From Modestobacter altitudinis (GTDB lineage Bacteria > Actinomycetota > Actinomycetes > Mycobacteriales > Geodermatophilaceae): DNA of 64,000 nucleotides. The DNA is taken from positions 1 to 64,000 of the forward strand of contig NZ_SJEW01000024.1 in NCBI RefSeq assembly GCF_005930475.1. Reading direction: 5' to 3'. Under the pieces are notes generated by a model, which saw only the letters and a program-made list of their open reading frames with translations, was not told the DNA's origin and searched no databases. Made by a program: the position numbers and the translations under genes. Below, in pieces: positions 1 through 64,000 of this stretch; position 1 is the stretch's first letter, and every line of letters starts with the position of its first letter.

Positions 1-128
1 GCCCCCAGCCGTCCTCCCCCCTGGCCGCCGAGCCGCGCCCGGCGGGGGTCGGGTCCGGCGCCCGCCGGGTGCAGCGCGGCCCGCGCCGGGCCGGCAGCGG
101 CGACGCCGTCCCCGGGGCTCCCCGCTGA
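1..128 (+). CDS. 3' end of an unidentified gene (partial)
   Basis: An open frame runs from the window edge (codons from base 3) to a TGA at 126-128, giving 41 residues rich in Pro, Arg, Gly and Ala and ending in GDAVPGAPR. No family can be named from so short a tail. The reason to report it is its junction: its TGA overlaps the CTG at 125-127 that opens the next reading frame, the four-base overlap (NTGA) used by many gene pairs in this window. It may be a disordered C-terminal tail, or simply an open frame in high-GC DNA. Confidence 0.3.
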   Translation, partial: PQPSSPLAAEPRPAGVGSGARRVQRGPRRAGSGDAVPGAPR

Positions 129-793
129 GCGCTCCGCTCCCGCTCTCCCCGCCGGCGCTGGCCGACCGGCTGGCCGCGCTGCTCGCGGACGTCCTCCCCG
201 AGTCGGGCGCTGCCGCGCTGCGGGTCGCCGTCGACGGCCCCGACCTGCCCGGCGCCCCGGGGGTCACCGGACCGCACGCGCTCGCCGCGGAACTGGCCAC
301 CCGCCTGCCCAGCCTGAGCCGTCCCGCGGTGGTCGTCCCGGCCGAGGGGTTCTACCGGCCGGCCTCGCTGCGCCTCGAGCACGGCCGTACCGACCCGGAC
401 GCGCGCTACACCGACTGGCTGGACTCCGGGGCGCTGGGCCGTGAGGTGCTGGACCGCAGCGGCCCGCGCGGGCCCGGTGAGCACCTTCCCGCGTTGTGGG
501 ACCTGGCGCGGGACCGCGCCGCCCGGCTGGACTACCGGCCGACGCCACCGGGAGGCGTGCTGCTGGTGCCCGGGTCGCTGCTGCAGGGTCTCGGGCTGGC
601 GTTCGACGTGGTCGTACACCTGCGGGTCGGCCCCGCCGCCCGCCGGCGCCGGGTCCCCGCGGACCGGGCCTGGGAGCTGCCCGCGTTCGACCGCTACGAC
701 GACGAGGTGGACCCCACGTCACTCGCCGACGCGGTCGTCCTGGCCGACCACCCCGACCGGCCCGCGCTGGTGCTGCAGGGGAGGTTCAGCTGA
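125..793 (+). CDS. Uridine kinase-like P-loop protein with a degenerate Walker A motif
   Basis: A product of about 222 residues resembling actinobacterial proteins annotated as uridine kinase (nucleoside phosphorylation). Seen: an N-terminal helix, then strand LRVAVDGPDLPG where a kinase would have VDGxxGxGK(S/T). The lysine and Ser/Thr are absent, so ATP binding at this loop is doubtful. The later AEGFYRP and an Asp-Arg-Tyr-Asp segment near the C-terminus fit the kinase fold. No ATG, GTG or TTG lies in frame upstream of GTG 329, and starting there would delete the P-loop region; CTG 125, overlapping the previous stop as CTGA, is therefore proposed. The gene converges on nudC and the two stops lie within one palindromic octamer at 786-793. 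Kinase activity is uncertain. Confidence 0.6.
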   Translation: MSAPLPLSPPALADRLAALLADVLPESGAAALRVAVDGPDLPGAPGVTGPHALAAELATRLPSLSRPAVVVPAEGFYRPASLRLEHGRTDPDARYTDWLDSGALGREVLDRSGPRGPGEHLPALWDLARDRAARLDYRPTPPGGVLLVPGSLLQGLGLAFDVVVHLRVGPAARRRRVPADRAWELPAFDRYDDEVDPTSLADAVVLADHPDRPALVLQGRFS

Positions 794-1745
794 ACTCGCC
801 GGCCACCCAGCGGTCGATGATGTGCCGGGCGATCGAGACGTTCGGTGGCAGCGCCTGCGGGCCGGTGCCCGAGCTCAGCTCGTCCCGGCTGAACCAGCGG
901 GCCTCCTCGATCTCGTCGTGGTCGATCTGCAGCTGCTCCTCCGTCGCGCGGGCGACGAAGCCGAGCATCAGCGACTGCGGGAACGGCCACGGCTGGCTGG
1001 AGACGTAACGGACGTCGGTGACCGTGATCCCGACCTCCTCGGCGACCTCGCGGACCACGGCCGCCTCGGCGGACTCCCCCGGCTCGACGAAGCCGGCCAG
1101 GATGGAGAACCGGCCCGCCGGCCACACCGCCTGGCGGCCGAGCACGCAGCGGTCACCGCCGTCGTGGACCAGCATGATCACGGCGGGGTCCGTCCGCGGG
1201 AAGACCTCGCTGCCGCTCACCGGGTCGCGCTGGACCCAGCCGGCCCGCTCGATCGTCGTCGGCGCACCGGTGAGGGGCGAGAACCGGTTGCGCTCGTGCC
1301 ACTCGACGATGCCCACCGCCTGGGTCAGCAGGCCGGCGTCCAGGTCGCCGAGCTCGGAACCGACCTCCCTGAGCCCGGCCCAGCTGTCGACCGGTCGCCC
1401 GCCGACGCTGAGCGAGCGGGGCGCCCGCAGCGCGGCGTAGGGGACGTCGTCGGCCTCGCCCAGGTAGATCGCGCCGTCGGGCAGCGTGGGCTGCTCGTCG
1501 TAGACGAGCTCAGGGCCGCCGGGGCCCTCGTGCACCGGCACCGAGCGCCGCTCGTCGATCCGCAGCACGCGCACCGGCCGGCCCTGGGTGGGGTCGGGCA
1601 GCGACCGGGCCAGGTGCCCGCGGTCGTGGGCGGTGCGGGACAGCAGCGGGACCTCGGTGACCGCGCCCGCGCGCCGGTCCTCGGGCCAGTCCCCGCGGGC
1701 GGGTGGGTTGTCGGCCGTGGTGCTGCCGCCGGGCGGGACGGTCAT
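786..1745 (-). CDS. nudC: NAD(+)/NADH diphosphatase NudC
   Basis: A 319-residue Nudix hydrolase that splits NADH/NAD into NMN(H) and AMP; family members also remove NAD caps from RNA. The Nudix box is complete (GFVEPGESAEAAVVREVAEE at about residues 220-240, then VGI), followed by SQPWPFPQS, the hallmark of the NADH pyrophosphatase subfamily. The four zinc-ribbon cysteines of Escherichia coli NudC are not present; the equivalent stretch reads FSPLTGAPTT. The ATG at 1745 overlaps the upstream M16 gene stop by four bases (ATGA), so translation is probably coupled to the two-peptidase operon. An upstream extension is open but lies inside the peptidase gene and was not used. Its 3' end overlaps the convergent kinase-like gene by 8 bases. 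Confidence 0.93.
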   Translation of the reverse strand: MTVPPGGSTTADNPPARGDWPEDRRAGAVTEVPLLSRTAHDRGHLARSLPDPTQGRPVRVLRIDERRSVPVHEGPGGPELVYDEQPTLPDGAIYLGEADDVPYAALRAPRSLSVGGRPVDSWAGLREVGSELGDLDAGLLTQAVGIVEWHERNRFSPLTGAPTTIERAGWVQRDPVSGSEVFPRTDPAVIMLVHDGGDRCVLGRQAVWPAGRFSILAGFVEPGESAEAAVVREVAEEVGITVTDVRYVSSQPWPFPQSLMLGFVARATEEQLQIDHDEIEEARWFSRDELSSGTGPQALPPNVSIARHIIDRWVAGEFS

Positions 1746-3115
1746 GCCCCGGACTCGAGCGCCGGGGCGGTGACCTCGACCGGGCCCAGGGCACGCAGCT
1801 GGTCGGCGGCCTGGTCGGCATCGCCGACCACGACCGCGGTCAGCCCGGCCGGGGAGAGCCACTGGCGGGAGGCCTCGGTGACCTCGTCGATGCCCACGGT
1901 GGCGAGCGCCCGCTGGTGGTCGGCCAGCCAGTCGGCGGGCAGCCCCGCGCCGAACAGCGCGGACAGCGTGCTGGCCAGGCCGGCGTGGGTCGCCGTCCCG
2001 AGGGCCAGGGTGCCGAGCAGGTACCGGCGGGCGGAGTCCAGCTCGGCCTCGGACACCGGGGTGAGCGCCATCCGGCCCAGCTCGTACCAGGTCTCCAGCA
2101 GTGCCGGTCCGGTCACGGCGGTGGCCACGTCGGCGTCCACGGTGAACGAGGAACCGGCCATGAGGTGCTCCACGCCGCTGCGCGGGCTGTAGGTGTACCC
2201 GCGCCGCTCACGGATGTTCTCGACCAGCCGGGAGGAGAAGTACCCGCCGAACACCATGCTGGCCAGCCTGAGCGCAGGCAGCTGCGGGTCGGTGCGGCCC
2301 GGGGCGGGACCACCCAGCCGCAGGTTGGACTGGACCGCGCCGGGGCGGTGCACCAGCTGCAGCGGCTGCGGGACGACGGCGGGCACGGGATCGGCCGAGA
2401 CGGCCTTCCCCTCGGCGGTCCAGCCCGCCAGTGCGGTGGCCACGACGTCCTGGGCGGTGGCCGGGTCGAGGTCCCCGACGAGGACGAGGGTGCTGCCGGC
2501 AGGCAGCACCCGCTCGCGGTGCAGCTTGCGCAGCGCGGCCGGGGTGACCGCGGCGACCAGCTCGGGGGCGGGCAGCTGCTGGGCGTAGGGGTGGGCGCCG
2601 TACCGGCGGGCGGCGAGGGCGCTGCGGGCGATCACCCCGGGCTGCGAGCGGGCGATGTGCACCCGCTCGACCACCCGGGAGCGCTCGGCGTCGACCGGGC
2701 CCGCCGGGTAGGTGGGCGCGGCGAGCAGCTCGGCGAGCACGCCCAGGACGGCGCCGAGGCCGTCGGGCAGCATCGTGGTGGACAACAGCAGGCGGTCGGC
2801 GTCGGCGGAGACCGACAGCTCGCCACCGTTGGCCTGCAGCAGCTGCGCGATCTCCAGCTGATCGTGCGCCGCGGTGCCCAGCAGCACCGCGCCGGACAGC
2901 ACGCTGGTGCGCGCGGCGTGCGCGGCGGCCTGGCGCGGGGCCGAGGCGGCGAAGGGCACCCGGAGCCGGAGCTCCACCAGCGGCACACCCGGACGGGGCA
3001 CGACGACCAGCTGCAGCCCGCTGGGCAGCGTCGAGGAGTGCACCTCGGGGACGGGTGCGGGGCGGGGCTCGCCCAGCGGCGGGATCAACGACAGGTCGAG
3101 CACGGGCGCACTCAT
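1742..3115 (-). CDS. M16 family peptidase, non-catalytic subunit
   Basis: A 457-residue member of the pitrilysin/insulinase (M16B) family. It has the two-lobed layout: an N-terminal half with SSTLPSGLQLVVV and a C-terminal half with VENIRERRGYTYSPRSG, which carries the conserved Arg/Tyr substrate-binding pair. The zinc motif HxxEH is missing: the position reads QAAAHAARTSVLSG, so it cannot bind catalytic zinc in the usual way. M16B enzymes commonly work as dimers of a zinc subunit and an R/Y subunit, and the upstream gene supplies HLFEH. ATG 3115 overlaps the upstream stop (ATGA) and its own stop overlaps nudC, so all three are one translationally coupled operon. It probably degrades peptides; cytoplasmic, as no signal peptide is seen. 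Confidence 0.9.
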   Translation of the reverse strand: MSAPVLDLSLIPPLGEPRPAPVPEVHSSTLPSGLQLVVVPRPGVPLVELRLRVPFAASAPRQAAAHAARTSVLSGAVLLGTAAHDQLEIAQLLQANGGELSVSADADRLLLSTTMLPDGLGAVLGVLAELLAAPTYPAGPVDAERSRVVERVHIARSQPGVIARSALAARRYGAHPYAQQLPAPELVAAVTPAALRKLHRERVLPAGSTLVLVGDLDPATAQDVVATALAGWTAEGKAVSADPVPAVVPQPLQLVHRPGAVQSNLRLGGPAPGRTDPQLPALRLASMVFGGYFSSRLVENIRERRGYTYSPRSGVEHLMAGSSFTVDADVATAVTGPALLETWYELGRMALTPVSEAELDSARRYLLGTLALGTATHAGLASTLSALFGAGLPADWLADHQRALATVGIDEVTEASRQWLSPAGLTAVVVGDADQAADQLRALGPVEVTAPALESGA

Positions 3116-4425
3116 CGGGCTGCTCCTCCGGTCGCGCGCAGTTCCAGGACGGCAGCGGTGTCCGGCGAGAGCCCGCGGGCCGCCGCCTGCACCTGGTCGG
3201 GGGTCACCGCGGCCAGCCGGGCGGCCAGCTCCCCGGCGAGCTCGGCCCGGCCGTGGATCAGCTCGGCGGAGGCGAAGCCCAGGGTGCGGCCGAGCACCGA
3301 GTCGGCCTGCTGCAGCAGCTGGGCCTCGGTGCGGGCCGTCACCCGGGCGAGCTCCTCGGCCGGCACACCGTCGGTGGCCACCTTCTCGATCTCCTCGTGC
3401 ACCGCGGCGAGGACCCGGTCCACCGGGACGTCGGCGGGGTGGTGGACCTGGCTGACCAGCAGGGTCGCGTCGCGGACGTCGAAGGGGTCCCCGAACAGCC
3501 CGAGGTAGCTGCTCTGCGCGACCGCCAGCCGGTCGGTGTGCAGCAGCCGGCGCTCCAGGCGGGAGGCGTCACCCTCGCTGAGCAGCTCGGTGAGCACCAC
3601 GGTGCCGAGGTAGGTCTCCAGGTCGCCGACCGGGTCGGGCACCCGCCAGCCGATGGCCACCGCGGGTGCGGGGGCGAGCGGGTCCTCGACGACGCCGCGG
3701 CGGGCGGTGGCCGGCGAGGGCTCCCCCACCACGGGCGCAGGCGGGGCCGGGCGGAAGGGCACCGGGTCGAACCAGCGGCGCACCAGCTGCTCGGTCTCGG
3801 CGACGTCCAGGTCGCCGCCGATGCACAGCACGGCGTTGCTCGGCGCGTAGTAGCGGGAGAAGAAGTCCGCGGCGTCGTCGACGGTGGAGGACTCCAGGTC
3901 GACGAAGGAGCCGTAGCCGTCGTGGGTGTTGGCGAAGCTCTCGAACGCGATCGGCGGCAGCTGCAGCCAGGGGAAGGCGCCGTAGGGCCGGTTGAGCACG
4001 TTGACCCGGATCTCCTCCTTCACCACGTCGATCTGGTTGCGGAGGTTCTCCTCGGTGATCGCCGGGGCCGCCATCCGGTCGGCCTCGAGGAAGACGGCGC
4101 GCTCCAGCGCCTCGGCGGGCAGCGCCTGGAAGTAGTTCGTGTAGTCCTGGTGCGTCGAGCCGTTGAACGTCCCGCCGGCGGCCTGCACGAGCCGCGCGTG
4201 CTCCATCTTCGGCACGTGGGCCGAGCCCTGGAACATCATGTGCTCGAAGAGGTGCGCGAACCCGGTGCGGCCCGGTGGCTCGGAGCGCATGCCGACGTCG
4301 TAGAAGACGCTGACGGCGACGACGGGGACACTCCGGTCCGGCGCGAGCACGACCCGCAGCCCGTTGTCGAGCGTGAACCGCTCCACCGGGTGCCGCAGGG
4401 TCAGGTCGGCCCCAGCTGCTGTCAC
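3112..4425 (-). CDS. M16 family zinc peptidase, catalytic subunit
   Basis: A 437-residue M16B metallopeptidase. HLFEH at residues 58-62 supplies the zinc ligands and the catalytic Glu; the third ligand is expected in LERAVFLEADRM some 70 residues later. FNGSTHQDYTNYFQ is also typical of the family. It should pair with the inactive subunit encoded directly downstream to form a mitochondrial-processing-peptidase-like dimer acting on peptides. GTG 4425 (VTAAGADLTL) was chosen because the family domain begins with ERFTLDNGLRVVL soon after; a longer frame to 4587 is open but is low-complexity and unlike family members. First gene of the M16-M16-nudC operon; the 195 bases upstream hold the terminator of the DUF2510 gene. 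Confidence 0.92.
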   Translation of the reverse strand: MTAAGADLTLRHPVERFTLDNGLRVVLAPDRSVPVVAVSVFYDVGMRSEPPGRTGFAHLFEHMMFQGSAHVPKMEHARLVQAAGGTFNGSTHQDYTNYFQALPAEALERAVFLEADRMAAPAITEENLRNQIDVVKEEIRVNVLNRPYGAFPWLQLPPIAFESFANTHDGYGSFVDLESSTVDDAADFFSRYYAPSNAVLCIGGDLDVAETEQLVRRWFDPVPFRPAPPAPVVGEPSPATARRGVVEDPLAPAPAVAIGWRVPDPVGDLETYLGTVVLTELLSEGDASRLERRLLHTDRLAVAQSSYLGLFGDPFDVRDATLLVSQVHHPADVPVDRVLAAVHEEIEKVATDGVPAEELARVTARTEAQLLQQADSVLGRTLGFASAELIHGRAELAGELAARLAAVTPDQVQAAARGLSPDTAAVLELRATGGAAR

Positions 4426-4598
4426 ACCACCGACCCTAACCGCGCCGTGCGACACGCCGCCGCCGGGGACGGCCAGCTGCCTCCAGCGGGTACGTCCGGG
4501 CACCAGCCCGGTCCGGGTTGCCGGCCCGGGCCCGGAGGGTCCCGCCGGGAACGCGGGCAGCGGCTCGACGCCGGCCGGGCACGGCACCTGGCCGCGGT

Positions 4599-4616
4599 GC
4601 GATCCGTGAGGATCGC
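4599..4616 (-). terminator. Hairpin downstream of the DUF2510 gene
   Basis: GCGATCC and GGATCGC form a 7-bp stem around GTGA, four bases beyond the stop of the DUF2510 gene. No T-run follows, as is usual in such GC-rich genomes. The rest of 4426-4598 shows no gene; it must hold the promoter of the M16 operon, but no clear -35/-10 pair was recognised. Confidence 0.55.
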
Positions 4617-4620
4617 GGTG

Positions 4621-5547
4621 TCACAGCACGTCGACGTCGCCGAGCACGCGGTCGATGGCCCCGTACAGCTCGGCGTGGGTGTTCGGGATGGACAGGTACA
4701 GCAGCGCCGGGGCCGGCCTGCCGACGTCGATCAGCAGCAGCGCGGCACGCTCACCGGTGGAGTCGTAGCCGGCGACGTCCCAGCTGAGGTCGAACTCGTA
4801 CACCCAGGCGGCTGCGCCGTCGACGGTGAGCGCCTCGTCCCGCCGCACCTCGCGCTCGTTCGGGGACGGGTAGTGCAGTTGTCGGACGGCGTCGGCGACC
4901 GCCTCGGTGGTGCGCTGCAGGTCCCCCGCCCCGCTCGTGCCGAAGCCGTCGGCCAGCGGTCCCGAGGTGCACTGGGCGATGAAGACGTCGACCCCGTCGG
5001 GCAGGTCGTCCTGGGTGACGAAGTACTGGCCGGCGGTCTCGGTCGTCTCCAGCTGGGCGCCGCGGTCCCACTCGAACCAGCCGTCGCCCAGGAACGGGTA
5101 GGAGATGCCGGCGACCTGGTCGACGATCCGGACGGTGCCCGGCGGGAAGGTGCTGCTCGGCTGCGCGGTCGGGCCGGCCACCGGGGGGTCCTCGTCCGCG
5201 GAGGACCCGCCGCTCCACTGCGCCCCCACCAGGACCAGCAGCAGGACGACGGCGAGGACGCCGAGCCCGATGAGCAGCGGCCGGCGCCGGTACCACCGTG
5301 ACCCCGCCGGCTCCCAGGTGCCGTGGTCCTGCGTCCCCCAGGCGTCCCAGGCCGAGGGCGGGAGGAGCTCGCGGGCGGCGGGGGCCTCGAACGACCGGCC
5401 GACGCTCACCCCAGGACCGGCCGGGGTGGTGACGTCGGACCACCCCGCGCCGTTCCACCAGCGGACCGTGCCGGGGGCGCCGTCCGGGTCGGGGTACCAG
5501 CCGGGCACGGGCGCACCCGGCTGACCGGTCGCTGCGCCCCCGCTCAT
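4621..5547 (-). CDS. DUF2510 domain single-pass membrane protein
   Basis: A 308-residue protein with an N-terminal DUF2510 module: PGWYPDPDGAPGTVRWWNG at about residues 15-35, the small Trp-rich domain common in actinobacterial membrane proteins. A basic RRRPLL precedes one transmembrane helix (LIGLGVLAVVLLLVLVGAQW, about residues 90-110). The remaining 190 residues should lie outside the membrane; they hold WFEWDRG and several aromatic positions but no recognised domain. The ATG has a strong ribosome-binding site (GGAGGTGAGG) and starts 19 bases after the M20 peptidase stop, so the two genes are probably co-transcribed. Function unknown. Confidence 0.85.
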   Translation of the reverse strand: MSGGAATGQPGAPVPGWYPDPDGAPGTVRWWNGAGWSDVTTPAGPGVSVGRSFEAPAARELLPPSAWDAWGTQDHGTWEPAGSRWYRRRPLLIGLGVLAVVLLLVLVGAQWSGGSSADEDPPVAGPTAQPSSTFPPGTVRIVDQVAGISYPFLGDGWFEWDRGAQLETTETAGQYFVTQDDLPDGVDVFIAQCTSGPLADGFGTSGAGDLQRTTEAVADAVRQLHYPSPNEREVRRDEALTVDGAAAWVYEFDLSWDVAGYDSTGERAALLLIDVGRPAPALLYLSIPNTHAELYGAIDRVLGDVDVL

Positions 5548-5566
5548 GCCCTCACCTCCACCGGTG

Positions 5567-6988
5567 TCAGCGCGTGCGGAGCTCGACCGTGGCCAGCTCG
5601 CGCCACAGGTGCGCCGCGGCCTCGGCGCCGCGGTGCAGCATCGGCAGCAGCACCCGCTCGTTCGGCGAGTGGATCCGGTCGGTGGGGAGCCCGGCGCCGA
5701 GGAACACCAGCGGCGCGTCCAGCTGCTCGACCAGGTCGGCCTCGGGGCCGCTGCCGCCCTCCTTCATGAACAGCACCGAGTCCGGCTCGCTGTCCCAGGC
5801 CTGGGCGATCGACCGCAGCAGCGCGTCCATGAACGGGGAGTCCAGGTCGCTGGCGCAGGGGGCGACACCGCCCGCGGGCACGTGCACGTCGGCCTCGATG
5901 CCCGCGGGCAGGTTGGCCTCGACCCAGGCACGGACCATCGGCCCGATCTCCTCGGGCCGCTGGTCGGCGACCAGCCGGAAGGTGATCTTGGCGTGCGACT
6001 CGGCCGGGATGATCGTCTTGTGCCCGGGGCCCTGGTAGCCGCCCCACATGCCGTTGACCTCGGCGGTCGGGCGGGCGCCGATCCGCTCCTGGGTCGAGAA
6101 GCCGGCCTCGCCGGTGGTGCTGCGGGAGGCGGCCGGGCCGGCCAGCCACTCCCGCTCGTCGAAGGGCACCCGGCCCATCAGCTCGCGCTCCCGGTCGGAC
6201 AGCGCTCGGACCGCGTCGTAGAAGCCGGGCAGGGTGACCCGGCCCTGGTCGTCGTGGAGGCTGGCGACCAGGTCGGCCAGGGCGTGCAGCGGGTTGGGGA
6301 CGGCGCCGCCGAAGGAACCCGAGTGCAGGTCGACGGCCGGTCCGCGCAGGGTGATCTCGGCGTCGGCCAGGCCGCGCATCGACGTCACGGCGCTGGGCAG
6401 GTGCGGAGCGGCCATGCCGGTGTCGCTGACCACGACGACGTCGCAGTCGAGTCGGTCGCGCCGCTCGCGGAGCAGGTCGGCGAAGTACGGGGAGCCGGAC
6501 TCCTCCTCGCCCTCGATGACCAGCTTGACGGTGACAGCGGGGGTCTCCCGGCCGGTGGCAGCCAGGTGCGCGCGGATGCCCAGCAGGTGGAAGGCGACGT
6601 TGCCCTTGTCGTCGATGGCGCCGCGGGCGTGCAGCTCGGGACCGTCGGGGCCCTCGACGACCGTGGGCTCGAACGGGGGGTGCTCCCACAGCTCGACGGG
6701 GTCGACCGGCTGCACGTCGTGGTGGCCGTAGACCAGCGCGACCGGGGCGCCCTCGTCGGCCGAGGGCCACTCGGCGTACACCGCGGGAGCGCCCGCGGTG
6801 GGCCAGATCTCCACCGTCGGGAAGCCGGTACGGCGCAGCGCCCCGGCCAGCCACTCGGCGCTGGCGGCCACGTCGGCGGCGTGCGCCGGGTCGGCCGAGA
6901 TCGACGGGATGCGCAGCCAGGCGTCCAGGTCGGCGTGCAGGTCGTCGAGGTGGGCGGTGACGAAGTCGCGTTCGGCGCTGCTGCTCAC
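5567..6988 (-). CDS. M20 family dipeptidase
   Basis: A 473-residue zinc peptidase of the M20 group (Sapep, carnosinase-like and DapE relatives), expected to hydrolyse dipeptides or N-acyl amino acids in the cytoplasm. Seen: VYGHHDVQP with first metal ligand His and catalytic Asp, DDKGN bridging metal Asp, IEGEEESGSP with the catalytic base Glu, and VSDTG. A late MKEGGSGPE segment and a C-terminal His complete the site. The lid domain lies between, around GLADAEITLRGPAVDLHSG. GTG 6988 (VSSSAERDFV) is favoured; GTG 7009 is seven codons longer in the same frame. It heads a two-gene unit with the DUF2510 gene and diverges from the hydrolase gene at 7062. Confidence 0.9.
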   Translation of the reverse strand: MSSSAERDFVTAHLDDLHADLDAWLRIPSISADPAHAADVAASAEWLAGALRRTGFPTVEIWPTAGAPAVYAEWPSADEGAPVALVYGHHDVQPVDPVELWEHPPFEPTVVEGPDGPELHARGAIDDKGNVAFHLLGIRAHLAATGRETPAVTVKLVIEGEEESGSPYFADLLRERRDRLDCDVVVVSDTGMAAPHLPSAVTSMRGLADAEITLRGPAVDLHSGSFGGAVPNPLHALADLVASLHDDQGRVTLPGFYDAVRALSDRERELMGRVPFDEREWLAGPAASRSTTGEAGFSTQERIGARPTAEVNGMWGGYQGPGHKTIIPAESHAKITFRLVADQRPEEIGPMVRAWVEANLPAGIEADVHVPAGGVAPCASDLDSPFMDALLRSIAQAWDSEPDSVLFMKEGGSGPEADLVEQLDAPLVFLGAGLPTDRIHSPNERVLLPMLHRGAEAAAHLWRELATVELRTR

Positions 6989-7049
6989 GGGAGCGACCGT
7001 ATCCCGCACCGGCGGTGCGGCCGTCGCGGGCTGTGGACGACGACGGGGC

Positions 7050-7055
7050 TAGGTT
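7050..7055 (+). promoter_or_regulatory. -10 element of a leaderless promoter
   Basis: TAGGTT ends six bases before the ATG at 7062, so transcription should begin at or next to the start codon. No Shine-Dalgarno sequence lies in between. Confidence 0.55.
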
Positions 7056-7061
7056 CCCTGC

Positions 7062-7943
7062 ATGGCCGTGGGGATGCTGCAGGTGGACGTCGGCGACCTG
7101 ACCTTCGACGTGCGGACCGACGGCCCCGAGGACGGCCCTCCGGTGCTGCTGCTGCACGGCTTCCCGGAGACCTCGCTGAGCTGGTCGGCGGTCACGCCGC
7201 TGCTGGCCGAGGCGGGGCTGCGCACCTACGCACCGGACCAGCTGGGCTACTCCCCCGGCGCCCGACCCGACGACGTCGACGCCTACGCGCTGCCTGCGCT
7301 GGTGGCAGTGACGGCGGACCTGATGACCGCCCTGGACCTCCCGGTCGCCGACGTCGTCGGGCACGACTGGGGCGCCAACGTGGCCTGGGGCCTGGCCGCC
7401 TGGCACCCCGACCGGGTCCGCACGCTGACCGCGGTCTCGGTGCCGCACCCCACCGCGTACACGCTGGCCTTCCGCGCCGATCCGGAGCAGAAGGAGCGCT
7501 CGGCCTACATCAAGCTGTTCTGGCAGGTCGGGAAGGCCGAGGAGGTGCTGCTCGAGGACGGCGGGCGGCGGCTGCGCCGGATGCTCGACGCCCCCGGGGT
7601 GCCCACCGAGGCGGTCGAGCTCTACGTGGACCAGCTGTCGGCGCCGGGCGCGCTGACCGCGGCGCTGAACTGGTACCGGGCGATGAGCTCGGCGACGCCG
7701 GTGGACCCGGTCGACGTGCCGACGACCTACGTCTGGAGCGACGGCGACGTCGCGGTGGGCCGGACGGCCGCCGAGGCGTGCGCCGACCAGGTGCGGGGCG
7801 ACTACCGCTTCGTCGAGCTGCCCGGGATCACCCACTGGGTCCCCGAGCAGGCCCCCGAGCAGCTGGCCCGGGCGGTGCTGGACCGGATCGCCCGCGGCCC
7901 CCTCCTCACCCCCGGGGCAGGCCTCCACACGCCGCCGAGCTGA
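7062..7943 (+). CDS. Alpha/beta hydrolase, epoxide hydrolase / haloalkane dehalogenase type
   Basis: A 293-residue alpha/beta hydrolase. LLLHGFPETSLSW carries the oxyanion-hole HGxP, and VVGHDWGANVAW has Asp as the nucleophile instead of Ser; an Asp in GHDWG is the signature of epoxide hydrolases and haloalkane dehalogenases. The histidine of the triad is in ITHWVPEQAPEQLA, and the acid is probably in YVWSDGD. A cap domain fits residues 130-210. Substrate cannot be told from sequence. No signal peptide, so cytoplasmic. The ATG is leaderless (TAGGTT six bases upstream). It diverges from the M20 peptidase gene and is followed by 124 bases with no gene before the DUF1326 pair. Confidence 0.88.
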   Translation: MAVGMLQVDVGDLTFDVRTDGPEDGPPVLLLHGFPETSLSWSAVTPLLAEAGLRTYAPDQLGYSPGARPDDVDAYALPALVAVTADLMTALDLPVADVVGHDWGANVAWGLAAWHPDRVRTLTAVSVPHPTAYTLAFRADPEQKERSAYIKLFWQVGKAEEVLLEDGGRRLRRMLDAPGVPTEAVELYVDQLSAPGALTAALNWYRAMSSATPVDPVDVPTTYVWSDGDVAVGRTAAEACADQVRGDYRFVELPGITHWVPEQAPEQLARAVLDRIARGPLLTPGAGLHTPPS

Positions 7944-8067
7944 CGCCGCGGAGCGCACCGCGACCGGCCGTGGCGACACGACGGGGCACCTGCTGGTGCG
8001 CGCCGAGGACTCGTTGACCTCTCTCGCTGGGCCGCAGGACACTCGGCGTCGCCGAGGGGAGTCTGCG
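7944..8067 (+). promoter_or_regulatory. Spacer with possible promoter of the DUF1326-DUF2182 pair
   Basis: No coding potential seen in these 124 bases. A TTGACC at about 8016 could be a -35 element, but no good -10 follows at the right distance. GAGGGGA at 8054-8060 is the ribosome-binding site that fixes the ATG at 8068. Confidence 0.35.
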
Positions 8068-8670
8068 ATGGCGTGGAACCTGCGGGGCAGCTACGCGGAG
8101 ACGTGTTCCTGCGAGCTGATGTGCCCCTGCAACCTCTCGTTCGACCATGGCGCCACCTACGACCACTGCCGGGCGTGCCTCGCGTTCACCATCCGGGACG
8201 GTCAGATCGAGGGCACCGACGTCGGCGGTCGCAGGGTGGTCACTGTCATCGACACCCCGAAGGTCATGACCGACGGCAACTGGCGGCTCGGGATGTACGT
8301 CGACGCCGAGGCGACCGACGAGCAGTTCGACAGGCTGGTCCAGGTCTTCGGTGGGCAGCTGGGTGGTCCGATGGCCGCCCTGGCGCCGCTCGTCGGGGAG
8401 GTCGTCGGGGTGCAGCGGGCGGCGATCGAGCTGACCGACGACGGGCTGCGGCACAGGGTGCGGGTCGATGACGCGGTCGACTTCGAGATCGAGGACATCG
8501 TGCCCTTCGGGGTCGACACCGGTCGGCCGGTCCGGTTCTCCGGGATGTTCCACCCTGTCGCGTCGGACCTGACGATGGCCGAGGCCCGGCGCTCTCGGAT
8601 CGACGCCTTCGGCATCCGGTACGAGGGGAAGACGGGCCTGTCCACCGCCGACTTCACGTGGTCCGCCTGA
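8068..8670 (+). CDS. DUF1326 domain protein with Cys-rich metal-binding motif
   Basis: A 200-residue DUF1326 protein. Near the N-terminus it has ETCSCELMCPCNLSFDHG followed by YDHCRACLAF: a dense set of cysteines and a histidine that looks like a metal site. The rest is a beta-rich domain with GVDTGRPVRFSGMFHP near the end. The family has no settled function. The start is ATG 8068 after a GAGGGGA ribosome-binding site; an open extension upstream lacks family features. It is followed after 15 bases by a DUF2182 membrane protein. The two families often occur together, so they probably form one system, perhaps handling a transition metal (inference). Confidence 0.88.
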   Translation: MAWNLRGSYAETCSCELMCPCNLSFDHGATYDHCRACLAFTIRDGQIEGTDVGGRRVVTVIDTPKVMTDGNWRLGMYVDAEATDEQFDRLVQVFGGQLGGPMAALAPLVGEVVGVQRAAIELTDDGLRHRVRVDDAVDFEIEDIVPFGVDTGRPVRFSGMFHPVASDLTMAEARRSRIDAFGIRYEGKTGLSTADFTWSA

Positions 8671-8685
8671 GCGGGGCACTCCAGC

Positions 8686-9492
8686 GTGCCGCGCCTCCAC
8701 CCCGACCAGGACCTCGCTGCCGCACTCGCTGCCGCGCGCGTCCGACTGGGCCTCGTCGCGACACTCCTCGTCCTCGCCGGAATGGGCTGGTGGTGGACGG
8801 CCGGGCGGATGCAGGGCATGGACGACGGGCCCTGGACCGGCCTCGGGACGCTGAGCTGGTTCCTCGGCGTCTGGGTCGTGATGATGGCCGCGATGATGTT
8901 CCCGTCGGTGGCGCCGACGGTCGCGTTGTTCTCCCGGATGACCAGGTCGAGGTCTCTGCTGACCCCGCTGCTCTTCGCGGCCGGCTACCTGACCACCTGG
9001 GCCGCAGCAGGCCTGGTCGCCTTCGGCATCGGCCTGGCCGGGCGTCGGTTGCCGGGCGACCCACTCAGCTGGGATGCCGCCGGCCGGCCGGTCGCCGCAG
9101 CCACCCTGCTGGTCGCAGCCGCCTACGAAGTGACCCCGATCAAGGACGTCTGCCTGCGCCGGTGCCGCAGTCCCCTCGGCGTACTGCTCACCGGCTGGCG
9201 AGACGGACGGTCCGGGGCGCTGCGGATGGGCGCGCGCAACGGGGCGTGGTGCGTCGGCTGCTGCTGGGCCCTGATGGCGTCGCTGTTCGCGCTGGGGGTC
9301 ATGAGCGTGGTCTGGATGGCGCTCGTCGCCGCGCTGATCGCGCTGGAGAAGACCGTCCCGGGTGGCCGGGCGGTCACCTACGGGACGGCGGGCGTGCTCC
9401 TCGTGCTGGGCGTCCTGCTGTGGGTGGCTCCTGCGGCCATCCCCGCGCTCACCGTCCCCGGCAGCGGGATGTCCTCGATGTCCACCGGCTGA
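8686..9492 (+). CDS. DUF2182 integral membrane protein
   Basis: A 268-residue polytopic membrane protein of the DUF2182 family. About six hydrophobic helices are visible, the first at residues 20-38. Family signatures: WVVMMAAMMFPSVAPTVALF, LTTWAAAGLVAF, YEVTPIKDVCLRRCRSPLG and GARNGAWCVGCCWALM. The Met-rich MMAAMM and the cysteine clusters at helix ends could bind metal; the family is described as a predicted metal-binding membrane protein without a proven role. GTG 8686 lies 15 bases after the DUF1326 stop, so the genes form an operon. Next on the other strand is adnB, with 33 bases between the convergent stops. Confidence 0.87.
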   Translation: MPRLHPDQDLAAALAAARVRLGLVATLLVLAGMGWWWTAGRMQGMDDGPWTGLGTLSWFLGVWVVMMAAMMFPSVAPTVALFSRMTRSRSLLTPLLFAAGYLTTWAAAGLVAFGIGLAGRRLPGDPLSWDAAGRPVAAATLLVAAAYEVTPIKDVCLRRCRSPLGVLLTGWRDGRSGALRMGARNGAWCVGCCWALMASLFALGVMSVVWMALVAALIALEKTVPGGRAVTYGTAGVLLVLGVLLWVAPAAIPALTVPGSGMSSMSTG

Positions 9493-9525
9493 GCAGGGCA
9501 CCGGGGCCGGGCGCGGGCAGTGGGG

Positions 9526-12500
9526 TCACCCCTCGGTCCCGCGCACGAGGGCCAGCAGACCGGCCTCGTCGAGCAGGTCGACCGGGCGCAGGGTCACCCC
9601 GGCGCCGACGTGGTGGAAGCCCGCACTGACCCGCTCCACCGGCGCCCCGGTCAACCGGGACCAGCCGATCCGGTAGGCGGCCAGCTGGACGGCGGCGGCG
9701 GTGAGCTCCGCGGGGCTCGGCACCGGGCCGGTCTTCCAGTCGATCACCTCGTACCCGCCGTCGGGGGTCGCGTAGACGGCGTCGATCCGCCCACGGAGGG
9801 TCAGCGGACCCAGCGGCGTCTCGAACGGCGCCTCCACGTCGACCGGCTGTCGGTCGGCCCACTCGCTGCGCAGGAACGCCTGCTGCAGCGACTCCAGTGC
9901 GGCGTCCGGTGCCGCGCCGGCGTCCCCGCTGCCGGGCAGCTCGTCGAGGTCGATCAGCCGTGAGGTGCCGAACCGCTCCTCCAGCCAGGCGTGGAACTTG
10001 GTGCCCCGGCGGGCCAGCGGCGCCGGCGCGGCCGGCATCGGCCGGCGGAGCCGGCGGGCCAGCTCGGCGGGGTCGCGGCGCAGCGCCACGAGCGAGGACA
10101 CCGACAGGTGCGCGGGCAGCGGCACGTCGACGACGCCCCGGGAGTGCTCGGCCCGCTCGCGCAGCAGCAGGTCGGCGTCCCGCAGCCAGTCGGCGACCAG
10201 CGGATCGTCGGTGGCACCGAGGGCGTCGGCGGTCAGCGGGTGCGGCTCGGTGGCGGCGAGCAGCTCGGCGGCCGCGGTGAGCGAGCGACGGCGGCCGGAC
10301 GAGAGGGGGTCGGTCGGCCAGCTGCCGACCGGCCACTCCGCCAGCGCCGGGTTCTCCGCGTCCTCCTCCGGCGGCGGCGCCCAGGCGTCGACGACACCGG
10401 CCCCGGCCTCGCACGCGGCCTGGACGGCGAGCAGCAGGGACGACGGCCCGCAGGCGGTCTTGCCGTCGCGCCACCAGCTGCCCGAGCAGAGCAGCAGGTG
10501 CTTGGCACGGGTGACCGCCACGTAGCCGAGCCGCACCTCCTCGGCGAGACCGAAGTCCTTCCACTCGGCGACGTAGTCGTCCAGCGCGTCGCGGACGGCG
10601 GCCTGGTCGCCGGAGCCGGGCACCGGCAGCTGCAGCCGGGGCAGCTCGGCGCGGTCGGTCGCGCGCAGGTCGACCGGGACGGCGCCGGGGTCGCGGATCC
10701 AGGAGTCGGACGCGTCGCCCTTGGCCGGGAACTGACCGACGGTCATGCCCGGGACGGCCACCACGTCCCACTCCAGCCCCTTCGCCGAGTGACCGGTGAG
10801 CAGCTGGACCGCCTCGAGGTTGACCGCCACCTCACCGGGCTCCAGGCCGCGCTCACGCACCTCCGCGTCGGCGAGGTAGCCGAGGAAGGCCGGCAGCGAC
10901 GGCAGCTCGGCGAGCTCGGCGAACTCGGCGGCCACCTCGTGCAGCGCGTCCAGGTGGGTGCGCGCACCACCGGGGGTGGCGTCGGGGTGGCTGGCCAGCT
11001 CGGTCTCCAGGCCCAGCGTGCGCACCACCTCGTCGACGAGGTCCGGCAGCGGCTCCCCGAGCCGGGAACGCAGCGCGGAGAGCTCGTTGGCCAGCCGCCG
11101 CAGCCGGCGGTGCCCCTCGGCCGAGAACGCCTCCGGGCGCCCCAGGTCGTCGAGCGCCTCGACGATGCTGCCGCGCTCGCGGGGCGGGGTCGGGCCGGCG
11201 GGCGCACCGGCCTCCGGCGGGGTGGCGTCGTCGGCCGGCGCGGCCGTGCTCCGCTCCCGGACCAGCGCCCGCGACCGCGACTCCAGCGCGGCGAGGTCGC
11301 GCGGCCCCAGCCGCCAGCGTGCGCCGGTGAGCAGCCGGCCGAGCGCATCACCGGCGCTGGGGTCGACCAGCACCCGCAGGGTGGCGACCACGTCGGACAC
11401 CTCGGGCACGTCGAGCAGCCCACCGAGGCCGACGACCTCGACCGGCAGGCCGCGGGCGCGCAGGGCAGCGGCGATGCCGGGCAGCTGGGCGCGGCGGCGG
11501 GCGAGCACCGCGATGGTGGGGCGCCCAGCGCCGTCGCCGGTCCCCTTCCAGGCCTGCTCCAGCCGGTCGGCCAGCGCCTCGGTCTCCGCCGCGACCGTCT
11601 CGTACAGCCCGCAGTGGACCGCGCCGTTGCCGGCCACCGGCGAGGGCTGCAGGTCCGGCAGCGGCTGCTCGGGCTCGGGCAGGGCGCCGGCCACCGCGTT
11701 GGCCACGGCGAGCACCGCGCGGTCGTTGCGCCAGCTGGTGGACAGGCTGAGCCGCTCCGCCCGGCGGTCGGGCGTGCCGGGGAAGGTGCGGTCGAAGCGC
11801 TCGATGGTGCCGGCGGAGGCACCGCGCCAGCCGTAGATGGACTGCCGCGGGTCGCCGACGGCGAGCACCGGGTGCCCACCGGGACCGCCGAAGAGCGCCT
11901 CGAGCATCCGCAGCTGGCCGACGCTGGTGTCCTGGTACTCGTCCAGCAGCACCACACGCCAGCGGGCCCGCTCCCGCCGGCCCACCTCGGCCGAGGTGAC
12001 CGCGACCCGGGCGGCGAGGGACACCTGGTCGGCGTAGTCGATCGCGCCGACCGCGCGCTTGCGCGCCTCGAACGCCTCCACCATGGGCAGCAGCGCCACC
12101 CGGGCCCGTTGCCGCTTGAGCATCTCCGAGACGTCCTTGTAGACCCCCTTCTTGCGAGGGGCGTCCGGATAGCCGCTGACCTGGGCCTCGAACCGCGCCG
12201 TCCACGCCCGCAGCGCTGCCGGGGTGATGTCGTGCTCGCCGAGCTCGGCGGCGAGCTGCAGCACGTCCTCGGTGGTGGTGACCAGCCCGAGCGCGACGTC
12301 GCTCATGTCGCCGGTGTGCCCGGCCACGGCGGTGGCCGCCTGGCCCCAGCACATCGCCGGGCCCAGCACGCCGGAGCCAGGCTCCACCCCGATCCGGAGA
12401 CCGTGCTCGGCCACGATGCTGGCTGCGTAGCCGTGGTAGGTCGCCACCGTCGGCGCCGCCACCGCCAGGCGCTCGCGCAGCGCGGGGTCGGTGTCGGGGT

Positions 12501-12858
12501 GGTCGGCCAGCGCGCCGAGCCGCAGTCGCACCCGGGCGTTGAGCTCGCTGGCGGCCTTGCGGGTGAAGGTGAGCCCGAGGACCGCCTCGGGGGCGACGAG
12601 CTGGTTGGCCACCAGCCAGGCCACCCGGGCGGCCATCGTCTCGGTCTTGCCCGACCCGGCACCGGCCACCACGACCAGCGGCCGGTCGACGGGCGCCGCG
12701 ACCACGCCTGCCTGCTCCGGTGAGGGCGCGTGGCCGACACCGCTGCGGGCCGCGACCTCGGCCGGCGTCAGCAGCCGCGGCGGCTCGGGTGCCACCACCG
12801 GCACCATGCCCGGGAGGTCGAAGGACAGCTGCTGGTCGGTGACCGGGCGGGGCGTCAT
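9526..12858 (-). CDS. adnB: ATP-dependent helicase-nuclease AdnB subunit
   Basis: A 1110-residue UvrD/RecB-type protein matching AdnB of the mycobacterial AdnAB complex, which unwinds and resects DNA double-strand breaks. Helicase motifs in order: GAGSGKT (Walker A, about residues 66-72), LTFTRKAA, VVLLDEYQDTS (Walker B), VGDPRQSIYGWRGA (motif III), TGHSAKGLEWDVV (motif V), VAVTRAKHLL (motif VI). The C-terminal nuclease domain has RGRIDAVY, EVIDWKTG and VQLAAYRIG, with the metal-binding Asp and catalytic Asp/Lys. ATG 12858 (MTPRPVTDQQ) overlaps the adnA stop as ATGA, which decides the start against an open 18-codon extension. In AdnAB of mycobacteria, AdnB is the leading motor. Usual length for the family. 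Confidence 0.93.
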   Translation of the reverse strand: MTPRPVTDQQLSFDLPGMVPVVAPEPPRLLTPAEVAARSGVGHAPSPEQAGVVAAPVDRPLVVVAGAGSGKTETMAARVAWLVANQLVAPEAVLGLTFTRKAASELNARVRLRLGALADHPDTDPALRERLAVAAPTVATYHGYAASIVAEHGLRIGVEPGSGVLGPAMCWGQAATAVAGHTGDMSDVALGLVTTTEDVLQLAAELGEHDITPAALRAWTARFEAQVSGYPDAPRKKGVYKDVSEMLKRQRARVALLPMVEAFEARKRAVGAIDYADQVSLAARVAVTSAEVGRRERARWRVVLLDEYQDTSVGQLRMLEALFGGPGGHPVLAVGDPRQSIYGWRGASAGTIERFDRTFPGTPDRRAERLSLSTSWRNDRAVLAVANAVAGALPEPEQPLPDLQPSPVAGNGAVHCGLYETVAAETEALADRLEQAWKGTGDGAGRPTIAVLARRRAQLPGIAAALRARGLPVEVVGLGGLLDVPEVSDVVATLRVLVDPSAGDALGRLLTGARWRLGPRDLAALESRSRALVRERSTAAPADDATPPEAGAPAGPTPPRERGSIVEALDDLGRPEAFSAEGHRRLRRLANELSALRSRLGEPLPDLVDEVVRTLGLETELASHPDATPGGARTHLDALHEVAAEFAELAELPSLPAFLGYLADAEVRERGLEPGEVAVNLEAVQLLTGHSAKGLEWDVVAVPGMTVGQFPAKGDASDSWIRDPGAVPVDLRATDRAELPRLQLPVPGSGDQAAVRDALDDYVAEWKDFGLAEEVRLGYVAVTRAKHLLLCSGSWWRDGKTACGPSSLLLAVQAACEAGAGVVDAWAPPPEEDAENPALAEWPVGSWPTDPLSSGRRRSLTAAAELLAATEPHPLTADALGATDDPLVADWLRDADLLLRERAEHSRGVVDVPLPAHLSVSSLVALRRDPAELARRLRRPMPAAPAPLARRGTKFHAWLEERFGTSRLIDLDELPGSGDAGAAPDAALESLQQAFLRSEWADRQPVDVEAPFETPLGPLTLRGRIDAVYATPDGGYEVIDWKTGPVPSPAELTAAAVQLAAYRIGWSRLTGAPVERVSAGFHHVGAGVTLRPVDLLDEAGLLALVRGTEG

Positions 12859-15800
12859 CGGGTCACCTGCCGGCCGGACTCCTGCATCGGGCAGCTCCTG
12901 CGGAACGCGCACCGCTCGCAGTCGGTGTCGGTGCGGACGGCGAACTCACCGGCCCCCATCCCCGCACCGACCTCGGCGATGAGCTCGCCGGCCCAGGTCT
13001 GCCGGGGGTCGACGTCGGCGGGCAGCGGTGCCTGCACGTGCTCCTTGGCGGCCTTCTGCGACCCGCCGACCTGCAGCAGCGCCGCACCGCCGGTGGCCCG
13101 GCCGTGGTCGGCGAAGGCGCCCTCGGTGACCGCCAGCTGGTATGCGGCGAGCTGGCCGTGCTCCTCGACGGTGCGCGGTGGCGTCTTGCCGGTCTTGAGG
13201 TCCACGACGACCAGTCGCCCCTCGCCGTCCCGCTCCAGCCGGTCGACCTGGCCGCGCAACCGGGCGCGACCGACGACGACGTCGAAGTCCTCCTCCGCAG
13301 CGACGAGCTCGCGTGCGGCGCGGGAGTGCCAGGCGAGGAACTTGGTCAGCATCTCCTGGGCGCGCTCCCGCTGCCGCTGGTCGAACCACCCGGGCCCGAG
13401 GTCCAGACCGTCGAGCTCGGCGTCGAGGACCGCGGCCGCGTCGGCGGGCGGCAGGCCCTCGGCGACCTGCTGGGCGACGTCGTGCACCGCCGACCCGACC
13501 GTGCGGGTGGCCTCCGGAGCCGCCTCCGCACCGACCGCGCCCAGCACCCACCGGAGCGGGCAGCGCTGGAAGGTGTCGATGGCGGAGGGACGGACCGGCA
13601 CCACCTCGGCCGGGTCCACCAGCGGCGCGTCGTCGGACAGCGGCGCCAGCCCCCACCAGCTGGACGGGTCGGCACCGGGCACCCGCTCCTGGGCGAGCCG
13701 GCGGAGCACCGCCGCGGCGCTCGACCGGCGTGCCGGGTCGGTGTGCGGGTCGGTGAGGTGGCGGCGCAGTTCGGCGACGAGCGCGGGCAGCGTGAGCTGG
13801 CGGGGCAGCGGCGTGTGCGGCCGGACCCCGTCGGTCTCGGCCGGCGGCGGGACGACCAGGTCGAGGAACCGGGACGCGGTGGCTCCTGCGTCGCCACCCT
13901 CCAGCGCACCGTCGACGGCCGACACCAGCAGCCGGCGGCGGGCCCGCGTGCAGGCGACGTAGAACAGCCGCCGCTCCTCGGCGAGCGCCAGCGTGCGCCG
14001 GTCAAGGGTGGCCGGGTCGGTGCCGCCGGCGGCGTCCACGAGGTCCTCGGCACCCAGCAGGCTGGCCCGGTTGCGCAGGTCGGGCCACACCCCCTCCTGC
14101 ACGCCGGCGACGCAGACCAGGTCCCACTCCAGGCCCTTGGCCGCGTGCGCGGTGAGCAGCCGCACCGACTCGCCCGCCGGTGCCCGGGCCGCCCCGCTGT
14201 CCCCGGGCAGGACCTGCGCGCGGAGGTGCTCGACGAAGGCGGCGACGCCGGCGAGCGGGAGCCGGTCGACGAAACCGGCCGCGGCGTCGAACAACGCCAC
14301 GACGGCATCGAGGTCACGGTCGGCTACGGCGCCGGGGGGCCCACCCGCCGCGCTCGCCCGCGCCCACCGGTTCGCCAGCCCGCTGGCCTGCCACATCGCC
14401 CACAGCACGTCCTCGGCGCTGCCGTCGCCGGCCAGCGCCAGCCGCCCCGCCGACAGCACCCGGGCCACCCGCGTCGCGGGCCGGGCCAGGTGCTCGGGCA
14501 GCGCGTCGAGCAGCGTGGCGTCGGCCAGCACGGTGGCCAGCGGTGCGTTCCGGACCGCGGCGTCCTCCCCGCGGACGGCCATCGCCCGACGGGCGGCGCG
14601 GCGCAACCGGCGCAGGTCGAGCACGGTCGCACCGCCGAGCGGAGAGGCCAGCAGTGCCTCCGCGCCGGGCTCGTCGAGGCCCGCCTCGGCCTCCGACGCA
14701 GCGGGGTCACGCGCGGAGACCGGCCCGGCCTGGGCGTGCCGCAGTGGGAGCAGCGCGCCCAGCGCGGCCAGCAGTGGCTGCACCGCGGGCTGACCGGCCA
14801 GCGCGATGTCGTCCGCGGACACCGCCACCGGCACCCCCGCCTGGGTGAGCGCCCGGCGCACCGGCCCGAGACCGGTGGTCGCGGACCGGACCACGACCGC
14901 CATCTGCGACCACGGGACGTCGTCGAGCAGGTGCGCCCGGCGCATGGTGTCGGCGATGAAGGCCGCCTCCATCGCCGGTGCGTCGAAGACGTGCACCTCC
15001 GCCGAGCCGGGCTCGATGCCCTCGCCGGGCACGAGCCGGCGGTGCTCCCACGGCCCGGGGAGCCCCTCGGCGACCCGGCGGCTCACCGCCAGCAGCTCGG
15101 CGCCGGAGCGGCGGCAGACCCCGAGGGAGAGCCGGTCGGCGGGACGGCCGTCGCGGTGCAGGAACCGGGACGGGAACTCGATGATCCCGCGCGGCTCGGC
15201 GCCCCGGAACGCGTAGATCGCCTGGTCCGGGTCGCCGACGACGACGAGGTCCCCACCGCCGCCGGCCAGCAGCTCGACCAGCTCCACCTGAGCGGGGTCG
15301 GTGTCCTGGTACTCGTCGACGAACAGCCAGCTCGCCCGGTCGCGCTCGGCGCGCAGCAGCTCCGGGTCGGCCCGCAGCTCGTCGATGGCGGTGCGGACCA
15401 GCTCGGCGGGGTCGTAGCCGCTCGCGCCGCCGCGGGCGACCGTGGCGAAGTAGGACACGTCCTGGTACTGGCGGAGGAAGTCGGCGGCCGCCACCCAGTG
15501 CGGCAGGTCCCGCTCGCGGCCCCACGCGGCGAGCCGGTGGGCGTCGATCCCCCGCTCGGTGGCGCGGAGCAGGAGGTCGCGGAGCTCGTCGCGGAAGCCG
15601 GACATGGCCAGCGCCTCGGTCAGCTCCTCCGGCCAGCGGACCACGCCCTCGAGGTCGGCGTCGCCCCGCAGCAGGTCGGCGACCACGGCGTCCTGCTCGG
15701 CGCTGGTGAGCAACCGCGGGACGGGCTCGCCGCGCAGCACGGCGGCCCGGCGGAGCACCCCGTAGGCGTAGGAGTGGAAGGTCCGCGCGACCGGCTCCCG

Positions 15801-16121
15801 GATGGTGCGGGCGACCCGGGCGGTGATCCGGGTGCGCAGCTCCACGGCGGCCTTGCGGCTGAAGGTGAGCACCAGCAGCCGCTCCGGGTCGGCACCCGCC
15901 TCGATCCTGGTGGCCACGGCCTCGACGATCGTGGTCGTCTTCCCGGTACCCGGCCCGGCCAGCACGAGCAGCGGACCGCCGCGGTGGTCGACGACCGCCT
16001 GCTGGGTGGGGTCCAGCCGAGGCCGGACCAGCGGGGCAGGCTCCGGCTGCACCAGCCGGTAGACCGGTGTCCGGTGGCTCGCCGTGGCGATCGCTGTCCC
16101 GCTTGCTGTCTCCCCCCGCAC
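12855..16121 (-). CDS. adnA: ATP-dependent helicase-nuclease AdnA subunit
   Basis: A 1088-residue partner of AdnB. Motifs: GPGTGKT (about residues 56-62), LTFSRKAAVELR, FVDEYQDTDPAQ, VGDPDQAIYAFRGAEP, TAHAAKGLEWDLV and FYVACTRARRRLL. The nuclease domain shows VHDVAQQVAEG, LRGQVDRLE, VVVDLKTGKT and GQLAAYQLAV. Cysteines in FQRCPLRW and CERCAFRRSCP near the C-terminus have the spacing of the AddB/Cas4-type iron-sulphur nuclease cluster. It is translated just ahead of adnB with a four-base overlap. GTG 16121 is the only canonical start that keeps the whole domain; GAGGGG sits almost directly against it, so the true start is uncertain by a few codons. The upstream spacer carries one copy of the hairpin repeat described at 16160. 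Confidence 0.93.
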   Translation of the reverse strand: MRGETASGTAIATASHRTPVYRLVQPEPAPLVRPRLDPTQQAVVDHRGGPLLVLAGPGTGKTTTIVEAVATRIEAGADPERLLVLTFSRKAAVELRTRITARVARTIREPVARTFHSYAYGVLRRAAVLRGEPVPRLLTSAEQDAVVADLLRGDADLEGVVRWPEELTEALAMSGFRDELRDLLLRATERGIDAHRLAAWGRERDLPHWVAAADFLRQYQDVSYFATVARGGASGYDPAELVRTAIDELRADPELLRAERDRASWLFVDEYQDTDPAQVELVELLAGGGGDLVVVGDPDQAIYAFRGAEPRGIIEFPSRFLHRDGRPADRLSLGVCRRSGAELLAVSRRVAEGLPGPWEHRRLVPGEGIEPGSAEVHVFDAPAMEAAFIADTMRRAHLLDDVPWSQMAVVVRSATTGLGPVRRALTQAGVPVAVSADDIALAGQPAVQPLLAALGALLPLRHAQAGPVSARDPAASEAEAGLDEPGAEALLASPLGGATVLDLRRLRRAARRAMAVRGEDAAVRNAPLATVLADATLLDALPEHLARPATRVARVLSAGRLALAGDGSAEDVLWAMWQASGLANRWARASAAGGPPGAVADRDLDAVVALFDAAAGFVDRLPLAGVAAFVEHLRAQVLPGDSGAARAPAGESVRLLTAHAAKGLEWDLVCVAGVQEGVWPDLRNRASLLGAEDLVDAAGGTDPATLDRRTLALAEERRLFYVACTRARRRLLVSAVDGALEGGDAGATASRFLDLVVPPPAETDGVRPHTPLPRQLTLPALVAELRRHLTDPHTDPARRSSAAAVLRRLAQERVPGADPSSWWGLAPLSDDAPLVDPAEVVPVRPSAIDTFQRCPLRWVLGAVGAEAAPEATRTVGSAVHDVAQQVAEGLPPADAAAVLDAELDGLDLGPGWFDQRQRERAQEMLTKFLAWHSRAARELVAAEEDFDVVVGRARLRGQVDRLERDGEGRLVVVDLKTGKTPPRTVEEHGQLAAYQLAVTEGAFADHGRATGGAALLQVGGSQKAAKEHVQAPLPADVDPRQTWAGELIAEVGAGMGAGEFAVRTDTDCERCAFRRSCPMQESGRQVTR

Positions 16122-16159
16122 CCCTCGATGAGACCACGGGGGTACGACGGTTCTGGTGA

Positions 16160-16207
16160 CCCCGTCCCGGGTCCCCTCGCGAGTTCGCCAACGGAGGGCG
16201 GGCGGGG
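16160..16207 (+). repeat. Structured hairpin repeat, copy E (opposite orientation)
   Basis: CCCCGTCC (16160-16167) pairs with GGGCGGGG (16200-16207), with one G.U in the plus-strand RNA, around a 32-base loop. Read on the plus strand it aligns with the minus-strand reading of copy D at 60448: both have GACCCCGTCC, then CCCCTCGC, then CGGGGCC at the end. Unlike copies A-D it does not follow a gene end in its own orientation; it lies in the adnA upstream region. Confidence 0.5.
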
Positions 16208-16213
16208 CCCTCC
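16193..16213 (-). terminator. Hairpin after the alkyltransferase-like gene
   Basis: GGAGGGC (16193-16199) and GCCCTCC (16207-16213) form a 7-bp stem with a 7-base loop, two bases beyond the stop of the gene at 16215. It overlaps the right arm of repeat copy E, so the two structures exclude each other in a plus-strand transcript. Confidence 0.55.
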
Positions 16214-16214
16214 T

Positions 16215-16532
16215 TCAGTCCTCGTCGGGCCAGCCGACCGCGGCCAGGTCGACCCGGGAGCCGCGCAGCGGCACGCCCTCGCCGGCCAGCAGCTCCAGCT
16301 GCCGGACCCGGACCGGCTCCGCGGCGGTGCCGTCGGCCCGCAGGACACGGTGCCAGGGCACGGCAGCGCCCCCGCCGGACAGCGCGCGGGCGACCCGTCG
16401 GGGGCCGACGCCGACGATCCGGCCGATCGCCCCGTAGGTGCTCACCCGGCCCGGCGGGATCGCCTCGACGACGTCGAAGACCGCCTCGTCGACGTCGTCG
16501 GCGGACCGGTCGGCCGGGCCGGGGGCGCGCAC
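16215..16532 (-). CDS. Alkyltransferase-like (ATL) DNA-damage recognition protein
   Basis: A 105-residue protein of the MGMT DNA-binding fold. VSTYGAIGRIVG and RRVARALSG match the helix-turn-helix of O6-alkylguanine methyltransferases, but the active-site PCHR is VPWHRVLRADG: the acceptor Cys is Trp. This is the hallmark of ATL proteins, which bind alkylated guanine without repairing it and hand lesions to nucleotide excision repair. GTG 16532 is chosen because GGAG lies eight bases before it; open sequence upstream overlaps the neighbouring gene. It starts 17 bases after the Pro-rich membrane protein gene and precedes adnA. Mycobacteria have a similar gene (Rv3204) next to adnAB. Confidence 0.88.
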   Translation of the reverse strand: MRAPGPADRSADDVDEAVFDVVEAIPPGRVSTYGAIGRIVGVGPRRVARALSGGGAAVPWHRVLRADGTAAEPVRVRQLELLAGEGVPLRGSRVDLAAVGWPDED

Positions 16533-16549
16533 CTCGGGGACTCCGCCGG

Positions 16550-17620
16550 TCAGCCCTGGTACTCGCTGTTGGCCGTCCACCAGTCGTACAGCGCACTGAC
16601 CTCGGCCTGGGTGGTGCCCGGAGCCCGGACCACGCCCTCGGTGAGGTGCTCGTCGTCGGTCCAGGCGACCACGACGTAGCCGTCGCCGGCGATCTGGCAG
16701 GCGACCTGCCCGCCGTGCTCGCCGCCGGAGTAGGTCCACTCGCCGTAGCCGGTGCCCGTCGAGCAGTCGTCCTCGACGGCGAACTCGGCCAGCCCCTCCT
16801 CGGTGACGTCGGCGGAGAACACCGAGTCCAGCGTGACCTGGTCCGGGTAGAGGTAGAACGCCGCAGCCTCCGGGCCCGGCTGGGTGAGCGCCGAGCCGCA
16901 GGCCGCGGCCGCCACGTCCCCGTCACCGGCGAGCGGGGCGTCCGCGCAGTCGTCGAAGTCCACCGGCAGCTGCCCGACGAAGCCGGTCACGTCCGCGCCA
17001 CCCGACGGCGCCGCGGTGAACCCACCCGAGGGCGACGGGGTGGCCGGGCCGGGCGACGGACTCGACGACGGGCTGGCCGTCGTGGCGGGCGCGCTGGAGT
17101 CCGAGCTGCTCGAGCCAGCGGCGACCGTGTCGTCGTCGTCCCCACCGCCGAGGGTGACCACGAGGACCACCGCGACGACGATGAGGAGCACCAGCCCGGA
17201 CACCAGGCCGATCACCACGTTCCTGCTCCGGCCGCCACCGCCCGGCGCCCCGGGGCCTCCGGGAGCGCCCCAGCCGGGGCCGGCGGGCCCTCCTGGCCCA
17301 GCGGCGTAGGGCGGCTGGCCGGGGATGCCGAAGCCACCGACCCGGGTGGGCTGCTCGCCGTAGCCCGGGCTGCCGGGCGGGTTCCAGGCACCGGGCGGCG
17401 GGCCGTACCCGCCGGGAGAAGGCGGACCCGGCTGCGGCGGCGGACCCCATCCCTGACCCGGCTGCGGGGGCGGCCCCCAGCCATGGCTCGGTTGCGGGGG
17501 CGAAGTCGGCCCCCAGCCCTGACCGGGCTGCTGACCCCAGCCACCGCCCGGGGACTGGTCCCCCGACGGGGGCCGTCCGTCCGGCCCGTACGGGGGCGGC
17601 CCTGGGGGTGGCTGGCTCAT
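16550..17620 (-). CDS. Pro/Gly-rich single-pass membrane protein with GWGP repeats
   Basis: A 356-residue protein in three parts. Residues 1-125 are disordered and rich in Pro, Gly and Trp, with repeated GQGWGPPPQPG-type units. One transmembrane helix follows (VVIGLVSGLVLLIVVAVVLV). A Ser/Thr/Pro linker leads to an extracellular C-terminal domain of about 130 residues with four cysteines and GYGEWTYSGG and YDWWTANSEY, a layout seen in serine/threonine-kinase sensor-like or septum-associated actinobacterial proteins, but no named domain is claimed. ATG 17620 has GGAGGT eight bases upstream. The stop is 17 bases before the ATL gene, so they may be co-transcribed. Confidence 0.8.
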   Translation of the reverse strand: MSQPPPGPPPYGPDGRPPSGDQSPGGGWGQQPGQGWGPTSPPQPSHGWGPPPQPGQGWGPPPQPGPPSPGGYGPPPGAWNPPGSPGYGEQPTRVGGFGIPGQPPYAAGPGGPAGPGWGAPGGPGAPGGGGRSRNVVIGLVSGLVLLIVVAVVLVVTLGGGDDDDTVAAGSSSSDSSAPATTASPSSSPSPGPATPSPSGGFTAAPSGGADVTGFVGQLPVDFDDCADAPLAGDGDVAAAACGSALTQPGPEAAAFYLYPDQVTLDSVFSADVTEEGLAEFAVEDDCSTGTGYGEWTYSGGEHGGQVACQIAGDGYVVVAWTDDEHLTEGVVRAPGTTQAEVSALYDWWTANSEYQG

Positions 17621-17711
17621 CGTGCGACCTCCGGCTCCGGCTGTGTCGGCAGGAGCCTAGGGCGGGGAGCCGACGAGTGGCGCCCGGCCCCGGTCGGCGC
17701 GTCCGGGCTGC

Positions 17712-18299
17712 TCAGGCGCGTCGGCCGAACCGGGCCAGCAGACGGGTCTGCAGGTCAGCGCCGGGCGGGACCTCGACCGGGGCGTCGATCGCGCCGGGCA
17801 CGCCGTCGTCCCCGAGGCGCTCCTCGGCGTACCGGAGTGCCGCGGCGACCAGCTCGGCGTCCAGCGAGGTGACCCCGCCGACGGCGTGGGCCAGGTCCCA
17901 GGCGTGCACGGTCAGGTCGGCGGTCATCTCGACCAGGTGCTCCAGCGCCGGGGCGCTCCTGTCGGGCAGGTGCACGGTCCGGTCGAGCGCGCCGGGCGCC
18001 GCCCACGCGGTGAGCGCGTCGTCGGCAGCGGTCTCCCAGGCCGTGAGCGGGTCGTCGCCCAGCAGCTCGTCGGTGTCGGTGGGGACCCGCCCGGCGACGT
18101 CGTCGGGCTCCTCGCCCGCCAGCAGCGGCGGTACCCACAGCTGCTCGTTGGTCAGGTGCGCGACGAGGTCGGCGACGCTCCACCCGGGCAGCGCCTGGGC
18201 GTCCCACCTCCCCGGACCGACGGCGTCCACCCGGTCGGTGAACTGCGCCTGGGCCCGCTGGAACAGCATCAGGAGGTCGGTGGGCAAGGGCTCGGACAT
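17712..18299 (-). CDS. TIGR03086/DinB-like metal-binding protein (maleylpyruvate isomerase N-terminal type)
   Basis: A 195-residue protein of the actinobacterial TIGR03086 / mycothiol-dependent-enzyme superfamily. LPGWSVADLVAHLTNEQLW carries the first His of the DinB-fold metal site and LTVHAWDLAHAVG the later ones. Relatives use divalent metal and mycothiol, but most, like this one, have no assigned reaction. The ATG at 18299 is preceded by TTCTACTGATCAC, so the message may be leaderless or nearly so. A 13-bp hairpin (18319-18354) lies just upstream, between this gene and the moeZ 3' element. 91 bases separate its stop from the Pro-rich gene. Confidence 0.82.
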   Translation of the reverse strand: MSEPLPTDLLMLFQRAQAQFTDRVDAVGPGRWDAQALPGWSVADLVAHLTNEQLWVPPLLAGEEPDDVAGRVPTDTDELLGDDPLTAWETAADDALTAWAAPGALDRTVHLPDRSAPALEHLVEMTADLTVHAWDLAHAVGGVTSLDAELVAAALRYAEERLGDDGVPGAIDAPVEVPPGADLQTRLLARFGRRA

Positions 18300-18318
18300 G
18301 TGATCAGTAGAACGCAGC

Positions 18319-18354
18319 CGGGCCCTGGCACACGCAGTGGCGTGCCAGGGCCCG
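18319..18354 (-). terminator. Perfect 13-bp hairpin between moeZ and the TIGR03086 gene
   Basis: CGGGCCCTGGCAC (18319-18331) pairs perfectly with GTGCCAGGGCCCG (18342-18354) around a 10-base loop. It lies 9 bases beyond hairpin copy A downstream of moeZ, so it may be a second, back-up terminator, or part of the upstream region of the TIGR03086 gene. Confidence 0.6.
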
Positions 18355-18363
18355 GGTGATCGG

Positions 18364-18415
18364 CCTCGTCCCAGGGACCCGCGGCGCGCGAAGCGTGTCA
18401 TGGGGAGGGACGAGG
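18364..18415 (-). repeat. Structured hairpin repeat, copy A, downstream of moeZ
   Basis: CCTCGTCCC (18364-18372) pairs with GGGACGAGG (18407-18415) around a 34-base loop starting AGGGACCCGCGGCGCG. On the minus strand the moeZ stop is followed by GAGGACC, which opens the stem. Likely the moeZ terminator. See the findings for comparison with copies B-E. Confidence 0.75.
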
Positions 18416-18420
18416 TCCTC

Positions 18421-19581
18421 CTAGTACGTCGGGAGCGCCTTGTCGATGCGCGTCGCCCAGGCGGTGACGCCGCCCTGGACGTGCACGGCGTCCTTGAAGC
18501 CGGCGTTCTTCACCGCGGCCAGCGCCTCGGCGGAGCGGACGCCGGTCTTGCAGTGCAGCACGATCGGCTTGTCGTTGGGCAGCTGCGACAGCGCCCGGCC
18601 GGACAGGATCTCGTCCTTGGGGATCAGCTTGGCGCCCGGGATGGACACGATCTCGTACTCGTTGGGCTCCCGGACGTCGATCAGCTCGAAGTCCTTGCCG
18701 GCGTCCATCATGTCCTTGAGCTCGTCGACGGTGATCGTCGAGCCCGCGGCGGCCTGCTGGGCCTCGTCGGAGACGACACCGCAGAACGCCTCGTAGTCGA
18801 TGAGGCCGGTGATCGGCTCACCCTCGGGGTCCTTGCGCACCTTGATCGTGCGGAAGGTCATCTCCAGGGCGTCGTAGACCATGAGCCGGCCGAGCAGCGT
18901 GTCACCGATGCCGGTGATGAGCTTGACCGCCTCGGTGGCCTGGATGGCGCCGATGGTCGCGCAGAGCACGCCCAGGACACCGCCCTCGGCGCACGAGGGC
19001 ACCATGCCGGGCGGCGGCGGGACCGGGTAGAGATCGCGGTAGTTGGGACCGTGCTCGTTCCAGAAGACCGAGACCTGGCCGTCGAAGCGGTAGATCGACC
19101 CCCACACGTACGGCTTGCCCAGCAGGACAGCCGCGTCGTTGACCAGGTAGCGGGTGGCGAAGTTGTCCGTGCCGTCGACGATGAGGTCGTAGTCGGCGAA
19201 GATCTCCAGCACGTTCTCGCTGTCCAGCCGCGTCTCGTGCAGCCGGACGTCGACGTAGGGGTTGATCTCCTTGATGGAGTCCCGCGCGCTCTCGGCCTTG
19301 GACCGGCCGACGTCGGACTGCCCGTGGATGATCTGGCGCTGCAGGTTGGACTCGTCGACGGTGTCGAACTCGACGATGCCCAGCGTGCCGACGCCGGCCG
19401 CGGCCAGGTACATCAGCACGGGCGAACCGAGGCCACCGGCACCGACGGCCAGCACCTTGGCGTTCTTGAGCCGCTTCTGCCCGTCCATCCCGACGTCGGG
19501 GATGATCAGGTGGCGGCTGTAGCGGCGGACCTCGTCGATCGACAGGTCGTCGGCGGGCTCCACCAGGGGTGGCAACGACAC
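18421..19581 (-). CDS. moeZ: Adenylyltransferase/sulfurtransferase MoeZ
   Basis: A 386-residue fusion of a ThiF/MoeB-type adenylating domain and a rhodanese domain. It adenylates and thiocarboxylates sulphur-carrier proteins for molybdopterin and related pathways. Seen: VGAGGLGSPVLMYLAAAGVG (ATP site), DFDxV-like EFDTVDESNLQRQ, VDGTDNFATRYLVND, and the rhodanese loop VLHCKTGVRSAEAL with the persulfide Cys. The zinc-binding CxxC pairs typical of MoeB are not obvious. GTG 19581 has GAGGAG at good distance; the upstream extension was rejected. Single gene, flanked by long hairpins on both sides. Mycobacterial MoeZ (Rv3206c) lies in the same neighbourhood. Confidence 0.92.
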   Translation of the reverse strand: MSLPPLVEPADDLSIDEVRRYSRHLIIPDVGMDGQKRLKNAKVLAVGAGGLGSPVLMYLAAAGVGTLGIVEFDTVDESNLQRQIIHGQSDVGRSKAESARDSIKEINPYVDVRLHETRLDSENVLEIFADYDLIVDGTDNFATRYLVNDAAVLLGKPYVWGSIYRFDGQVSVFWNEHGPNYRDLYPVPPPPGMVPSCAEGGVLGVLCATIGAIQATEAVKLITGIGDTLLGRLMVYDALEMTFRTIKVRKDPEGEPITGLIDYEAFCGVVSDEAQQAAAGSTITVDELKDMMDAGKDFELIDVREPNEYEIVSIPGAKLIPKDEILSGRALSQLPNDKPIVLHCKTGVRSAEALAAVKNAGFKDAVHVQGGVTAWATRIDKALPTY

Positions 19582-19752
19582 GGAGCTCTCCTCACAGGCA
19601 TCAGGGCTGACCGGCTCCAGAGGCCGGGGTCCTGGTCTGCGCAACAGCCTGGCATGCGGGGGTAATCCCGCCGCCCGCGCACCATCCGCGCACCCGTTCT
19701 GCGATCTCCTGGCCTCCCGCTCCCCACGGCCACGAGATCGCAGATCTCGGGG
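19582..19752 (-). terminator. moeZ upstream region with the DUF3152 terminator
   Basis: No gene is seen. TCTGCGATCTC (19698-19708) and GAGATCGCAGA (19734-19744) form a perfect 11-bp stem; an inner TGGCC/GGCCA extends it. It begins 8 bases past the stop of the DUF3152 gene and is a strong terminator candidate. The moeZ promoter must lie between it and 19582. Confidence 0.65.
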
Positions 19753-20742
19753 TCAGGGATACGGCCAGGCGTTCTTGAGGCAGCCCTGCAGGCCGAGGGT
19801 CTGCTGCTCCATGACCGGGGCCAGCTGGCCGGCGCCGCCGCACTGCTCGTGGCCGTGGCCGAGGGCGTGGCCCACCTCGTGGTTGACCACGTACTGCCGG
19901 TAGGTCGCGATGTCCCCGGCGTAGTCGGGGACGGCGGTCTCCCAGCGGGCGAGGTTGATGACCGCGCGCTCGCCGTACCGGCAGGAGGTGTACCCGCCGG
20001 TGCCGACGCCCGGGCACCAGGTCTCCATGCTGCCGGGGCTGACCAGGCTGACCCGGAAGTCGTAGTCGCCGGCCGCGGCCTCGGCGGCACCGACCCGCTG
20101 GAAGGACATCTGCCCGCCGCTGCCCCAGGAGCGCGGGTCACCGAGGGTGGCCTCGACGGCTGCGGCGAACTGGCTGCCGTCGACCCCGATGCCGTCCTCC
20201 ACCTCGACGACGAACCGCTCGAGCGGTCCGGTGCCGTAGGTCGCAGAGGTGCCGTCGACGATGCCGAGCGTGCCGGCGCCCTGCTCGATGAAGCTGACCG
20301 CTGCGGTCCCGGCCGCCGTCTCGGACGGCGCCCCCTCGCCCTCGGCCGGGGCCGACGGGGTGGTCGGCGTGCTCGGCGCGGTGCTGACCGGCGCGTCCAG
20401 CGCGCTGGACTGGGTGGCTGCCGTCGTCCCGCCGCCGGTGACGACGTCGACCAGGGTGAGCACGGTCGCGACGGCGAGCACCGGGATGGCGTACGCCCGC
20501 CAGCCGTGCCGTCGCACGAAGCGGCGGAACCACCCGCCCAGCGGGGCTGTCCGGTGCGCCGGCCCGGGGACCGGCCCGCGACGGGCCACCAACGGGCCCG
20601 CAGGAGGACGGCGCAGCAGCGCGGACCGGGTCAGCCGGGGGTCGGCCCGCCGCGGCCCCGGGACGGGCCGCTGCCGCGGGCCGGCACCGGGGACGTCGGG
20701 GCGCCCGGCCTCGCGCGGCGCGCGGGACCCGGGGCTCGTCAC
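19753..20742 (-). CDS. DUF3152 membrane-anchored putative metallopeptidase
   Basis: A 329-residue protein with a basic, Pro/Arg-rich N-terminus, one transmembrane helix (AYAIPVLAVATVLTLVDVV, about residues 80-100), a Ser/Thr/Pro linker and an extracellular DUF3152 domain. The domain ends with VNHEVGHALGHGHEQCGG: HExGHxxGxxH, the three-histidine zinc site with catalytic Glu of metzincin-like peptidases. Four cysteines (WCPGVG, YTSCRYG, EQCGG, LQGCLK) could form two disulphides outside the cell. GTG 20742 is the longest start and keeps the basic cytoplasmic tail. The mycobacterial counterpart is Rv3207c. Substrate unknown. 75 bases separate it from the hydrolase gene upstream. Confidence 0.88.
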   Translation of the reverse strand: MTSPGSRAPREAGRPDVPGAGPRQRPVPGPRRADPRLTRSALLRRPPAGPLVARRGPVPGPAHRTAPLGGWFRRFVRRHGWRAYAIPVLAVATVLTLVDVVTGGGTTAATQSSALDAPVSTAPSTPTTPSAPAEGEGAPSETAAGTAAVSFIEQGAGTLGIVDGTSATYGTGPLERFVVEVEDGIGVDGSQFAAAVEATLGDPRSWGSGGQMSFQRVGAAEAAAGDYDFRVSLVSPGSMETWCPGVGTGGYTSCRYGERAVINLARWETAVPDYAGDIATYRQYVVNHEVGHALGHGHEQCGGAGQLAPVMEQQTLGLQGCLKNAWPYP

Positions 20743-20817
20743 GCGGGCCAGGTTCTCACGGGTGGCCGGTCCAGTGGCTGACCGCAGCGGGACCCGGCCG
20801 CGTGTCGGACCGCCCCG

Positions 20818-21834
20818 TCACACCTGTCCGGCGGGGACCTCCGCGACCGTGGCGGCGGCGTCCTCGGCCAGGGCCAGCACGGCCCGCGCGGTCGGTTCCG
20901 GCGCCTCCAGCATCGCCAGGTGGCCGATGCCCTCCTGCACCTGCAGCCGGGAGTCGGGGAGGACGGCGGCCAGCCGCGGGGCGAGCGCCGGGTCGACCAG
21001 CCGGTCCCGGTCACCCCACACGACCAGCGACGGCACCTTCACCGAGCGGGCCATCCGCCAGGCGTTCGCCCGGCCGACCCGCAGGTAGGAGGTCATCAGC
21101 CCGCGCAGGCTGCGGGTCAGCGCCTGACCGGCCCAGGGCTGCTCGTCCCGGTCGCGCATCTCCTGGACCGCCTCCTCGACCCGCTCCCGCGGCACCCGCG
21201 ACGGGTCGCCGAAGCACATCTGCAGCAGCCCACGGACCCGCTGCTCGGGGCTCGCCCCGGCCAGCCGTCGCTCGGCCAGCGCCGGGACGCCGGGGAGCAG
21301 CACGAGCGCGATCGCCCGGTCGAAGGCGGCCGGCACGCGGTAGACCGGCATCGCCGCGGAGATCAGCGTGAGCGTGGCGACGAGGTCGGGACGGCGGGCC
21401 GCCACCCACACGCTCACCAGGCCGCCGAGCGAGTTGCCGACCAGGTGCACCGGGACGCCCTGACCGGGGCCGGGCTGCGCGACGACCCACTCGAGCACGT
21501 CGACGACGGCCTGCACGTGGCGGTGGATCGAGTACCGCGGCGGCGGGGCGGACCGACCGAAGCCGGGGAGGTCCAGCGCGTAGCCGTCGAAGCGGACGGC
21601 CAACAGCGCGGCGAGGTCGGTCCAGTTGGTGGAGGCACCGCCCAGACCGTGCACGTACAGGGCTCGCTCGTGGGGCGCGTCGGCCGGGTCGCCGTCGTGG
21701 GCCTCCGGGCCGCGCCACGGGGTGTGCCGGACGAAGACCTCGCCGCCGGTGACCGGCACCATCGCCCCCGGCCAGGGCGGGATCAGCGCACCAGGTCGGG
21801 GCAGGAGGGCGTCGGACAGCCGGGCGTCGGTCAC
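20818..21834 (-). CDS. Alpha/beta hydrolase (serine type)
   Basis: A 338-residue alpha/beta hydrolase. ALYVHGLGGASTNW supplies the oxyanion hole; LVGNSLGGLVSVWVAARRP has the nucleophile Ser in GNSLGG; VWGDRDRLVDP holds the acid and GIGHLAMLEAPE the His. The cap region is short. It is similar to lipases/esterases of the meta-cleavage hydrolase group, but substrate cannot be assigned. GTG 21834 is probably leaderless: TACCGT lies seven bases upstream on the minus strand. It diverges from the tetR gene at 21917, whose product is a natural candidate regulator. Confidence 0.87.
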   Translation of the reverse strand: MTDARLSDALLPRPGALIPPWPGAMVPVTGGEVFVRHTPWRGPEAHDGDPADAPHERALYVHGLGGASTNWTDLAALLAVRFDGYALDLPGFGRSAPPPRYSIHRHVQAVVDVLEWVVAQPGPGQGVPVHLVGNSLGGLVSVWVAARRPDLVATLTLISAAMPVYRVPAAFDRAIALVLLPGVPALAERRLAGASPEQRVRGLLQMCFGDPSRVPRERVEEAVQEMRDRDEQPWAGQALTRSLRGLMTSYLRVGRANAWRMARSVKVPSLVVWGDRDRLVDPALAPRLAAVLPDSRLQVQEGIGHLAMLEAPEPTARAVLALAEDAAATVAEVPAGQV

Positions 21835-21841
21835 CTACCCG

Positions 21842-21907
21842 ACGGTAGAACACCGCTCCGTGATGACCGCTCGGCCCGGTGCCCCCGCCGTGCCACGCCG
21901 CTAAGAT
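21842..21907. promoter_or_regulatory. Divergent leaderless promoters of the hydrolase and tetR genes
   Basis: Minus strand: TACCGT (21847-21842), 7 bases before GTG 21834. Plus strand: TAAGAT (21902-21907), 9 bases before ATG 21917. The 82-base gap between the two starts is a natural place for a TetR operator. Confidence 0.5.
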
Positions 21908-21916
21908 CACGACGTC

Positions 21917-22561
21917 ATGCACCCCAGCCGCCCCGTACCCGTGCCTCCGGTCACCCGCCGGACCTCCCGCCTGCCACGGGGCGCGCGACGCGTCCAGCTG
22001 TTGCGCGCCGCGCAGGACGTCTTCGTCGCGCAGGGTTTCCACGCCGCGGCGATGGACGACATCGCCGTCCGGGCCGGGGTCAGCAAGCCGGTGCTCTACC
22101 AGCACTTCCCGGGCAAGCGGGAGCTCTACCTGGCGCTGCTCGAGCAGCAGGTCGACGAGCTCACCGACCGGGTTCGCCAGGCGATGGACGGCACCGAGGA
22201 CAACCGGACCCGGGTCGACGGCGCGGTCGGTGCCTACTTCGACTTCATCGACGCCGACGGTGAGGCCTTCCGACTGGTCTTCGAGTCCGACCTGCGCAAC
22301 GACCCCGACGTCCGGCGGCTCGCCGACCGCGGCGCCCGGGCCTGCATCGAGGCGATCGCCGAGGTGATCGCGGTGGAGACCGGCGCGGACCCGGAGCGGG
22401 CGCTGCTGCTGTCGGCCGGGATGACCGGGCTGGCGGAGACCAGTGCCCGCTGGTGGCTGGCGAGCAAGGGCACGGTGTCCCGGGACGAGGCGGTGGCGCT
22501 GCTGTCCTCGCTCGCCTGGCGCGGCATGTCCGGCTTCCCGCGCCGCGACGACGCCGACTGA
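21917..22561 (+). CDS. TetR family transcriptional regulator
   Basis: A 214-residue TetR repressor. The DNA-binding domain is at residues 20-70: RRVQLLRAAQDVFVAQGFHA, then MDDIAVRAGVSKPVLYQHFP, the helix-turn-helix. The C-terminal domain, about 140 residues, would bind an unknown ligand and form dimers; FDFIDADGEAFRLVFES and the C-terminal helices match the mycobacterial Rv3208 type. A downstream GTG would trim the Pro-rich first 11 residues and cannot be excluded. TAAGAT lies nine bases before the ATG, so the message is likely leaderless. Divergent from a hydrolase gene and followed by the DUF3107 gene, as in mycobacteria. Confidence 0.9.
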   Translation: MHPSRPVPVPPVTRRTSRLPRGARRVQLLRAAQDVFVAQGFHAAAMDDIAVRAGVSKPVLYQHFPGKRELYLALLEQQVDELTDRVRQAMDGTEDNRTRVDGAVGAYFDFIDADGEAFRLVFESDLRNDPDVRRLADRGARACIEAIAEVIAVETGADPERALLLSAGMTGLAETSARWWLASKGTVSRDEAVALLSSLAWRGMSGFPRRDDAD

Positions 22562-22618
22562 CGGGCCCGTTCGCTGTCGGCGCACCTGCTGGACCGGCTC
22601 CGGTCAGCGGGGCTGGAC

Positions 22619-22624
22619 TAGCGT
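22619..22624 (+). promoter_or_regulatory. -10 element before the DUF3107 gene
   Basis: TAGCGT at 22619-22624 is followed by a leader of about 30 bases with GAGGAGG (22646-22652), the ribosome-binding site for GTG 22662. It lies 58 bases beyond the tetR stop, so this gene may have its own promoter. Confidence 0.5.
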
Positions 22625-22661
22625 GGGTGCTCGGCAGTCCGACCTGAGGAGGCATCCCCGC

Positions 22662-22892
22662 GTGGAAGTAAAGATCGGTGTCCAACACTCCCCCCGTGAG
22701 CTGGTCATCGACAGCCCCAAGACCCCGGACGAGATCGCAGCCGAGGTGTCCAAGGCCATGACCGGGTCGAAGGACGGCCTGCTCACGCTGGTCGACGAGC
22801 GCGGCCGCCGCATCGTCGTCCCGACCGACCGGATCGCCTACGTCGAGATCGCCGAGGCCGACTCACGGCGCGTGGGCTTCATCGCCGGCTGA
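22662..22892 (+). CDS. DUF3107 family small protein
   Basis: A 76-residue protein of the DUF3107 family (mycobacterial TB9.4/Rv3208A). It begins VEVKIGVQHSPRELVI and ends RIAYVEIAEADSRRVGFIAG; the pattern of alternating strands suggests a small beta-rich or ATP-cone-like fold. No enzyme motif, no membrane segment. GTG 22662 has the strong ribosome-binding site GAGGAGG nine bases upstream, which decides the start. The codons are frequent ones and the strong translation signal suggests an abundant protein. It is followed directly by a 16-bp perfect terminator hairpin. Function unknown. Confidence 0.92.
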   Translation: MEVKIGVQHSPRELVIDSPKTPDEIAAEVSKAMTGSKDGLLTLVDERGRRIVVPTDRIAYVEIAEADSRRVGFIAG

Positions 22893-22901
22893 GACCAGGA
22901 C

Positions 22902-22947
22902 ACGACGACAGGGCGCCCCCCGCACCGCGGAGGCGCCCTGTCGTCGT
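22902..22947 (+). terminator. Perfect 16-bp terminator hairpin after the DUF3107 gene
   Basis: ACGACGACAGGGCGCC (22902-22917) pairs perfectly with GGCGCCCTGTCGTCGT (22932-22947) around a 14-base loop, starting nine bases after the stop. It is the longest perfect stem seen in the window. Only TTCCC follows, so there is no real T-run. Confidence 0.85.
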
Positions 22948-23024
22948 TCCCGGGACTGGGGGACCGTCGCTCTCGGTACTGGGGGACGACCAGTCACCCG
23001 AGCACGCTGTGGGGAACGGCGGGT

Positions 23025-23066
23025 CTTCGCCGTTCGCGGGGGCCGGAGGCTCCCCGAACGGCGAAG
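23025..23066. terminator. Second hairpin between the DUF3107 and ferritin-like genes
   Basis: CTTCGCCGTTCG-C-GGGG (23025-23041) pairs with CCCCGAACGGCGAAG (23052-23066), one bulged base. It lies 69 bases beyond the stop of the minus-strand ferritin-like gene. The stretch 22948-23135 holds no gene; ACTGGGGGAC occurs twice near 22960-22990. Confidence 0.6.
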
Positions 23067-23135
23067 CTCAGCGGCTCAACGCTGCCGGGACGGCTCCTGG
23101 CCGCGGTGCGGCCCGGAGGGTCGCGATGAGCACAG

Positions 23136-23798
23136 TCACGGATTGAGCCCCAGCGCCTTCATCCGCTCGCTGTGCGCGGCGGTGATCCGACCGAGCAGCT
23201 CGCCCACCCCGGCCAGGTCCCCGGTGCCGGCGATGATCAGCTCGGCGAGCTCGTCGTGCTCGGCGATGACCGCCTGGGACTGGGTGAGCGCCTCCCCGAC
23301 CAGCCTGCGCGCCCACAGCGCGAGCCGGCCGGCGACCTTGGGGTCGGCGGCGATGGCGGCGCGAACCTCGCGGAGGGCGAAGTCGGCGTGCCCGGTGTCG
23401 GCGAGCACCTCCTCCACCAGCGCCCGGTCCGGCTGCGGGAGGAAGGCCGCGACCTCGCGGTAGAAGTCGGCAGCCAGCCCGTCACCCACGTAGGCCTTGA
23501 CCAGCCCCTCCAGCCAGGTGCTCGCCCGGGTGCCGTCGTGGAAGGCGTCGAGGGCGGCGACGAACGGGGTCATCGCCGCGGAGACGTCGGCGCCGAGTTC
23601 GCGCAGCCGTGCGGAGAGCCGTTCGTGGTGGGCGATCTCGGCGGCCGCCATGCGGGCGAGCGCGGCCCGGCCGTCCAGGGTCGGTGCCAGCCGGGCGTCC
23701 TCGGCCAACCGGTCGAAGGCCGTCAGCTCGGCGTAGGCGAGCACCCCCAGCAGGTCGATGACCGCCTCGTGTCCAGTTCCCTCGTCGACCGCGGTCAC
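23136..23798 (-). CDS. Ferritin-like di-iron fold protein
   Basis: A 220-residue all-helical protein of the ferritin-like superfamily, similar to mycobacterial Rv3210c and distantly to the tRNA hydroxylase MiaE. Ligand-like residues: Glu in LAYAELTAFDR, Glu and His in AAEIAHHERL (the ExxH pair), and Glu and His in VEEVLADTGHADFALRE. This spacing fits a di-iron four-helix bundle. No substrate is known. GTG 23798 has AGGGGGAG four bases upstream. It converges on the DUF3107 gene and diverges from rhlE across about 370 bases. Confidence 0.83.
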   Translation of the reverse strand: MTAVDEGTGHEAVIDLLGVLAYAELTAFDRLAEDARLAPTLDGRAALARMAAAEIAHHERLSARLRELGADVSAAMTPFVAALDAFHDGTRASTWLEGLVKAYVGDGLAADFYREVAAFLPQPDRALVEEVLADTGHADFALREVRAAIAADPKVAGRLALWARRLVGEALTQSQAVIAEHDELAELIIAGTGDLAGVGELLGRITAAHSERMKALGLNP

Positions 23799-24167
23799 GT
23801 GCTCCCCCTCTGGTGCCCTCCGCCCCGCGGCCGCGGACCGCTGCGTCCACGGCCCGTGTCACGGGGCGGCTGAGCGAGGCTAGCGGGCTGCCCAGGTTAG
23901 GATGGAATCGGCGAGCCGCTAGGTTCGTTCACCGAGAGCAATCCCCTGTGCGCTGATGACCGCTGGATCTCCTCGAGACCGGCCCTCCGAGGGCCGTCTC
24001 CCGGGCAGTCTGCACTCGACGCCCGGTCTGCTGGCCGCGTCGGCGCTTGGATCGAACATCCCGGAACCGACCCCGGGACCGGAGAAGCGCGACGGGCAAC
24101 GCCTGAGCTGGAACGGCTCGGGCACCGGCGACGCGGCCCGGTCCCCCACCAGACCGAGGCGAGAGAA
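23799..24167 (+). promoter_or_regulatory. Long structured leader of rhlE
   Basis: 369 bases separate the starts of the ferritin-like gene and rhlE. TTAGGAT near 23897 and CTAGGTT near 23920 are possible -10 elements for rhlE. CGGCCCT-CCG-AGGGCCG at about 23980-23996 forms a compact hairpin. The region also contains an open frame (23956-24171) ending across the rhlE start. Long leaders are common for cold-induced DEAD-box helicase genes. Confidence 0.4.
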
Positions 24168-24171
24168 CTGA
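23956..24171 (+). CDS. Possible upstream ORF in the rhlE leader
   Basis: An ATG at 23956 opens 71 codons rich in Ser, Pro, Arg and Gly, ending with TGA at 24169-24171. That stop overlaps the proposed CTG start of rhlE (24168-24170) as CTGA. No clear ribosome-binding site precedes the ATG, and the sequence looks unlike any family. It could be a leader peptide that couples translation into rhlE, or chance. Confidence 0.25.
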   Translation: MTAGSPRDRPSEGRLPGSLHSTPGLLAASALGSNIPEPTPGPEKRDGQRLSWNGSGTGDAARSPTRPRREN

Positions 24172-25898
24172 CCTCCACCGAGAACACCCCCACCGACACC
24201 AGCACGCCCGCCGCTCCGGAGCTGGAGCGCGCCGAGACCGGCGCTCCGGCCCCCGAGGAGCTCGAGCAGCAGGTCGAGGAGCTGGGCGGCGCGCCCGTCG
24301 CCCCCGACAGCCCGCTGTTCAGCGACTTCGACGTGCACCCCGACGTCATCGCTGCGCTGGCCGAGGTCGGGATCACCCGCACCTTCGCCATCCAGGAGCT
24401 GACCCTCCCGCTCGCGCTGGCCGGCCACGACCTCATCGGCCAGGCCCGGACCGGCACCGGCAAGACCCTCGGCTTCGGCGTCCCGATGCTGCAGCGCGTC
24501 GTCCCGCCGGCCGAGGGTGGTGACGGCGTCCCGCAGGCGCTGGTCGTCGTCCCGACCCGTGAGCTGTGCGTGCAGGTCTCCCGCGACCTGGCCGCGGCCG
24601 GCGCCAAGCGCAGCATCCGCGTGCAGGCCATCTACGGCGGCCGCGCGTTCGAGCCGCAGGTCTCCTCGCTGCAGGCAGGTGTCGAGATCGTCGTCGGCAC
24701 CCCCGGCCGGCTGCTCGACCTGGCCCAGCAGGGCCACCTGATCCTGGGCAAGGTCAAGGTCCTCGTCCTCGACGAGGCCGACGAGATGCTCGACCTGGGC
24801 TTCCTGCCCGACATCGAGCGGATCCTGGCGATGGTCCCGGACAAGCGGCAGACGATGCTGTTCTCCGCGACCATGCCCGGCCCGATCGTCACGCTGTCGC
24901 GGTCGTTCATGACCCAGCCCACGCACATCCGGGCGCACGGCAACGACGAGGGCTCGACGGTCCCGCTGACCACCCAGTTCATCTACCGGGCGCACAACCT
25001 GGACAAGCCCGAGTTGCTGTCCCGGGTGCTGCAGTCCCGCGACCGCGGCCTGGTGATGGTCTTCTGCCGCACCAAGCGCACCGCGCAGAAGGTCGCCGAC
25101 GACCTGGTCGAGCGCGGGTTCGCCGCGGCCGCCGTGCACGGTGACCTCGGCCAGGGCGCCCGCGAGCAGGCGCTGCGCGCGTTCCGGGCCGGCAAGGTCG
25201 ACGTCCTGGTCGCCACCGACGTCGCCGCCCGGGGCATCGACGTCACCGGCGTCAGCCACGTCGTGAACTACCAGTGCCCCGAGGACGAGAAGACCTACGT
25301 GCACCGGATCGGCCGCACCGGCCGGGCCGGCAGCACCGGCGTCGCGGTCACCCTGGTCGACTGGGACGACATCCCCCGCTGGCAGCTGATCAACAAGGCG
25401 CTGGACCTGGACTTCGCCGACCCGCCGGAGACGTACTCGACCTCGCCGTGGGTCTACACCGACCTCGACGTCCCGACGACGGCGACCGGACGGCTCCCCC
25501 GCTCCCAGCGCACGCGCGAGGGCCTGGGTGCCGAGACCCTCGAGGACCTCGGCGAGACCGGCAAGCGGCAGCGCACCGGCGGCGGGCACTCCGGCGGGCA
25601 CTCCGGCGGGCACTCCGGCGGTGGCCACTCCGGCCCCGGCCGGGACGCCGCCCGCGCCGAGGAGGAGCCGCCCTCGGCCGGCCCGCGCAAGAGCCGGCCG
25701 CGGCAGCGCACCCGGGGCAGCGGCGCCGCCGCCGAAGGTGCCGCCGCGGCGCTCGGCAGCGACGCCCCGGCGGGCGACACCCCCGCTCCGGCGGGTGCCG
25801 GCGGCGAGCCCGGTGAGGACGGCAGCGGCCGGCCGCGTCGCCGGCGCCGCCGCGGCGGTCGGGGCGGCAACGGCGGCGGGTCCGAGTCCGCCGCGTAA
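24168..25898 (+). CDS. rhlE: DEAD-box RNA helicase RhlE
   Basis: A 576-residue DEAD-box helicase that unwinds RNA duplexes. Motifs: ITRTFAIQELTLPLALAG (Q motif), ARTGTGKT (I), PTREL (Ia), GTPGR (Ib), LDEADEML (II), SAT (III), ATDVAARGID (V), HRIGRTGRAG (VI). The C-terminus (from about residue 470) is a disordered tail of His-Ser-Gly-Gly repeats, Gly and Arg, likely for RNA binding. The N-terminal 55 residues are acidic (TSTENTPTDTS..). GTG 24333 is the first canonical start but cuts into the conserved core approach; CTG 24168 is preceded by GAGGCGAGAGAA and gives the Thr-Ser-Thr-Glu N-terminus, so it is preferred. Long leader upstream; Rv3211 is the mycobacterial match. Confidence 0.92.
   Translation: MTSTENTPTDTSTPAAPELERAETGAPAPEELEQQVEELGGAPVAPDSPLFSDFDVHPDVIAALAEVGITRTFAIQELTLPLALAGHDLIGQARTGTGKTLGFGVPMLQRVVPPAEGGDGVPQALVVVPTRELCVQVSRDLAAAGAKRSIRVQAIYGGRAFEPQVSSLQAGVEIVVGTPGRLLDLAQQGHLILGKVKVLVLDEADEMLDLGFLPDIERILAMVPDKRQTMLFSATMPGPIVTLSRSFMTQPTHIRAHGNDEGSTVPLTTQFIYRAHNLDKPELLSRVLQSRDRGLVMVFCRTKRTAQKVADDLVERGFAAAAVHGDLGQGAREQALRAFRAGKVDVLVATDVAARGIDVTGVSHVVNYQCPEDEKTYVHRIGRTGRAGSTGVAVTLVDWDDIPRWQLINKALDLDFADPPETYSTSPWVYTDLDVPTTATGRLPRSQRTREGLGAETLEDLGETGKRQRTGGGHSGGHSGGHSGGGHSGPGRDAARAEEEPPSAGPRKSRPRQRTRGSGAAAEGAAAALGSDAPAGDTPAPAGAGGEPGEDGSGRPRRRRRRGGRGGNGGGSESAA
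25581..25631 (+). repeat. 12-base tandem repeat inside rhlE
   Basis: GGCGGGCACTCC occurs three times in a row, then once with three extra bases (GGCGGTGGCCACTCC). It encodes the GGHS units of the RhlE tail. Repeat number may vary between strains. Confidence 0.85.
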
Positions 25899-25921
25899 CC
25901 CGGCCATGTGAACCTCTCCGC

Positions 25922-27073
25922 ATGCTGACGGTGCGACGCCCGCCCCTGCGGGTCTGGGTCTGGACGGCGGTCACCCTCGTGGTGGCCGCCGTCGCCGTGT
26001 TGCTGTGGCGCACCTCCGACGCCGCGGCCACCTCGAGCACCACGGCGAGCGCGGTGGCCGTCCCGGACGAGGCGCCGGCGGCGACGGTTGTGCAGGCGTG
26101 GTCGTCGGCCACCGGACCGGCGCCGCGACGGGTGGTCGAGGGCGGTCGGGTGCTGCTCACCGACCAGCACGGGCTGGCCATGGTCGACGCCGCCTCGGGC
26201 GCCGAGGCCTGGCACTACCGCCGCAGCAACGCGCAGCTCTGCGACGCCACCGCGGTGGGCGGTGTGGTCATCGCCGTCTTCCGCACCACCGGCCGGTGCA
26301 ACGAGGCGGTGGCGTTCACCGCCGCCACCGGGGTGCGCGACTGGACCCGCAACGTGCGGTACCGCACCGACGTCGACCTGACCAGCACCGACCAGGTCCT
26401 GCTGGCCAGCAGCCCGACCGGCCTCGTCACCCTCGACCCGACCGGCAACAACACCCGCTGGCGCTACGCACCGCCCACCGGCTGCCGGCTGGTGGGTGCG
26501 GACGTCGGGAGCACCGGCGTGGTCGTGCTGCAGCGCTGCGCGGGCGCGGACACCCTGCAGGTGTCCCTCTTCGATGCCTTCGGCGGCAACGCCGTCTGGA
26601 GCCGGGACATCGCCACCGACGGCGACACCGCCCGCCTGGCCGGGGTCGACCGGCTGGTCGACGTCGTCGTCGGCGACCGGGTGCAGGTGCTCTCCCCCAC
26701 CGACGGCTCGCTGCTCACCGAGCTCCCGCTCCCCGCCCTCCCCGCCGGGCAGGACCCCGGCAGCGAACCGCTGCAGCAGGCGGGCGTCGGCGACGTCGCA
26801 CTGCTCTGGGCGCGCGGCACGGTCCACGCGCTGGACCAGGCCACCGGCCTGCAGCGCTGGTCCGTCCCCGCGGTCGGGCTGCCCTCGGCCAACGAGGCCG
26901 GCGAGACCGTCACCGTGCCCGAGGACGGTGCCTTCGTGCAGCGCTCGCTGGCCGACGGGGTCGAGGTCGGCCGGTCCCGCACCGACGACCCCGTCCCCGT
27001 CGGTGGCCGGACCTCCGTCGTCGGCCCGGTCTACGTCTACGCGACCGCCGACGAGGTCCTCGGCTACCGCTGA
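25922..27073 (+). CDS. PQQ-like beta-propeller protein, membrane anchored
   Basis: A 383-residue protein with an N-terminal transmembrane helix (VWTAVTLVVAAVAVLLWRT, residues 12-30) and an extracellular seven- or eight-bladed beta-propeller of PQQ-enzyme-like repeats, e.g. GLAMVDAASGAEAWHYRR, TAATGVRDWTR, VLSPTDGSLLTELPL and HALDQATGLQRWSVP. Four cysteines (AQLCDA, GRCNEA, TGCRLV, LQRCAGA) could form disulphides. No catalytic residues of quinoprotein dehydrogenases are evident, so it is more likely a binding or assembly protein. It starts 23 bases after rhlE and corresponds by position to Rv3212. Confidence 0.85.
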   Translation: MLTVRRPPLRVWVWTAVTLVVAAVAVLLWRTSDAAATSSTTASAVAVPDEAPAATVVQAWSSATGPAPRRVVEGGRVLLTDQHGLAMVDAASGAEAWHYRRSNAQLCDATAVGGVVIAVFRTTGRCNEAVAFTAATGVRDWTRNVRYRTDVDLTSTDQVLLASSPTGLVTLDPTGNNTRWRYAPPTGCRLVGADVGSTGVVVLQRCAGADTLQVSLFDAFGGNAVWSRDIATDGDTARLAGVDRLVDVVVGDRVQVLSPTDGSLLTELPLPALPAGQDPGSEPLQQAGVGDVALLWARGTVHALDQATGLQRWSVPAVGLPSANEAGETVTVPEDGAFVQRSLADGVEVGRSRTDDPVPVGGRTSVVGPVYVYATADEVLGYR

Positions 27074-27121
27074 CGGGGAGAATCGGCGGCGCACCACCGA
27101 AGTGCAGGGCACACTCGGGGC

Positions 27122-28078
27122 ATGGTCCTGCCTGGTGGCTCCGAGCACACCGCCCCCGACGACCTCCGCCAGCTCGCGGACCACGACGCCACCCGGGTCA
27201 CCGTCCCCGGCCGCGCCGGCCCGCTGGCAGCCCTGGACACCGGCAGCGCCGCCGGCGGCACGGTGCTGCTGCTCGCCGGCTTCACCGGCAGCAAGGAGGA
27301 CTTCGCCCCGCTGCTGGCGCCGCTCGCCGACGCCGGGTTGCGGGCCGTCGCGGTCGACCAGCGCGGCCAGTACGAGTCGCCCGGTCCCGACGACCCGGCG
27401 GAGTACTCGGTCGCCGAGCTCGCCGCCGACGTCCGCACCGTCGCCCGGCAGCTGCGCGCCGAGTCCCCCGGCCCGCTGCACCTGCTCGGGCACAGCTTCG
27501 GTGGCCTGGTCGCCCGCGCGGCGGTGCTGGCCGAGCCCGAGCTCTTCGCCTCGCTCACGCTGCTGGGCAGCGGTCCGGCCTACCTGACCGGCCCGCGCGC
27601 CGAGCTGCTGGAGCACCTGGCGCCGCTGCTGGACGCCGGCGGGGTGCAGCTGGTCAACGACACCCTCGAGCAGCTGGCGATGACCGACCCGCGCGCCCAG
27701 GCGGTGCCGGCGCCGACGAGTGAGTTCCTGCGCGAGCGCTTCCTGGCCAACAGCGCTGCGGGGCTGCGCGGCATGGCCGATGCGCTGCTCGGCGAGCCCG
27801 ACCGGGTCGCGGAGCTCGCCGCCACCGGGGTGCCGGTGCTGGTCGCCCACGGGATCGCCGACGACGCGTGGAGCCCCGCCGCCCAGGCCGACATGGCCCA
27901 GCGGCTCGGTGCCCGGCACGAGGTCATCCGGCAGGCGGTGCACTCCCCCGCCATCGAGAACCCGGTCCGCACCCTGGAGGTGCTCCTGTCGTTCTGGTCC
28001 GACCCGGGAGCCGGTGCTGCCGCGGCCGACGACCGTTCCGACGAGCAGGCCGACGACCAGGCCGAGGCCGTCCGGTGA
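27122..28078 (+). CDS. Alpha/beta hydrolase
   Basis: A 318-residue alpha/beta hydrolase. LLLAGFTGSKEDFAPLL gives the oxyanion loop, VDQRGQYESPGP is typical of the lipase/esterase branch, LLGHSFGGLVARAAV holds the nucleophile Ser, and the catalytic His is probably in HEVIRQAVHSPAIENP; the acid is in HGIADDAWSP. The C-terminal 20 residues are acidic and disordered. Substrate unknown. The stop overlaps the next start as GTGA, so it is co-translated with the DUF2236 oxygenase-like gene. 48 bases separate it from the propeller gene. Confidence 0.87.
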   Translation: MVLPGGSEHTAPDDLRQLADHDATRVTVPGRAGPLAALDTGSAAGGTVLLLAGFTGSKEDFAPLLAPLADAGLRAVAVDQRGQYESPGPDDPAEYSVAELAADVRTVARQLRAESPGPLHLLGHSFGGLVARAAVLAEPELFASLTLLGSGPAYLTGPRAELLEHLAPLLDAGGVQLVNDTLEQLAMTDPRAQAVPAPTSEFLRERFLANSAAGLRGMADALLGEPDRVAELAATGVPVLVAHGIADDAWSPAAQADMAQRLGARHEVIRQAVHSPAIENPVRTLEVLLSFWSDPGAGAAAADDRSDEQADDQAEAVR

Positions 28079-28947
28079 GGCCGACCCCCTCGATCAAGGA
28101 CTTCACGCCCGAGGAGGACCTGCTCGGCTTCTTCGGCCCGGACAGCGTCACCTGGCGAATCCACAGCGACCCGGCCTTCTCCGTGGGCGGCATCCGCGCG
28201 CTGCTCCTCCAGGCCCTGCACCCGGTCGCCATGGACGGCGTGCACCAGTTCTCCACCGGCTTCACCACCGACCCGTGGGCGCGGCTCACCCGCACCGCGG
28301 AGTACGTCGCCACGCTGACCTACGGCACCCGGGCCGACGCGCTGCGGGTGGTGCGCCGGGTGCGCGGCATGCACCGGGACAAGGCGGCCGTCGAGGGGAC
28401 CACCGGGCGGGCGTACTCCGTCGACGACGCCGACCTGCTGCTGTGGGTGCACAACTGCGAGGTCGACTCGCTGCTGTCCACCGCCCGGCGGGCCGGCGTC
28501 CCGCTCACCGACGCCGAGGCCGACCAGTACGTCGCCGAGCAGGTGGTGGCCGCGGTGCTCATCGGCGCCGAGGAGACCGAGGTGCCGACGACGGTCATCG
28601 AGCTGGCCGCCTACTTCGACGGGATCCGCGCGCACCTCGCGGTGACCCCGGCCGCGCGGGCGGCGTCCCGGTTCGTGCTGCTGCCGCCGATGCCCGGCTG
28701 GGTGCAACTGCTCACCCCGGCCCGCCCAGCCTGGAGCACGCTGGCCTCACTCGGCGCGGCGACGCTGCCGCGGTGGGCCCGCCAGGCCTACGGCCTGCCC
28801 GGCTTCGAGCTCACCGACACGGCGGCGACGGCGGGGCTCAAGGCGTTCCGGCAGGCCGCACTGGCAGTGCCCACCCGGGTGCGCGAGTCCCCCATCGTCC
28901 GGGCCGCGCGCGAGCGCGTGGCTGCAGCCGAGCCGCTCAGCGCCTAG
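28075..28947 (+). CDS. DUF2236 (oxygenase MpaB-type) family protein
   Basis: A 290-residue DUF2236 protein. Family signature: DSVTWRIHSDPAFSVGGIRA, LLQALHPVAMDGVHQFS, FTTDPWARLTRTAEYV and RGMHRDKAAVEG; these His and Arg residues match the MpaB/latex-clearing-protein family that binds haem and oxidises polymers or other substrates. GTG 28075 overlaps the hydrolase stop (GTGA). A longer open frame overlaps the hydrolase gene and was rejected. Co-transcription with a hydrolase suggests a small oxidation-hydrolysis pathway, substrate unknown. It converges on the lysG-like gene with 12 bases between stops. Confidence 0.88.
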   Translation: MRPTPSIKDFTPEEDLLGFFGPDSVTWRIHSDPAFSVGGIRALLLQALHPVAMDGVHQFSTGFTTDPWARLTRTAEYVATLTYGTRADALRVVRRVRGMHRDKAAVEGTTGRAYSVDDADLLLWVHNCEVDSLLSTARRAGVPLTDAEADQYVAEQVVAAVLIGAEETEVPTTVIELAAYFDGIRAHLAVTPAARAASRFVLLPPMPGWVQLLTPARPAWSTLASLGAATLPRWARQAYGLPGFELTDTAATAGLKAFRQAALAVPTRVRESPIVRAARERVAAAEPLSA

Positions 28948-28959
28948 CGAGCGACCTGT

Positions 28960-29835
28960 TCACGCCTGGTCGAGCTCGCGGCGGGCGGCGGCGAGCACGG
29001 CGGCGGCCACCCGGTCCAGGGACGGCGAGCGGAGCCGCCACTGCTGCCAGTACAGGACGACGTCGACCGCGCCGTCCGCGTCGAGCCCGACGAGCTCGGC
29101 CGGTCGGTCCTGCTGCCGCGGGACCATCCCCCAGCCGAGGCCCAGCGCGACGGCGCTGACGTGGTCTGCCGACGCCGGCACGTGGTGCAGCGGTGGTGCC
29201 ACGGGGTCGACGCCGCGCCGGCGCAGGTAGCCGTGCTGCAGGTCGTCCCGGCGGTCGAAGACGACGACCGGCGCCCGCGCCAGCGCCTCGGCGGTGATCC
29301 CGTCCGGGAACCACCGGTCGAGGAAGGCCGGGGAGGCCATCGGCTGGTAGCGCATGCCGCCCAGCCGGGTGACCGAGCAGCCGGGCACGGGCTCGGCCGC
29401 GGCGGTCACCGCTGCCATGACCCGGCCGTCGCGGAGCAGCGCGGCGGTGTGCTCCTGGTCCTCCCGATGCAGGTCGAAGGCGAGCTCGGCGGCCAGGGGT
29501 GCCAGCGCGGGGAGCACCCAGGTGGCCATCGAGTCCGCGTTCACCGCGATGGGCACGGTGACCGGGCGGCCGCCGTCCTCCACCTCGAGATCGCGGGTCG
29601 CGTCGGCGGTCAACATCGCGATCTGCCGGGCCAACCGGAGGACGGGCTGCCCGGACCCGGTCACCTGCACCGGCTTGCTGCGGACCAGCAGCACCCGGCC
29701 GGTGGCGGCCTCCAACGCCTTCAGCCGCTGGCTGATCGCGCTCGGGGTGAGGTGCAACGCGCGCGCGGCACCGTCGAGCGTGCCGGCGGTGACGGCCGCG
29801 TCCAGGGCGCGCAACTGGGCGAGGTCGAGGTCCAT
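28960..29835 (-). CDS. lysG: LysR family regulator, LysG/ArgP type
   Basis: A 291-residue LysR regulator of the LysG/ArgP (IciA) group, which senses basic amino acids and activates a divergent exporter gene. Residues 1-60 hold the winged helix: LAQLRALDAAVTAGTLDGAA, RALHLTPSAISQRLKALE. The effector domain follows, with VNADSMATWVLPALAPL as in ArgP. It faces a LysE/ArgO-type exporter gene at 29913, the classic arrangement. The 77-base gap should contain its binding site and the exporter promoter (TAGCGT at 29900). Confidence 0.9.
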   Translation of the reverse strand: MDLDLAQLRALDAAVTAGTLDGAARALHLTPSAISQRLKALEAATGRVLLVRSKPVQVTGSGQPVLRLARQIAMLTADATRDLEVEDGGRPVTVPIAVNADSMATWVLPALAPLAAELAFDLHREDQEHTAALLRDGRVMAAVTAAAEPVPGCSVTRLGGMRYQPMASPAFLDRWFPDGITAEALARAPVVVFDRRDDLQHGYLRRRGVDPVAPPLHHVPASADHVSAVALGLGWGMVPRQQDRPAELVGLDADGAVDVVLYWQQWRLRSPSLDRVAAAVLAAARRELDQA

Positions 29836-29912
29836 GCCGTCATCAGAGCAGCTTCAGGTACGTCAGGAAAGACAGCTGGAGTGATGACCGATCCCCGCCT
29901 AGCGTCGAGGTC
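29836..29912. promoter_or_regulatory. lysG-lysE divergent control region
   Basis: 77 bases between divergent starts. TAGCGT (29900-29905) lies seven bases before GTG 29913, a leaderless exporter promoter. The stretch CATCAGAGCAGCTTCAGGTA and following is AT-richer than the surroundings and is the likely LysG operator, though no clean T-N11-A palindrome was confirmed. Confidence 0.5.
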
Positions 29913-30539
29913 GTGACCCCCGCACTGCTCGCCGCCGCCGCCGGGCTCGGCCTCGGGTTGTCCCTCATCGTCGCCATCGGCGCGCAGAACGCCTTCGTGC
30001 TCCGCCAGGGACTGCGGCTGGAGCACGTCGCCGCGGTGGTCGCGGTGTGCCTGCTCTCCGACGCCGTCCTCATCGCGGCCGGGACCGCCGGCGCCGGGGC
30101 CCTGGTGACCCGTGCGCCGGACGTGCTGACCGTCGTCTGCCTCGCCGGCGCCGCGTTCCTGCTGGTCTACGGGCTGATGGCCGCCCGCCGGGCACTGCGG
30201 CCGGGCGCACTGGTCACCGAGGCCGCCGGGCGACGAGCCGGGCTGGTGGCGACGGTGACCACCGCCCTGGCGCTGACCTGGCTCAACCCGCACGTGTACC
30301 TGGACACCGTGGTGCTGCTCGGCTCGCTCGCCGGGACCTACGGCGAGCGCCGCTGGTGGTTCGCCGGCGGAGCCGCACTGGGCAGCGCGCTGTGGTTCGC
30401 CGGGCTGGGCTTCGGCGCCCGGCTGCTGCGACCGGTCTTCGCCCGGCCCACCGCCTGGCGGGCGCTCGACGCGGTCATCGCCGTGGTCATGGTCTCCCTG
30501 GCGGCGTCCTTGGCGGTGCGGGGCGTGACCGGCGGCTGA
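29913..30539 (+). CDS. lysE: LysE/ArgO family amino-acid exporter
   Basis: A 208-residue inner-membrane protein of the LysE superfamily with about six transmembrane helices. It begins TPALLAAAAGLGLGLSLIVA, then IGAQNAFVLRQGL, the conserved LysE/ArgO signature; LTWLNPHVYLDTVVLLGSL is the second conserved block with the NPH motif. It should export L-lysine and/or L-arginine when the LysG-type regulator next door senses them. GTG 29913 is leaderless. It is followed by a spacer containing a short leaderless ORF and a hairpin. Confidence 0.92.
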   Translation: MTPALLAAAAGLGLGLSLIVAIGAQNAFVLRQGLRLEHVAAVVAVCLLSDAVLIAAGTAGAGALVTRAPDVLTVVCLAGAAFLLVYGLMAARRALRPGALVTEAAGRRAGLVATVTTALALTWLNPHVYLDTVVLLGSLAGTYGERRWWFAGGAALGSALWFAGLGFGARLLRPVFARPTAWRALDAVIAVVMVSLAASLAVRGVTGG

Positions 30540-30572
30540 CCGGCGGACTGGCGGCGGCGCCCGCCGGGCCGC

Positions 30573-30578
30573 TAGCGT
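30573..30578 (+). promoter_or_regulatory. -10 element of a leaderless promoter before a short ORF
   Basis: TAGCGT lies seven bases before ATG 30586, identical in sequence and spacing to the lysE promoter at 29900. Confidence 0.5.
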
Positions 30579-30585
30579 GCCCGCC

Positions 30586-30642
30586 ATGACTGCCGGGTCG
30601 GCCTCGAGCCGTGAGCGAGTCGGGTACCCGGCCCGCCGGTGA
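30586..30642 (+). CDS. Putative 18-residue leader peptide
   Basis: ATG 30586 to TGA 30640-30642 encodes MTAGSASSRERVGYPARR. The -10 element TAGCGT seven bases upstream makes it the first ORF of the transcript that continues to the VOC gene at 30724. A hairpin (30672-30698) lies between it and that gene, the layout of a leader-peptide attenuator. It has four Arg among 18 residues but no run of one amino acid. Confidence 0.35.
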   Translation: MTAGSASSRERVGYPARR

Positions 30643-30671
30643 CACCGGGGCGGCCCCGTGGGCCGCCGGCT

Positions 30672-30698
30672 CGGGAGAGCGCTGCACGTCCTCTCCCG
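30672..30698 (+). terminator. Hairpin between leader ORF and VOC gene
   Basis: CGGGAGAG (30672-30679) and CTCTCCCG (30691-30698) form an 8-bp stem with an 11-base loop. It is 26 bases before the VOC start and could attenuate transcription or control translation. Upstream, GCCGGGT and ACCCGGC (about 30591 and 30623) could form a second stem within the leader ORF. Confidence 0.45.
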
Positions 30699-30723
30699 CA
30701 CCCACCCCTGGAGTCATCAGCCC

Positions 30724-31131
30724 ATGCCCATCACCCTGCACCACATGATCGTCCCGGTGTCCGACCGGGACACCGCTGTCGCCTGGTTCGTCGACCTGCT
30801 CGAACTGCGCGAGCCGTGGGAGAACGGCTTCTTCTCCTCCGTCCAGCTCGACGACCACCTCGTGCTGAACTTCGCCGCCGCACCCGTCGGGGACCCCCTG
30901 CACCTCGCGTTCCTGGTCGACGACGACCACTTCGACCGGGTCCGGGCCCGCTTCGACGCCGACGGCACGCGGTACACCGCCGACCCGCCCGGTCGCCGGC
31001 CCGGTGAGGTCGGGGCCGTCAACGACGACGGCAGCGGACGACGGCTGTACTTCCGCGGCCCCGACGGCCACCTGCTCGAGGTGCTGACCCAGCGCTACAC
31101 CGACGTCCCCGCGTGGTCGCGGCCGAGCTGA
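30724..31131 (+). CDS. VOC (glyoxalase/bleomycin-resistance) family protein
   Basis: A 135-residue protein of the vicinal-oxygen-chelate fold, two beta-alpha-beta-beta-beta modules. It starts PITLHHMIVPVSDRDTAVAW, with the first metal-ligand His in LHHM; the C-terminal module ends RLYFRGPDGHLLEVLTQRY with the conserved Glu ligand and the GPDGHxLE signature. Such proteins are dioxygenases, isomerases or antibiotic-binding proteins; this one cannot be assigned more closely. ATG 30724 follows TGGAG ten bases upstream; a longer open frame upstream runs through the hairpin and was rejected. Confidence 0.88.
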   Translation: MPITLHHMIVPVSDRDTAVAWFVDLLELREPWENGFFSSVQLDDHLVLNFAAAPVGDPLHLAFLVDDDHFDRVRARFDADGTRYTADPPGRRPGEVGAVNDDGSGRRLYFRGPDGHLLEVLTQRYTDVPAWSRPS

Positions 31132-31218
31132 CGGCTCAGCGGGGCAGGCCGCCGGCGGGGTCGTCCGGGCTGCGAGGCGTGGTGCGCTCCGGGTCGAGCC
31201 GTCCAGGAGCGCGCCGCC

Positions 31219-32070
31219 TCACTCCGGAGGCGCGGGCTCCTCGGCCAGGAAGCTCCAGGTCTCGCGCGCCGGGACGGCGGCCTGCCCGGCGGGGCAGCTG
31301 GGCCGGAAGTCGCACCAGCTGCACTGCTGGCCGGTGACCGGCGGGAAGGCGACGTCGGGGTCCGCCCCCGCGGCGAGCGCCTCGGTCGCCGTCTCGATGT
31401 CGGCGGCGATGTCCTCGGCCCGGCGGACGTGGTTGGCCAGCGACCTCTCGGTGTGCTCGAACACCGCCACCGTGCGGGAGGGCAGGTGGTGCAGCTCGAC
31501 CCGGCTGCACGCCCGGCGGAGCGTGCGGCGCACCCCGAGCACGTAGATGGCCAGCGCCGGTGACCCCCGCGCCTCGTCCTCGGTGGACGGGACCCGGCCG
31601 GTCTTGTAGTCGACGACCACCAGCTCGTCGCCGCGCTGGTCGATCCGGTCGATGCGGCCGGACAGCGCGAGGCGCTCGGTCGTCGCCCCCACGGTGCGCT
31701 CGGTGCCCACCGGCTCATCTGTGGGGTCGAGCTCTCCGACGTAGTCGGTGAGCCAGCCCGCGGCCCGCGACCGCCACCGGTCGGCCTGCTCCTCGTCGCG
31801 GAACCCGGTGCGCGACCACACGCCGTACAGCAGCTGCCGGGCTGCGGCCGGGCTGCGCTTGGCCAGCGGCAGCTCCCACCACGAGCGCAGGGCCGCGTGC
31901 ACCGCCGCGCCGACGGTGTTGTGCGCCCAGGCCGGCCCCTTCGGCGGGGTGGGCCGGGTCAGGTAGGCGAACCGGTAGCGGCGCGGGCAGTCGGCGAAGG
32001 TGGCCAGCTTGCTCGGGGTGGCCGAGAACAGCCGCCGGGGCATGCCCGGCATCTCCAGTTGCGCGCTCAC
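31219..32070 (-). CDS. RecB-like PD-(D/E)XK exonuclease with Fe-S cysteines
   Basis: A 283-residue stand-alone RecB/Cas4-type nuclease. RLFSATPSKLATFADCPRRY starts the domain and has the first Cys; LSGRIDRIDQRGDELVVVDYKTG holds the catalytic Asp, Asp and Lys; PALAIYVLG follows. QQCSWCDFRPSCPAG near the C-terminus supplies the other three cysteines of a 4Fe-4S cluster. Mycobacterial Rv2119 is of this type. GTG 32070 (VSAQLEMPGM) is the best start; the open frame continues into the PHP gene in another phase and was rejected. It lies 67 bases after the PHP gene. Probably acts on DNA ends; partner unknown. Confidence 0.9.
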   Translation of the reverse strand: MSAQLEMPGMPRRLFSATPSKLATFADCPRRYRFAYLTRPTPPKGPAWAHNTVGAAVHAALRSWWELPLAKRSPAAARQLLYGVWSRTGFRDEEQADRWRSRAAGWLTDYVGELDPTDEPVGTERTVGATTERLALSGRIDRIDQRGDELVVVDYKTGRVPSTEDEARGSPALAIYVLGVRRTLRRACSRVELHHLPSRTVAVFEHTERSLANHVRRAEDIAADIETATEALAAGADPDVAFPPVTGQQCSWCDFRPSCPAGQAAVPARETWSFLAEEPAPPE

Positions 32071-32137
32071 CGCCGCCCCCTGTCCACGTGGCCACGCTAG
32101 CTGGGGGCACCGACAGGACCGGAGCCGCGCCGGGCGC

Positions 32138-32995
32138 TCAGTCGGTGACGACGGGGACGCCGGTGCCCGCTCCCAGCAGCAGCTCGTACTGGTCGGGTTC
32201 GGTGGTGCAGGCGGCGATCGGGGTGCGCTTGTTGGTGCCGTGGTAGTCGCTGGACCCGGTGCGCAGCAGCCCCAGCCCGTCGGCGAGTGCGCGCAGGTAC
32301 GCCCGCTGGTCGGGGGTGTGGTCGGGGTGGTCGACCTCGAGGCCGAGCAGCCCGGCGGCGGCCATCGCGGCGATCGCGTCGTCGCCGACGACCCGCCCCC
32401 GCGAGGTGGCCAGCCCGTGGGCGAACACCGGCACGCCACCCGAGGCGCGCACGAGGCGGATGCCGTCGAGCACGTCGGTGTCGGCCTTGCTCGCGTAGTA
32501 GGGGCTGCGGTGGTGCAGCAGCGTGGCGAAGGCGTGGTCGACCGACTCGACCACGCCGGCGTCCACGAGGGCGCGGGCGATGTGCGGCCGCCCGACCACC
32601 CCGCCGTCGCTGTGCGCCACGATCTCGGCCCAGTCGACGGGGTAGCCGTCGGCGGCGAGGCCGGCGGCGATCCGCTCCCCCCGGTTGAGCCGCTCCTCCC
32701 GCAGCCGGACGCGCTCGGCAGCGAAGGCCGGGTGCAGCGGGTCGAACAGGTAGGCGAGCAGGTGGACGGCGATCGGCGGCTCGTCGCTGGGGAAGTAGCG
32801 GCAGGACAGCTCCATGCCGGGGACGATCGTCAGCCCGGGTGGGCGCGCCGCCCAGGCCGCCGCCCAGCCGCCGGTGGTGTCGTGGTCGGTGAGCGCGACG
32901 ACGTCCAGCCCGGCAGCGGCCGCCGTGGCGACCAGTGCCGCAGGGGTCTCCGTCCCGTCGGAGACCGAGGAGTGGGTGTGCAGGTCGATGAGCAC
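32138..32995 (-). CDS. PHP domain metal-dependent phosphoesterase
   Basis: A 285-residue PHP protein. LIDLHTHSSVSDGTETP gives the first HxH motif, VVALTDHDTTGGWAAA the DHD motif, VPGMELSCRY the bridging Glu, and VFAHGLA and SSDYHGTNKR the later His and Asp ligands; these bind three metals. Relatives are the 5'-3' exonuclease/3',5'-nucleoside bisphosphate phosphatase group (YciV/RNase AM). GTG 32995 starts exactly at the domain; GTG 33013 would add six residues. It follows the PH-domain gene after 42 bases and precedes the RecB-like gene. Confidence 0.88.
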   Translation of the reverse strand: MLIDLHTHSSVSDGTETPAALVATAAAAGLDVVALTDHDTTGGWAAAWAARPPGLTIVPGMELSCRYFPSDEPPIAVHLLAYLFDPLHPAFAAERVRLREERLNRGERIAAGLAADGYPVDWAEIVAHSDGGVVGRPHIARALVDAGVVESVDHAFATLLHHRSPYYASKADTDVLDGIRLVRASGGVPVFAHGLATSRGRVVGDDAIAAMAAAGLLGLEVDHPDHTPDQRAYLRALADGLGLLRTGSSDYHGTNKRTPIAACTTEPDQYELLLGAGTGVPVVTD

Positions 32996-33037
32996 GCCGT
33001 CAGCCTGCCGCACCGCGTCCGCCGCCGCGCAGGTCGC

Positions 33038-33724
33038 TCAGTCCTCGACGGACGAGCGGCCGGGCCGGGTGCGCGGGATGGGCGCGGTGTCGTGCCCCCG
33101 CCCGGACTGCAGCGGACGGGGCATGCGCTGCTCGGGGGCGTCGCCGTCCCCCCGGTCGTCGGCGGCCATCGACCCGTCGGCGTCCTCGTCGGCGCTCACC
33201 GGGTTGGAGGTGGAGTCGGTGCCGAACATCAGCTCCGACAGCCGCTTGTACAGCGCGTTCGCGTGCGGCATGTAGGCGATCACGTCCAGCCCCTGCTGCT
33301 GGCCGGCGGACTCGAAGCGGAAGGTGCCGTAGCCGAGCACCTGCCCCCAGAAGGTCTCCTTCCAGGTCAGGTCGGTGATCCTGCGCAGCGGCATGACGGC
33401 GACCGTCCGGATGATCACCCCGGAGGTCAGCAGCACCCGGCGGCGGGTGACCAGGAGGTGCCGTTGCCACCACTCACCGACGTGCAGCCCCAGGTACCCC
33501 AGTGCGCCGAGGACCACCAGCAGCCCGACGGCGGCCCCGACCCGGTTGGTCGGGTCCAGCTGAAGCACCCAGATGCCGACGAGCAGCGCCGGCACACCCC
33601 GGGCGAAAGGCCGCACCAGCACCGCCGGGTGCCGCCGGGTCGCGATCACCGGCGGCTCGTCGGAGAGCAGGTACTTCTCGGCGTCCTTGCCCCAGCGGGG
33701 CCGCCGGGGAGCCGGACCGGACAC
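33038..33724 (-). CDS. Bacterial PH-domain membrane protein
   Basis: A 228-residue protein with two adjacent transmembrane helices (residues 42-58 and 63-82) followed by a bacterial PH domain: RHLLVTRRRVLLTSGVIIRT, VAVMPLRRITDLTWKETFWG, LGYGTFRFESAGQQQGLDVI. The C-terminal 55 residues are acidic then Arg/Pro-rich and disordered. Function unknown; such proteins often organise membrane-associated machinery. GTG 33724 lies nine bases after the small membrane protein gene, so they are co-transcribed. Confidence 0.86.
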   Translation of the reverse strand: MSGPAPRRPRWGKDAEKYLLSDEPPVIATRRHPAVLVRPFARGVPALLVGIWVLQLDPTNRVGAAVGLLVVLGALGYLGLHVGEWWQRHLLVTRRRVLLTSGVIIRTVAVMPLRRITDLTWKETFWGQVLGYGTFRFESAGQQQGLDVIAYMPHANALYKRLSELMFGTDSTSNPVSADEDADGSMAADDRGDGDAPEQRMPRPLQSGRGHDTAPIPRTRPGRSSVED

Positions 33725-33733
33725 GGGTCGAGC

Positions 33734-33889
33734 TCAGACCAGCGAGCCCACGAAGGTGGACAGCGACTGCGCTGCGTCACCCAGGGCCGCACCGGCACTG
33801 CGGACGATCCCGGCCGCGTCGTCGGGACGCTGGATCACGTAGAAGACCACGAACGCGACGGCCAGCCAGGTGAGCACCTTCTTCAGCAC
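33734..33889 (-). CDS. 51-residue single-pass membrane protein
   Basis: A small protein: VLKKVLTWLAVAFVVFYVIQ (one transmembrane helix, residues 5-20) then an amphipathic tail DDAAGIVRSAGAALGDAAQS. GTG 33889 has the strong ribosome-binding site GAGGAGAGG at good spacing, which decides the start against a longer Arg-rich open frame. It heads a unit with the PH-domain, PHP and perhaps RecB-like genes. The helix-plus-amphipathic layout fits a small membrane partner of the PH protein (inference). Confidence 0.78.
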   Translation of the reverse strand: MLKKVLTWLAVAFVVFYVIQRPDDAAGIVRSAGAALGDAAQSLSTFVGSLV

Positions 33890-34060
33890 GGGTCGCGTTC
33901 CTCTCCTCGGGGGCGGCCGACCACGAGCCGGGGCGGGCCGACGGCGCAGCGGGCCGTCACGGCCGATCGGCCGCACCCCATGGGTAACAGCTGCCTCACC
34001 GCTGCGACCAGCCGCCACGCCGGTGCTCGGCGAACGGACCCGATCGGTGCGGATCCGCCC
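33890..34060 (-). promoter_or_regulatory. Spacer upstream of the small membrane protein operon
   Basis: 171 bases with no gene. It contains the palindrome GGCCGATCGGCC and, on the minus strand, TGTTACCCAT, a weak -10 candidate. No clear terminator for the zinc-ribbon gene was seen. Confidence 0.3.
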
Positions 34061-34684
34061 TCACCGACCGGGGAGCAGCCGTTCGGTCGGCGGGCCGAGG
34101 GGCAGGTCGGGGTAGACCCGGTCGCGGAGGTCGAGCAGTTCCAGGTCCTCGGCGAGCAGCCAGGCGGCCGACGCCGGCCAGGTGACCAGCCACAGCCAGA
34201 CGCCGTTGGCCTCCCCCACGTAGGCGGCGCGGTCGTCGCCGGTGGGCACCAGCCACAGCGGCGCCCGCTGCCCGGCGGCACGGATCTCGGCCGTCGAGGG
34301 GCCGCCGACCAGGTCGCCGGGGTCGACGCCGGGCAGCCCGGCGTACCCGCAGCCCAGCCCGGTCCCCGGCTCCTCGGCGACGAGCACCAGCTCGGCGGGA
34401 CCTCCCAGCGGAGCAGGGCCGGCGCAGGCGACGACGATCGCCCGGGCACCCGGTTCACCACCCCAGGCCAGACCGGTCACCGCCCAGCCCCTGGGCATCG
34501 GGTCCGGCACCCAGGCGGGCACCCGCGCGTCGGCGGTGACGGCGTTGATCGCGTCGTGCGCGACGACGGCGGTGTGGTGCAGCGGGGTGACCCTCGCGTG
34601 CAGGTGGCACCAGCCCTCGGCGGTCGAGCCGGGCGTGACCGTCAACGCCTCGCCGCAGCGCGGGCACACCGTGGAGACGCTCAT
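34061..34684 (-). CDS. DUF6758-like protein with N-terminal zinc ribbon half
   Basis: A 207-residue soluble protein. The N-terminus STVCPRCGEALTVTPG then EGWCHLHARVTPL gives CxxC and CxxH, a likely zinc site. The rest resembles actinobacterial proteins grouped as DUF6758 (assignment by resemblance): VPDPMPRGWAVTGLAWGGE, VEEPG-like AEEPGTGLGCGYAGLPG and LGPPTERLLPGR at the end. Function unknown. It diverges from the NUDIX gene at 34781 and lies upstream of the small membrane/PH/PHP genes, a neighbourhood shared by many actinobacteria. Confidence 0.72.
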   Translation of the reverse strand: MSVSTVCPRCGEALTVTPGSTAEGWCHLHARVTPLHHTAVVAHDAINAVTADARVPAWVPDPMPRGWAVTGLAWGGEPGARAIVVACAGPAPLGGPAELVLVAEEPGTGLGCGYAGLPGVDPGDLVGGPSTAEIRAAGQRAPLWLVPTGDDRAAYVGEANGVWLWLVTWPASAAWLLAEDLELLDLRDRVYPDLPLGPPTERLLPGR

Positions 34685-34767
34685 GGCCGCTCACCGTCCT
34701 GTCCTGGGTGGTGTTCGTCAAGCTCGGGGGAGCAGTGCCCGGTCCGCTGCCCGGGCCGGACGCGTCG

Positions 34768-34773
34768 TAGCCT
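34768..34773 (+). promoter_or_regulatory. -10 element of a leaderless promoter
   Basis: TAGCCT lies seven bases before GTG 34781, the proposed NUDIX start. No ribosome-binding site intervenes. Confidence 0.5.
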
Positions 34774-34780
34774 CCCCGAC

Positions 34781-35194
34781 GTGAGCGGACCGGAGCCGGA
34801 GGTGCCGTGCGTCGGTGCCGTGGTGCACGACGCGCAGGGCCGGCTGCTGCTGATCCGGCGGGGGCACGCGCCCAGCGCCGGGCTGTGGTCGGTGCCCGGC
34901 GGACGGATGGAGGCCGGGGAGACCGAGGCCGAGGCCGTCGTCCGGGAGACCGCGGAGGAGACCGGGCTGCGGGTGCGTCCCGAGCGGGTGCTGGGCCGGG
35001 TGCGGATCGACGGCGACGGCGTCGTCTTCACCGTCACCGACTGGGCGTGCACGCTGCTGGACCCTGCGCAGCGGCCCGTGGCCGGGGACGACGCCGCTGA
35101 CGTCGTGTTCGTGGACGCGGTCGGTCTGGCGGCCTTGGACATGGCACCGGGCGTGCTGACGGCACTGTCCGGCTGGAGCGCGCTGCCCCGCTGA
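34781..35194 (+). CDS. NUDIX hydrolase (MutT/ADP-ribose pyrophosphatase type)
   Basis: A 137-residue single-domain Nudix hydrolase. The box is GRMEAGETEAEAVVRETAEE followed by TGL, with all catalytic Glu residues. PCVGAVVHDAQGRLLLIRRG opens the fold and WSVPGG leads into the box. It could hydrolyse ADP-ribose, oxidised nucleotides or other nucleoside diphosphate-linked compounds. GTG 34781 is leaderless and starts the domain exactly. It diverges from the zinc-ribbon gene. A hairpin (35195-35230) follows at once. Confidence 0.9.
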   Translation: MSGPEPEVPCVGAVVHDAQGRLLLIRRGHAPSAGLWSVPGGRMEAGETEAEAVVRETAEETGLRVRPERVLGRVRIDGDGVVFTVTDWACTLLDPAQRPVAGDDAADVVFVDAVGLAALDMAPGVLTALSGWSALPR

Positions 35195-35230
35195 GCGGGC
35201 GGACGCCCCGTCGCGCGCTCCGGTGCCCGC
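35195..35230 (+). terminator. Hairpin after the NUDIX gene
   Basis: GCGGGC (35195-35200) and GCCCGC (35225-35230) bracket a 24-base loop containing GTCGCGCGCTC. The loop has some likeness to the hairpin repeats (TCGC..GCTC), but it is shorter and this is not counted as a copy. Confidence 0.5.
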
Positions 35231-35535
35231 CCGGCTCATGCCCGGATCAACTCCGGTCGACCGGTGTGCTCATCACCGGAGCTCTCGCCGGAGGAGCCCG
35301 CGGGGACCGGGACCTCGTCGACCGTGTCGCCGTGAGAGGTCGGGGACGCTCATGCCCAGCCGCAGCGAGCCGCGCCCGCCGAACGGCATCGGGGCTGCTC
35401 CGCCTGGTCGACGTCGGACGACGGTCGACGCGGGTGGCACAGCGGGGACCCCCTCCCCCGGTGACCGGGACGGCAGCTGCCCGCCACGGAGCGACGGTGA
35501 CCCGTCGGGACGGGCGCCGATCCTACGATGAGCTC
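35231..35535 (+). promoter_or_regulatory. 305-base spacer ending in a leaderless promoter
   Basis: No convincing gene. An open frame of 102 codons (35223-35531) is Arg/Pro/Ser-rich and looks like chance. TACGAT (35524-35529) lies six bases before GTG 35536 and is a good -10 for a leaderless transcript. Confidence 0.45.
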
Positions 35536-36024
35536 GTGCCGCTCCAGCCCGCCCCCGACCTGCCGGCCGAGGCCGAGGTGGCCCGGCTGAGCCCGGCCGC
35601 CCGTTCCGCCCGGCTCGCCGGCGCCGCCCTGGTGCTGGCCCTGCTGCTCGTCGGCGCGGTGTGGGGCGATGACGACTCGTTCCCGTTCGGCCCGTTCCGG
35701 ATGTACTCCACGCGCGCCGACCCGGACGCCGCCGTCGTCTCCACCCGGGTGGTGGGGCTGACCGCGGCCGGTGAGGAGGTCCGGCTGTCCGGTGGGCAGG
35801 TCGGTCTCCGCCGCGCCGAGTTCGAGGGCCAGCTGTCCCGGGTCGAGGCGCACCCGGAGCTGCTCGGCCTGCTGGCCGACTCCTACGCGACCAAGCACCC
35901 CGACGCGGAGGAGCTCGTGCAGGTGCAGGTGGTGCAGCGCCGCTTCGAGCTGTCCGACGGGCAGCCGACCGACGCGTACTCCGACACCGTCCTGGTCGGG
36001 TACGACCTCGAGGAGGGGCCGTGA
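35536..36024 (+). CDS. Membrane-anchored hypothetical protein, partner of HTTM protein
   Basis: A 162-residue protein: a short cytoplasmic tail, one transmembrane helix (LAGAALVLALLLVGAVWG, about residues 30-47), then an extracellular domain beginning DDSFPFGPFRMYSTRADPD. FPFGPFRMY is a recognisable motif in small proteins found beside HTTM membrane proteins; the whole domain has no named function. GTG 35536 is leaderless. The stop overlaps the HTTM gene start as GTGA, so the two products are made together and probably interact. Confidence 0.78.
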   Translation: MPLQPAPDLPAEAEVARLSPAARSARLAGAALVLALLLVGAVWGDDDSFPFGPFRMYSTRADPDAAVVSTRVVGLTAAGEEVRLSGGQVGLRRAEFEGQLSRVEAHPELLGLLADSYATKHPDAEELVQVQVVQRRFELSDGQPTDAYSDTVLVGYDLEEGP

Positions 36025-36953
36025 GCGCCGCTGCGCAGGCCGGAACGGCGCCTGCGGCGCGGGCGACCCGGGCCACCACCCCGGAGACCGAGCCGGCCGT
36101 CCCGCTGACCCCGCGATGGTGGTTCCGGCCGGTGCCGCTGGCCCGCATCGCCGTGTTCCGGGTCATCGCCTACCTGTTCATCCCGATCGACGTCTTCGTG
36201 ACCACCTCCTGGGTCCGGGCGCACGCCGAGGTCCCCACCGACTGGTACGCCCCGCTGCTCATCGGCCGGCTGCTGCACCTGCCCACCCCGACGCACACGG
36301 TCGTGCTGGTCGTGCAGTGGGCGCTGGTGGTCGCCGCCGTCGCAGCTGCCACCGGCCGGGCTCCCCGGCTGCTCGGGCTGGCCGTCTTCCTGCTCTACGC
36401 GGAGTGGATGGTCATCGCGATGAGCTACGGGAAGGTCGACCACGACCGGATCGCCTTCCTCGTCGCCCTCGCCCTCCTGCCGACGATCGGCCGGGCCCGG
36501 TTCCGGGACCGCCGCTCCTCCGAGGCAGCCGGTTTCGCCATGGCGGCGGTGCTCGTCGCGGTCATGCTCACCTACTTCCTGGCCGCCTGGGCGAAGATCC
36601 GCTTCGGCGGCTGGGACTGGCCGACCGGGGCGACCATCGCCCGCGCGGTGGTCCGCCGTGGCAGCGTCTTCTCCGACTGGACGCTGGACGTGCCCTACCT
36701 GCTCCCCGCCGTGCAGTGGGCCATGGTCTTCGGGGAGCTGGCCGCACCGCTGCTGCTGCTGGTGCGCACCGACCGGATGCGCGTCGGCCTGGTGCTCTTC
36801 CTGCTCAGCTTCCACGTGATCACCTTCCTGGGGCTGGGCATCGTCTTCCTCCCGCACTGCATCGCGATCCTGTCGATCGCCCCGTGGGAGCGGCTGCGCG
36901 GCGTGCGCCGGCGGATCACGCCGGCCCCGGCCCCGACTGCCGCGACGGGCTGA
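36021..36953 (+). CDS. HTTM domain (vitamin K-dependent carboxylase-like) membrane protein
   Basis: A 310-residue polytopic membrane protein with about seven helices, resembling the HTTM module of gamma-glutamyl carboxylase relatives. It begins PVPLARIAVFRVIAYLFIPI, and has MSYGKVDHDRIAFLVALALL, YFLAAWAKIRFGGWDW and VQWAMVFGELAAPLLLL. The lumen-side Glu-rich C-terminal domain of true carboxylases is missing. Substrate unknown. Translationally coupled to the upstream gene. Its 3' end meets the WXG100 gene; GAGCCG/CGGCTC (36962-36991) forms a weak shared hairpin between the convergent stops. Confidence 0.83.
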   Translation: MSAAAQAGTAPAARATRATTPETEPAVPLTPRWWFRPVPLARIAVFRVIAYLFIPIDVFVTTSWVRAHAEVPTDWYAPLLIGRLLHLPTPTHTVVLVVQWALVVAAVAAATGRAPRLLGLAVFLLYAEWMVIAMSYGKVDHDRIAFLVALALLPTIGRARFRDRRSSEAAGFAMAAVLVAVMLTYFLAAWAKIRFGGWDWPTGATIARAVVRRGSVFSDWTLDVPYLLPAVQWAMVFGELAAPLLLLVRTDRMRVGLVLFLLSFHVITFLGLGIVFLPHCIAILSIAPWERLRGVRRRITPAPAPTAATG

Positions 36954-36989
36954 TCCGGACCGAGCCGTGGTGGGCGCCGGCCCGGCGGC

Positions 36990-37283
36990 TCAGAGCAGGG
37001 AGCCGATGCGGGCGGCCATCTCCGCCTCGTGCTGCTGGTAGGCCGCAGCCACACCGGTGAGCAGCTGGCCCATGCCGGTGAGCGCCTCGCTGACCCCCTG
37101 GCTGGACAGCCGCCACTTCTCGTAGAGCTCGCTGAACCGGGCCGCTGCCTGGCTGTCGGTCCAGCCCTCGAGCACCGAGCTGTTGATGCCGGCGGACAGC
37201 GCGGCATGGCGGGCGGCCGTGTCCGCCGCCTCGCCCTGGCACTGCCCGGCCATCGTCTCCAGCGTGGCGATCTCGACCCTCAT
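36990..37283 (-). CDS. WXG100 family type VII secretion substrate
   Basis: A 97-residue helical hairpin protein of ESAT-6/WXG100 size. The turn is EGWTDSQAAARF (W-x-D instead of W-x-G), with two long amphipathic helices on either side. The C-terminus carries AAYQQHEAEMAARIGSLL: YxxxE, the general type VII export signal. ATG 37283 has AGGAGGAGG at ideal spacing. It faces the FHA-FtsK ATPase gene at 37435, its likely export motor. Only one WXG100 gene is present, so it may form homodimers. It could be a secreted effector carrier or a structural part; which one is not known. Confidence 0.85.
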   Translation of the reverse strand: MRVEIATLETMAGQCQGEAADTAARHAALSAGINSSVLEGWTDSQAAARFSELYEKWRLSSQGVSEALTGMGQLLTGVAAAYQQHEAEMAARIGSLL

Positions 37284-37434
37284 GGTTCCTCCTCCTAGTC
37301 CGGGGACCTCCCGGTCGGGGAGGACGCTAGGACCAGCGCCGCCGGGACCGCAGGCGTCGTCCACAGGCCGGCCCGCTGTCCACAGCTCCGGTCCGCGGCG
37401 CCCGTGCGGACGTCCCGCACGGCACCATCGCCGC
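37284..37434. promoter_or_regulatory. Divergent control region of the WXG100 and EssC-like genes
   Basis: Minus strand: TAGCGT (37329-37324) with a 40-base leader holding the WXG100 ribosome-binding site and a CCTCCC/GGGAGG hairpin. Plus strand: GTGCGG/CCGCAC hairpin near 37404-37420, then CACCAT six to eight bases before GTG 37435. Two GTCCACAG boxes (about 37369 and 37385) lie mid-region. Confidence 0.5.
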
Positions 37435-40400
37435 GTGCCCGTCCCCTCCCCCCGAGGTCCCGACCCCGATCCGGTGTGCGATCGCAGCTGGACGCTGTGG
37501 TCCCCCGACGCGGCCGTCGACGTCGAGGTCCGGGCGCCGGAGGGCGGGGTGCTCGCCGACGTCCTGGACGCCATGAGCCGCGGTCTCGGCCTGCCGGAGG
37601 TCCGGCTGTGGGCCGGGTCGGTGGAGCTGCCGCCGCACACGCCTCTCGCCAGCCCGGTGCTGCGCCACGGCGCCGTCCTGGGGCTCGGCCGCCCCGGCCC
37701 GCGTGAGGCGTCCGGCGCCGGGTCCGGCGCCCTGGAACTGCACGTCGTCGGCGGGCCCGACGCCGGTCGCACCCTGCCGCTCGGACAGGGGCAACTGGTG
37801 CTCGGTCGCGGCGCCGGGTGCGGGCTCCCGATCGCCGATCCGGACGTGTCCCGCCGTCACGCCGTCGTCTCGGTGGCGGCCGGCCGGGTGACCGTGGCCG
37901 ACCTCGGTTCGTCGAACGGGACGACGCTGTCCGACGGTGCGGCGCCGGCCGGACCGGTCGGCCCGCTCGGGCGGGAGTGGCCGGTCGAGGGCGTCCTGCG
38001 GCTCGGCTCCAGTGCGCTGCGGCTCACCGGTCCGCGCGGCGCGCCCCTCGAGCAGCTGACCACCGCAGGAGGGAGGCGGCTGCTCCGGCCGCTCAGCACG
38101 CCGCCCCGCACGCCGCGGACCGCGGTCGTCCGGCTCCCGAGCCCGCCCACCCGGGGCCCCCGGCGCCGGCTGGGCTGGGTGGCCGTCGCGTTGCCCGCGG
38201 TGGGCGGCCTGCTGATGGCGTGGCTGATGTCCGCGCCGCAGTTCCTCTTCTTCGCCCTGCTCGGCCCGCTGGTCGCGGTCGCCGGCTGGGCGTCCGACCG
38301 GGTCACCGGCCGCCGCACCCACCGCCGCGCCACGGCCGACCACGCCCTCGCCCAGGCGCTCGCCGACAGCCAGCTCGACGCCGCCGTCGGCGCGGACCTG
38401 ACCGACCGGGACGACGACCAGCCGGACCCGGCGAGGTTGGCTGCTGCGGCGCGGCGCCGGTGCAGCCCGCTGTGGTCACGCTCGGCAGACCCGGACGGCC
38501 TCACGGTCCGGTTGGGCACCGGCACCGGCCCGACCGGCGTCGTCCGGGTCGACCCCGACGGCAGCTCGACCGCAGCGGTCGCCGAGCACGTGCCCGTCCC
38601 GCTGCCGCTGACCGGGACCGGGGGCCTGGGCATCGTGGGGCCCCGCGGACCGGTCCTCGGCATCGCCCGCTCGGTGCTCAGCCAGCTCGCCGTCCTCGCG
38701 TCGCCGGCGCAGGTGGACGTGGTGCTCGTCTGCCGTCCCGAGCGGGCGGCGGAGTGGGCGTGGGCGAGGTGGCTGCCGCACCTGCACACGGTGGCGCTCC
38801 CCGGTGACGAGGTACCGGCACGCCTCCTCGACCCCGCGGGGACGGCGGGAGCGGCGCCGTGCACGGTGGTGGTCCTGGACGGCCCGGTGGAGCCGCCCCT
38901 GGCCGAGGCCCTCGCCCGCGGGGCCGACCGGCTGGTCCGGCTGGACCTCGCCGGTTCGGAGGCGGCGCTGGCGTTGCCGGCAGCCGCGCGGCTGGAGGTG
39001 ACCGGTGAGACGGGCACCAGCGGCACACTGCGCGCCCCCGGGCTGGACCAGGAGCGCGTGTTCGTCCTGGACGCGGTGAGCGAGGCCACCGCCGCCGGCA
39101 TCGCCCGCGACCTCGCCGGGCTCACCGTCCCGGCGCCGGCCGGCGCGCTGCCGGCCGGCGCCCGGTTGCTCGACCTGCCCACCACCGGACTGGGACTGTC
39201 CGACGGGGGCGAGGCCGTGGGCACCTGGAGCCGCCACCGCGACCGGCTGCTCGCGGTCCTGGGGTCGACCGGACCGGAACCGCTCGGCATCGACGTGGTC
39301 TCCGACGGCCCACACGCGCTGGTCGCCGGGACCACCGGCTCGGGCAAGTCCGAGTTGCTGCAGACCCTCGTCGCCAGCCTGGCCCTGCACCACCCGCCGG
39401 ACCGGTGCAGCTTCCTGCTGGTCGACTACAAGGGCGGGGCGGCCTTCGGCGAGGCGTCCGCGCTGCCGCACACCGTCGGCGTGCTCACCGACCTCGACCA
39501 CCAGTCGACCGCCCGGGCCCTGCGGTCGCTGTCGGCTGAGCTGACCCGTCGCGAGCGGCTGCTCGCCCACCACCGCGCGCGCGACCTCGCCGACCTGCCG
39601 GACACGGTCACGGTCAGCCGGCTGGTCATCGTCGTCGACGAGTTCGCGACCCTGGCCGAAGAGCTCCCCGGCTTCGTCACCGGCCTGGTCGGCATCGCGC
39701 AGCGCGGCCGGTCGCTCGGGGTGCACCTGGTGCTGGCCACCCAGCGCCCCGCGGGCGTGCTCAGCCCGGAGATCCGGGCCAACACGTCCCTGCGGATCTG
39801 CCTGCGCACGACCGACGAGACCGATGCTCGGGACGTCCTGGGCAGCACCGTCGCCGCGCACCTGCCGGTCGACCGCCCGGGGCGGGCCTACCTGCGGACC
39901 GGCTCCGCGCCGCCGGTGCTCTTCCAGGTCGCCCGGGTGTCCGGCGGGCAGGTCGCGGGCAGCGCCGCGGTGACCGCCCGACGACGTCCCTGGCCGCCGG
40001 TGCCCGAGGTGCCCCCGCACGCACCGGCGGACCCCGGCGCGACCAGCGACCTGCGGCGGCTGGTCGGCGCGCTGGGCGACCGGGTGAGGTCCGCAGGGTT
40101 GCACCCGGTCGACCGCCCCTGGCTCCCGCCGCTGCCCGACCAGCTGGCGGCCACGGCCCTGGACCGGTGGGCGGCCGGCGGCCACCCGACCCAGCTGCGG
40201 ATCGGCCTGCTCGACTTCCCCGACGCCCAGCTGCAGGCACCGCTCGAGCTGGACCTGGCCACGGCCGGCGGCTGGCTGGTGGTCGGCGGTCCCCGCAGCG
40301 GCCGGACGACGGCGCTGCGCACGGTGCTCGCCGAGGCGGTGCACCAGCTGCCACCGAGCCGGCTGCACGTGCACGTCCTGGACCACGGCGGCGGGGCCCT

Positions 40401-41598
40401 CGCCCGGGATGCCGCCGCCCTCCCGCACTGCGGCACCGCCGTCGGTCGGGACGACGCGCACCGGACCCTGCGGCTGCTGGCCCGGCTCGGTGCCGAGGTC
40501 GACCGCCGCCGGGTCGACGGCCCGGCGCCGGACGCGCCGCTGCTGCTGGTGCTCGTCGACGGCCACGAGAGCCTGGTGGCACAGCTGGAGGAGACCGAAC
40601 CGGCCACCGGTGCCACCGGTCTGCTGCGCCTGGTGCGGGAGGGCGCCGCGGTGGGGGTCACCGTGCTGCTCACCGCGGACCGCGCCGTGCCCGGCAGCAG
40701 GCTGGCCGGCGCCGTCCGCAACCGGCTGGTCCTGCCGCTGCCCGATCGCGCCGACTACGCGGTGGCGGGGGTCCCGGCGCGGGCGGTCCCCGGCTCCCGT
40801 CCACCGGGCCGGGCCCTGGTCGGCGAGGACGCGGTAGAGGGTCAGGTGGCGCTGCCCCGGGAGCCGTGCACGCCGCTGTCCGAAGCGGCGCACGCCGGGT
40901 CGCCCGCCGCTCCCATCCGGGTCGCGGTGCTGCCGCCCGATCCCGAGCTGGCGCTCCCCGCCGTCGGCGACGTCTCCCCCGTCGGTGAGCTCTGGCTGCC
41001 GCTCGGCCCGGGTGGTGACGACGGCACGCCGCTGGGCATCGACCTGTGCCGGGCCGGTGGCCTGCTCGTCGTCGGCCCGCCCGGCAGTGGGCGCTCCAGC
41101 GCACTGCACGCGTTCGCCCGGCACTGCGCAGCCGCCGGCGCCCCGGTGGCGGAGCTGGGGCCGGCGCCCGGGTCCCACCCGGCCGCTGGAGGCACGCCCG
41201 TCCAGCTCGACCGTCGGGACGCAGAGGCGCTCCGGGCCTGGATCACCGGTCAGGACGGACGTCGGCCCGTGCTCGCCGTCGTCGACGACCTCGCGACGCT
41301 GCCGGAGCCGGTGGCCGACCTGCTGTCGACACCGCTCCCGCCGCCGGGCCTGCTGGTCGTGCTCGGGGCCGGCACCGCGGCGGAGCTGGGCGGGTCCTTC
41401 CGCGGTCCGGCGGTCGCCCTGCGCCGGCACCGGACAGCCCTGCTGCTGCGCCCCGCCGCGGGGGACGCCGAGCTGTTCGGGCTGCGCACCCCACGCAGCC
41501 CGCTGCCGCCGCGTCCCGGCGCCGGCTGGCTGGTGACACCGACCGCGGTCACCCGGGTCCAGGTCGCCCGGCATCGCCGGCCGGCCGGGTCGGCGTGA
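37435..41598 (+). CDS. essC: FHA-FtsK/SpoIIIE type VII secretion ATPase (EssC/EccC-like)
   Basis: A 1387-residue membrane ATPase. Order: a ubiquitin-like or small N-terminal domain (residues 1-90); FHA domain (about 100-200) with LGRGAGCGLPIADPDVSRRH and LGSSNGTTL, the phosphothreonine-binding motifs; two transmembrane helices (about 245-290); then three FtsK/SpoIIIE ATPase modules. Module 1 is intact: TTGSGKSELL (about residue 630) and LVIVVDEFATL. Modules 2 and 3 have Arg for the Walker Lys: GPRSGRTTAL (about 950) and GPPGSGRSSAL (about 1212), so probably bind but do not hydrolyse well. This matches EssC of type VIIb systems fused with FHA. It faces the WXG100 gene. No other type VII genes are present here. 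Confidence 0.9.
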   Translation: MPVPSPRGPDPDPVCDRSWTLWSPDAAVDVEVRAPEGGVLADVLDAMSRGLGLPEVRLWAGSVELPPHTPLASPVLRHGAVLGLGRPGPREASGAGSGALELHVVGGPDAGRTLPLGQGQLVLGRGAGCGLPIADPDVSRRHAVVSVAAGRVTVADLGSSNGTTLSDGAAPAGPVGPLGREWPVEGVLRLGSSALRLTGPRGAPLEQLTTAGGRRLLRPLSTPPRTPRTAVVRLPSPPTRGPRRRLGWVAVALPAVGGLLMAWLMSAPQFLFFALLGPLVAVAGWASDRVTGRRTHRRATADHALAQALADSQLDAAVGADLTDRDDDQPDPARLAAAARRRCSPLWSRSADPDGLTVRLGTGTGPTGVVRVDPDGSSTAAVAEHVPVPLPLTGTGGLGIVGPRGPVLGIARSVLSQLAVLASPAQVDVVLVCRPERAAEWAWARWLPHLHTVALPGDEVPARLLDPAGTAGAAPCTVVVLDGPVEPPLAEALARGADRLVRLDLAGSEAALALPAAARLEVTGETGTSGTLRAPGLDQERVFVLDAVSEATAAGIARDLAGLTVPAPAGALPAGARLLDLPTTGLGLSDGGEAVGTWSRHRDRLLAVLGSTGPEPLGIDVVSDGPHALVAGTTGSGKSELLQTLVASLALHHPPDRCSFLLVDYKGGAAFGEASALPHTVGVLTDLDHQSTARALRSLSAELTRRERLLAHHRARDLADLPDTVTVSRLVIVVDEFATLAEELPGFVTGLVGIAQRGRSLGVHLVLATQRPAGVLSPEIRANTSLRICLRTTDETDARDVLGSTVAAHLPVDRPGRAYLRTGSAPPVLFQVARVSGGQVAGSAAVTARRRPWPPVPEVPPHAPADPGATSDLRRLVGALGDRVRSAGLHPVDRPWLPPLPDQLAATALDRWAAGGHPTQLRIGLLDFPDAQLQAPLELDLATAGGWLVVGGPRSGRTTALRTVLAEAVHQLPPSRLHVHVLDHGGGALARDAAALPHCGTAVGRDDAHRTLRLLARLGAEVDRRRVDGPAPDAPLLLVLVDGHESLVAQLEETEPATGATGLLRLVREGAAVGVTVLLTADRAVPGSRLAGAVRNRLVLPLPDRADYAVAGVPARAVPGSRPPGRALVGEDAVEGQVALPREPCTPLSEAAHAGSPAAPIRVAVLPPDPELALPAVGDVSPVGELWLPLGPGGDDGTPLGIDLCRAGGLLVVGPPGSGRSSALHAFARHCAAAGAPVAELGPAPGSHPAAGGTPVQLDRRDAEALRAWITGQDGRRPVLAVVDDLATLPEPVADLLSTPLPPPGLLVVLGAGTAAELGGSFRGPAVALRRHRTALLLRPAAGDAELFGLRTPRSPLPPRPGAGWLVTPTAVTRVQVARHRRPAGSA

Positions 41599-41639
41599 GC
41601 TGGGTCAGCGCACTGCCCCGGCCGCCGCGGGACCTCGAC

Positions 41640-42143
41640 TCAGAGGAGCTCGAGCGCCGGGCCGATCTCCTGGGTGGCGTACCAGGCCAACTCGTGGCCC
41701 TCCGCCTGGTCGACGACGAACTGGGCGTCCTCGCTGCCCAGGTCGGCCTCCAGCACGACGTTCACCGCGGACCGGACGTCCTCCTCCGCCTCACCGACGT
41801 CGATGTGGGCACTCGCGACGTCGGCGAGCGCGACATCGGCCGTGGTGCGTGCCGCACCGGCGTCGGCGGCGTCGTCCTGGATCGGCGTGACCGAGGCGTC
41901 CGGGACGTCGGCCGCCAGCACGACCCGCCGGCGGGCCGCCGTCGGGTCGGCGTCCATGAGCCGCAGACTCGCCCGGGCCGCCGCGATCAGGGCGGCGTAC
42001 TCGAGCTCCTCGTCACCGTCGCTGAGCTCGTAGAAGCTCCGCAGCTGCGGTGTGACCGTGAAGACCGTCAGCGGTCCCTCCAGTCGGCCCTGGTCGAGCA
42101 ACCGCTGCAGCACGGTCGTCGTGGCCGGCAGGTACACGCGCAC
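41640..42143 (-). CDS. DUF6912 family protein
   Basis: A 167-residue cytoplasmic protein of a family common in actinobacteria (DUF6912 by resemblance). It starts VRVYLPATTTVLQRLLDQG, then LEYAALIAAARASLRLMDAD and RRRVVLAADVPD, and ends with an acidic region and AEGHELAWYATQEIGPALEL. No catalytic motif. GTG 42143 has AGGGAGGCG nine bases upstream; a longer open frame runs into Arg-rich sequence and was rejected. Converges on the EssC-like gene with 41 bases between. Function unknown. Confidence 0.82.
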   Translation of the reverse strand: MRVYLPATTTVLQRLLDQGRLEGPLTVFTVTPQLRSFYELSDGDEELEYAALIAAARASLRLMDADPTAARRRVVLAADVPDASVTPIQDDAADAGAARTTADVALADVASAHIDVGEAEEDVRSAVNVVLEADLGSEDAQFVVDQAEGHELAWYATQEIGPALELL

Positions 42144-42287
42144 CCGGTTCGCCTCCCTCTGTCGTCGGACAGCGACCGTAACGTCGCCGGCCCGCCGATC
42201 TTCCCGGCCCGGGTCCGCGGCACCGCGCTCGACCGACGGCAGGTCGCGTGGTGCGAACACGGGGCGCGGGCGGCAGGGGTCCCCCCG
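42144..42287 (-). promoter_or_regulatory. Spacer between the DGAT and DUF6912 genes
   Basis: 144 bases with no gene. It carries the DUF6912 ribosome-binding site (AGGGAGGCG); no terminator stem longer than 6 bp or clear promoter was recognised. Confidence 0.3.
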
Positions 42288-43685
42288 TCAGGCCGCCAGC
42301 TCCACGAGGTAGGCGACCTCCTGCTCGATCAGGTCGGCGAGGGCGTCGACGTCGCTGATGCTGTCCCGGTCGGCGTTCAGGCTGACGTACACGGTGCCGT
42401 CGTAGCTGGTCATGCCGATGGCCAGCCCCTGGCCCCGCGCCAGCGGCACGACCGGGAACACCTCGAGCATCCGGGCGCCGCCGGCGTACAGCGGGACCTG
42501 CGGCCCCGGCACGTTGGTGACGACCAGGTTGAACAGCCGACGGGACAGGCCGCTGGCTGCCCGTGCGCCCAGGGCGTGCAGCGTCGGCGGCGCGAAGCCC
42601 GACAGGGCGCTCAGCGTGTCCGCACCCACCGACTTGCTGCTCGGGGCCAGACCGCGCATGGCGTAGCTGATCCGGGTCAGCCGCAAGCGGGGGTTGGGCT
42701 CACCCACGGGCAGGTCGACCAGGAAGGAGCGGACCTCGTTGGCGGCCGAGTCGTCCTCACCGCGGACCGACACCGGGACCAGGGCGCGCACCGAGGTGCT
42801 GCCCACCACCGGCTCACCGCGGGACAGCAGCCACTCCCGAAGCGCACCGGTCACCGAGGTGAGCAGGACGTCGTTGACCGTTCCGCCGTGCGCCTTGCGC
42901 ACCGCCCGGAGGTCCTCGAGCGAGGCCCGGGCCACCGCCACCCGACGCTGCCGCCCGATCGGGGCGTTCAGCGGGCTCATCGGGGCCGGGGACACCGCCG
43001 TCCGGGCGAGCGCCGTGACCACCCCGCCGGCGACGCCGACCCAGCGGCCGGCCGTGGCCCGCAGGTCTCCCGCGGCAGTGCGGGCGGTGTCGAGCACCGT
43101 CGAGGGCCGCTTGAGGTAGTCCTCCCACGCCTCCCACACCAGAGCCGCCGGGCCGGGTGGCCGGCGCGGGCGCCACTCCTCGGCCGACTCCGGCAGGGAC
43201 CGGACGGCGTCGGGTTCCGGATCGAGGATGACCTGACCGATGTCGATCGCGCCGAGGCCGTCGACCAGGGCGGGATGGGTCTTGGTCACCACGGCCGTGC
43301 GGTCGCCGGCGAGACCCTCGACGAGGTACATCTCCCACAGCGGGCGGCTGTGGTCCAGCGGTCGTGCGGTGAGCCGGGCGACCAGGTCCAGCAGCTGCTC
43401 CTCAGTGCCCGGGCGGGGCAGCGCGGAGCGGCGGACGTGGTAGGTGATGTCGAAGTCCGGGTCGTCGACCCAGGCCGGGTTGGCGAGGTGACCGGGCACC
43501 TCGACGACCTTCTGCCGGTACCGGGGCACCAGGGGCAGTCGGGTGCGCACCAGCTCGATCAGCGTCTCGTGGTCCAGACCGCCGTCGGGACGGTCCAGCA
43601 CGATGACCCCGCCGACGTGCATCGGCGTGCCAGGTTCCTCCAGGTAGAGGAAGGAGGCATCCAGTGCGGTGAGTCGTTCGACCAA
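42288..43685 (-). CDS. WS/DGAT-family acyltransferase with altered HHxxxDG motif
   Basis: A 465-residue member of the wax ester synthase/diacylglycerol acyltransferase family, which make triacylglycerol or wax esters from acyl-CoA. It begins LVERLTALDASFLYLEEP as family members do; VTKTHPALVDGLGA is the active-site region and LFNLVVTNVPGPQVPLYAGG the conserved PLW-NVPGP block. The active site reads HPxxxDG: the second His, the general base, is Pro. TTG 43685 has GAGGGAGGT at ideal spacing and is preferred; GTG 43700 is five codons longer. Either the protein uses another base, or it is a non-catalytic paralogue. Single gene. Confidence 0.87.
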   Translation of the reverse strand: MVERLTALDASFLYLEEPGTPMHVGGVIVLDRPDGGLDHETLIELVRTRLPLVPRYRQKVVEVPGHLANPAWVDDPDFDITYHVRRSALPRPGTEEQLLDLVARLTARPLDHSRPLWEMYLVEGLAGDRTAVVTKTHPALVDGLGAIDIGQVILDPEPDAVRSLPESAEEWRPRRPPGPAALVWEAWEDYLKRPSTVLDTARTAAGDLRATAGRWVGVAGGVVTALARTAVSPAPMSPLNAPIGRQRRVAVARASLEDLRAVRKAHGGTVNDVLLTSVTGALREWLLSRGEPVVGSTSVRALVPVSVRGEDDSAANEVRSFLVDLPVGEPNPRLRLTRISYAMRGLAPSSKSVGADTLSALSGFAPPTLHALGARAASGLSRRLFNLVVTNVPGPQVPLYAGGARMLEVFPVVPLARGQGLAIGMTSYDGTVYVSLNADRDSISDVDALADLIEQEVAYLVELAA

Positions 43686-43723
43686 CGTGACCTCCCTCAC
43701 TGAGCGTCGTCACACGCTACGTC

Positions 43724-43751
43724 GGGGCGGCGGGGCCGCACACCCCGCCCC
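43724..43751 (-). terminator. Hairpin after the CpaE-like gene
   Basis: GGGGCGG (43724-43730) and CCGCCCC (43745-43751) form a 7-bp stem, 13 bases past the stop of the CpaE-like gene, with C-rich loop. Confidence 0.5.
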
Positions 43752-43764
43752 CTCCCCGGCCGGG

Positions 43765-45045
43765 TCAGCGGAGCCGGCGGGCCCGTCTGCCGGCCGGCTC
43801 CGGTACGCCGGCCAGCTCGGCGGCGAGCGACCGCAGCGCCGGGCGCAGTGCCGAGTGCGGAGCGACCTCGGCGAGCGTGCGCCCCGCGGCGAGCGCCGCA
43901 TCGGTCGCCCTGCGGTCGGCCGGCAGGAAGGCCCGCACCTCCCGTCCGGTGAAGCGGCCGAGCGCCGCGGCGATCTCCTGCCGGGCGTCGCCGGGGACCG
44001 GCCCGCGGCGGACCTGGTTCACCACGACGACCGGCTCGACCTCGGGCAGCACGTCGCGGAGCTCGGCCAGCGCCCGGACCGTGCGCTGCAACGCAACCGG
44101 GTCGGCACCGCTGACGCAGACCACGTCGTCGGCGGACTCCAGCACCGTCAGCGTCGCCCCGTTGCGGCGCGGGGCCGCGGTGTCGAAGGAGAGCTCCTCG
44201 TCCTCCTCGACGGCGAAGGCGCAGTCCACGACGGTCAGCGCGGCCAGCCGACGGGCCTCCTCCAGCACCACCTCCACGGCGCGCGGTCGCAGCTCCGGCC
44301 ACCGGTCGGCGCGAGCCAGCCCGGTGAGGACCCGCAGGTGCGGGTTCACCGACCAGGCCAACCGGGCCAGTGCCGCCCGGTCGAGCGTGCCGGCGGCCGC
44401 CTGCCGGGCCGCCGCCGCCACCCCGGGTGACTCGTCGAGCAGGCCCAGCACCTGGGCGACGACCCCGCCGTAGACGTCGGCGTCCACCAGCAGCGTCGAC
44501 AGCTCCAGGCGGGCCGCCTCATCGGCCAGACCGACGGCGACGGTGGTGCGTCCCGGCGCGCCGGTCGGGCCCCAGACGGCCACCACCCGCCCAGGCCCGG
44601 CAGGTTCCGCCTCGGCCTCGGGCGGCAGACCGAGGGCGGGCAGCGCGGCGCGCGGGTCGGCGACGTCGTGACCGGCGGCCGGGACGCCGGTCACCGCCTC
44701 GCGCAGAGCCCGGGCGATCTGCTCGGGCTCGGCGTCGGCCGGCAGCACGCGGACCACGCCGAGCTGCCGCAGCCGGTCGGCTGCCCGGGTGTCACCGGGC
44801 TCCACCAGCCCCACGACGGCGACGCCTGCCGCGTGCAACCGGGCCACCGCGGAGCCGTCGAGCCGGCGCAGCTCCGCCGACAGCAGCGCGGCCTGGCCGG
44901 TGCCCGTCGTGGCGGCGGCCAGCAGCTCGGCGACGTCGACACACCGCCGGACGACGGTGACCCCGTGGTCCTCGCGGTCGAGCGCCCCGACCAGCTCGGA
45001 CTCCCACGCCGCCCCGGTGACGGCGGTGAAGACCTGCAGCGCCAT
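43765..45045 (-). CDS. CpaE-like MinD-family ATPase
   Basis: A 426-residue protein like the pilus/Flp localisation ATPase CpaE: an N-terminal receiver-like domain (residues 1-125) without clear phosphoacceptor, then a ParA/MinD fold. The Walker A loop is VWGPTGAPGRTTVAVGLADE, a MinD-type loop with Arg for the usual second Lys; LLVDADVYGG is the switch/Walker A' region and VVVVNQVRRG a later MinD element. It overlaps the CpaB-like stop by one base (TGATG). No pilin, CpaF, TadB/C or prepilin peptidase gene is nearby, so the pair is orphan here. It may place a secretion or pilus machine whose other genes lie elsewhere. Confidence 0.82.
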   Translation of the reverse strand: MALQVFTAVTGAAWESELVGALDREDHGVTVVRRCVDVAELLAAATTGTGQAALLSAELRRLDGSAVARLHAAGVAVVGLVEPGDTRAADRLRQLGVVRVLPADAEPEQIARALREAVTGVPAAGHDVADPRAALPALGLPPEAEAEPAGPGRVVAVWGPTGAPGRTTVAVGLADEAARLELSTLLVDADVYGGVVAQVLGLLDESPGVAAAARQAAAGTLDRAALARLAWSVNPHLRVLTGLARADRWPELRPRAVEVVLEEARRLAALTVVDCAFAVEEDEELSFDTAAPRRNGATLTVLESADDVVCVSGADPVALQRTVRALAELRDVLPEVEPVVVVNQVRRGPVPGDARQEIAAALGRFTGREVRAFLPADRRATDAALAAGRTLAEVAPHSALRPALRSLAAELAGVPEPAGRRARRLR

Positions 45046-45812
45046 CAGCCGGTCGGTCCGGTCGGGCTGCTGCCCGTCGTGGACCCGGTCGGGCCGGCGC
45101 CCGCCGGGGCGGAGCCCGCGCCGTTCCCGGCGTCCACGGACTCCCGGACGACCACCACCAGCCCGCGGCCACCGATGGCCCCGAGCACGTCGGCGGCGTC
45201 CTCGCCCGCCACCGCGACGACGACCTGGACGGTGGTCGTCGCGGTGGAGAGCACCCCGTCGCCGCGACCGGTGACCGCCTGCACGGGGGCGGCGGACACC
45301 ACCAGGTCGACGTCCCCACCGGTCTGAGCCGTGGCACCGACGGCGGGGTCCGCAACGGCGTACACGTCGACGACCTGCCCCCGGGTCAGACCGGGTGGGA
45401 CGTAGCCCGCCTGGACCGGGAGGGCGAGCTGCACCAGGCCGGTCGCCTCCTCCAGCGCCGAGCGCGGGAGCAGCTCACCGGCCCGGACCGCCCGGCCCAG
45501 GACCCGGCCCTCGGGGCGCGTGCTGGTCGCCAGGTACTGCCCGGCGACGTCGTCCAGCCGTACCGACACCGCCACGAGGTCGTCCGCGTCGAGGACCGTG
45601 CCCGCGGCGAGGTCGCCGCCCGCCGACCAGACGGGGACCGTGGCGTCCGCGCCGGTGACCACCCGGGCACCCAGCAACACCGATCCCAGCACGAGGAGCA
45701 CGCCGAGGACGAGCCGCAGGTCCAGCCAGCGGGGTGGGCGCACCCGCCGCGGCACCGGGCTCGGGGTCGCCTCGGTGCGGCCGGCGGGCGGTGCCGCGGT
45801 GGTCGCGCTCAT
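45045..45812 (-). CDS. CpaB/RcpC-like SAF domain membrane protein
   Basis: A 255-residue protein with a short cytoplasmic tail, one transmembrane helix (LRLVLGVLLVLGSVLLGARVV, about residues 30-50) and an external SAF domain: PVWSAGGDLAAGTVLDADDL, GRVLGRAVRAGELLPRSALE. This is the architecture of CpaB/RcpC, which helps assemble Flp pilus secretins, but actinobacteria lack an outer membrane and SAF proteins there have no settled role. The C-terminus is a Gly/Ser/Pro/Thr tail. ATG 45812 was chosen because the hydrophobic helix follows at normal distance. Coupled to the CpaE-like gene by TGATG. It diverges from the HTH gene at 46014. Confidence 0.82.
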   Translation of the reverse strand: MSATTAAPPAGRTEATPSPVPRRVRPPRWLDLRLVLGVLLVLGSVLLGARVVTGADATVPVWSAGGDLAAGTVLDADDLVAVSVRLDDVAGQYLATSTRPEGRVLGRAVRAGELLPRSALEEATGLVQLALPVQAGYVPPGLTRGQVVDVYAVADPAVGATAQTGGDVDLVVSAAPVQAVTGRGDGVLSTATTTVQVVVAVAGEDAADVLGAIGGRGLVVVVRESVDAGNGAGSAPAGAGPTGSTTGSSPTGPTG

Positions 45813-46013
45813 CGGTCGGTCGCACCTCGCTCGATCTGTCCGCCACCGGCGTGCGGCGCACCGCCGGCCTCGCCCCGACCGGGCGCGGAAGGAGATCATG
45901 ACCGAGGGACCTGCTGCTGCGCAGCCGTTGTCCACACCTTCGGGTGGACGGCGCGGCCCGCTGTCACCCGGCTGCCACACTGGCGGGCACCTTCGACGGG
46001 AGAACACCGACCC
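45813..46013. promoter_or_regulatory. Divergent control region of the SAF and HTH genes
   Basis: 201 bases without a gene. TTGTCC near 45928 is a possible -35 and GCCACACTGG near 45973 a weak -10 for the HTH gene; GTCCAC/GTGGAC at about 45930-45948 forms a small hairpin. ACGGGAGAA (45996-46004) is the ribosome-binding site for ATG 46014. Confidence 0.4.
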
Positions 46014-46256
46014 ATGGCCACCCAGCGCTTCCTGACCCTCGACGACGTGGCGGAGATCCTCAACGTCTCGTGGTCGCAGGCCTACGCGCTGGTCCGTCGC
46101 AAGGAGCTGATCGCCATCCAGATCGGCGGGCGCGGTCAGTGGCGGGTCGAGAAGGACGAGCTGGAGCGGTTCATCCAGCAGAAGTACGCCGAGGCCCGGG
46201 CCACCACCGTGACCGAACCCGCGCCGGACGACGCCGAGGTCGACAGCCCGCACTGA
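46014..46256 (+). CDS. Helix-turn-helix regulator, MerR/excisionase type
   Basis: An 80-residue single-domain DNA-binding protein. FLTLDDVAEILNVSWSQAYA forms the helix-turn-helix and LVRRKELIAIQIGGRGQWRV the beta wing, a winged-helix of the excisionase/BldC-like type; a helix KDELERFIQQKYAEA follows. This small family is widespread in actinobacteria as a chromosomal regulator, not only in mobile elements, and no integrase is near. It diverges from the CpaB/CpaE-like operon, which it may control. A palindromic terminator (46260-46279) follows at once. Confidence 0.9.
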   Translation: MATQRFLTLDDVAEILNVSWSQAYALVRRKELIAIQIGGRGQWRVEKDELERFIQQKYAEARATTVTEPAPDDAEVDSPH

Positions 46257-46259
46257 CCG

Positions 46260-46279
46260 GGCGCCGCTGACCCGGCGCC
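46260..46279 (+). terminator. Hairpin after the HTH gene
   Basis: GGCGCCG (46260-46266) pairs with CGGCGCC (46273-46279), loop 6 bases, three bases past the stop. It could serve both convergent genes. Confidence 0.6.
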
Positions 46280-46296
46280 GGTGACGCAGCCGGTCG

Positions 46297-46866
46297 TCAG
46301 GGCCCGGCGGGCAACGACGTCCGCACGGCCACCACGGCCCGCACCGGCACGGCACGCACCGACGTCACCGCACCCCGGCGGCGCGGCTGGTCGAGCGGGT
46401 GCTCGGCGAGTTCCACGAAGTCCGCGCCGACCCGGTCGACGGTGCCGGCGAGCACCCCGCCGTCCTCGAGCAGACAGCTCACCGTCGCGCGGTCCCGGGC
46501 CAGCCCGCGCAGCGCTCGTCGCAGGTCCAGCCGCCGGGCCACCTCGCCGACGGGGACCGCCGCCGCGGTCACCGCCGCCAGACCCGCGACGGCACTCACC
46601 GCTCCCGCGGCCACGAGCACGTCCCGCCCCTGGCCGTCGACGAGCAGCAGCCAGTCAACGCCCACGTCGACCAGTCGGCCGGAGAGCTCGCCGGCACCCC
46701 GGCACCGCAGCGAGAGCTCCTGCCCGAGCGAACCCCGGAGCCGGTCGGCCAGCAGCACGCTGCCGTACTCGGCCCGCGCGCGGGACGACGCCTCGGCCAG
46801 CTCTGCGGCCGACTCCTCCTCCGCCGCCTGCGCCTCCAGATCGGCGAACAGCTGCTCCCAGCGCAT
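46297..46866 (-). CDS. Conserved actinobacterial hypothetical protein (189 residues)
   Basis: A 189-residue cytoplasmic protein. It begins MRWEQLFADLEAQAAEEESA with a helical, Glu/Ala-rich N-terminus, has LSLRCRGAGELSGRLVDVGV-type beta strands, DWLLLVDGQGRDVLVAAGAV and CLLEDGGVLAGTVDRVGADF near the end; the two halves look like LSm/SH3-like beta barrels, but no family is claimed. ATG 46866 is leaderless (TAGCCT seven bases upstream). It diverges from the LysM gene across 94 bases with a palindromic, AT-rich operator-like sequence. Confidence 0.8.
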   Translation of the reverse strand: MRWEQLFADLEAQAAEEESAAELAEASSRARAEYGSVLLADRLRGSLGQELSLRCRGAGELSGRLVDVGVDWLLLVDGQGRDVLVAAGAVSAVAGLAAVTAAAVPVGEVARRLDLRRALRGLARDRATVSCLLEDGGVLAGTVDRVGADFVELAEHPLDQPRRRGAVTSVRAVPVRAVVAVRTSLPAGP

Positions 46867-46960
46867 GACGACGAGGCTAGCCGTCCACAGATGCATGCAT
46901 TTGGTTGCGTTTGCTGTGGTTGGTGGTGTTTGGTCGTGCTCCGACACGCGAGGAGGACAC
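46867..46960. promoter_or_regulatory. AT-rich divergent promoter with palindromic operator
   Basis: Minus strand: TAGCCT (46879-46874), seven bases before ATG 46866. The 16-base near-palindrome CAGATGCATGCATTTG (46888-46903) lies at the edge of a GT-rich, low-GC patch (46888-46940), unusual for this window. CCACAG (46885-46890) and CTGTGG (46914-46919) form an inverted repeat around it. AGGAGG (46951-46956) is the ribosome-binding site for the LysM gene. Confidence 0.6.
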
Positions 46961-47677
46961 ATGACGTTCCGACGGTGGGCAGGCACGACGGCGCTGATGT
47001 GCGGCGTCGCCTGGGGGCTGTGGCTCGTCGGGCCGGGGCTGCCCGAGACGCGCGGCGCCCTGGCCGACCCGCAGGGGCTGGTCGACCGGGCCGGCCCCGA
47101 CGCCCTCGTCCTGGTGTGCGTGCCGCTGCTGGCCTGGCTGTGCTGGGCGTGGGGCGCGCTGGGACTCCTGCTGACCGCGGTGTCGACCGTGCCGGGCTGG
47201 GCCGGCCGGCTCGCCGGCCTGCTGCTGGCCGGTGTGCTGCCGGCCGGTGCCCGCCGGGCTGCCGCCGTCGCGCTCGGGATCGGGTTGAGCACCGCCGCCC
47301 CCGTCCTGCTCCCGCCCTCCGCGCTCCCCTCGCTCATGGCCACCGCCGCCGCAGCCGACCAGCTCGGCAGCGGCCTCGAGTCGGTGGTCCTCGACTGGCC
47401 GACCGCGACGACGCAGCCGGCCGTCCCGGACTGGCCCGGGGTCCCGTCCGCCGTCCCCGACCGGCCGGAGATCGGCGCGGAGGAGCACGTCGTCCTGCGC
47501 GGGGACTGCCTGTGGGACATCGCGGCCGACTGGTTGCAGCACCGGCAGCCGGACAGCGAACCGACCGACGCCGACGTCCGGGAGGCCACCGGGGCGTGGT
47601 GGCAGGTCAACGCCGCGGTCATCGGCCCCGATCCCGACCGCCTGCTGCCCGGACAGGTCCTCCGGCCCCCGGGCTGA
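46961..47677 (+). CDS. Membrane protein with C-terminal LysM-like domain
   Basis: A 238-residue protein with about three transmembrane helices (residues 8-24, 46-70, 75-110) followed by a LysM-type domain: EEHVVLRGDCLWDIAADWLQ, WWQVNAAVIGPDPDRLLPGQ, VLRPP. LysM modules bind peptidoglycan, so the domain should face the wall. The spacing WDIA..W..N...I..D...L.PGQ is typical. ATG 46961 has AGGAGG at good spacing. It is followed after 53 bases by the Rv3235-family gene; in other actinobacteria LysM membrane proteins also precede this gene. Function probably in cell-wall attachment or septation (inference). Confidence 0.85.
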   Translation: MTFRRWAGTTALMCGVAWGLWLVGPGLPETRGALADPQGLVDRAGPDALVLVCVPLLAWLCWAWGALGLLLTAVSTVPGWAGRLAGLLLAGVLPAGARRAAAVALGIGLSTAAPVLLPPSALPSLMATAAAADQLGSGLESVVLDWPTATTQPAVPDWPGVPSAVPDRPEIGAEEHVVLRGDCLWDIAADWLQHRQPDSEPTDADVREATGAWWQVNAAVIGPDPDRLLPGQVLRPPG

Positions 47678-47730
47678 GGCCGACGCCACCGTCCCCGACC
47701 ATCCGCTGTCGAACGTCCAGGAGAACCCGC

Positions 47731-48306
47731 ATGACCGCCCCCACGCAGCCCGCCGGCACCCGGCAGGACAGCACGCCCGCCCCGACCGCGCCGCGCCCCC
47801 GGCTGCACCTGGTCGTCGTCCCGACACCCGGACCGGCCCTGCAGGACGATCGGGCGCCGGTCCGCCTGCTGGTGCCCGGTCGCCGCGCACGCCGCCTCCC
47901 GCCGCCGCCCGGGCCACGACCCCGCCTCGACCAGCCCGTCGCCACCGAGGCCATGGACTTCGGGCCGACCTGGTCGCGCCGCAGTGAGCTGCCCGACCCC
48001 CAGGCGGTGGGGCGGCGCCTGGTCACGCTGGCCCTCGAGTCCTTCGCGGGTCGTCGCCCGGTCACCCAGCTGAAGCCGTTGGTGAGCCCCGGGCTGTTCA
48101 CCGCGCTCAGCGAGCGGCGCCGCCCGCGCTGGTGCAGCGAGGGGACCGCACCCCTGCTGGTCAGCTCCGTGCGCGTGTGCGAGCCGGTGGACGGCGTCGC
48201 GGAGGTCAGCGCCGTGGTGCGGCGGGGCGCCCGCGCGCACGCCGTGGCCGCCCGGCTGGAGGGGATCGACGGCCGCTGGCGGTGCACGGCGCTGCAGATC
48301 GGCTGA
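47731..48306 (+). CDS. Rv3235 family protein (DUF6459)
   Basis: A 191-residue protein: a disordered Pro/Arg-rich N-terminus of about 85 residues and a C-terminal domain with VGRRLVTLALESFAGRRPVT, QLKPLVSPGLFTALSERRR, VSSVRVCEPVDGVAEVSAVV and LEGIDGRWRCTALQIG, the Rv3235/DUF6459 signature. This family sits next to secA in actinobacteria, as here, and its role is unknown. ATG 47731 follows CCAGGAGAACC, a good ribosome-binding site. It converges on secA; the two terminators share 48330-48414. Confidence 0.88.
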   Translation: MTAPTQPAGTRQDSTPAPTAPRPRLHLVVVPTPGPALQDDRAPVRLLVPGRRARRLPPPPGPRPRLDQPVATEAMDFGPTWSRRSELPDPQAVGRRLVTLALESFAGRRPVTQLKPLVSPGLFTALSERRRPRWCSEGTAPLLVSSVRVCEPVDGVAEVSAVVRRGARAHAVAARLEGIDGRWRCTALQIG

Positions 48307-48329
48307 AGAAGGCCCCGGAGCGCCGAACA

Positions 48330-48355
48330 CCCCGCCGACCGGGTGGTCGACGGGG
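48330..48355 (+). terminator. Hairpin after the Rv3235-family gene
   Basis: CCCCGCCGACC (48330-48340) pairs with GGTCGACGGGG (48345-48355), ten of eleven pairs, loop GGGT, 23 bases past the stop. It is followed by hairpin repeat copy B for secA. Confidence 0.7.
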
Positions 48356-48363
48356 CGTCCCGG

Positions 48364-48414
48364 CCCGGCTGCAAGGGCCCGCCGCGAGCTCGCGAGTGGT
48401 GGGGGGCAGCCGGG
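48364..48414 (-). repeat. Structured hairpin repeat, copy B, downstream of secA
   Basis: CCCGGCTGC (48364-48372) pairs with GCAGCCGGG (48406-48414) around a 33-base loop AAGGGCCCGCCGCGAGC.., whose centre CGCGAGCTCGCG can pair with itself. On the minus strand the secA stop is followed by ACAAGTAGGACC. Likely the secA terminator. Confidence 0.75.
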
Positions 48415-48427
48415 TCCTCCTACTTGT

Positions 48428-51550
<3,123 letters not shown>

Positions 51551-51624
51551 GACCCCAGCGTAGGCGGCCCGGCTCGGAAGCGGTCCCGGCGCGGCCGACG
51601 GTCGTACCCGGATCGGCGCCTCCG

Positions 51625-51630
51625 TACCCT
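51625..51630 (+). promoter_or_regulatory. -10 element of a leaderless promoter
   Basis: TACCCT lies eight bases before GTG 51639. It is within the 88-base gap that must also hold the secA promoter, for which no clear element was seen. Confidence 0.45.
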
Positions 51631-51638
51631 CCGCGGAC

Positions 51639-52073
51639 GTGTCCTCCCCCACCAGTCCCACGTTCGGGCCCGGCCTGACGGCGTTCTTCACCGAGCGGCA
51701 CCTGGCGACCCTGACCACGCTGCGCGCCGACGGCAGCCCGCACGTCGTCCCGGTCGGGGTCACCGTCGACCCCGCCACCGGCACCGCGCGGGTGATCACC
51801 TCCGGCACCTCGGCGAAGGTCCGGCACGTGCGGGCCGGCCAGTCCCGGGTGGCGGTCTGCCAGGTCGACGGGCGGTGCTGGGCCACGCTGGAGGGGACGG
51901 CGGTGGTCCGTGACGACGCCGACGCGGTGGCCGACGCCGAGGACCGGTACGCCCGGCGCTACCAGCGTCCGCGGGTCAACCCGGCGCGGGTGGTGCTGGA
52001 GATCTCGGTGGACCGGGTGCTGGGCAACGCGGAACGCTGGCGGGCTCCCGAGCAGGAGGAGGGCCCGGCGTGA
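51639..52073 (+). CDS. PPOX-class F420/FMN-dependent oxidoreductase
   Basis: A 144-residue split-barrel flavin/F420-binding protein of the PPOX class (TIGR03618-type). [20 protein letters not shown] then [20 protein letters not shown] form the barrel; [20 protein letters not shown] and the C-terminal [14 protein letters not shown] follow. Such proteins bind cofactor F420 or FMN and reduce or sense varied substrates. GTG 51639 is leaderless. Its stop overlaps the GNAT gene start as GTGA, so they are co-translated. Confidence 0.88.
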
Positions 52074-52630
52074 GCGGCATGGACCTGAGCGGCATCGACC
52101 TGACCACCGAGGTGGTGCGCAGCGAGCGGCTGGTGCTGCGCCCGTTCACCACCGACGACGTGGAGGCCGTGTTCGCCGGCTGCCAGGACCCCGAGGTGCA
52201 GCGCTGGATCAACATCCCGGTGCCGTACACCCGGGAGCACGCGCACAGCTACGTCGCCGAGGAGGCCCCGGCCGAACGGCTCGCCGGCACCGGGACCGAC
52301 CTGGCTGTCGAGGCCGACGGTGTGGTGGTGGGCTCCACCGGCGTGCACCGGATCGGCCAGCACCCGATGGGACCCGAGATCGGCTACTGGATCGCCCCGG
52401 CGGGCCGTGGGAAGGGCTACGCGGCGGAGCTCACCCACGCGCTGGCCGAGTGGGCGCTGGGGCTGGGGGCGCACCGGGTGTACCTCGTCGCCGACGTCCG
52501 GAACGCCGGGTCGCAGCAGGTGGCCCGCCGGGCCGGCTTCGCCCAGGAGGGCGTGCTGCGCTCGTACCTCGCCTACCGGGACGGCAGCCGTGGCGACGCC
52601 GCGCTGTTCTCCCGGCTGCCCGGCGACTGA
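52070..52630 (+). CDS. GNAT family N-acetyltransferase (RimJ/RimL type)
   Basis: A 186-residue GNAT acetyltransferase. [20 protein letters not shown] is the RimJ/RimL-like start; [20 protein letters not shown] carries the R/Q-x-x-G-x-G/A acetyl-CoA loop (GRGKGYA), and [20 protein letters not shown] gives the Asn of motif B. It probably acetylates protein or peptide N-termini or small amines; not assignable further. GTG 52070 overlaps the PPOX stop. A 9-bp hairpin starts at the base after its stop. Confidence 0.9.
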
Positions 52631-52676
52631 CGCGAGCGGGAGCATCGACCGAGGCCTGCGAAGCGGACCGCTCGCG
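52631..52676 (+). terminator. 9-bp hairpin after the GNAT gene
   Basis: CGCGAGCGG (52631-52639) pairs with CCGCTCGCG (52668-52676) around a 28-base loop whose end CCGAGGCCTGCGAAGCGG resembles the loop core CCGAGCCTGCGAGGGGTG of repeat copy D. It is a possible short relative of that family, but it begins directly at the stop and lacks the GGACC edge. Confidence 0.6.
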
Positions 52677-52709
52677 GAAGCCGCCGCGGTGACACGGACG
52701 ACTGACGTG

Positions 52710-52748
52710 CGGCGAGCCGCCCCCCGCGGCGCGGAGGACGGCTCGCCG
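52710..52748 (-). terminator. 10-bp hairpin after hpf
   Basis: CGGCGAGCCG (52710-52719) pairs perfectly with CGGCTCGCCG (52739-52748), loop 19 bases, 21 bases past the hpf stop. Terminator for hpf. The gap 52677-52769 holds no gene. Confidence 0.75.
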
Positions 52749-52769
52749 GTGCCAGGTCGCTGTCGTCGG

Positions 52770-53519
52770 TCAGACGGCCGCGGGCTGTCGCTCCCCCGCC
52801 GCACCGGCCATCGCGATCGCGGCGGCCGACGCGGCCCCGTCCCCGGGATCGACCGGGGTGCCGAGGCGGATCAGGCCGTAGTCGAAGGCGTGCCGTCGGT
52901 AGACCACCGACGGCTGGCCGGTGTCGGCGCAGAGGAACATGAAGAAGTCGTGGCCGACCAGCTCCATCTCGTAGAGGGCCTGGTCGACGGTCATCGGCGT
53001 GGCGGGGTGGACCTTCTCCCGGACGATCCGCCCGGGCAGGTGCTCGTCCAGGTCGGTGACCAGGGGCGAGTCGGGCGAGCCGGAGTCCCCGGCCAGCGCG
53101 GGTTCCGGGGCACTGCTCGCCCCGGCGGTCGTGTCGTCGTCGAGCAGCACCGGCGCGACGGGCTCGGCGGCGGGAGCTGCATCGATCCGCACACTCGGCG
53201 GGGTGTGCCGGCCGTGGTGCACCCGGCGGCGGTCGTTCGCCCGCCGCATCCGGTTCTCCAGCTTCCCCGCCGCCAGTTCCAGCGCGGCGTAGAAGTCGGG
53301 CGCGCAGGCCTCCGCACGCGCCACGGGCCCCTTGCCGCGGAGCGTGATCTCCACGCGCTGGCAGTTGGCCGCCTGTCGAGGGTTCTTCTCGTGCAACAGC
53401 TCGACGTCGATGCGGATGACCTTGCTGTCGAAGCGTTCGAGCTGGCCGACCTTGTCCTCCACATGGGTGCGGAAGTGCTCGGGCACCTCGACGTTTCGAC
53501 CTCGGACCACGATCTCCAT
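52770..53519 (-). CDS. hpf: Long-form ribosome hibernation promoting factor
   Basis: A 249-residue long HPF. Residues 1-100 form the ribosome-binding domain: MEIVVRGRNVEVPEHFRTHV, VEITLRGKGPVARAEACAPD, FYAALELAAGKLENRMRRA. A variable linker follows, then the dimerisation domain REKVHPATPMTVDQALYEME, LVGHDFFMFLCADTGQPSVV, YRRHAFDYGLIRL (about 170-230), which pairs two 70S ribosomes into 100S. The last 20 residues are Ala-rich. ATG 53519 has GGGAGG upstream and TAGCGT 36 bases before it. In actinobacteria hpf lies next to secA and comF, as here. Expressed in stationary phase in relatives. Confidence 0.95.
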   Translation of the reverse strand: MEIVVRGRNVEVPEHFRTHVEDKVGQLERFDSKVIRIDVELLHEKNPRQAANCQRVEITLRGKGPVARAEACAPDFYAALELAAGKLENRMRRANDRRRVHHGRHTPPSVRIDAAPAAEPVAPVLLDDDTTAGASSAPEPALAGDSGSPDSPLVTDLDEHLPGRIVREKVHPATPMTVDQALYEMELVGHDFFMFLCADTGQPSVVYRRHAFDYGLIRLGTPVDPGDGAASAAAIAMAGAAGERQPAAV

Positions 53520-53554
53520 GAGACCTCCCGGTTGAGCGGGTCGTGATCCAGCCG

Positions 53555-53560
53555 ACGCTA
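53555..53560 (-). promoter_or_regulatory. -10 element of hpf
   Basis: TAGCGT on the minus strand, 35 bases before ATG 53519, with CGGGAGG as ribosome-binding site in the short leader. It lies in the 75-base gap after comF, so hpf has its own promoter. Confidence 0.5.
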
Positions 53561-53594
53561 GACGCCTTGGTGGAGTCCCGACAGTGGAAGCACG

Positions 53595-54377
53595 TCATCG
53601 CAGGTCCACCTCCTGTTCACGCACGGTGAACGCGCCGGGGAGGGCGGCCGGCTCCCTGCTCCGGACCTGCCGTGGGGTGGCCGCGACGACGGCCGCCAGC
53701 ACCAGGGACTCCCCGGCCGCCCGCAGTGCCCGGGCGGCCTCGGTCAGGGTCGCGCCACTGGTGACCACGTCGTCCACCAGCACCAGCCGGGCCCCGGGCG
53801 CACCGGGCCGCGCGCGGTAGCGGCCGGCCAGGTTGGCCCGGCGCTGGGCGGCGTCCAGCCCGGCCGAGTCACGCACCCGGCGGCCGCCGACCCGGGCCAG
53901 CAGCGGCGCGGGGCGGGCCGGCACCCCCGCGGCCCGCAGCTCCGCTCCGGCCACGTCGGCGAGCTCCCGCACGTGGTCCCGGCCGCGGCGACGCACCGCC
54001 GCCGCGGAGCTGGGCACCGGCACCAGCAGGACCGGGCCGCTCCCGGCCTCCGAGACGCCGAGCAGCACCGCGGCGACGGCCAGCCCGAGCGCCGTCCCGA
54101 GCGGACCGGCCAGCTCGGCCCGCCCGTGCTCCTTGAACGCGATCACCGCCGGCTGCACCGGACCGGCGTAGGCGCCGGCCGCCACGGTCGGCGGGAAGCC
54201 CGGCGGGTGGCGGCGCGGCTGGGCCAGCCGGGGCCGGGTCAGCAGGGTGCGGCACCGCCGGCACAGGACGGCGCCCGGCAGCGCACAGCCGGCGCAGGTG
54301 CGCGGCAGCACCAGGTCGGCCAGCGCCCGTCCGCCGGCCCACAGGACCGCCGGGGGCTGGTACCGCACGGCGTCCAT
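53595..54377 (-). CDS. comF: ComF family phosphoribosyltransferase-like protein
   Basis: A 260-residue ComF protein. RTCAGCALPGAVLCRRCRTL is the N-terminal zinc finger (CxxC...CxxC), FKEHGRAELAGPLGTAL is the conserved FKxxG/RxxL block, LVPVPSSAAAVRRRGRDHVR the central strand and RLVLVDDVVTSGATLTEAAR the PRPP-binding loop. ComF is needed for uptake of single-stranded DNA in competent bacteria; in actinobacteria its role is unproven. No other competence genes are near. ATG 54377 starts 88 bases after the lpqB stop, past a GACCGGCGG/CCGCCGGTC hairpin, so it may be transcribed separately. Confidence 0.9.
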   Translation of the reverse strand: MDAVRYQPPAVLWAGGRALADLVLPRTCAGCALPGAVLCRRCRTLLTRPRLAQPRRHPPGFPPTVAAGAYAGPVQPAVIAFKEHGRAELAGPLGTALGLAVAAVLLGVSEAGSGPVLLVPVPSSAAAVRRRGRDHVRELADVAGAELRAAGVPARPAPLLARVGGRRVRDSAGLDAAQRRANLAGRYRARPGAPGARLVLVDDVVTSGATLTEAARALRAAGESLVLAAVVAATPRQVRSREPAALPGAFTVREQEVDLR

Positions 54378-54465
54378 GCTGCCCGCCCCGGCGGCCGCGG
54401 CCGACGTCCCGGCCGCACCCGGGGACGGGTGAGCCGGCTGGGGACGACGACCGGCGGCCCGCCGG
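54378..54465 (-). terminator. lpqB-comF spacer with hairpin
   Basis: 88 bases with no gene. GACCGGCGG (54449-54457) and CCGCCGGTC (54459-54467) form a tight stem overlapping the lpqB stop. It may reduce read-through into comF. The comF start signals are not clear. Confidence 0.5.
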
Positions 54466-56208
54466 TCACATCGGGTAGAAGGGAGCCGTCCCGGGGAGCG
54501 GCTCCTGGCCGCGCACCAGCGTCACCCAGTTGCCGCCGGCGAGGGTCCACATCGTGCCGTTGGCGCTCACCAGCGGCTGCCGGCCCGGTGCCGCGGCCAC
54601 CGCGGTGGGCTGACCGGGCAGGCCCGAGGTGGTGTTGGTGGACAGCTCCCAGCCGTCGACCCCGACGGTGTAGGGCACGGTGCGCTCGGTGCTCGGGTCA
54701 CCGGCCAGCACCATGAGCAGCCCCGCGTTCCGCCAGGCCACGTCCACGACCTGCTCCACGGTGGGTGCCACCGAGCGGAGGTCCCGGACGCTCACCGCGT
54801 CGTCGTCGCGGACGACGGTGCCGACGTAGACCTGCCCGCCCTGGGCGCCCTGGATGACCACGGCCGCGCGGACGCCGTCCGGGGAGAGCTGGAACGCCGT
54901 CGCCCGGCCGAGGCCGGCCATGGTGGTGGCGCTGACCGACTGGGCGGAGCCGCCGGAGGGCAGCCGCACCACGTCGGTGCCGTTGCGGACCGTCCACACC
55001 TCGGAGCGGGTACCCGCCACCGTCGGGTCGGTGAAGCCCGCCCCGGACAGGACCGGGGTGAGGTCCCCGCCGTAGGTGCCGGCGAGCAGGGTGGCCGGGT
55101 CACCCGCGGGCGACACCACCGCCGACACCCCGGCCATGAAGCCCAACTGGTTGGTGCGGGCGTCGACGGTCACCGCGGCGGAGACCAGCCCGTACCCGCC
55201 GGCACCGGCCGGCCCGGGCGGTGCGCTCCCGTCGCTGGCCAGCCGGAGCCCGCCACCGGTGAGGTAGTGGCCGACCGCGCCGATCGGGGCGACGTCGGGG
55301 TCCAGGGCCACCCAGTCCGCGGTGCTCTGCGCCTCCGGGACGTCGGGCAGGTCGAGGTCCTGCCCGTCGCGCAGCACCCGGACGGTGTTGAGGCCCACCT
55401 GCGACAGCGACCAGGTCAGCTGCGCCGAGGCGGCCGCCAGGGTGGCGTCGGAGACCTCGGCGGGGAAGCTCAGGTCGACCGTCGCCATCGTCTCGGTGAC
55501 GCTGACCGTGCTGCGCAGCTGGGCGCCGGCCAGCGGGTTCACCACGCCGGCGGCGAGCAGCGGCGAGGCCCCCTCCAGCAGCCGGGTGACCAGCGTGTTG
55601 GGCTGCGCCTCGCCGCTGACCAGGTAGCGCGGGTCGGGGACCACCCGGGTCCCGGTGGGGTCCAGGAAGTAGGCGTCGACCTGCTCGTAGGTGCGCGCGA
55701 AGTCCGGTTCCAGCAGCAGCAGCCCGTCGGGCGGGTCGGTGATCCGCCACTCGCCGGAGTCGTCGGACAGCGTGAAGGTGCGGGTGTAGACCGACCCGGT
55801 GCCCACGATGAACACGCCGCGCTCGTCGACGGTGCCGACCAGCGTGCCGGTGACCACCACGGTGCCCGGCTGGGACTGCACGGGGGCGTAGTCCTGGCTG
55901 ATCACCGTCACACCGTCGCTGTCGGACCAGTTCAGAGCGGCGTCGCCGGCCAGGTACTGACGGGCGACCGGGTGGCGGCGCACGGCGCTGGCGCTGGCGT
56001 CGATGAAGCCGCGGACGACCTCCTCCGGCGCCGCTCCGGCCTCCGGCGCCAGCGGCTCGAGGCGGACAGCGTCGTCGCTGGGCTGGGCGACCTGGGTGAT
56101 CTTGACGGTGGCCGACTCGGTGGGCACGGTCGTGCAGCCGGCGAGCAGCGCGACCAGCGCCAGCGCGAGGACCGCGACGGCAGGGGCGCGGCGCGGGGAC
56201 CGGCTCAT
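54466..56208 (-). CDS. lpqB: Lipoprotein LpqB with GerMN domain, MtrAB partner
   Basis: A 580-residue secreted lipoprotein. VAVLALALVALLAGCTTVPT gives the signal peptide and lipobox LAGC (Cys at about residue 25). A GerMN/sporulation-type domain follows (QPNTLVTRLLEGASPLLAAG, VDLSFPAEVSDATLAAASAQ), then a LpqB beta-propeller with APGRQPLVSANGTMWTLAGG near the end. In mycobacteria LpqB binds the MtrB extracellular domain and tunes the kinase. ATG 56208 overlaps the mtrB stop (ATGA), so it is co-translated. Cell-envelope location. It is the third gene of the mtrA-mtrB-lpqB operon. Confidence 0.95.
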   Translation of the reverse strand: MSRSPRRAPAVAVLALALVALLAGCTTVPTESATVKITQVAQPSDDAVRLEPLAPEAGAAPEEVVRGFIDASASAVRRHPVARQYLAGDAALNWSDSDGVTVISQDYAPVQSQPGTVVVTGTLVGTVDERGVFIVGTGSVYTRTFTLSDDSGEWRITDPPDGLLLLEPDFARTYEQVDAYFLDPTGTRVVPDPRYLVSGEAQPNTLVTRLLEGASPLLAAGVVNPLAGAQLRSTVSVTETMATVDLSFPAEVSDATLAAASAQLTWSLSQVGLNTVRVLRDGQDLDLPDVPEAQSTADWVALDPDVAPIGAVGHYLTGGGLRLASDGSAPPGPAGAGGYGLVSAAVTVDARTNQLGFMAGVSAVVSPAGDPATLLAGTYGGDLTPVLSGAGFTDPTVAGTRSEVWTVRNGTDVVRLPSGGSAQSVSATTMAGLGRATAFQLSPDGVRAAVVIQGAQGGQVYVGTVVRDDDAVSVRDLRSVAPTVEQVVDVAWRNAGLLMVLAGDPSTERTVPYTVGVDGWELSTNTTSGLPGQPTAVAAAPGRQPLVSANGTMWTLAGGNWVTLVRGQEPLPGTAPFYPM

Positions 56209-57938
56209 GTCCGCGGCCCGAGGAACGGCGGCCGCAGCGGCAGCGGCGAGCTGGTCAGCTCGCCGCCGGCAGTCATCGGGAGGGTCAGCCGGAACTGGGC
56301 GCCCTGACCGGGCAGCCCCCAGACCTGCAGCCAGCCGCCGTGCAGGCGGGCGTCCTCGAGGCTGATCGACAGGCCCAGCCCGCTGCCGCCGACCGAGCGG
56401 ACCCGCGCCGGGTCGGCCCGCCAGAAGCGGTCGAAGACGTGCTGGGCATCGGCCGGGGTCAGCCCGATGCCGTGGTCGCGCACGGTGAGCGCCGCCGCGG
56501 TGCTCGAGGCGGCGAGGGTGATCTGCACCGGCTTGCCGGCGCCGTGCTCGATGGCGTTGCCGACCAGGTTGCGCAGCACCCGCTCGACCCGCCGTCCGTC
56601 GACCTCGGCGATCACCGACGACGGCGGGACGGTCACCTGCAGCTCGCAGTCGTGCCGCTGCGCCAGCGCGGTCATCCCCTCGACCACCCGTTCCACCACG
56701 GGCACGAGGTCCCGCGGCTCGGGCTCGAGGGTGGCGGCCCCGGCGTCGTACCGGCTGATCTCCAGCAGGTCGGACAGCAGGCCCTCGAAACGGTCCAGCT
56801 CGTCGCGCAGCAGCTCCGCGGAGCGGGCGACCGCGGGATCGAAGTCCTCCCGCGCCTCGTGCAGCACGGCCGCGGCCATCTGCACGGTGGTGAGCGGGGT
56901 GCGCAGCTCGTGGGAGACGTCGGAGGTGAACCGCTGCTGCAGCTGGGAGAGCCCCTCGAGCTGGGTGATCTGCTTCTGCAGGCTGTCGGCCATGGCGTTG
57001 AAGCTGCTGGCCAGCCGGGCCAGGTCGTCCTCGCCGCGGACGACGAGCCGTTCCTCGAGGTTCCCGTCGGCCAGCCGCTGGGCGCTGCCGGCCGCCCGGC
57101 GCACCGGGTCGACCACCAGCCGGGTCACCAGCACGCCGATGCCGGCGACGAACAGCGTCAGCACGGCGCAGGTGATCAGGACGGTGCTGCGGATCCCCTC
57201 GAGGCTCTGCTGCTCCTGCTCCAGCGGGAAGGCGAAGTACACCTCGACCCGGTCGCCGCCCTGCCCCTCGGTGGGCACGGGGGCGCCGACCAGCAGGGTG
57301 GGCACCGGGTCGCCGGTGGAATCGGGCACGAGGGCGTACCGGTAGGCCTGGGAGCCCTCGGCCACCTCGGCGCGCAGGTCGGCGGGGATCGAGGGCCAGA
57401 CGTCGCGCCGGCTGGCGGCCGGCCGTTCCTCGTCGCCGGAGAGGTAGACCATCACCACGTCGAAGTCACCGGCCGCGCCGCCCCGGGACTTCAAGTTGCT
57501 GACCGTGCGGAACAGCGTGGTCCGGATGCTGGCCGAGTCGCTGGTGGCGATGCCGCTGACCTCGGACTGGGCGTACTGGACACCGGACAACGACTGGTCC
57601 ACCGCCGCGTCCAGCTTTCCCTTGAGCAGCTGGTCGCTGATCTGACGGAAGAGCACCAGGCTGACGATCACCACCAGCACGCCGGCGACCAGCATGGTGA
57701 TCGCGCCGACGCGGAGCTGCAGCGAGGAACGCCACGCGTGCAGCCCCCGGCGGACCGCCCGCGCGGTCCAGACCACCGCCCGCCGCCGGCCGCGGCGCAG
57801 CCGCCGGCGGAGACCGGTCTGCAGCTGGGACCGGGACCGACGGGCCCGGTCCGGCGTCCTCCCCGCGGGCGGGGGCACCCGGGGACCCTCAGGTGCGCCG
57901 GCCTGGTCGACCGGCGGCGGTCCGGTCGTGGTGCTCAC
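56205..57938 (-). CDS. mtrB: Two-component sensor kinase MtrB
   Basis: A 577-residue sensor kinase. A long basic, Pro-rich cytoplasmic start (70 residues) is followed by two transmembrane helices (MLVAGVLVVIVSLVLFRQI at about 80-100 and VLITCAVLTLFVAGIGVLVT at about 255-275) with a 150-residue extracellular sensor between. Then HAMP (RLVVDPVRRAAGSAQRLADG), HisKA with FTSDVSHELRTPLTT (phosphoacceptor His), and HATPase: RNLVGNAIEHG, DHGIGLTP, GGSGLGLSI. It phosphorylates MtrA and controls cell wall and division genes. ATG/GTG start at 57938, 19 bases after mtrA. Overlaps lpqB by four bases. Confidence 0.95.
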   Translation of the reverse strand: MSTTTGPPPVDQAGAPEGPRVPPPAGRTPDRARRSRSQLQTGLRRRLRRGRRRAVVWTARAVRRGLHAWRSSLQLRVGAITMLVAGVLVVIVSLVLFRQISDQLLKGKLDAAVDQSLSGVQYAQSEVSGIATSDSASIRTTLFRTVSNLKSRGGAAGDFDVVMVYLSGDEERPAASRRDVWPSIPADLRAEVAEGSQAYRYALVPDSTGDPVPTLLVGAPVPTEGQGGDRVEVYFAFPLEQEQQSLEGIRSTVLITCAVLTLFVAGIGVLVTRLVVDPVRRAAGSAQRLADGNLEERLVVRGEDDLARLASSFNAMADSLQKQITQLEGLSQLQQRFTSDVSHELRTPLTTVQMAAAVLHEAREDFDPAVARSAELLRDELDRFEGLLSDLLEISRYDAGAATLEPEPRDLVPVVERVVEGMTALAQRHDCELQVTVPPSSVIAEVDGRRVERVLRNLVGNAIEHGAGKPVQITLAASSTAAALTVRDHGIGLTPADAQHVFDRFWRADPARVRSVGGSGLGLSISLEDARLHGGWLQVWGLPGQGAQFRLTLPMTAGGELTSSPLPLRPPFLGPRT

Positions 57939-57957
57939 GACCGGACGGACCGCCCGC

Positions 57958-58665
<708 letters not shown>

Positions 58666-58703
58666 GCCGCCATTGTGCGCGATCACGGCCGCATGACGGT
58701 CCA

Positions 58704-58731
58704 CCCCGCCCGGGGAATCCCCCGAGCGGGG
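58704..58731 (-). terminator. 12-bp hairpin upstream of mtrA
   Basis: CCCCGCCCGGGG (58704-58715) pairs with CCCCGAGCGGGG (58720-58731), 11 of 12 pairs, loop AATC. It is a second terminator after ahcY or a structure in the mtrA leader. Near it lies the palindrome CCTTGCAAGG (58755-58764). Confidence 0.5.
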
Positions 58732-58776
58732 CAGGTGAGGGGCTGGAACGGCCCCCTTGCAAGGCCCCGCCGTCGG

Positions 58777-58827
58777 CCACCCTTCAGGGGCCCGCGCCGA
58801 GCGTGCGAGGCGTGGGGGGAAGGGTGG
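58777..58827 (-). repeat. Structured hairpin repeat, copy C, downstream of ahcY
   Basis: CCACCCTTC (58777-58785) pairs with GAAGGGTGG (58819-58827) around the 33-base loop beginning AGGGGCCCGCGCCGAGCGTG. On the minus strand the ahcY stop is followed by GAAAGGACC. Likely the ahcY terminator. No thymidylate kinase gene lies in 58666-58834. Confidence 0.78.
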
Positions 58828-58834
58828 TCCTTTC

Positions 58835-60319
<1,485 letters not shown>

Positions 60320-60447
60320 GTCGCTCCAGTGTCCGGCCCGGCCCGGATGGGCGGGCGCTGTCGGTCGCTGAGATCTGAGCGAGCATGCCGAGGCTTCGGC
60401 GGGGCTCGTGCCGTGTCCCAGGGTACCGCGCAGCGCTCCGCGCCCGG
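60320..60447 (-). promoter_or_regulatory. ahcY leader with possible SAH-sensing structure
   Basis: No gene. On the minus strand it has GGAGCGCTGCG (60440-60430), identical to the core start of SAH riboswitches, then ACGAGC..GCCGA-AGCC-TCGGC..GCTCG, a two-level hairpin, and GACAGCGCCC before the start. AGGCTCG and the full pseudoknot of the known motif were not found, so this remains a suggestion. The palindrome-like GCTCAGATCTCAGC (60380-60367) is near the likely promoter. Confidence 0.3.
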
Positions 60448-60496
60448 CCCCGTCCAGAGGCTCGCCCCGAGCCTGCGAGGGGTGAGGAGGACGGGG
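60448..60496 (-). repeat. Structured hairpin repeat, copy D, downstream of manA
   Basis: CCCCGTCC (60448-60455) pairs with GGACGGGG (60489-60496) around the 33-base loop whose core is CCGAGCCTGCGAGGGGTG; CTCGC and GCGAG inside it can form an inner stem. On the minus strand the manA stop is followed by AGGACC. Likely the manA terminator. Confidence 0.78.
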
Positions 60497-60500
60497 TCCT

Positions 60501-61676
60501 TCATCGCAGGGCGGTGGTGGTGCGGAAGAGCAGCGCGGGTCCCCGCGCGGTCACCGGTCGGCCCGCCGGCACGAAGGCCGACGAGCCCCGCTCGAGCACG
60601 ATCTCGCCGTCGGAGGCGGTCAGCACGGCGGTGCCCTCGGCGCAGAGCAGCACCTGCGGCCCGCTGGTCGTCAGCACGCCGGGGTCGACGTCGACCTGCA
60701 CCCGGGTGAGGTCGAAGTCCTCGACCGGGACCGGGTAGCGCAGACCGCCGCGACCGAGGACGGGGTGCAGCACGGGCACCTTGCCGTCGGTGAAGTCCAG
60801 CACCTCGATCAGGGCGGCGAGGTCGACGTGCTTGCTGGTCAGCCCGCCGCGCAGCACGTTGTCCGAGCTGGCCATGACCTCCACCCCGGCACCGCACAGG
60901 TAGGCGTGCAGGTTGCCGGCGGGCAGGAACACCGCCTCACCGGGGGCGAGCCGGAGGTGGTTGCACATCAGCGAGATGACCACGCCGGGGTCGCCGGGGT
61001 AGGTGTCGGCCAGCGAGGCCGCCCAGCGGTAGGTGTTGATGAACTCCGGGTCGTGCGCGGCCACGAACGCGGCAGCCTTGTCGGCCACGGCGCGCACCAG
61101 TGACTGCCGCCGCCGGGCGGACAGCGCGAGCAGCTGCGGGATCGCCGCTCGCAGGCCACCCCGGGCCAGCGCCGCGATGGTCGGCTTGAGCTCGGGCAGC
61201 TGCAGCTTGGCGAGGCAGTGCAGCGACTCCTCGACCGGCCGGAAGCCGCACAGCGCCTCGACCTCGGTGATCGCGACCAGGATCTCCGGCTTGTGGTACG
61301 GGTCCTTGAAGGTGCGGGTCGGGTCGATGCTCGGGACACCGGCCGCCTCCTCGGCCGCGTACCCGGCCTCGGCCTGGGCGGTGGTCGGGTGCGCCTGCAG
61401 CGACAGCGGCCGGTCGGCGGCCAGCACCTTCATCAGGAAGGGCAGGCGCGGGCCGAACCGCTCGTGCACCGCCGGACCGAGCAGCCCGTCCGGGTCCGCG
61501 GCGATCGCCGAGTCGAGGCCCGTGCCGTCGGCGAGCACGCTGGGGGCGTCGGGGTGCGCGCCCATCCACAGCTCTGCGTACGGCTGGTCAGCGGGCGACG
61601 GCAGTCCGAGGAGCTCGGGGATGACGGTGTGGCTCCCCCAGGGGTAGTGCCGCACCGGGCTCTTGAGCTGCCACAT
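60501..61676 (-). CDS. manA: Mannose-6-phosphate isomerase, class I
   Basis: A 391-residue zinc-dependent isomerase linking fructose-6-phosphate and mannose-6-phosphate, the entry to GDP-mannose and mannolipids. [20 protein letters not shown] is the N-terminal signature; [20 protein letters not shown] carries the zinc ligands Gln and His; [20 protein letters not shown] has the Glu ligand; [20 protein letters not shown] contains the last His and the active-site segment. ATG 61676 (MWQLKSPV) starts at the domain and is leaderless: TAGCCT lies eight bases upstream. An upstream extension was rejected. Followed by hairpin copy D. Confidence 0.94.
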
Positions 61677-61684
61677 CAATGCTG

Positions 61685-61690
61685 AGGCTA
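61685..61690 (-). promoter_or_regulatory. -10 element of the leaderless manA promoter
   Basis: TAGCCT on the minus strand lies eight bases before ATG 61676. Confidence 0.5.
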
Positions 61691-61731
61691 CCGGCGTGGA
61701 GGTCACGGGTCCGATGGTCGTGCACTCAGCG

Positions 61732-61751
61732 CCGCAGCGGGAGCCCTGCGG
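61732..61751 (-). terminator. Hairpin after the cation efflux gene
   Basis: CCGCAG (61732-61737) and CTGCGG (61746-61751) form a 6-bp stem seven bases past the stop. Its presence with the manA -10 element suggests that manA is transcribed on its own. Confidence 0.45.
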
Positions 61752-61758
61752 GGGTCAT

Positions 61759-62769
61759 TCACCCCGCCGGGGCAATCGCGTCGTCGGGTGCCGCCGTGCC
61801 GCTCCGCCGGATGTCCGGCTCCAGGTAGATCACCCGGGCGATCGGCACCGCCTCGCGGACCCGCACCTCTGCCTCGTCGATGGCCCGGGCCACCCCGGCC
61901 GCCGTGTCGTCGTGCCGGACGGCGATCTTGGCGGCGACCAGCAGCTCCTCCGGCCCCAGGTGCTGGGTGCGCATGTGGATCACCGACTCGACACCGTCGC
62001 CGGCGGTGAGGGCGGCCACGATGCGCCGCCGGGCGTCGGGGGTCGCCGACTCCCCGAGCAGCAGGCTCTTGGTCTCCACCGCGAGGATGAAGGCGACGGC
62101 GACCAGCAGCAGCCCGATGGCGATCGTGCCCAGCCCGTCGAAGACGACGTTGCCGGTGATCGAGGACAGCCCGACCCCCAGCAGCGCCAGCCCCAGTCCG
62201 GTCAGCGCCGCGGTGTCCTCCAGCAGGACGACGGGCAGTTCGGGTGCGCGGGCGTGCCGGATGAAGGCCCAGTAGCTCTCCCCCGGCACGCGGACGGCGT
62301 TGGTCTCCTTGACCGCGGTGCGCAGCGAAAAGCTCTCCAGGCCGATGGCGATGACCAGGACGCCGATGGCGATGAGCGGGGACTCCAGCTCCTCGGGGTG
62401 CTGCAGCTTGTGCACGCCCTCGTAGATGGCGAACAGGCCACCGACGCTGAACAGCACGATCGCGACGATGAAGCTGTAGATGTAGCGGTCGCGGCCGAAG
62501 CCGAACGGGTGGTCAGGGGTCGCCGCGCGCTTGGCGCGCTTGCCCCCGATGAGCAGCAGCACCTGGTTGCCCGAGTCGGCGAGCGAGTGGATCGCCTCAG
62601 CCAGCATCGACGAGGCGCCGGTGATGAGGAACGCGACGAACTTCGCGATCGCGATGCCGATGTTGGCGGCGAGCGCGGCCAGGATCGCGGTCGTGCCGCC
62701 GCCGTGCCCCCCGGACTCACCGGGGTGCTCGCTGGAGTTGGACTGTGCGGTGGCTGTGGATTCGCTCAT
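61759..62769 (-). CDS. Cation diffusion facilitator (CDF) family transporter
   Basis: A 336-residue membrane transporter with six helices and a cytoplasmic C-terminal domain. ILAALAANIGIAIAKFVAFL is helix 1; MLAEAIHSLADSGNQVLLLI is helix 2 with the His and Asp metal ligands (HxxxD), and LLEDTAALTGLGLALLGVGL helix 5 with the second pair (ExxxD-like). The C-terminal domain VESVIHMRTQHLGPEELLVA ends near residue 320. Likely exports Zn, Mn or Fe by proton exchange; metal not predictable. The N-terminal tail is Ser/His/Gly-rich. ATG 62769 starts ten bases after tobH, so they are co-transcribed. Confidence 0.9.
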   Translation of the reverse strand: MSESTATAQSNSSEHPGESGGHGGGTTAILAALAANIGIAIAKFVAFLITGASSMLAEAIHSLADSGNQVLLLIGGKRAKRAATPDHPFGFGRDRYIYSFIVAIVLFSVGGLFAIYEGVHKLQHPEELESPLIAIGVLVIAIGLESFSLRTAVKETNAVRVPGESYWAFIRHARAPELPVVLLEDTAALTGLGLALLGVGLSSITGNVVFDGLGTIAIGLLLVAVAFILAVETKSLLLGESATPDARRRIVAALTAGDGVESVIHMRTQHLGPEELLVAAKIAVRHDDTAAGVARAIDEAEVRVREAVPIARVIYLEPDIRRSGTAAPDDAIAPAG

Positions 62770-62779
62770 GGCCGTCCCA

Positions 62780-63922
62780 TCATGAGTGCAGGGACCGCTC
62801 GTGGTCCAACGCGAGCGCGAGGTAGACGGCGCTGAAGTCGGCGACGGCCAGCTGCCGGGCCAGCCGGGCCAGCCGCGGGTACCGCTCGGGCTCGCCGTGG
62901 TCGGCGAGGCCGCTGACCGGCACGTTGGCGTCGGCGGCGATCCGGAGCAGCTCGGCCATCGCCTCACCGGCCGAGCGGGGCTCGCGCTCACCGCCGTCGT
63001 GCGCCGCCGCGTCGGCGTCCCGGATGGTGATCAGCCGCAGCCGGCGTCCGGTGTCGTCCGTCCGGTCCCGGAAGAAGTCGTCCTGGCCGGCCTCGGGCGC
63101 CAGCGGACCGGCCAGCACGGTGCGTGCGGCCACCCGCTGGTCGGGCAGCCGGAAGGTGGTGGCGGGCAGGCCGGCGAGGGTCGCCAGCTGGTCGGCGACC
63201 CGACGGCCGGCGGCTCCGGCGAGCGGGCCCTCCGCGGCGATGACCGGCAGCGCGTCGAGCAGCGCGAGCGCCAGCGTCTTCGCCGGGTTGACGAAGGACT
63301 CCCGGGCCGGGCCGCAGTCGGCGGCGATCTCGTCCAGCGCAGCGGCCACCGCCTCGGTGTCGGCGGCGTCGGCGGGGAGCAGCCCGAGCTCGGCGGACAG
63401 CAGCAGCATCGGGGTGAGCAGCGACCACAGCGTCGTGTGCTGCACCCGGGAGGAGGGCAGTGGCACGTACGGCGCCCGGGCGCTGGCGCAGGCGGCGTGC
63501 AGCGGCGCGCCCTCGGCCCCGATGCCGACCACCGCCACGCCGCGGCGGGCCGCCTCGTAGGCCGGCGCGACCGCGTACCGGCCCGCGCCGGTGCGGGTGG
63601 CGATGACGGCGACGTCGGAGGGCCCCATCCAGACCGGCAGCTCCGGGCCGGGGACGACGTCCACGGTCACCGGGCTGGCCGACCCGAGCAGCGCGCGCAG
63701 CACCGAGGCGGCGATCGCGCCCTCCCGGCGCGCCACGATCACCAGCCCCCGCGGCCGGCCGCCGGAGGTCGCCCGCGCGAGTCCGGCCTCCTCGGTCAGC
63801 CGGGCGGTCTCCCGCACCTGCGGACCGGCGCCGGCGACCGCGGGGAGCAGCCCGCGGGGGTCCCGGGCGCGCAGCAGCTCGACGTCGTCCAGGACCTCCT
63901 CGGCCAGCTCAGGGGACGTCAT
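62780..63922 (-). CDS. tobH: SIS-domain protein TobH
   Basis: A 380-residue protein with a sugar-isomerase (SIS)-like fold, matching mycobacterial TobH (Rv3256c), next to manA and Trm112-family genes. Seen: RPRGLVIVARREGAIAASVL, PVWMGPSDVAVIATRTGAGR (SIS loop), ARRGVAVVGIGAEGAPLHAA and LLAGPLAPEAGQDDFFRDR. It resembles the bifunctional phosphoglucose/phosphomannose isomerase family but lacks an evident catalytic set, and its role is unknown. Position between Trm112 and manA suggests a sugar phosphate link. ATG 63922 overlaps the upstream stop as ATGA. Confidence 0.9.
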   Translation of the reverse strand: MTSPELAEEVLDDVELLRARDPRGLLPAVAGAGPQVRETARLTEEAGLARATSGGRPRGLVIVARREGAIAASVLRALLGSASPVTVDVVPGPELPVWMGPSDVAVIATRTGAGRYAVAPAYEAARRGVAVVGIGAEGAPLHAACASARAPYVPLPSSRVQHTTLWSLLTPMLLLSAELGLLPADAADTEAVAAALDEIAADCGPARESFVNPAKTLALALLDALPVIAAEGPLAGAAGRRVADQLATLAGLPATTFRLPDQRVAARTVLAGPLAPEAGQDDFFRDRTDDTGRRLRLITIRDADAAAHDGGEREPRSAGEAMAELLRIAADANVPVSGLADHGEPERYPRLARLARQLAVADFSAVYLALALDHERSLHS

Positions 63923-64000
63923 GCCGGTCGCTGCCGGGCCTCGTCCAGCAGCAGCACCGGGATGCCGTCGCGGACCGGGAAGGCCCGCGAGCAGGTCGGG
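63919..64000 (-). CDS. Trm112 family protein, C-terminal part (cut by window edge)
   Basis: The last 26 residues of a Trm112-family protein: PTCSRAFPVRDGIPVLLLDE then ARQRPA. CPxC..xxPxRDGIPVLL is the conserved zinc-ribbon end of this small family (about 60-70 residues), which activates methyltransferases in other organisms. The 5' end lies beyond the window. Its TGA overlaps the tobH start (ATGA). Confidence 0.85.
   Translation of the reverse strand, partial: PTCSRAFPVRDGIPVLLLDEARQRPA

Follow-up and report, generated by a model that had tools for sequence, protein, structure and literature searches.

In eukaryotes, the copper importer CTR1 and the chaperone ATOX1 bring together outer methionines, membrane methionines, inner cysteines and a soluble thiol acceptor. 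CTR is not found in bacterial genomes, and bacterial copper import, for which further importers are expected, has been analysed in few cases, according to the available portion of PMC7558416. CcoA/CalT serves copper uptake at the bacterial inner membrane (PMC7558416, same portion), the activity that we propose below for PpoB2; CcoA, however, is an MFS protein, whereas PpoB2 matches only PF09948 in Pfam at E up to 1. Among the closest described systems is PpoB1-PpoB2 of Marinomonas mediterranea, a tyrosinase and a copper-transfer protein, where a PpoB2-family membrane gene stands in tandem with a partner gene. There, PpoB2 passes copper to the tyrosinase of its own operon and does not supply another copper oxidase (PMC2855505, in the part of that paper at hand).

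The window analysed here, a 64,000-nucleotide stretch of Modestobacter altitudinis DNA (G000:C78:1-64000), carries a similar tandem on its + strand. A DUF1326 gene (8068..8670, ATG start, 200 aa) matches PF07040 with an E-value of 2.1e-53 and 181.5 bits, against a curated cut-off of 25, and is followed by a DUF2182 gene (8686..9492, GTG start, 268 aa) that matches PF09948 (COG5486) with an E-value of 2.4e-62 and 210.7 bits, against a curated cut-off of 28.7. The 15 bases that an earlier note on this DNA had placed between the two genes are those from 8671 to 8685. The same note held that neither family has an established function; this still describes DUF1326, a function-unknown family in Pfam, but not DUF2182, which now carries the Pfam name PpoB2, “Copper chaperone”, and has a published role. 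The partner of PpoB2 is DUF1326 in the window and a tyrosinase in Marinomonas, a comparison made by family rather than by alignment. We consider it most likely that the neighbouring DUF1326 and PpoB2 genes form a small copper-handling unit. More specifically, we assign a probability of roughly 0.47 to the reading that they constitute a two-gene transcription unit handling Cu(I), in which PpoB2 would act as an inward relay to DUF1326, a cytosolic carrier.

Judging from the upstream sequence, the pair is probably transcribed from a promoter of its own. A frame that ends at 7943 and looks like an alpha/beta hydrolase precedes a promoter-like element, TTGACC-N17-GGACAC (8014..8042, + strand), the -10 part of which is unusual. 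A likely ribosome-binding site, GAGGGGAG (8054..8061, + strand), stands before the ATG at 8068, and a similar purine-rich stretch occupies this place in many aligned relatives. The element has counterparts upstream of related pairs: the pattern TTGAC-N(16-20)-GGANA(A/C/T), which was chosen after seeing the alignment and fitted to rows that are related, matches 11 of 21 upstream regions, the window included, compared with a mean of 0.009 and a maximum of 1 in 1000 single-base shuffles. We rejected a general promoter class for the element, as its strict form, TTGACN{17,18}GGACAC, is no commoner in the genome than a reversed control (two occurrences each). DUF1326 and PpoB2 would share one transcript.

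Co-occurrence of the two families, a check suggested in the earlier note, was examined in one phylum and bore out the association. Among 396 sampled genomes, PpoB2 was found in 73, DUF1326 in 62 and both in 55 (Fisher 1.6e-43). PpoB2 lay within 1.5 kb of 67 of the 91 DUF1326 places, and DUF1326 within 1.5 kb of 64 of the 91 PpoB2 places, the first look having scored no more than 8 candidates in any genome. The two genes were on one strand in 64 of the 67 cases (45 with DUF1326 upstream, 19 with PpoB2 upstream) and on opposite strands in three; some of the 24 DUF1326 places without PpoB2 within 1.5 kb are tandem DUF1326 genes. This sample is a fairer measure of pairing than a search of genome contigs for a PpoB2 motif, in which 76 of 80 loci (the best 80 of at least 585 matches) had DUF1326 within 1.5 kb, a figure biased towards pairs because the ranking favoured loci that resemble the paired PpoB2 of the window. 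Six plasmid loci added to the scan, which were hand-picked records present in the match lists of both families, were all paired within 1.5 kb. When all loci are combined, the two genes share a strand in 132 of 141 neighbouring combinations, with DUF1326 leading in 117. By record titles and labels, paired loci are known from Actinomycetota, Pseudomonadota, Chloroflexota, Acidobacteriota, Binatota, Dormiibacterota and Myxococcota, and from the archaeon Haloferax. Within the genus of the window, the PpoB2 family has a scattered distribution, occurring in 6 of 22 sampled relatives.

Distances among DUF1326 proteins correlate with those among their PpoB2 neighbours (r 0.60 for 105 non-redundant pairs, against a permutation maximum of 0.13); the correlation includes any shared signal of species relatedness and drops to 0.12 beyond a PpoB2 distance of 0.5. 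A conserved third gene was rejected after clustering of 4,293 neighbour frames within 6 kb of PpoB2 at 86 loci, where the largest recurrence was 10 loci. No DUF1326-PpoB2 fusion appeared among the frames read, and ten scanned frames adjoining lone DUF1326 genes yielded no recurrent family. On plasmid pHG1 of Cupriavidus necator, a GDCCVxC-domain protein follows the pair (L076:8628-8855), and a relative of it occurs at locus L133. Multiple DUF1326 genes follow one another or stand back to back at loci L048, L179, L180 and L181, which suggests diversification of DUF1326; at L179-L181, the stretch covered contains no PpoB2.

To place the paired form among its relatives, we read 20 PpoB2 loci without DUF1326, 17 from genomes and three on chosen annotated plasmids (L161, L162, L167). 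A tyrosinase gene was adjoining and upstream in nine of the 20, and a copper or heavy-metal ATPase gene lay within about 4.5 kb in four, counts that are not unbiased because the three plasmids were hand-chosen. A DUF899 gene was directly upstream in two (L170:4895-5695 and L172:4612-5373), in the slot held elsewhere by tyrosinase or DUF1326, and five had no nameable neighbour. The missing DUF1326 at L169, L193 and L194 may be an artefact, because these loci are at contig ends. The neighbour frames picked numbered 114, of which 81 were scanned jointly and 10 singly; 14 from L162 and L167, annotated already, and nine others were left out. The tyrosinase call at L175 comes from tblastn and a further search, the frame given to Pfam having matched nothing, and at L195 a single frame (582-2369) adjoining PpoB2 joins a tyrosinase domain to hemopexin repeats. 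In the phylum sample, tyrosinase was within 4 kb of 7 of the 27 lone PpoB2 places, which include contig-end fragments and three matches below the family cut-off, and of none of the 64 paired places (Fisher 1.1e-4). In the linked loci tyrosinase is upstream of PpoB2, the position mostly held by DUF1326 in the pairs. Since tyrosinase is found by lone PpoB2 and not by paired PpoB2, the partners seem to replace each other.

Other relatives have copper genes of a different kind nearby. PpoB2 of the M. avium plasmid pMAH135 (L162) adjoins CsoR, a copper ATPase and a multicopper oxidase, that of Sulfitobacter (L167) is near a heavy-metal ATPase and CueR, and those at L192 and L194 are beside ATPases. 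A tree was built from 122 PpoB2 proteins; its bootstrap is unsettled, and long branches come together in its tyrosinase-linked part. That part, a single group (100/99), consists of all nine tyrosinase-linked proteins and a second PpoB2 of this genome, while three ATPase-linked rows sit apart from that group and from each other. The pMAH135 protein groups with a paired Mycobacterium (L155; 100/93), and that of Sulfitobacter with the paired Marinovum and Antarctobacter (L072/L074; 100/100). L192 groups with L184 (100/82), where DUF1326 is about 2.6 kb away, and the branch that holds them also contains two Streptomyces pairs (96/87). As the ATPase-linked rows are nested with or near paired rows, the paired and copper-linked forms share recent ancestors, and this is the main reason for extending copper to the paired form. 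Queries with CopA, multicopper oxidase, CsoR and tyrosinase matched no paired locus examined, and no copper gene was found adjoining the window pair. We regard the copper link of the PpoB2 family as well supported by context; copper would then be the metal of the paired form also.

The sole tyrosinase found in this genome is on contig C13 and the window pair is on contig C78, an arrangement unlike a tyrosinase-PpoB2 operon. The second PpoB2 of the genome (L168, G000:C142:4195-4863), although it falls in the tyrosinase-linked tree group, has no tyrosinase that we could find adjoining it; its neighbours are two phage-tail-sheath proteins, a CHAT-domain protein and a weak TIR match, perhaps a contractile-injection island.

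Three motifs to which the earlier note had drawn attention in the membrane protein, MMxxMM, VCLRRC and WCVGCC, are all present, and most of their residues are strongly conserved among 98 paired PpoB2 proteins. In the first (8881..8898, + strand; TM2), M66 and M70 are kept in 96 of the 98, M67 in 84 and M71 in all, the last also in 9/9 tyrosinase-linked proteins. VCLRRC, in the predicted cytosolic loop between TM4 and TM5, supplies C156 and C160 (9151..9165, + strand); C160 is present in 98/98 paired and 9/9 tyrosinase-linked proteins, C156 in 95/98 paired but in only 1/9 tyrosinase-linked. At the start of TM5, the cysteines of WCVGCC belong to a CxxCCxxxM motif (9250..9276, + strand), of which C189 (98/98 and 9/9), C193 (98/98 and 8/9) and M197 (94/98 and 9/9) are common to both forms, whereas C192 occurs in 98/98 paired and 0/9 tyrosinase-linked proteins. 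Five of these residues (M71, C160, C189, C193 and M197) are invariant in a 28-sequence family alignment, and the window protein has them all. In their outer parts, the tyrosinase-linked relatives in the phylum have His in place of Met, so that the window PpoB2 differs from them in C156, C192 and its outer methionines. We considered C156 and C192 as marks of partnership with DUF1326, an idea weakened because other lone PpoB2 rows mostly retain both: C156 is found in 9/10 and C192 in 8/10 proteins of unknown context without an adjoining DUF1326, and each in 2/3 ATPase-linked proteins. Both were thus lost in the tyrosinase-linked clade, possibly in a single event, and are not specific to pairing with DUF1326.

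PpoB2 probably has seven transmembrane helices with the N-terminus inside and the C-terminus outside, according to a predicted model (pLDDT 86.9) on which the loop limits were set by hand. With those limits, the positive loops are TM2-3, TM4-5 and TM6-7 (mean Lys+Arg 3.43, 5.80 and 2.01), compared with means of 0.62, 0.44 and 0.02 in the remaining loops and 0.44 in the tail. Such charges would put the cysteines inside and the methionine-rich first loop and the tail outside. The TM1-TM2 loop averages 2.03 Met in 19.4 residues over the 98 paired proteins; in the window it includes M42 and M45 (RMQGMD, 8809..8820, + strand), whose precise placement varies. By sequence, no solved relative of PpoB2 was detected at E up to 1, and the best fold match, to F-BAR domains at Z 5.6, was taken as chance. 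Sequence, fold and Pfam comparison alike yielded no link to the known copper importers CTR, CcoA and CopD.

In DUF1326, the CxCxxxCPC cluster described in the earlier note (C13, C15, C19 and C21; 8104..8130, + strand) is present and 99-100% conserved over 105 non-redundant pairs, and its cysteines are invariant in a 25-sequence alignment. The HxxC and CxxC-like residues said to follow it fared less well: C34 (8167..8169, + strand) is a fifth conserved cysteine in the alignments, also at 99-100% over the 105 pairs, but the window protein reads HCRAC, with no exact HxxC, and C37 is not conserved, being absent already in an 80%-identical relative. The five columns, all Cys in the window protein, hold 524 of the 567 cysteines in the 105 pairs, and we therefore take the pattern to be more than chance. 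Among H, M, K, E, D, R, Y and W, just one Asp column exceeds 90%, and no His, Met, Lys, Arg or Tyr column exceeds 70% in the 105 non-redundant sequences. No signal-like hydrophobic stretch was seen in 153 of 156 DUF1326 N-termini, or in any of the seven linked tyrosinases checked (of nine); for this reason, both partners look cytosolic.

Members of the acetoacetate decarboxylase family use a catalytic lysine. The AlphaFold2 model of DUF1326 (pLDDT 94.2) is predicted to have a fold of this kind, its best matches being acetoacetate-decarboxylase-like structures (4zbt, 4jmd, 3bgt; VIA Z 10-11). The top match had a Z of 11.0, an rmsd of 3.9 and 9% identity over 159 aligned residues, whereas no other fold exceeded Z 8; Foldseek gave an E-value of 8e-5 but a TM-score of only 0.35 (0.34 to 0.43 by query length). 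Such a shared fold shows no function, and DUF1326 differs from the decarboxylases in having no counterpart of the catalytic lysine among the 105 sequences (no Lys column above 70%) and in its five-cysteine loop. In the model, the five cysteines occupy the loop that connects strands one and two, or its ends (residues 13 to 34).

We propose that PpoB2, as a seven-helix membrane protein, would take up Cu(I) at its methionine-rich outer face, move it through the TM2 and TM5 methionines M66, M70, M71 and M197 to the cytosolic-face cysteines C189, C192, C193, C156 and C160, and deliver it to DUF1326. The five-cysteine loop of DUF1326, on a predicted decarboxylase-like barrel, would bind the copper, and the protein, as a cytosolic carrier, may transfer, store or use it. 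The inward direction is suggested by the predicted topology and by partners that look cytosolic. The resemblance to CTR1 and ATOX1 is one of proposed logic only; PpoB2 has seven helices in one chain, and its acceptor differs in fold. The view in the earlier note that both proteins are rich in thiols and thioethers, as expected of a Cu(I)-type soft-metal system, gains support from the published role of PpoB2, its copper-linked relatives, the conserved Cys and Met residues and the pairing of the families, with copper in the paired form presumed from these.

On two roseobacter plasmids, those of Marinovum (L072:7209-13851) and Antarctobacter (L074:7190-10742), the pair is beside DMSP demethylase and AcuI-like oxidoreductase genes, and the Marinovum cluster adds an acyl-CoA synthetase and SBP56. 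SBP56 is near the pair in two loci only among those examined (L072, L086) and was not found in this genome. DUF1326 is present in 18 of the 35 SBP56 genomes among the 396 sampled (Fisher 1.8e-7), an excess concentrated in a few families and with a nearest same-contig distance of 100 kb; we did not accept SBP56 as a general client. The same doubt attaches to the presence of DUF1326 in 10 of 29 tyrosinase genomes, which is above expectation (p 0.0075). The DMSP/SBP56 neighbourhood is a lead rather than a general rule.

DUF1326 might instead be the client of PpoB2, a copper-thiolate enzyme or sensor on a decarboxylase fold that is metallated as tyrosinase is elsewhere. Its usual place upstream of PpoB2 is that of tyrosinase in the tyrosinase-linked loci, tyrosinase is the client described for M. 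mediterranea (PMC2855505, part at hand), the nearest fold is an enzyme fold, and the 24 of 91 DUF1326 places without PpoB2 within 1.5 kb also suit a protein of this sort; one Asp column above 90% and no His, Lys, Arg or Tyr column above 70% are, however, thin for an active site, and we think this rather unlikely. That DUF1326 is an ordinary acetoacetate-decarboxylase-like enzyme with structural cysteines would agree with the VIA match (Z 11.0 over 159 residues), but the absence of a conserved lysine, the rank of the cysteines as the most conserved residues, the tight link to a copper-family membrane protein and the low Foldseek TM-scores (0.34 to 0.43 by query length) make it very improbable.

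The ATPase clusters of PpoB2 relatives would also fit export or tolerance. The pair could then serve copper tolerance, with DUF1326 buffering surplus cytosolic Cu(I) and PpoB2 exporting or holding it at the membrane, and the copper or heavy-metal genes by the relatives in M. avium pMAH135, Sulfitobacter, L192 and L194 lend this some weight. We judge it unlikely nonetheless: CopA, CsoR and multicopper oxidase queries matched no paired locus examined, the linked tyrosinases checked look cytosolic, which places the need for copper inside, and the role reported in the available part of PMC2855505 is supply to an enzyme. The five thiolates of DUF1326 could, being all cysteine, be ligands of zinc or mercury, and handling of another thiophilic metal (zinc, silver, mercury) or thiol chemistry, such as methanethiol-related sulfur metabolism, would accord with the DMSP demethylation genes by the pair in Marinovum and Antarctobacter and with the GDCCVxC protein after it in C. 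necator pHG1. Methionines in the membrane and the copper neighbourhoods of nested relatives speak for Cu(I), and even the Marinovum cluster includes SBP56, a relative of which, in Hyphomicrobium, is a copper-dependent methanethiol oxidase (PMC5739008, in part), such that a different metal or chemistry appears quite improbable. Our preferred reading remains Cu(I) relayed inward by PpoB2 to a DUF1326 carrier.

PpoB2 and its copper role were known already. In literature searched by family names and numbers and by PpoB2, with most subscription journals outside its reach, we found neither the pairing with DUF1326, nor the five-cysteine protein of decarboxylase fold, nor the exchange of tyrosinase for another partner; the names DUF1326 and DUF2182 were absent from the main texts searched, and COG5486 led to PMC2855505 only. 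It is conceivable, if doubtful, that DUF1326 is the first member of a novel class of copper-thiolate proteins in the cytosol, perhaps copper enzymes of decarboxylase fold, and that the pair is a dedicated module for copper import and hand-over in several bacterial phyla and in haloarchaea. If the proposed relay is true, a pair common to 55 of 396 genomes would represent a broad new route of copper import, and DUF1326 would gain its first function.
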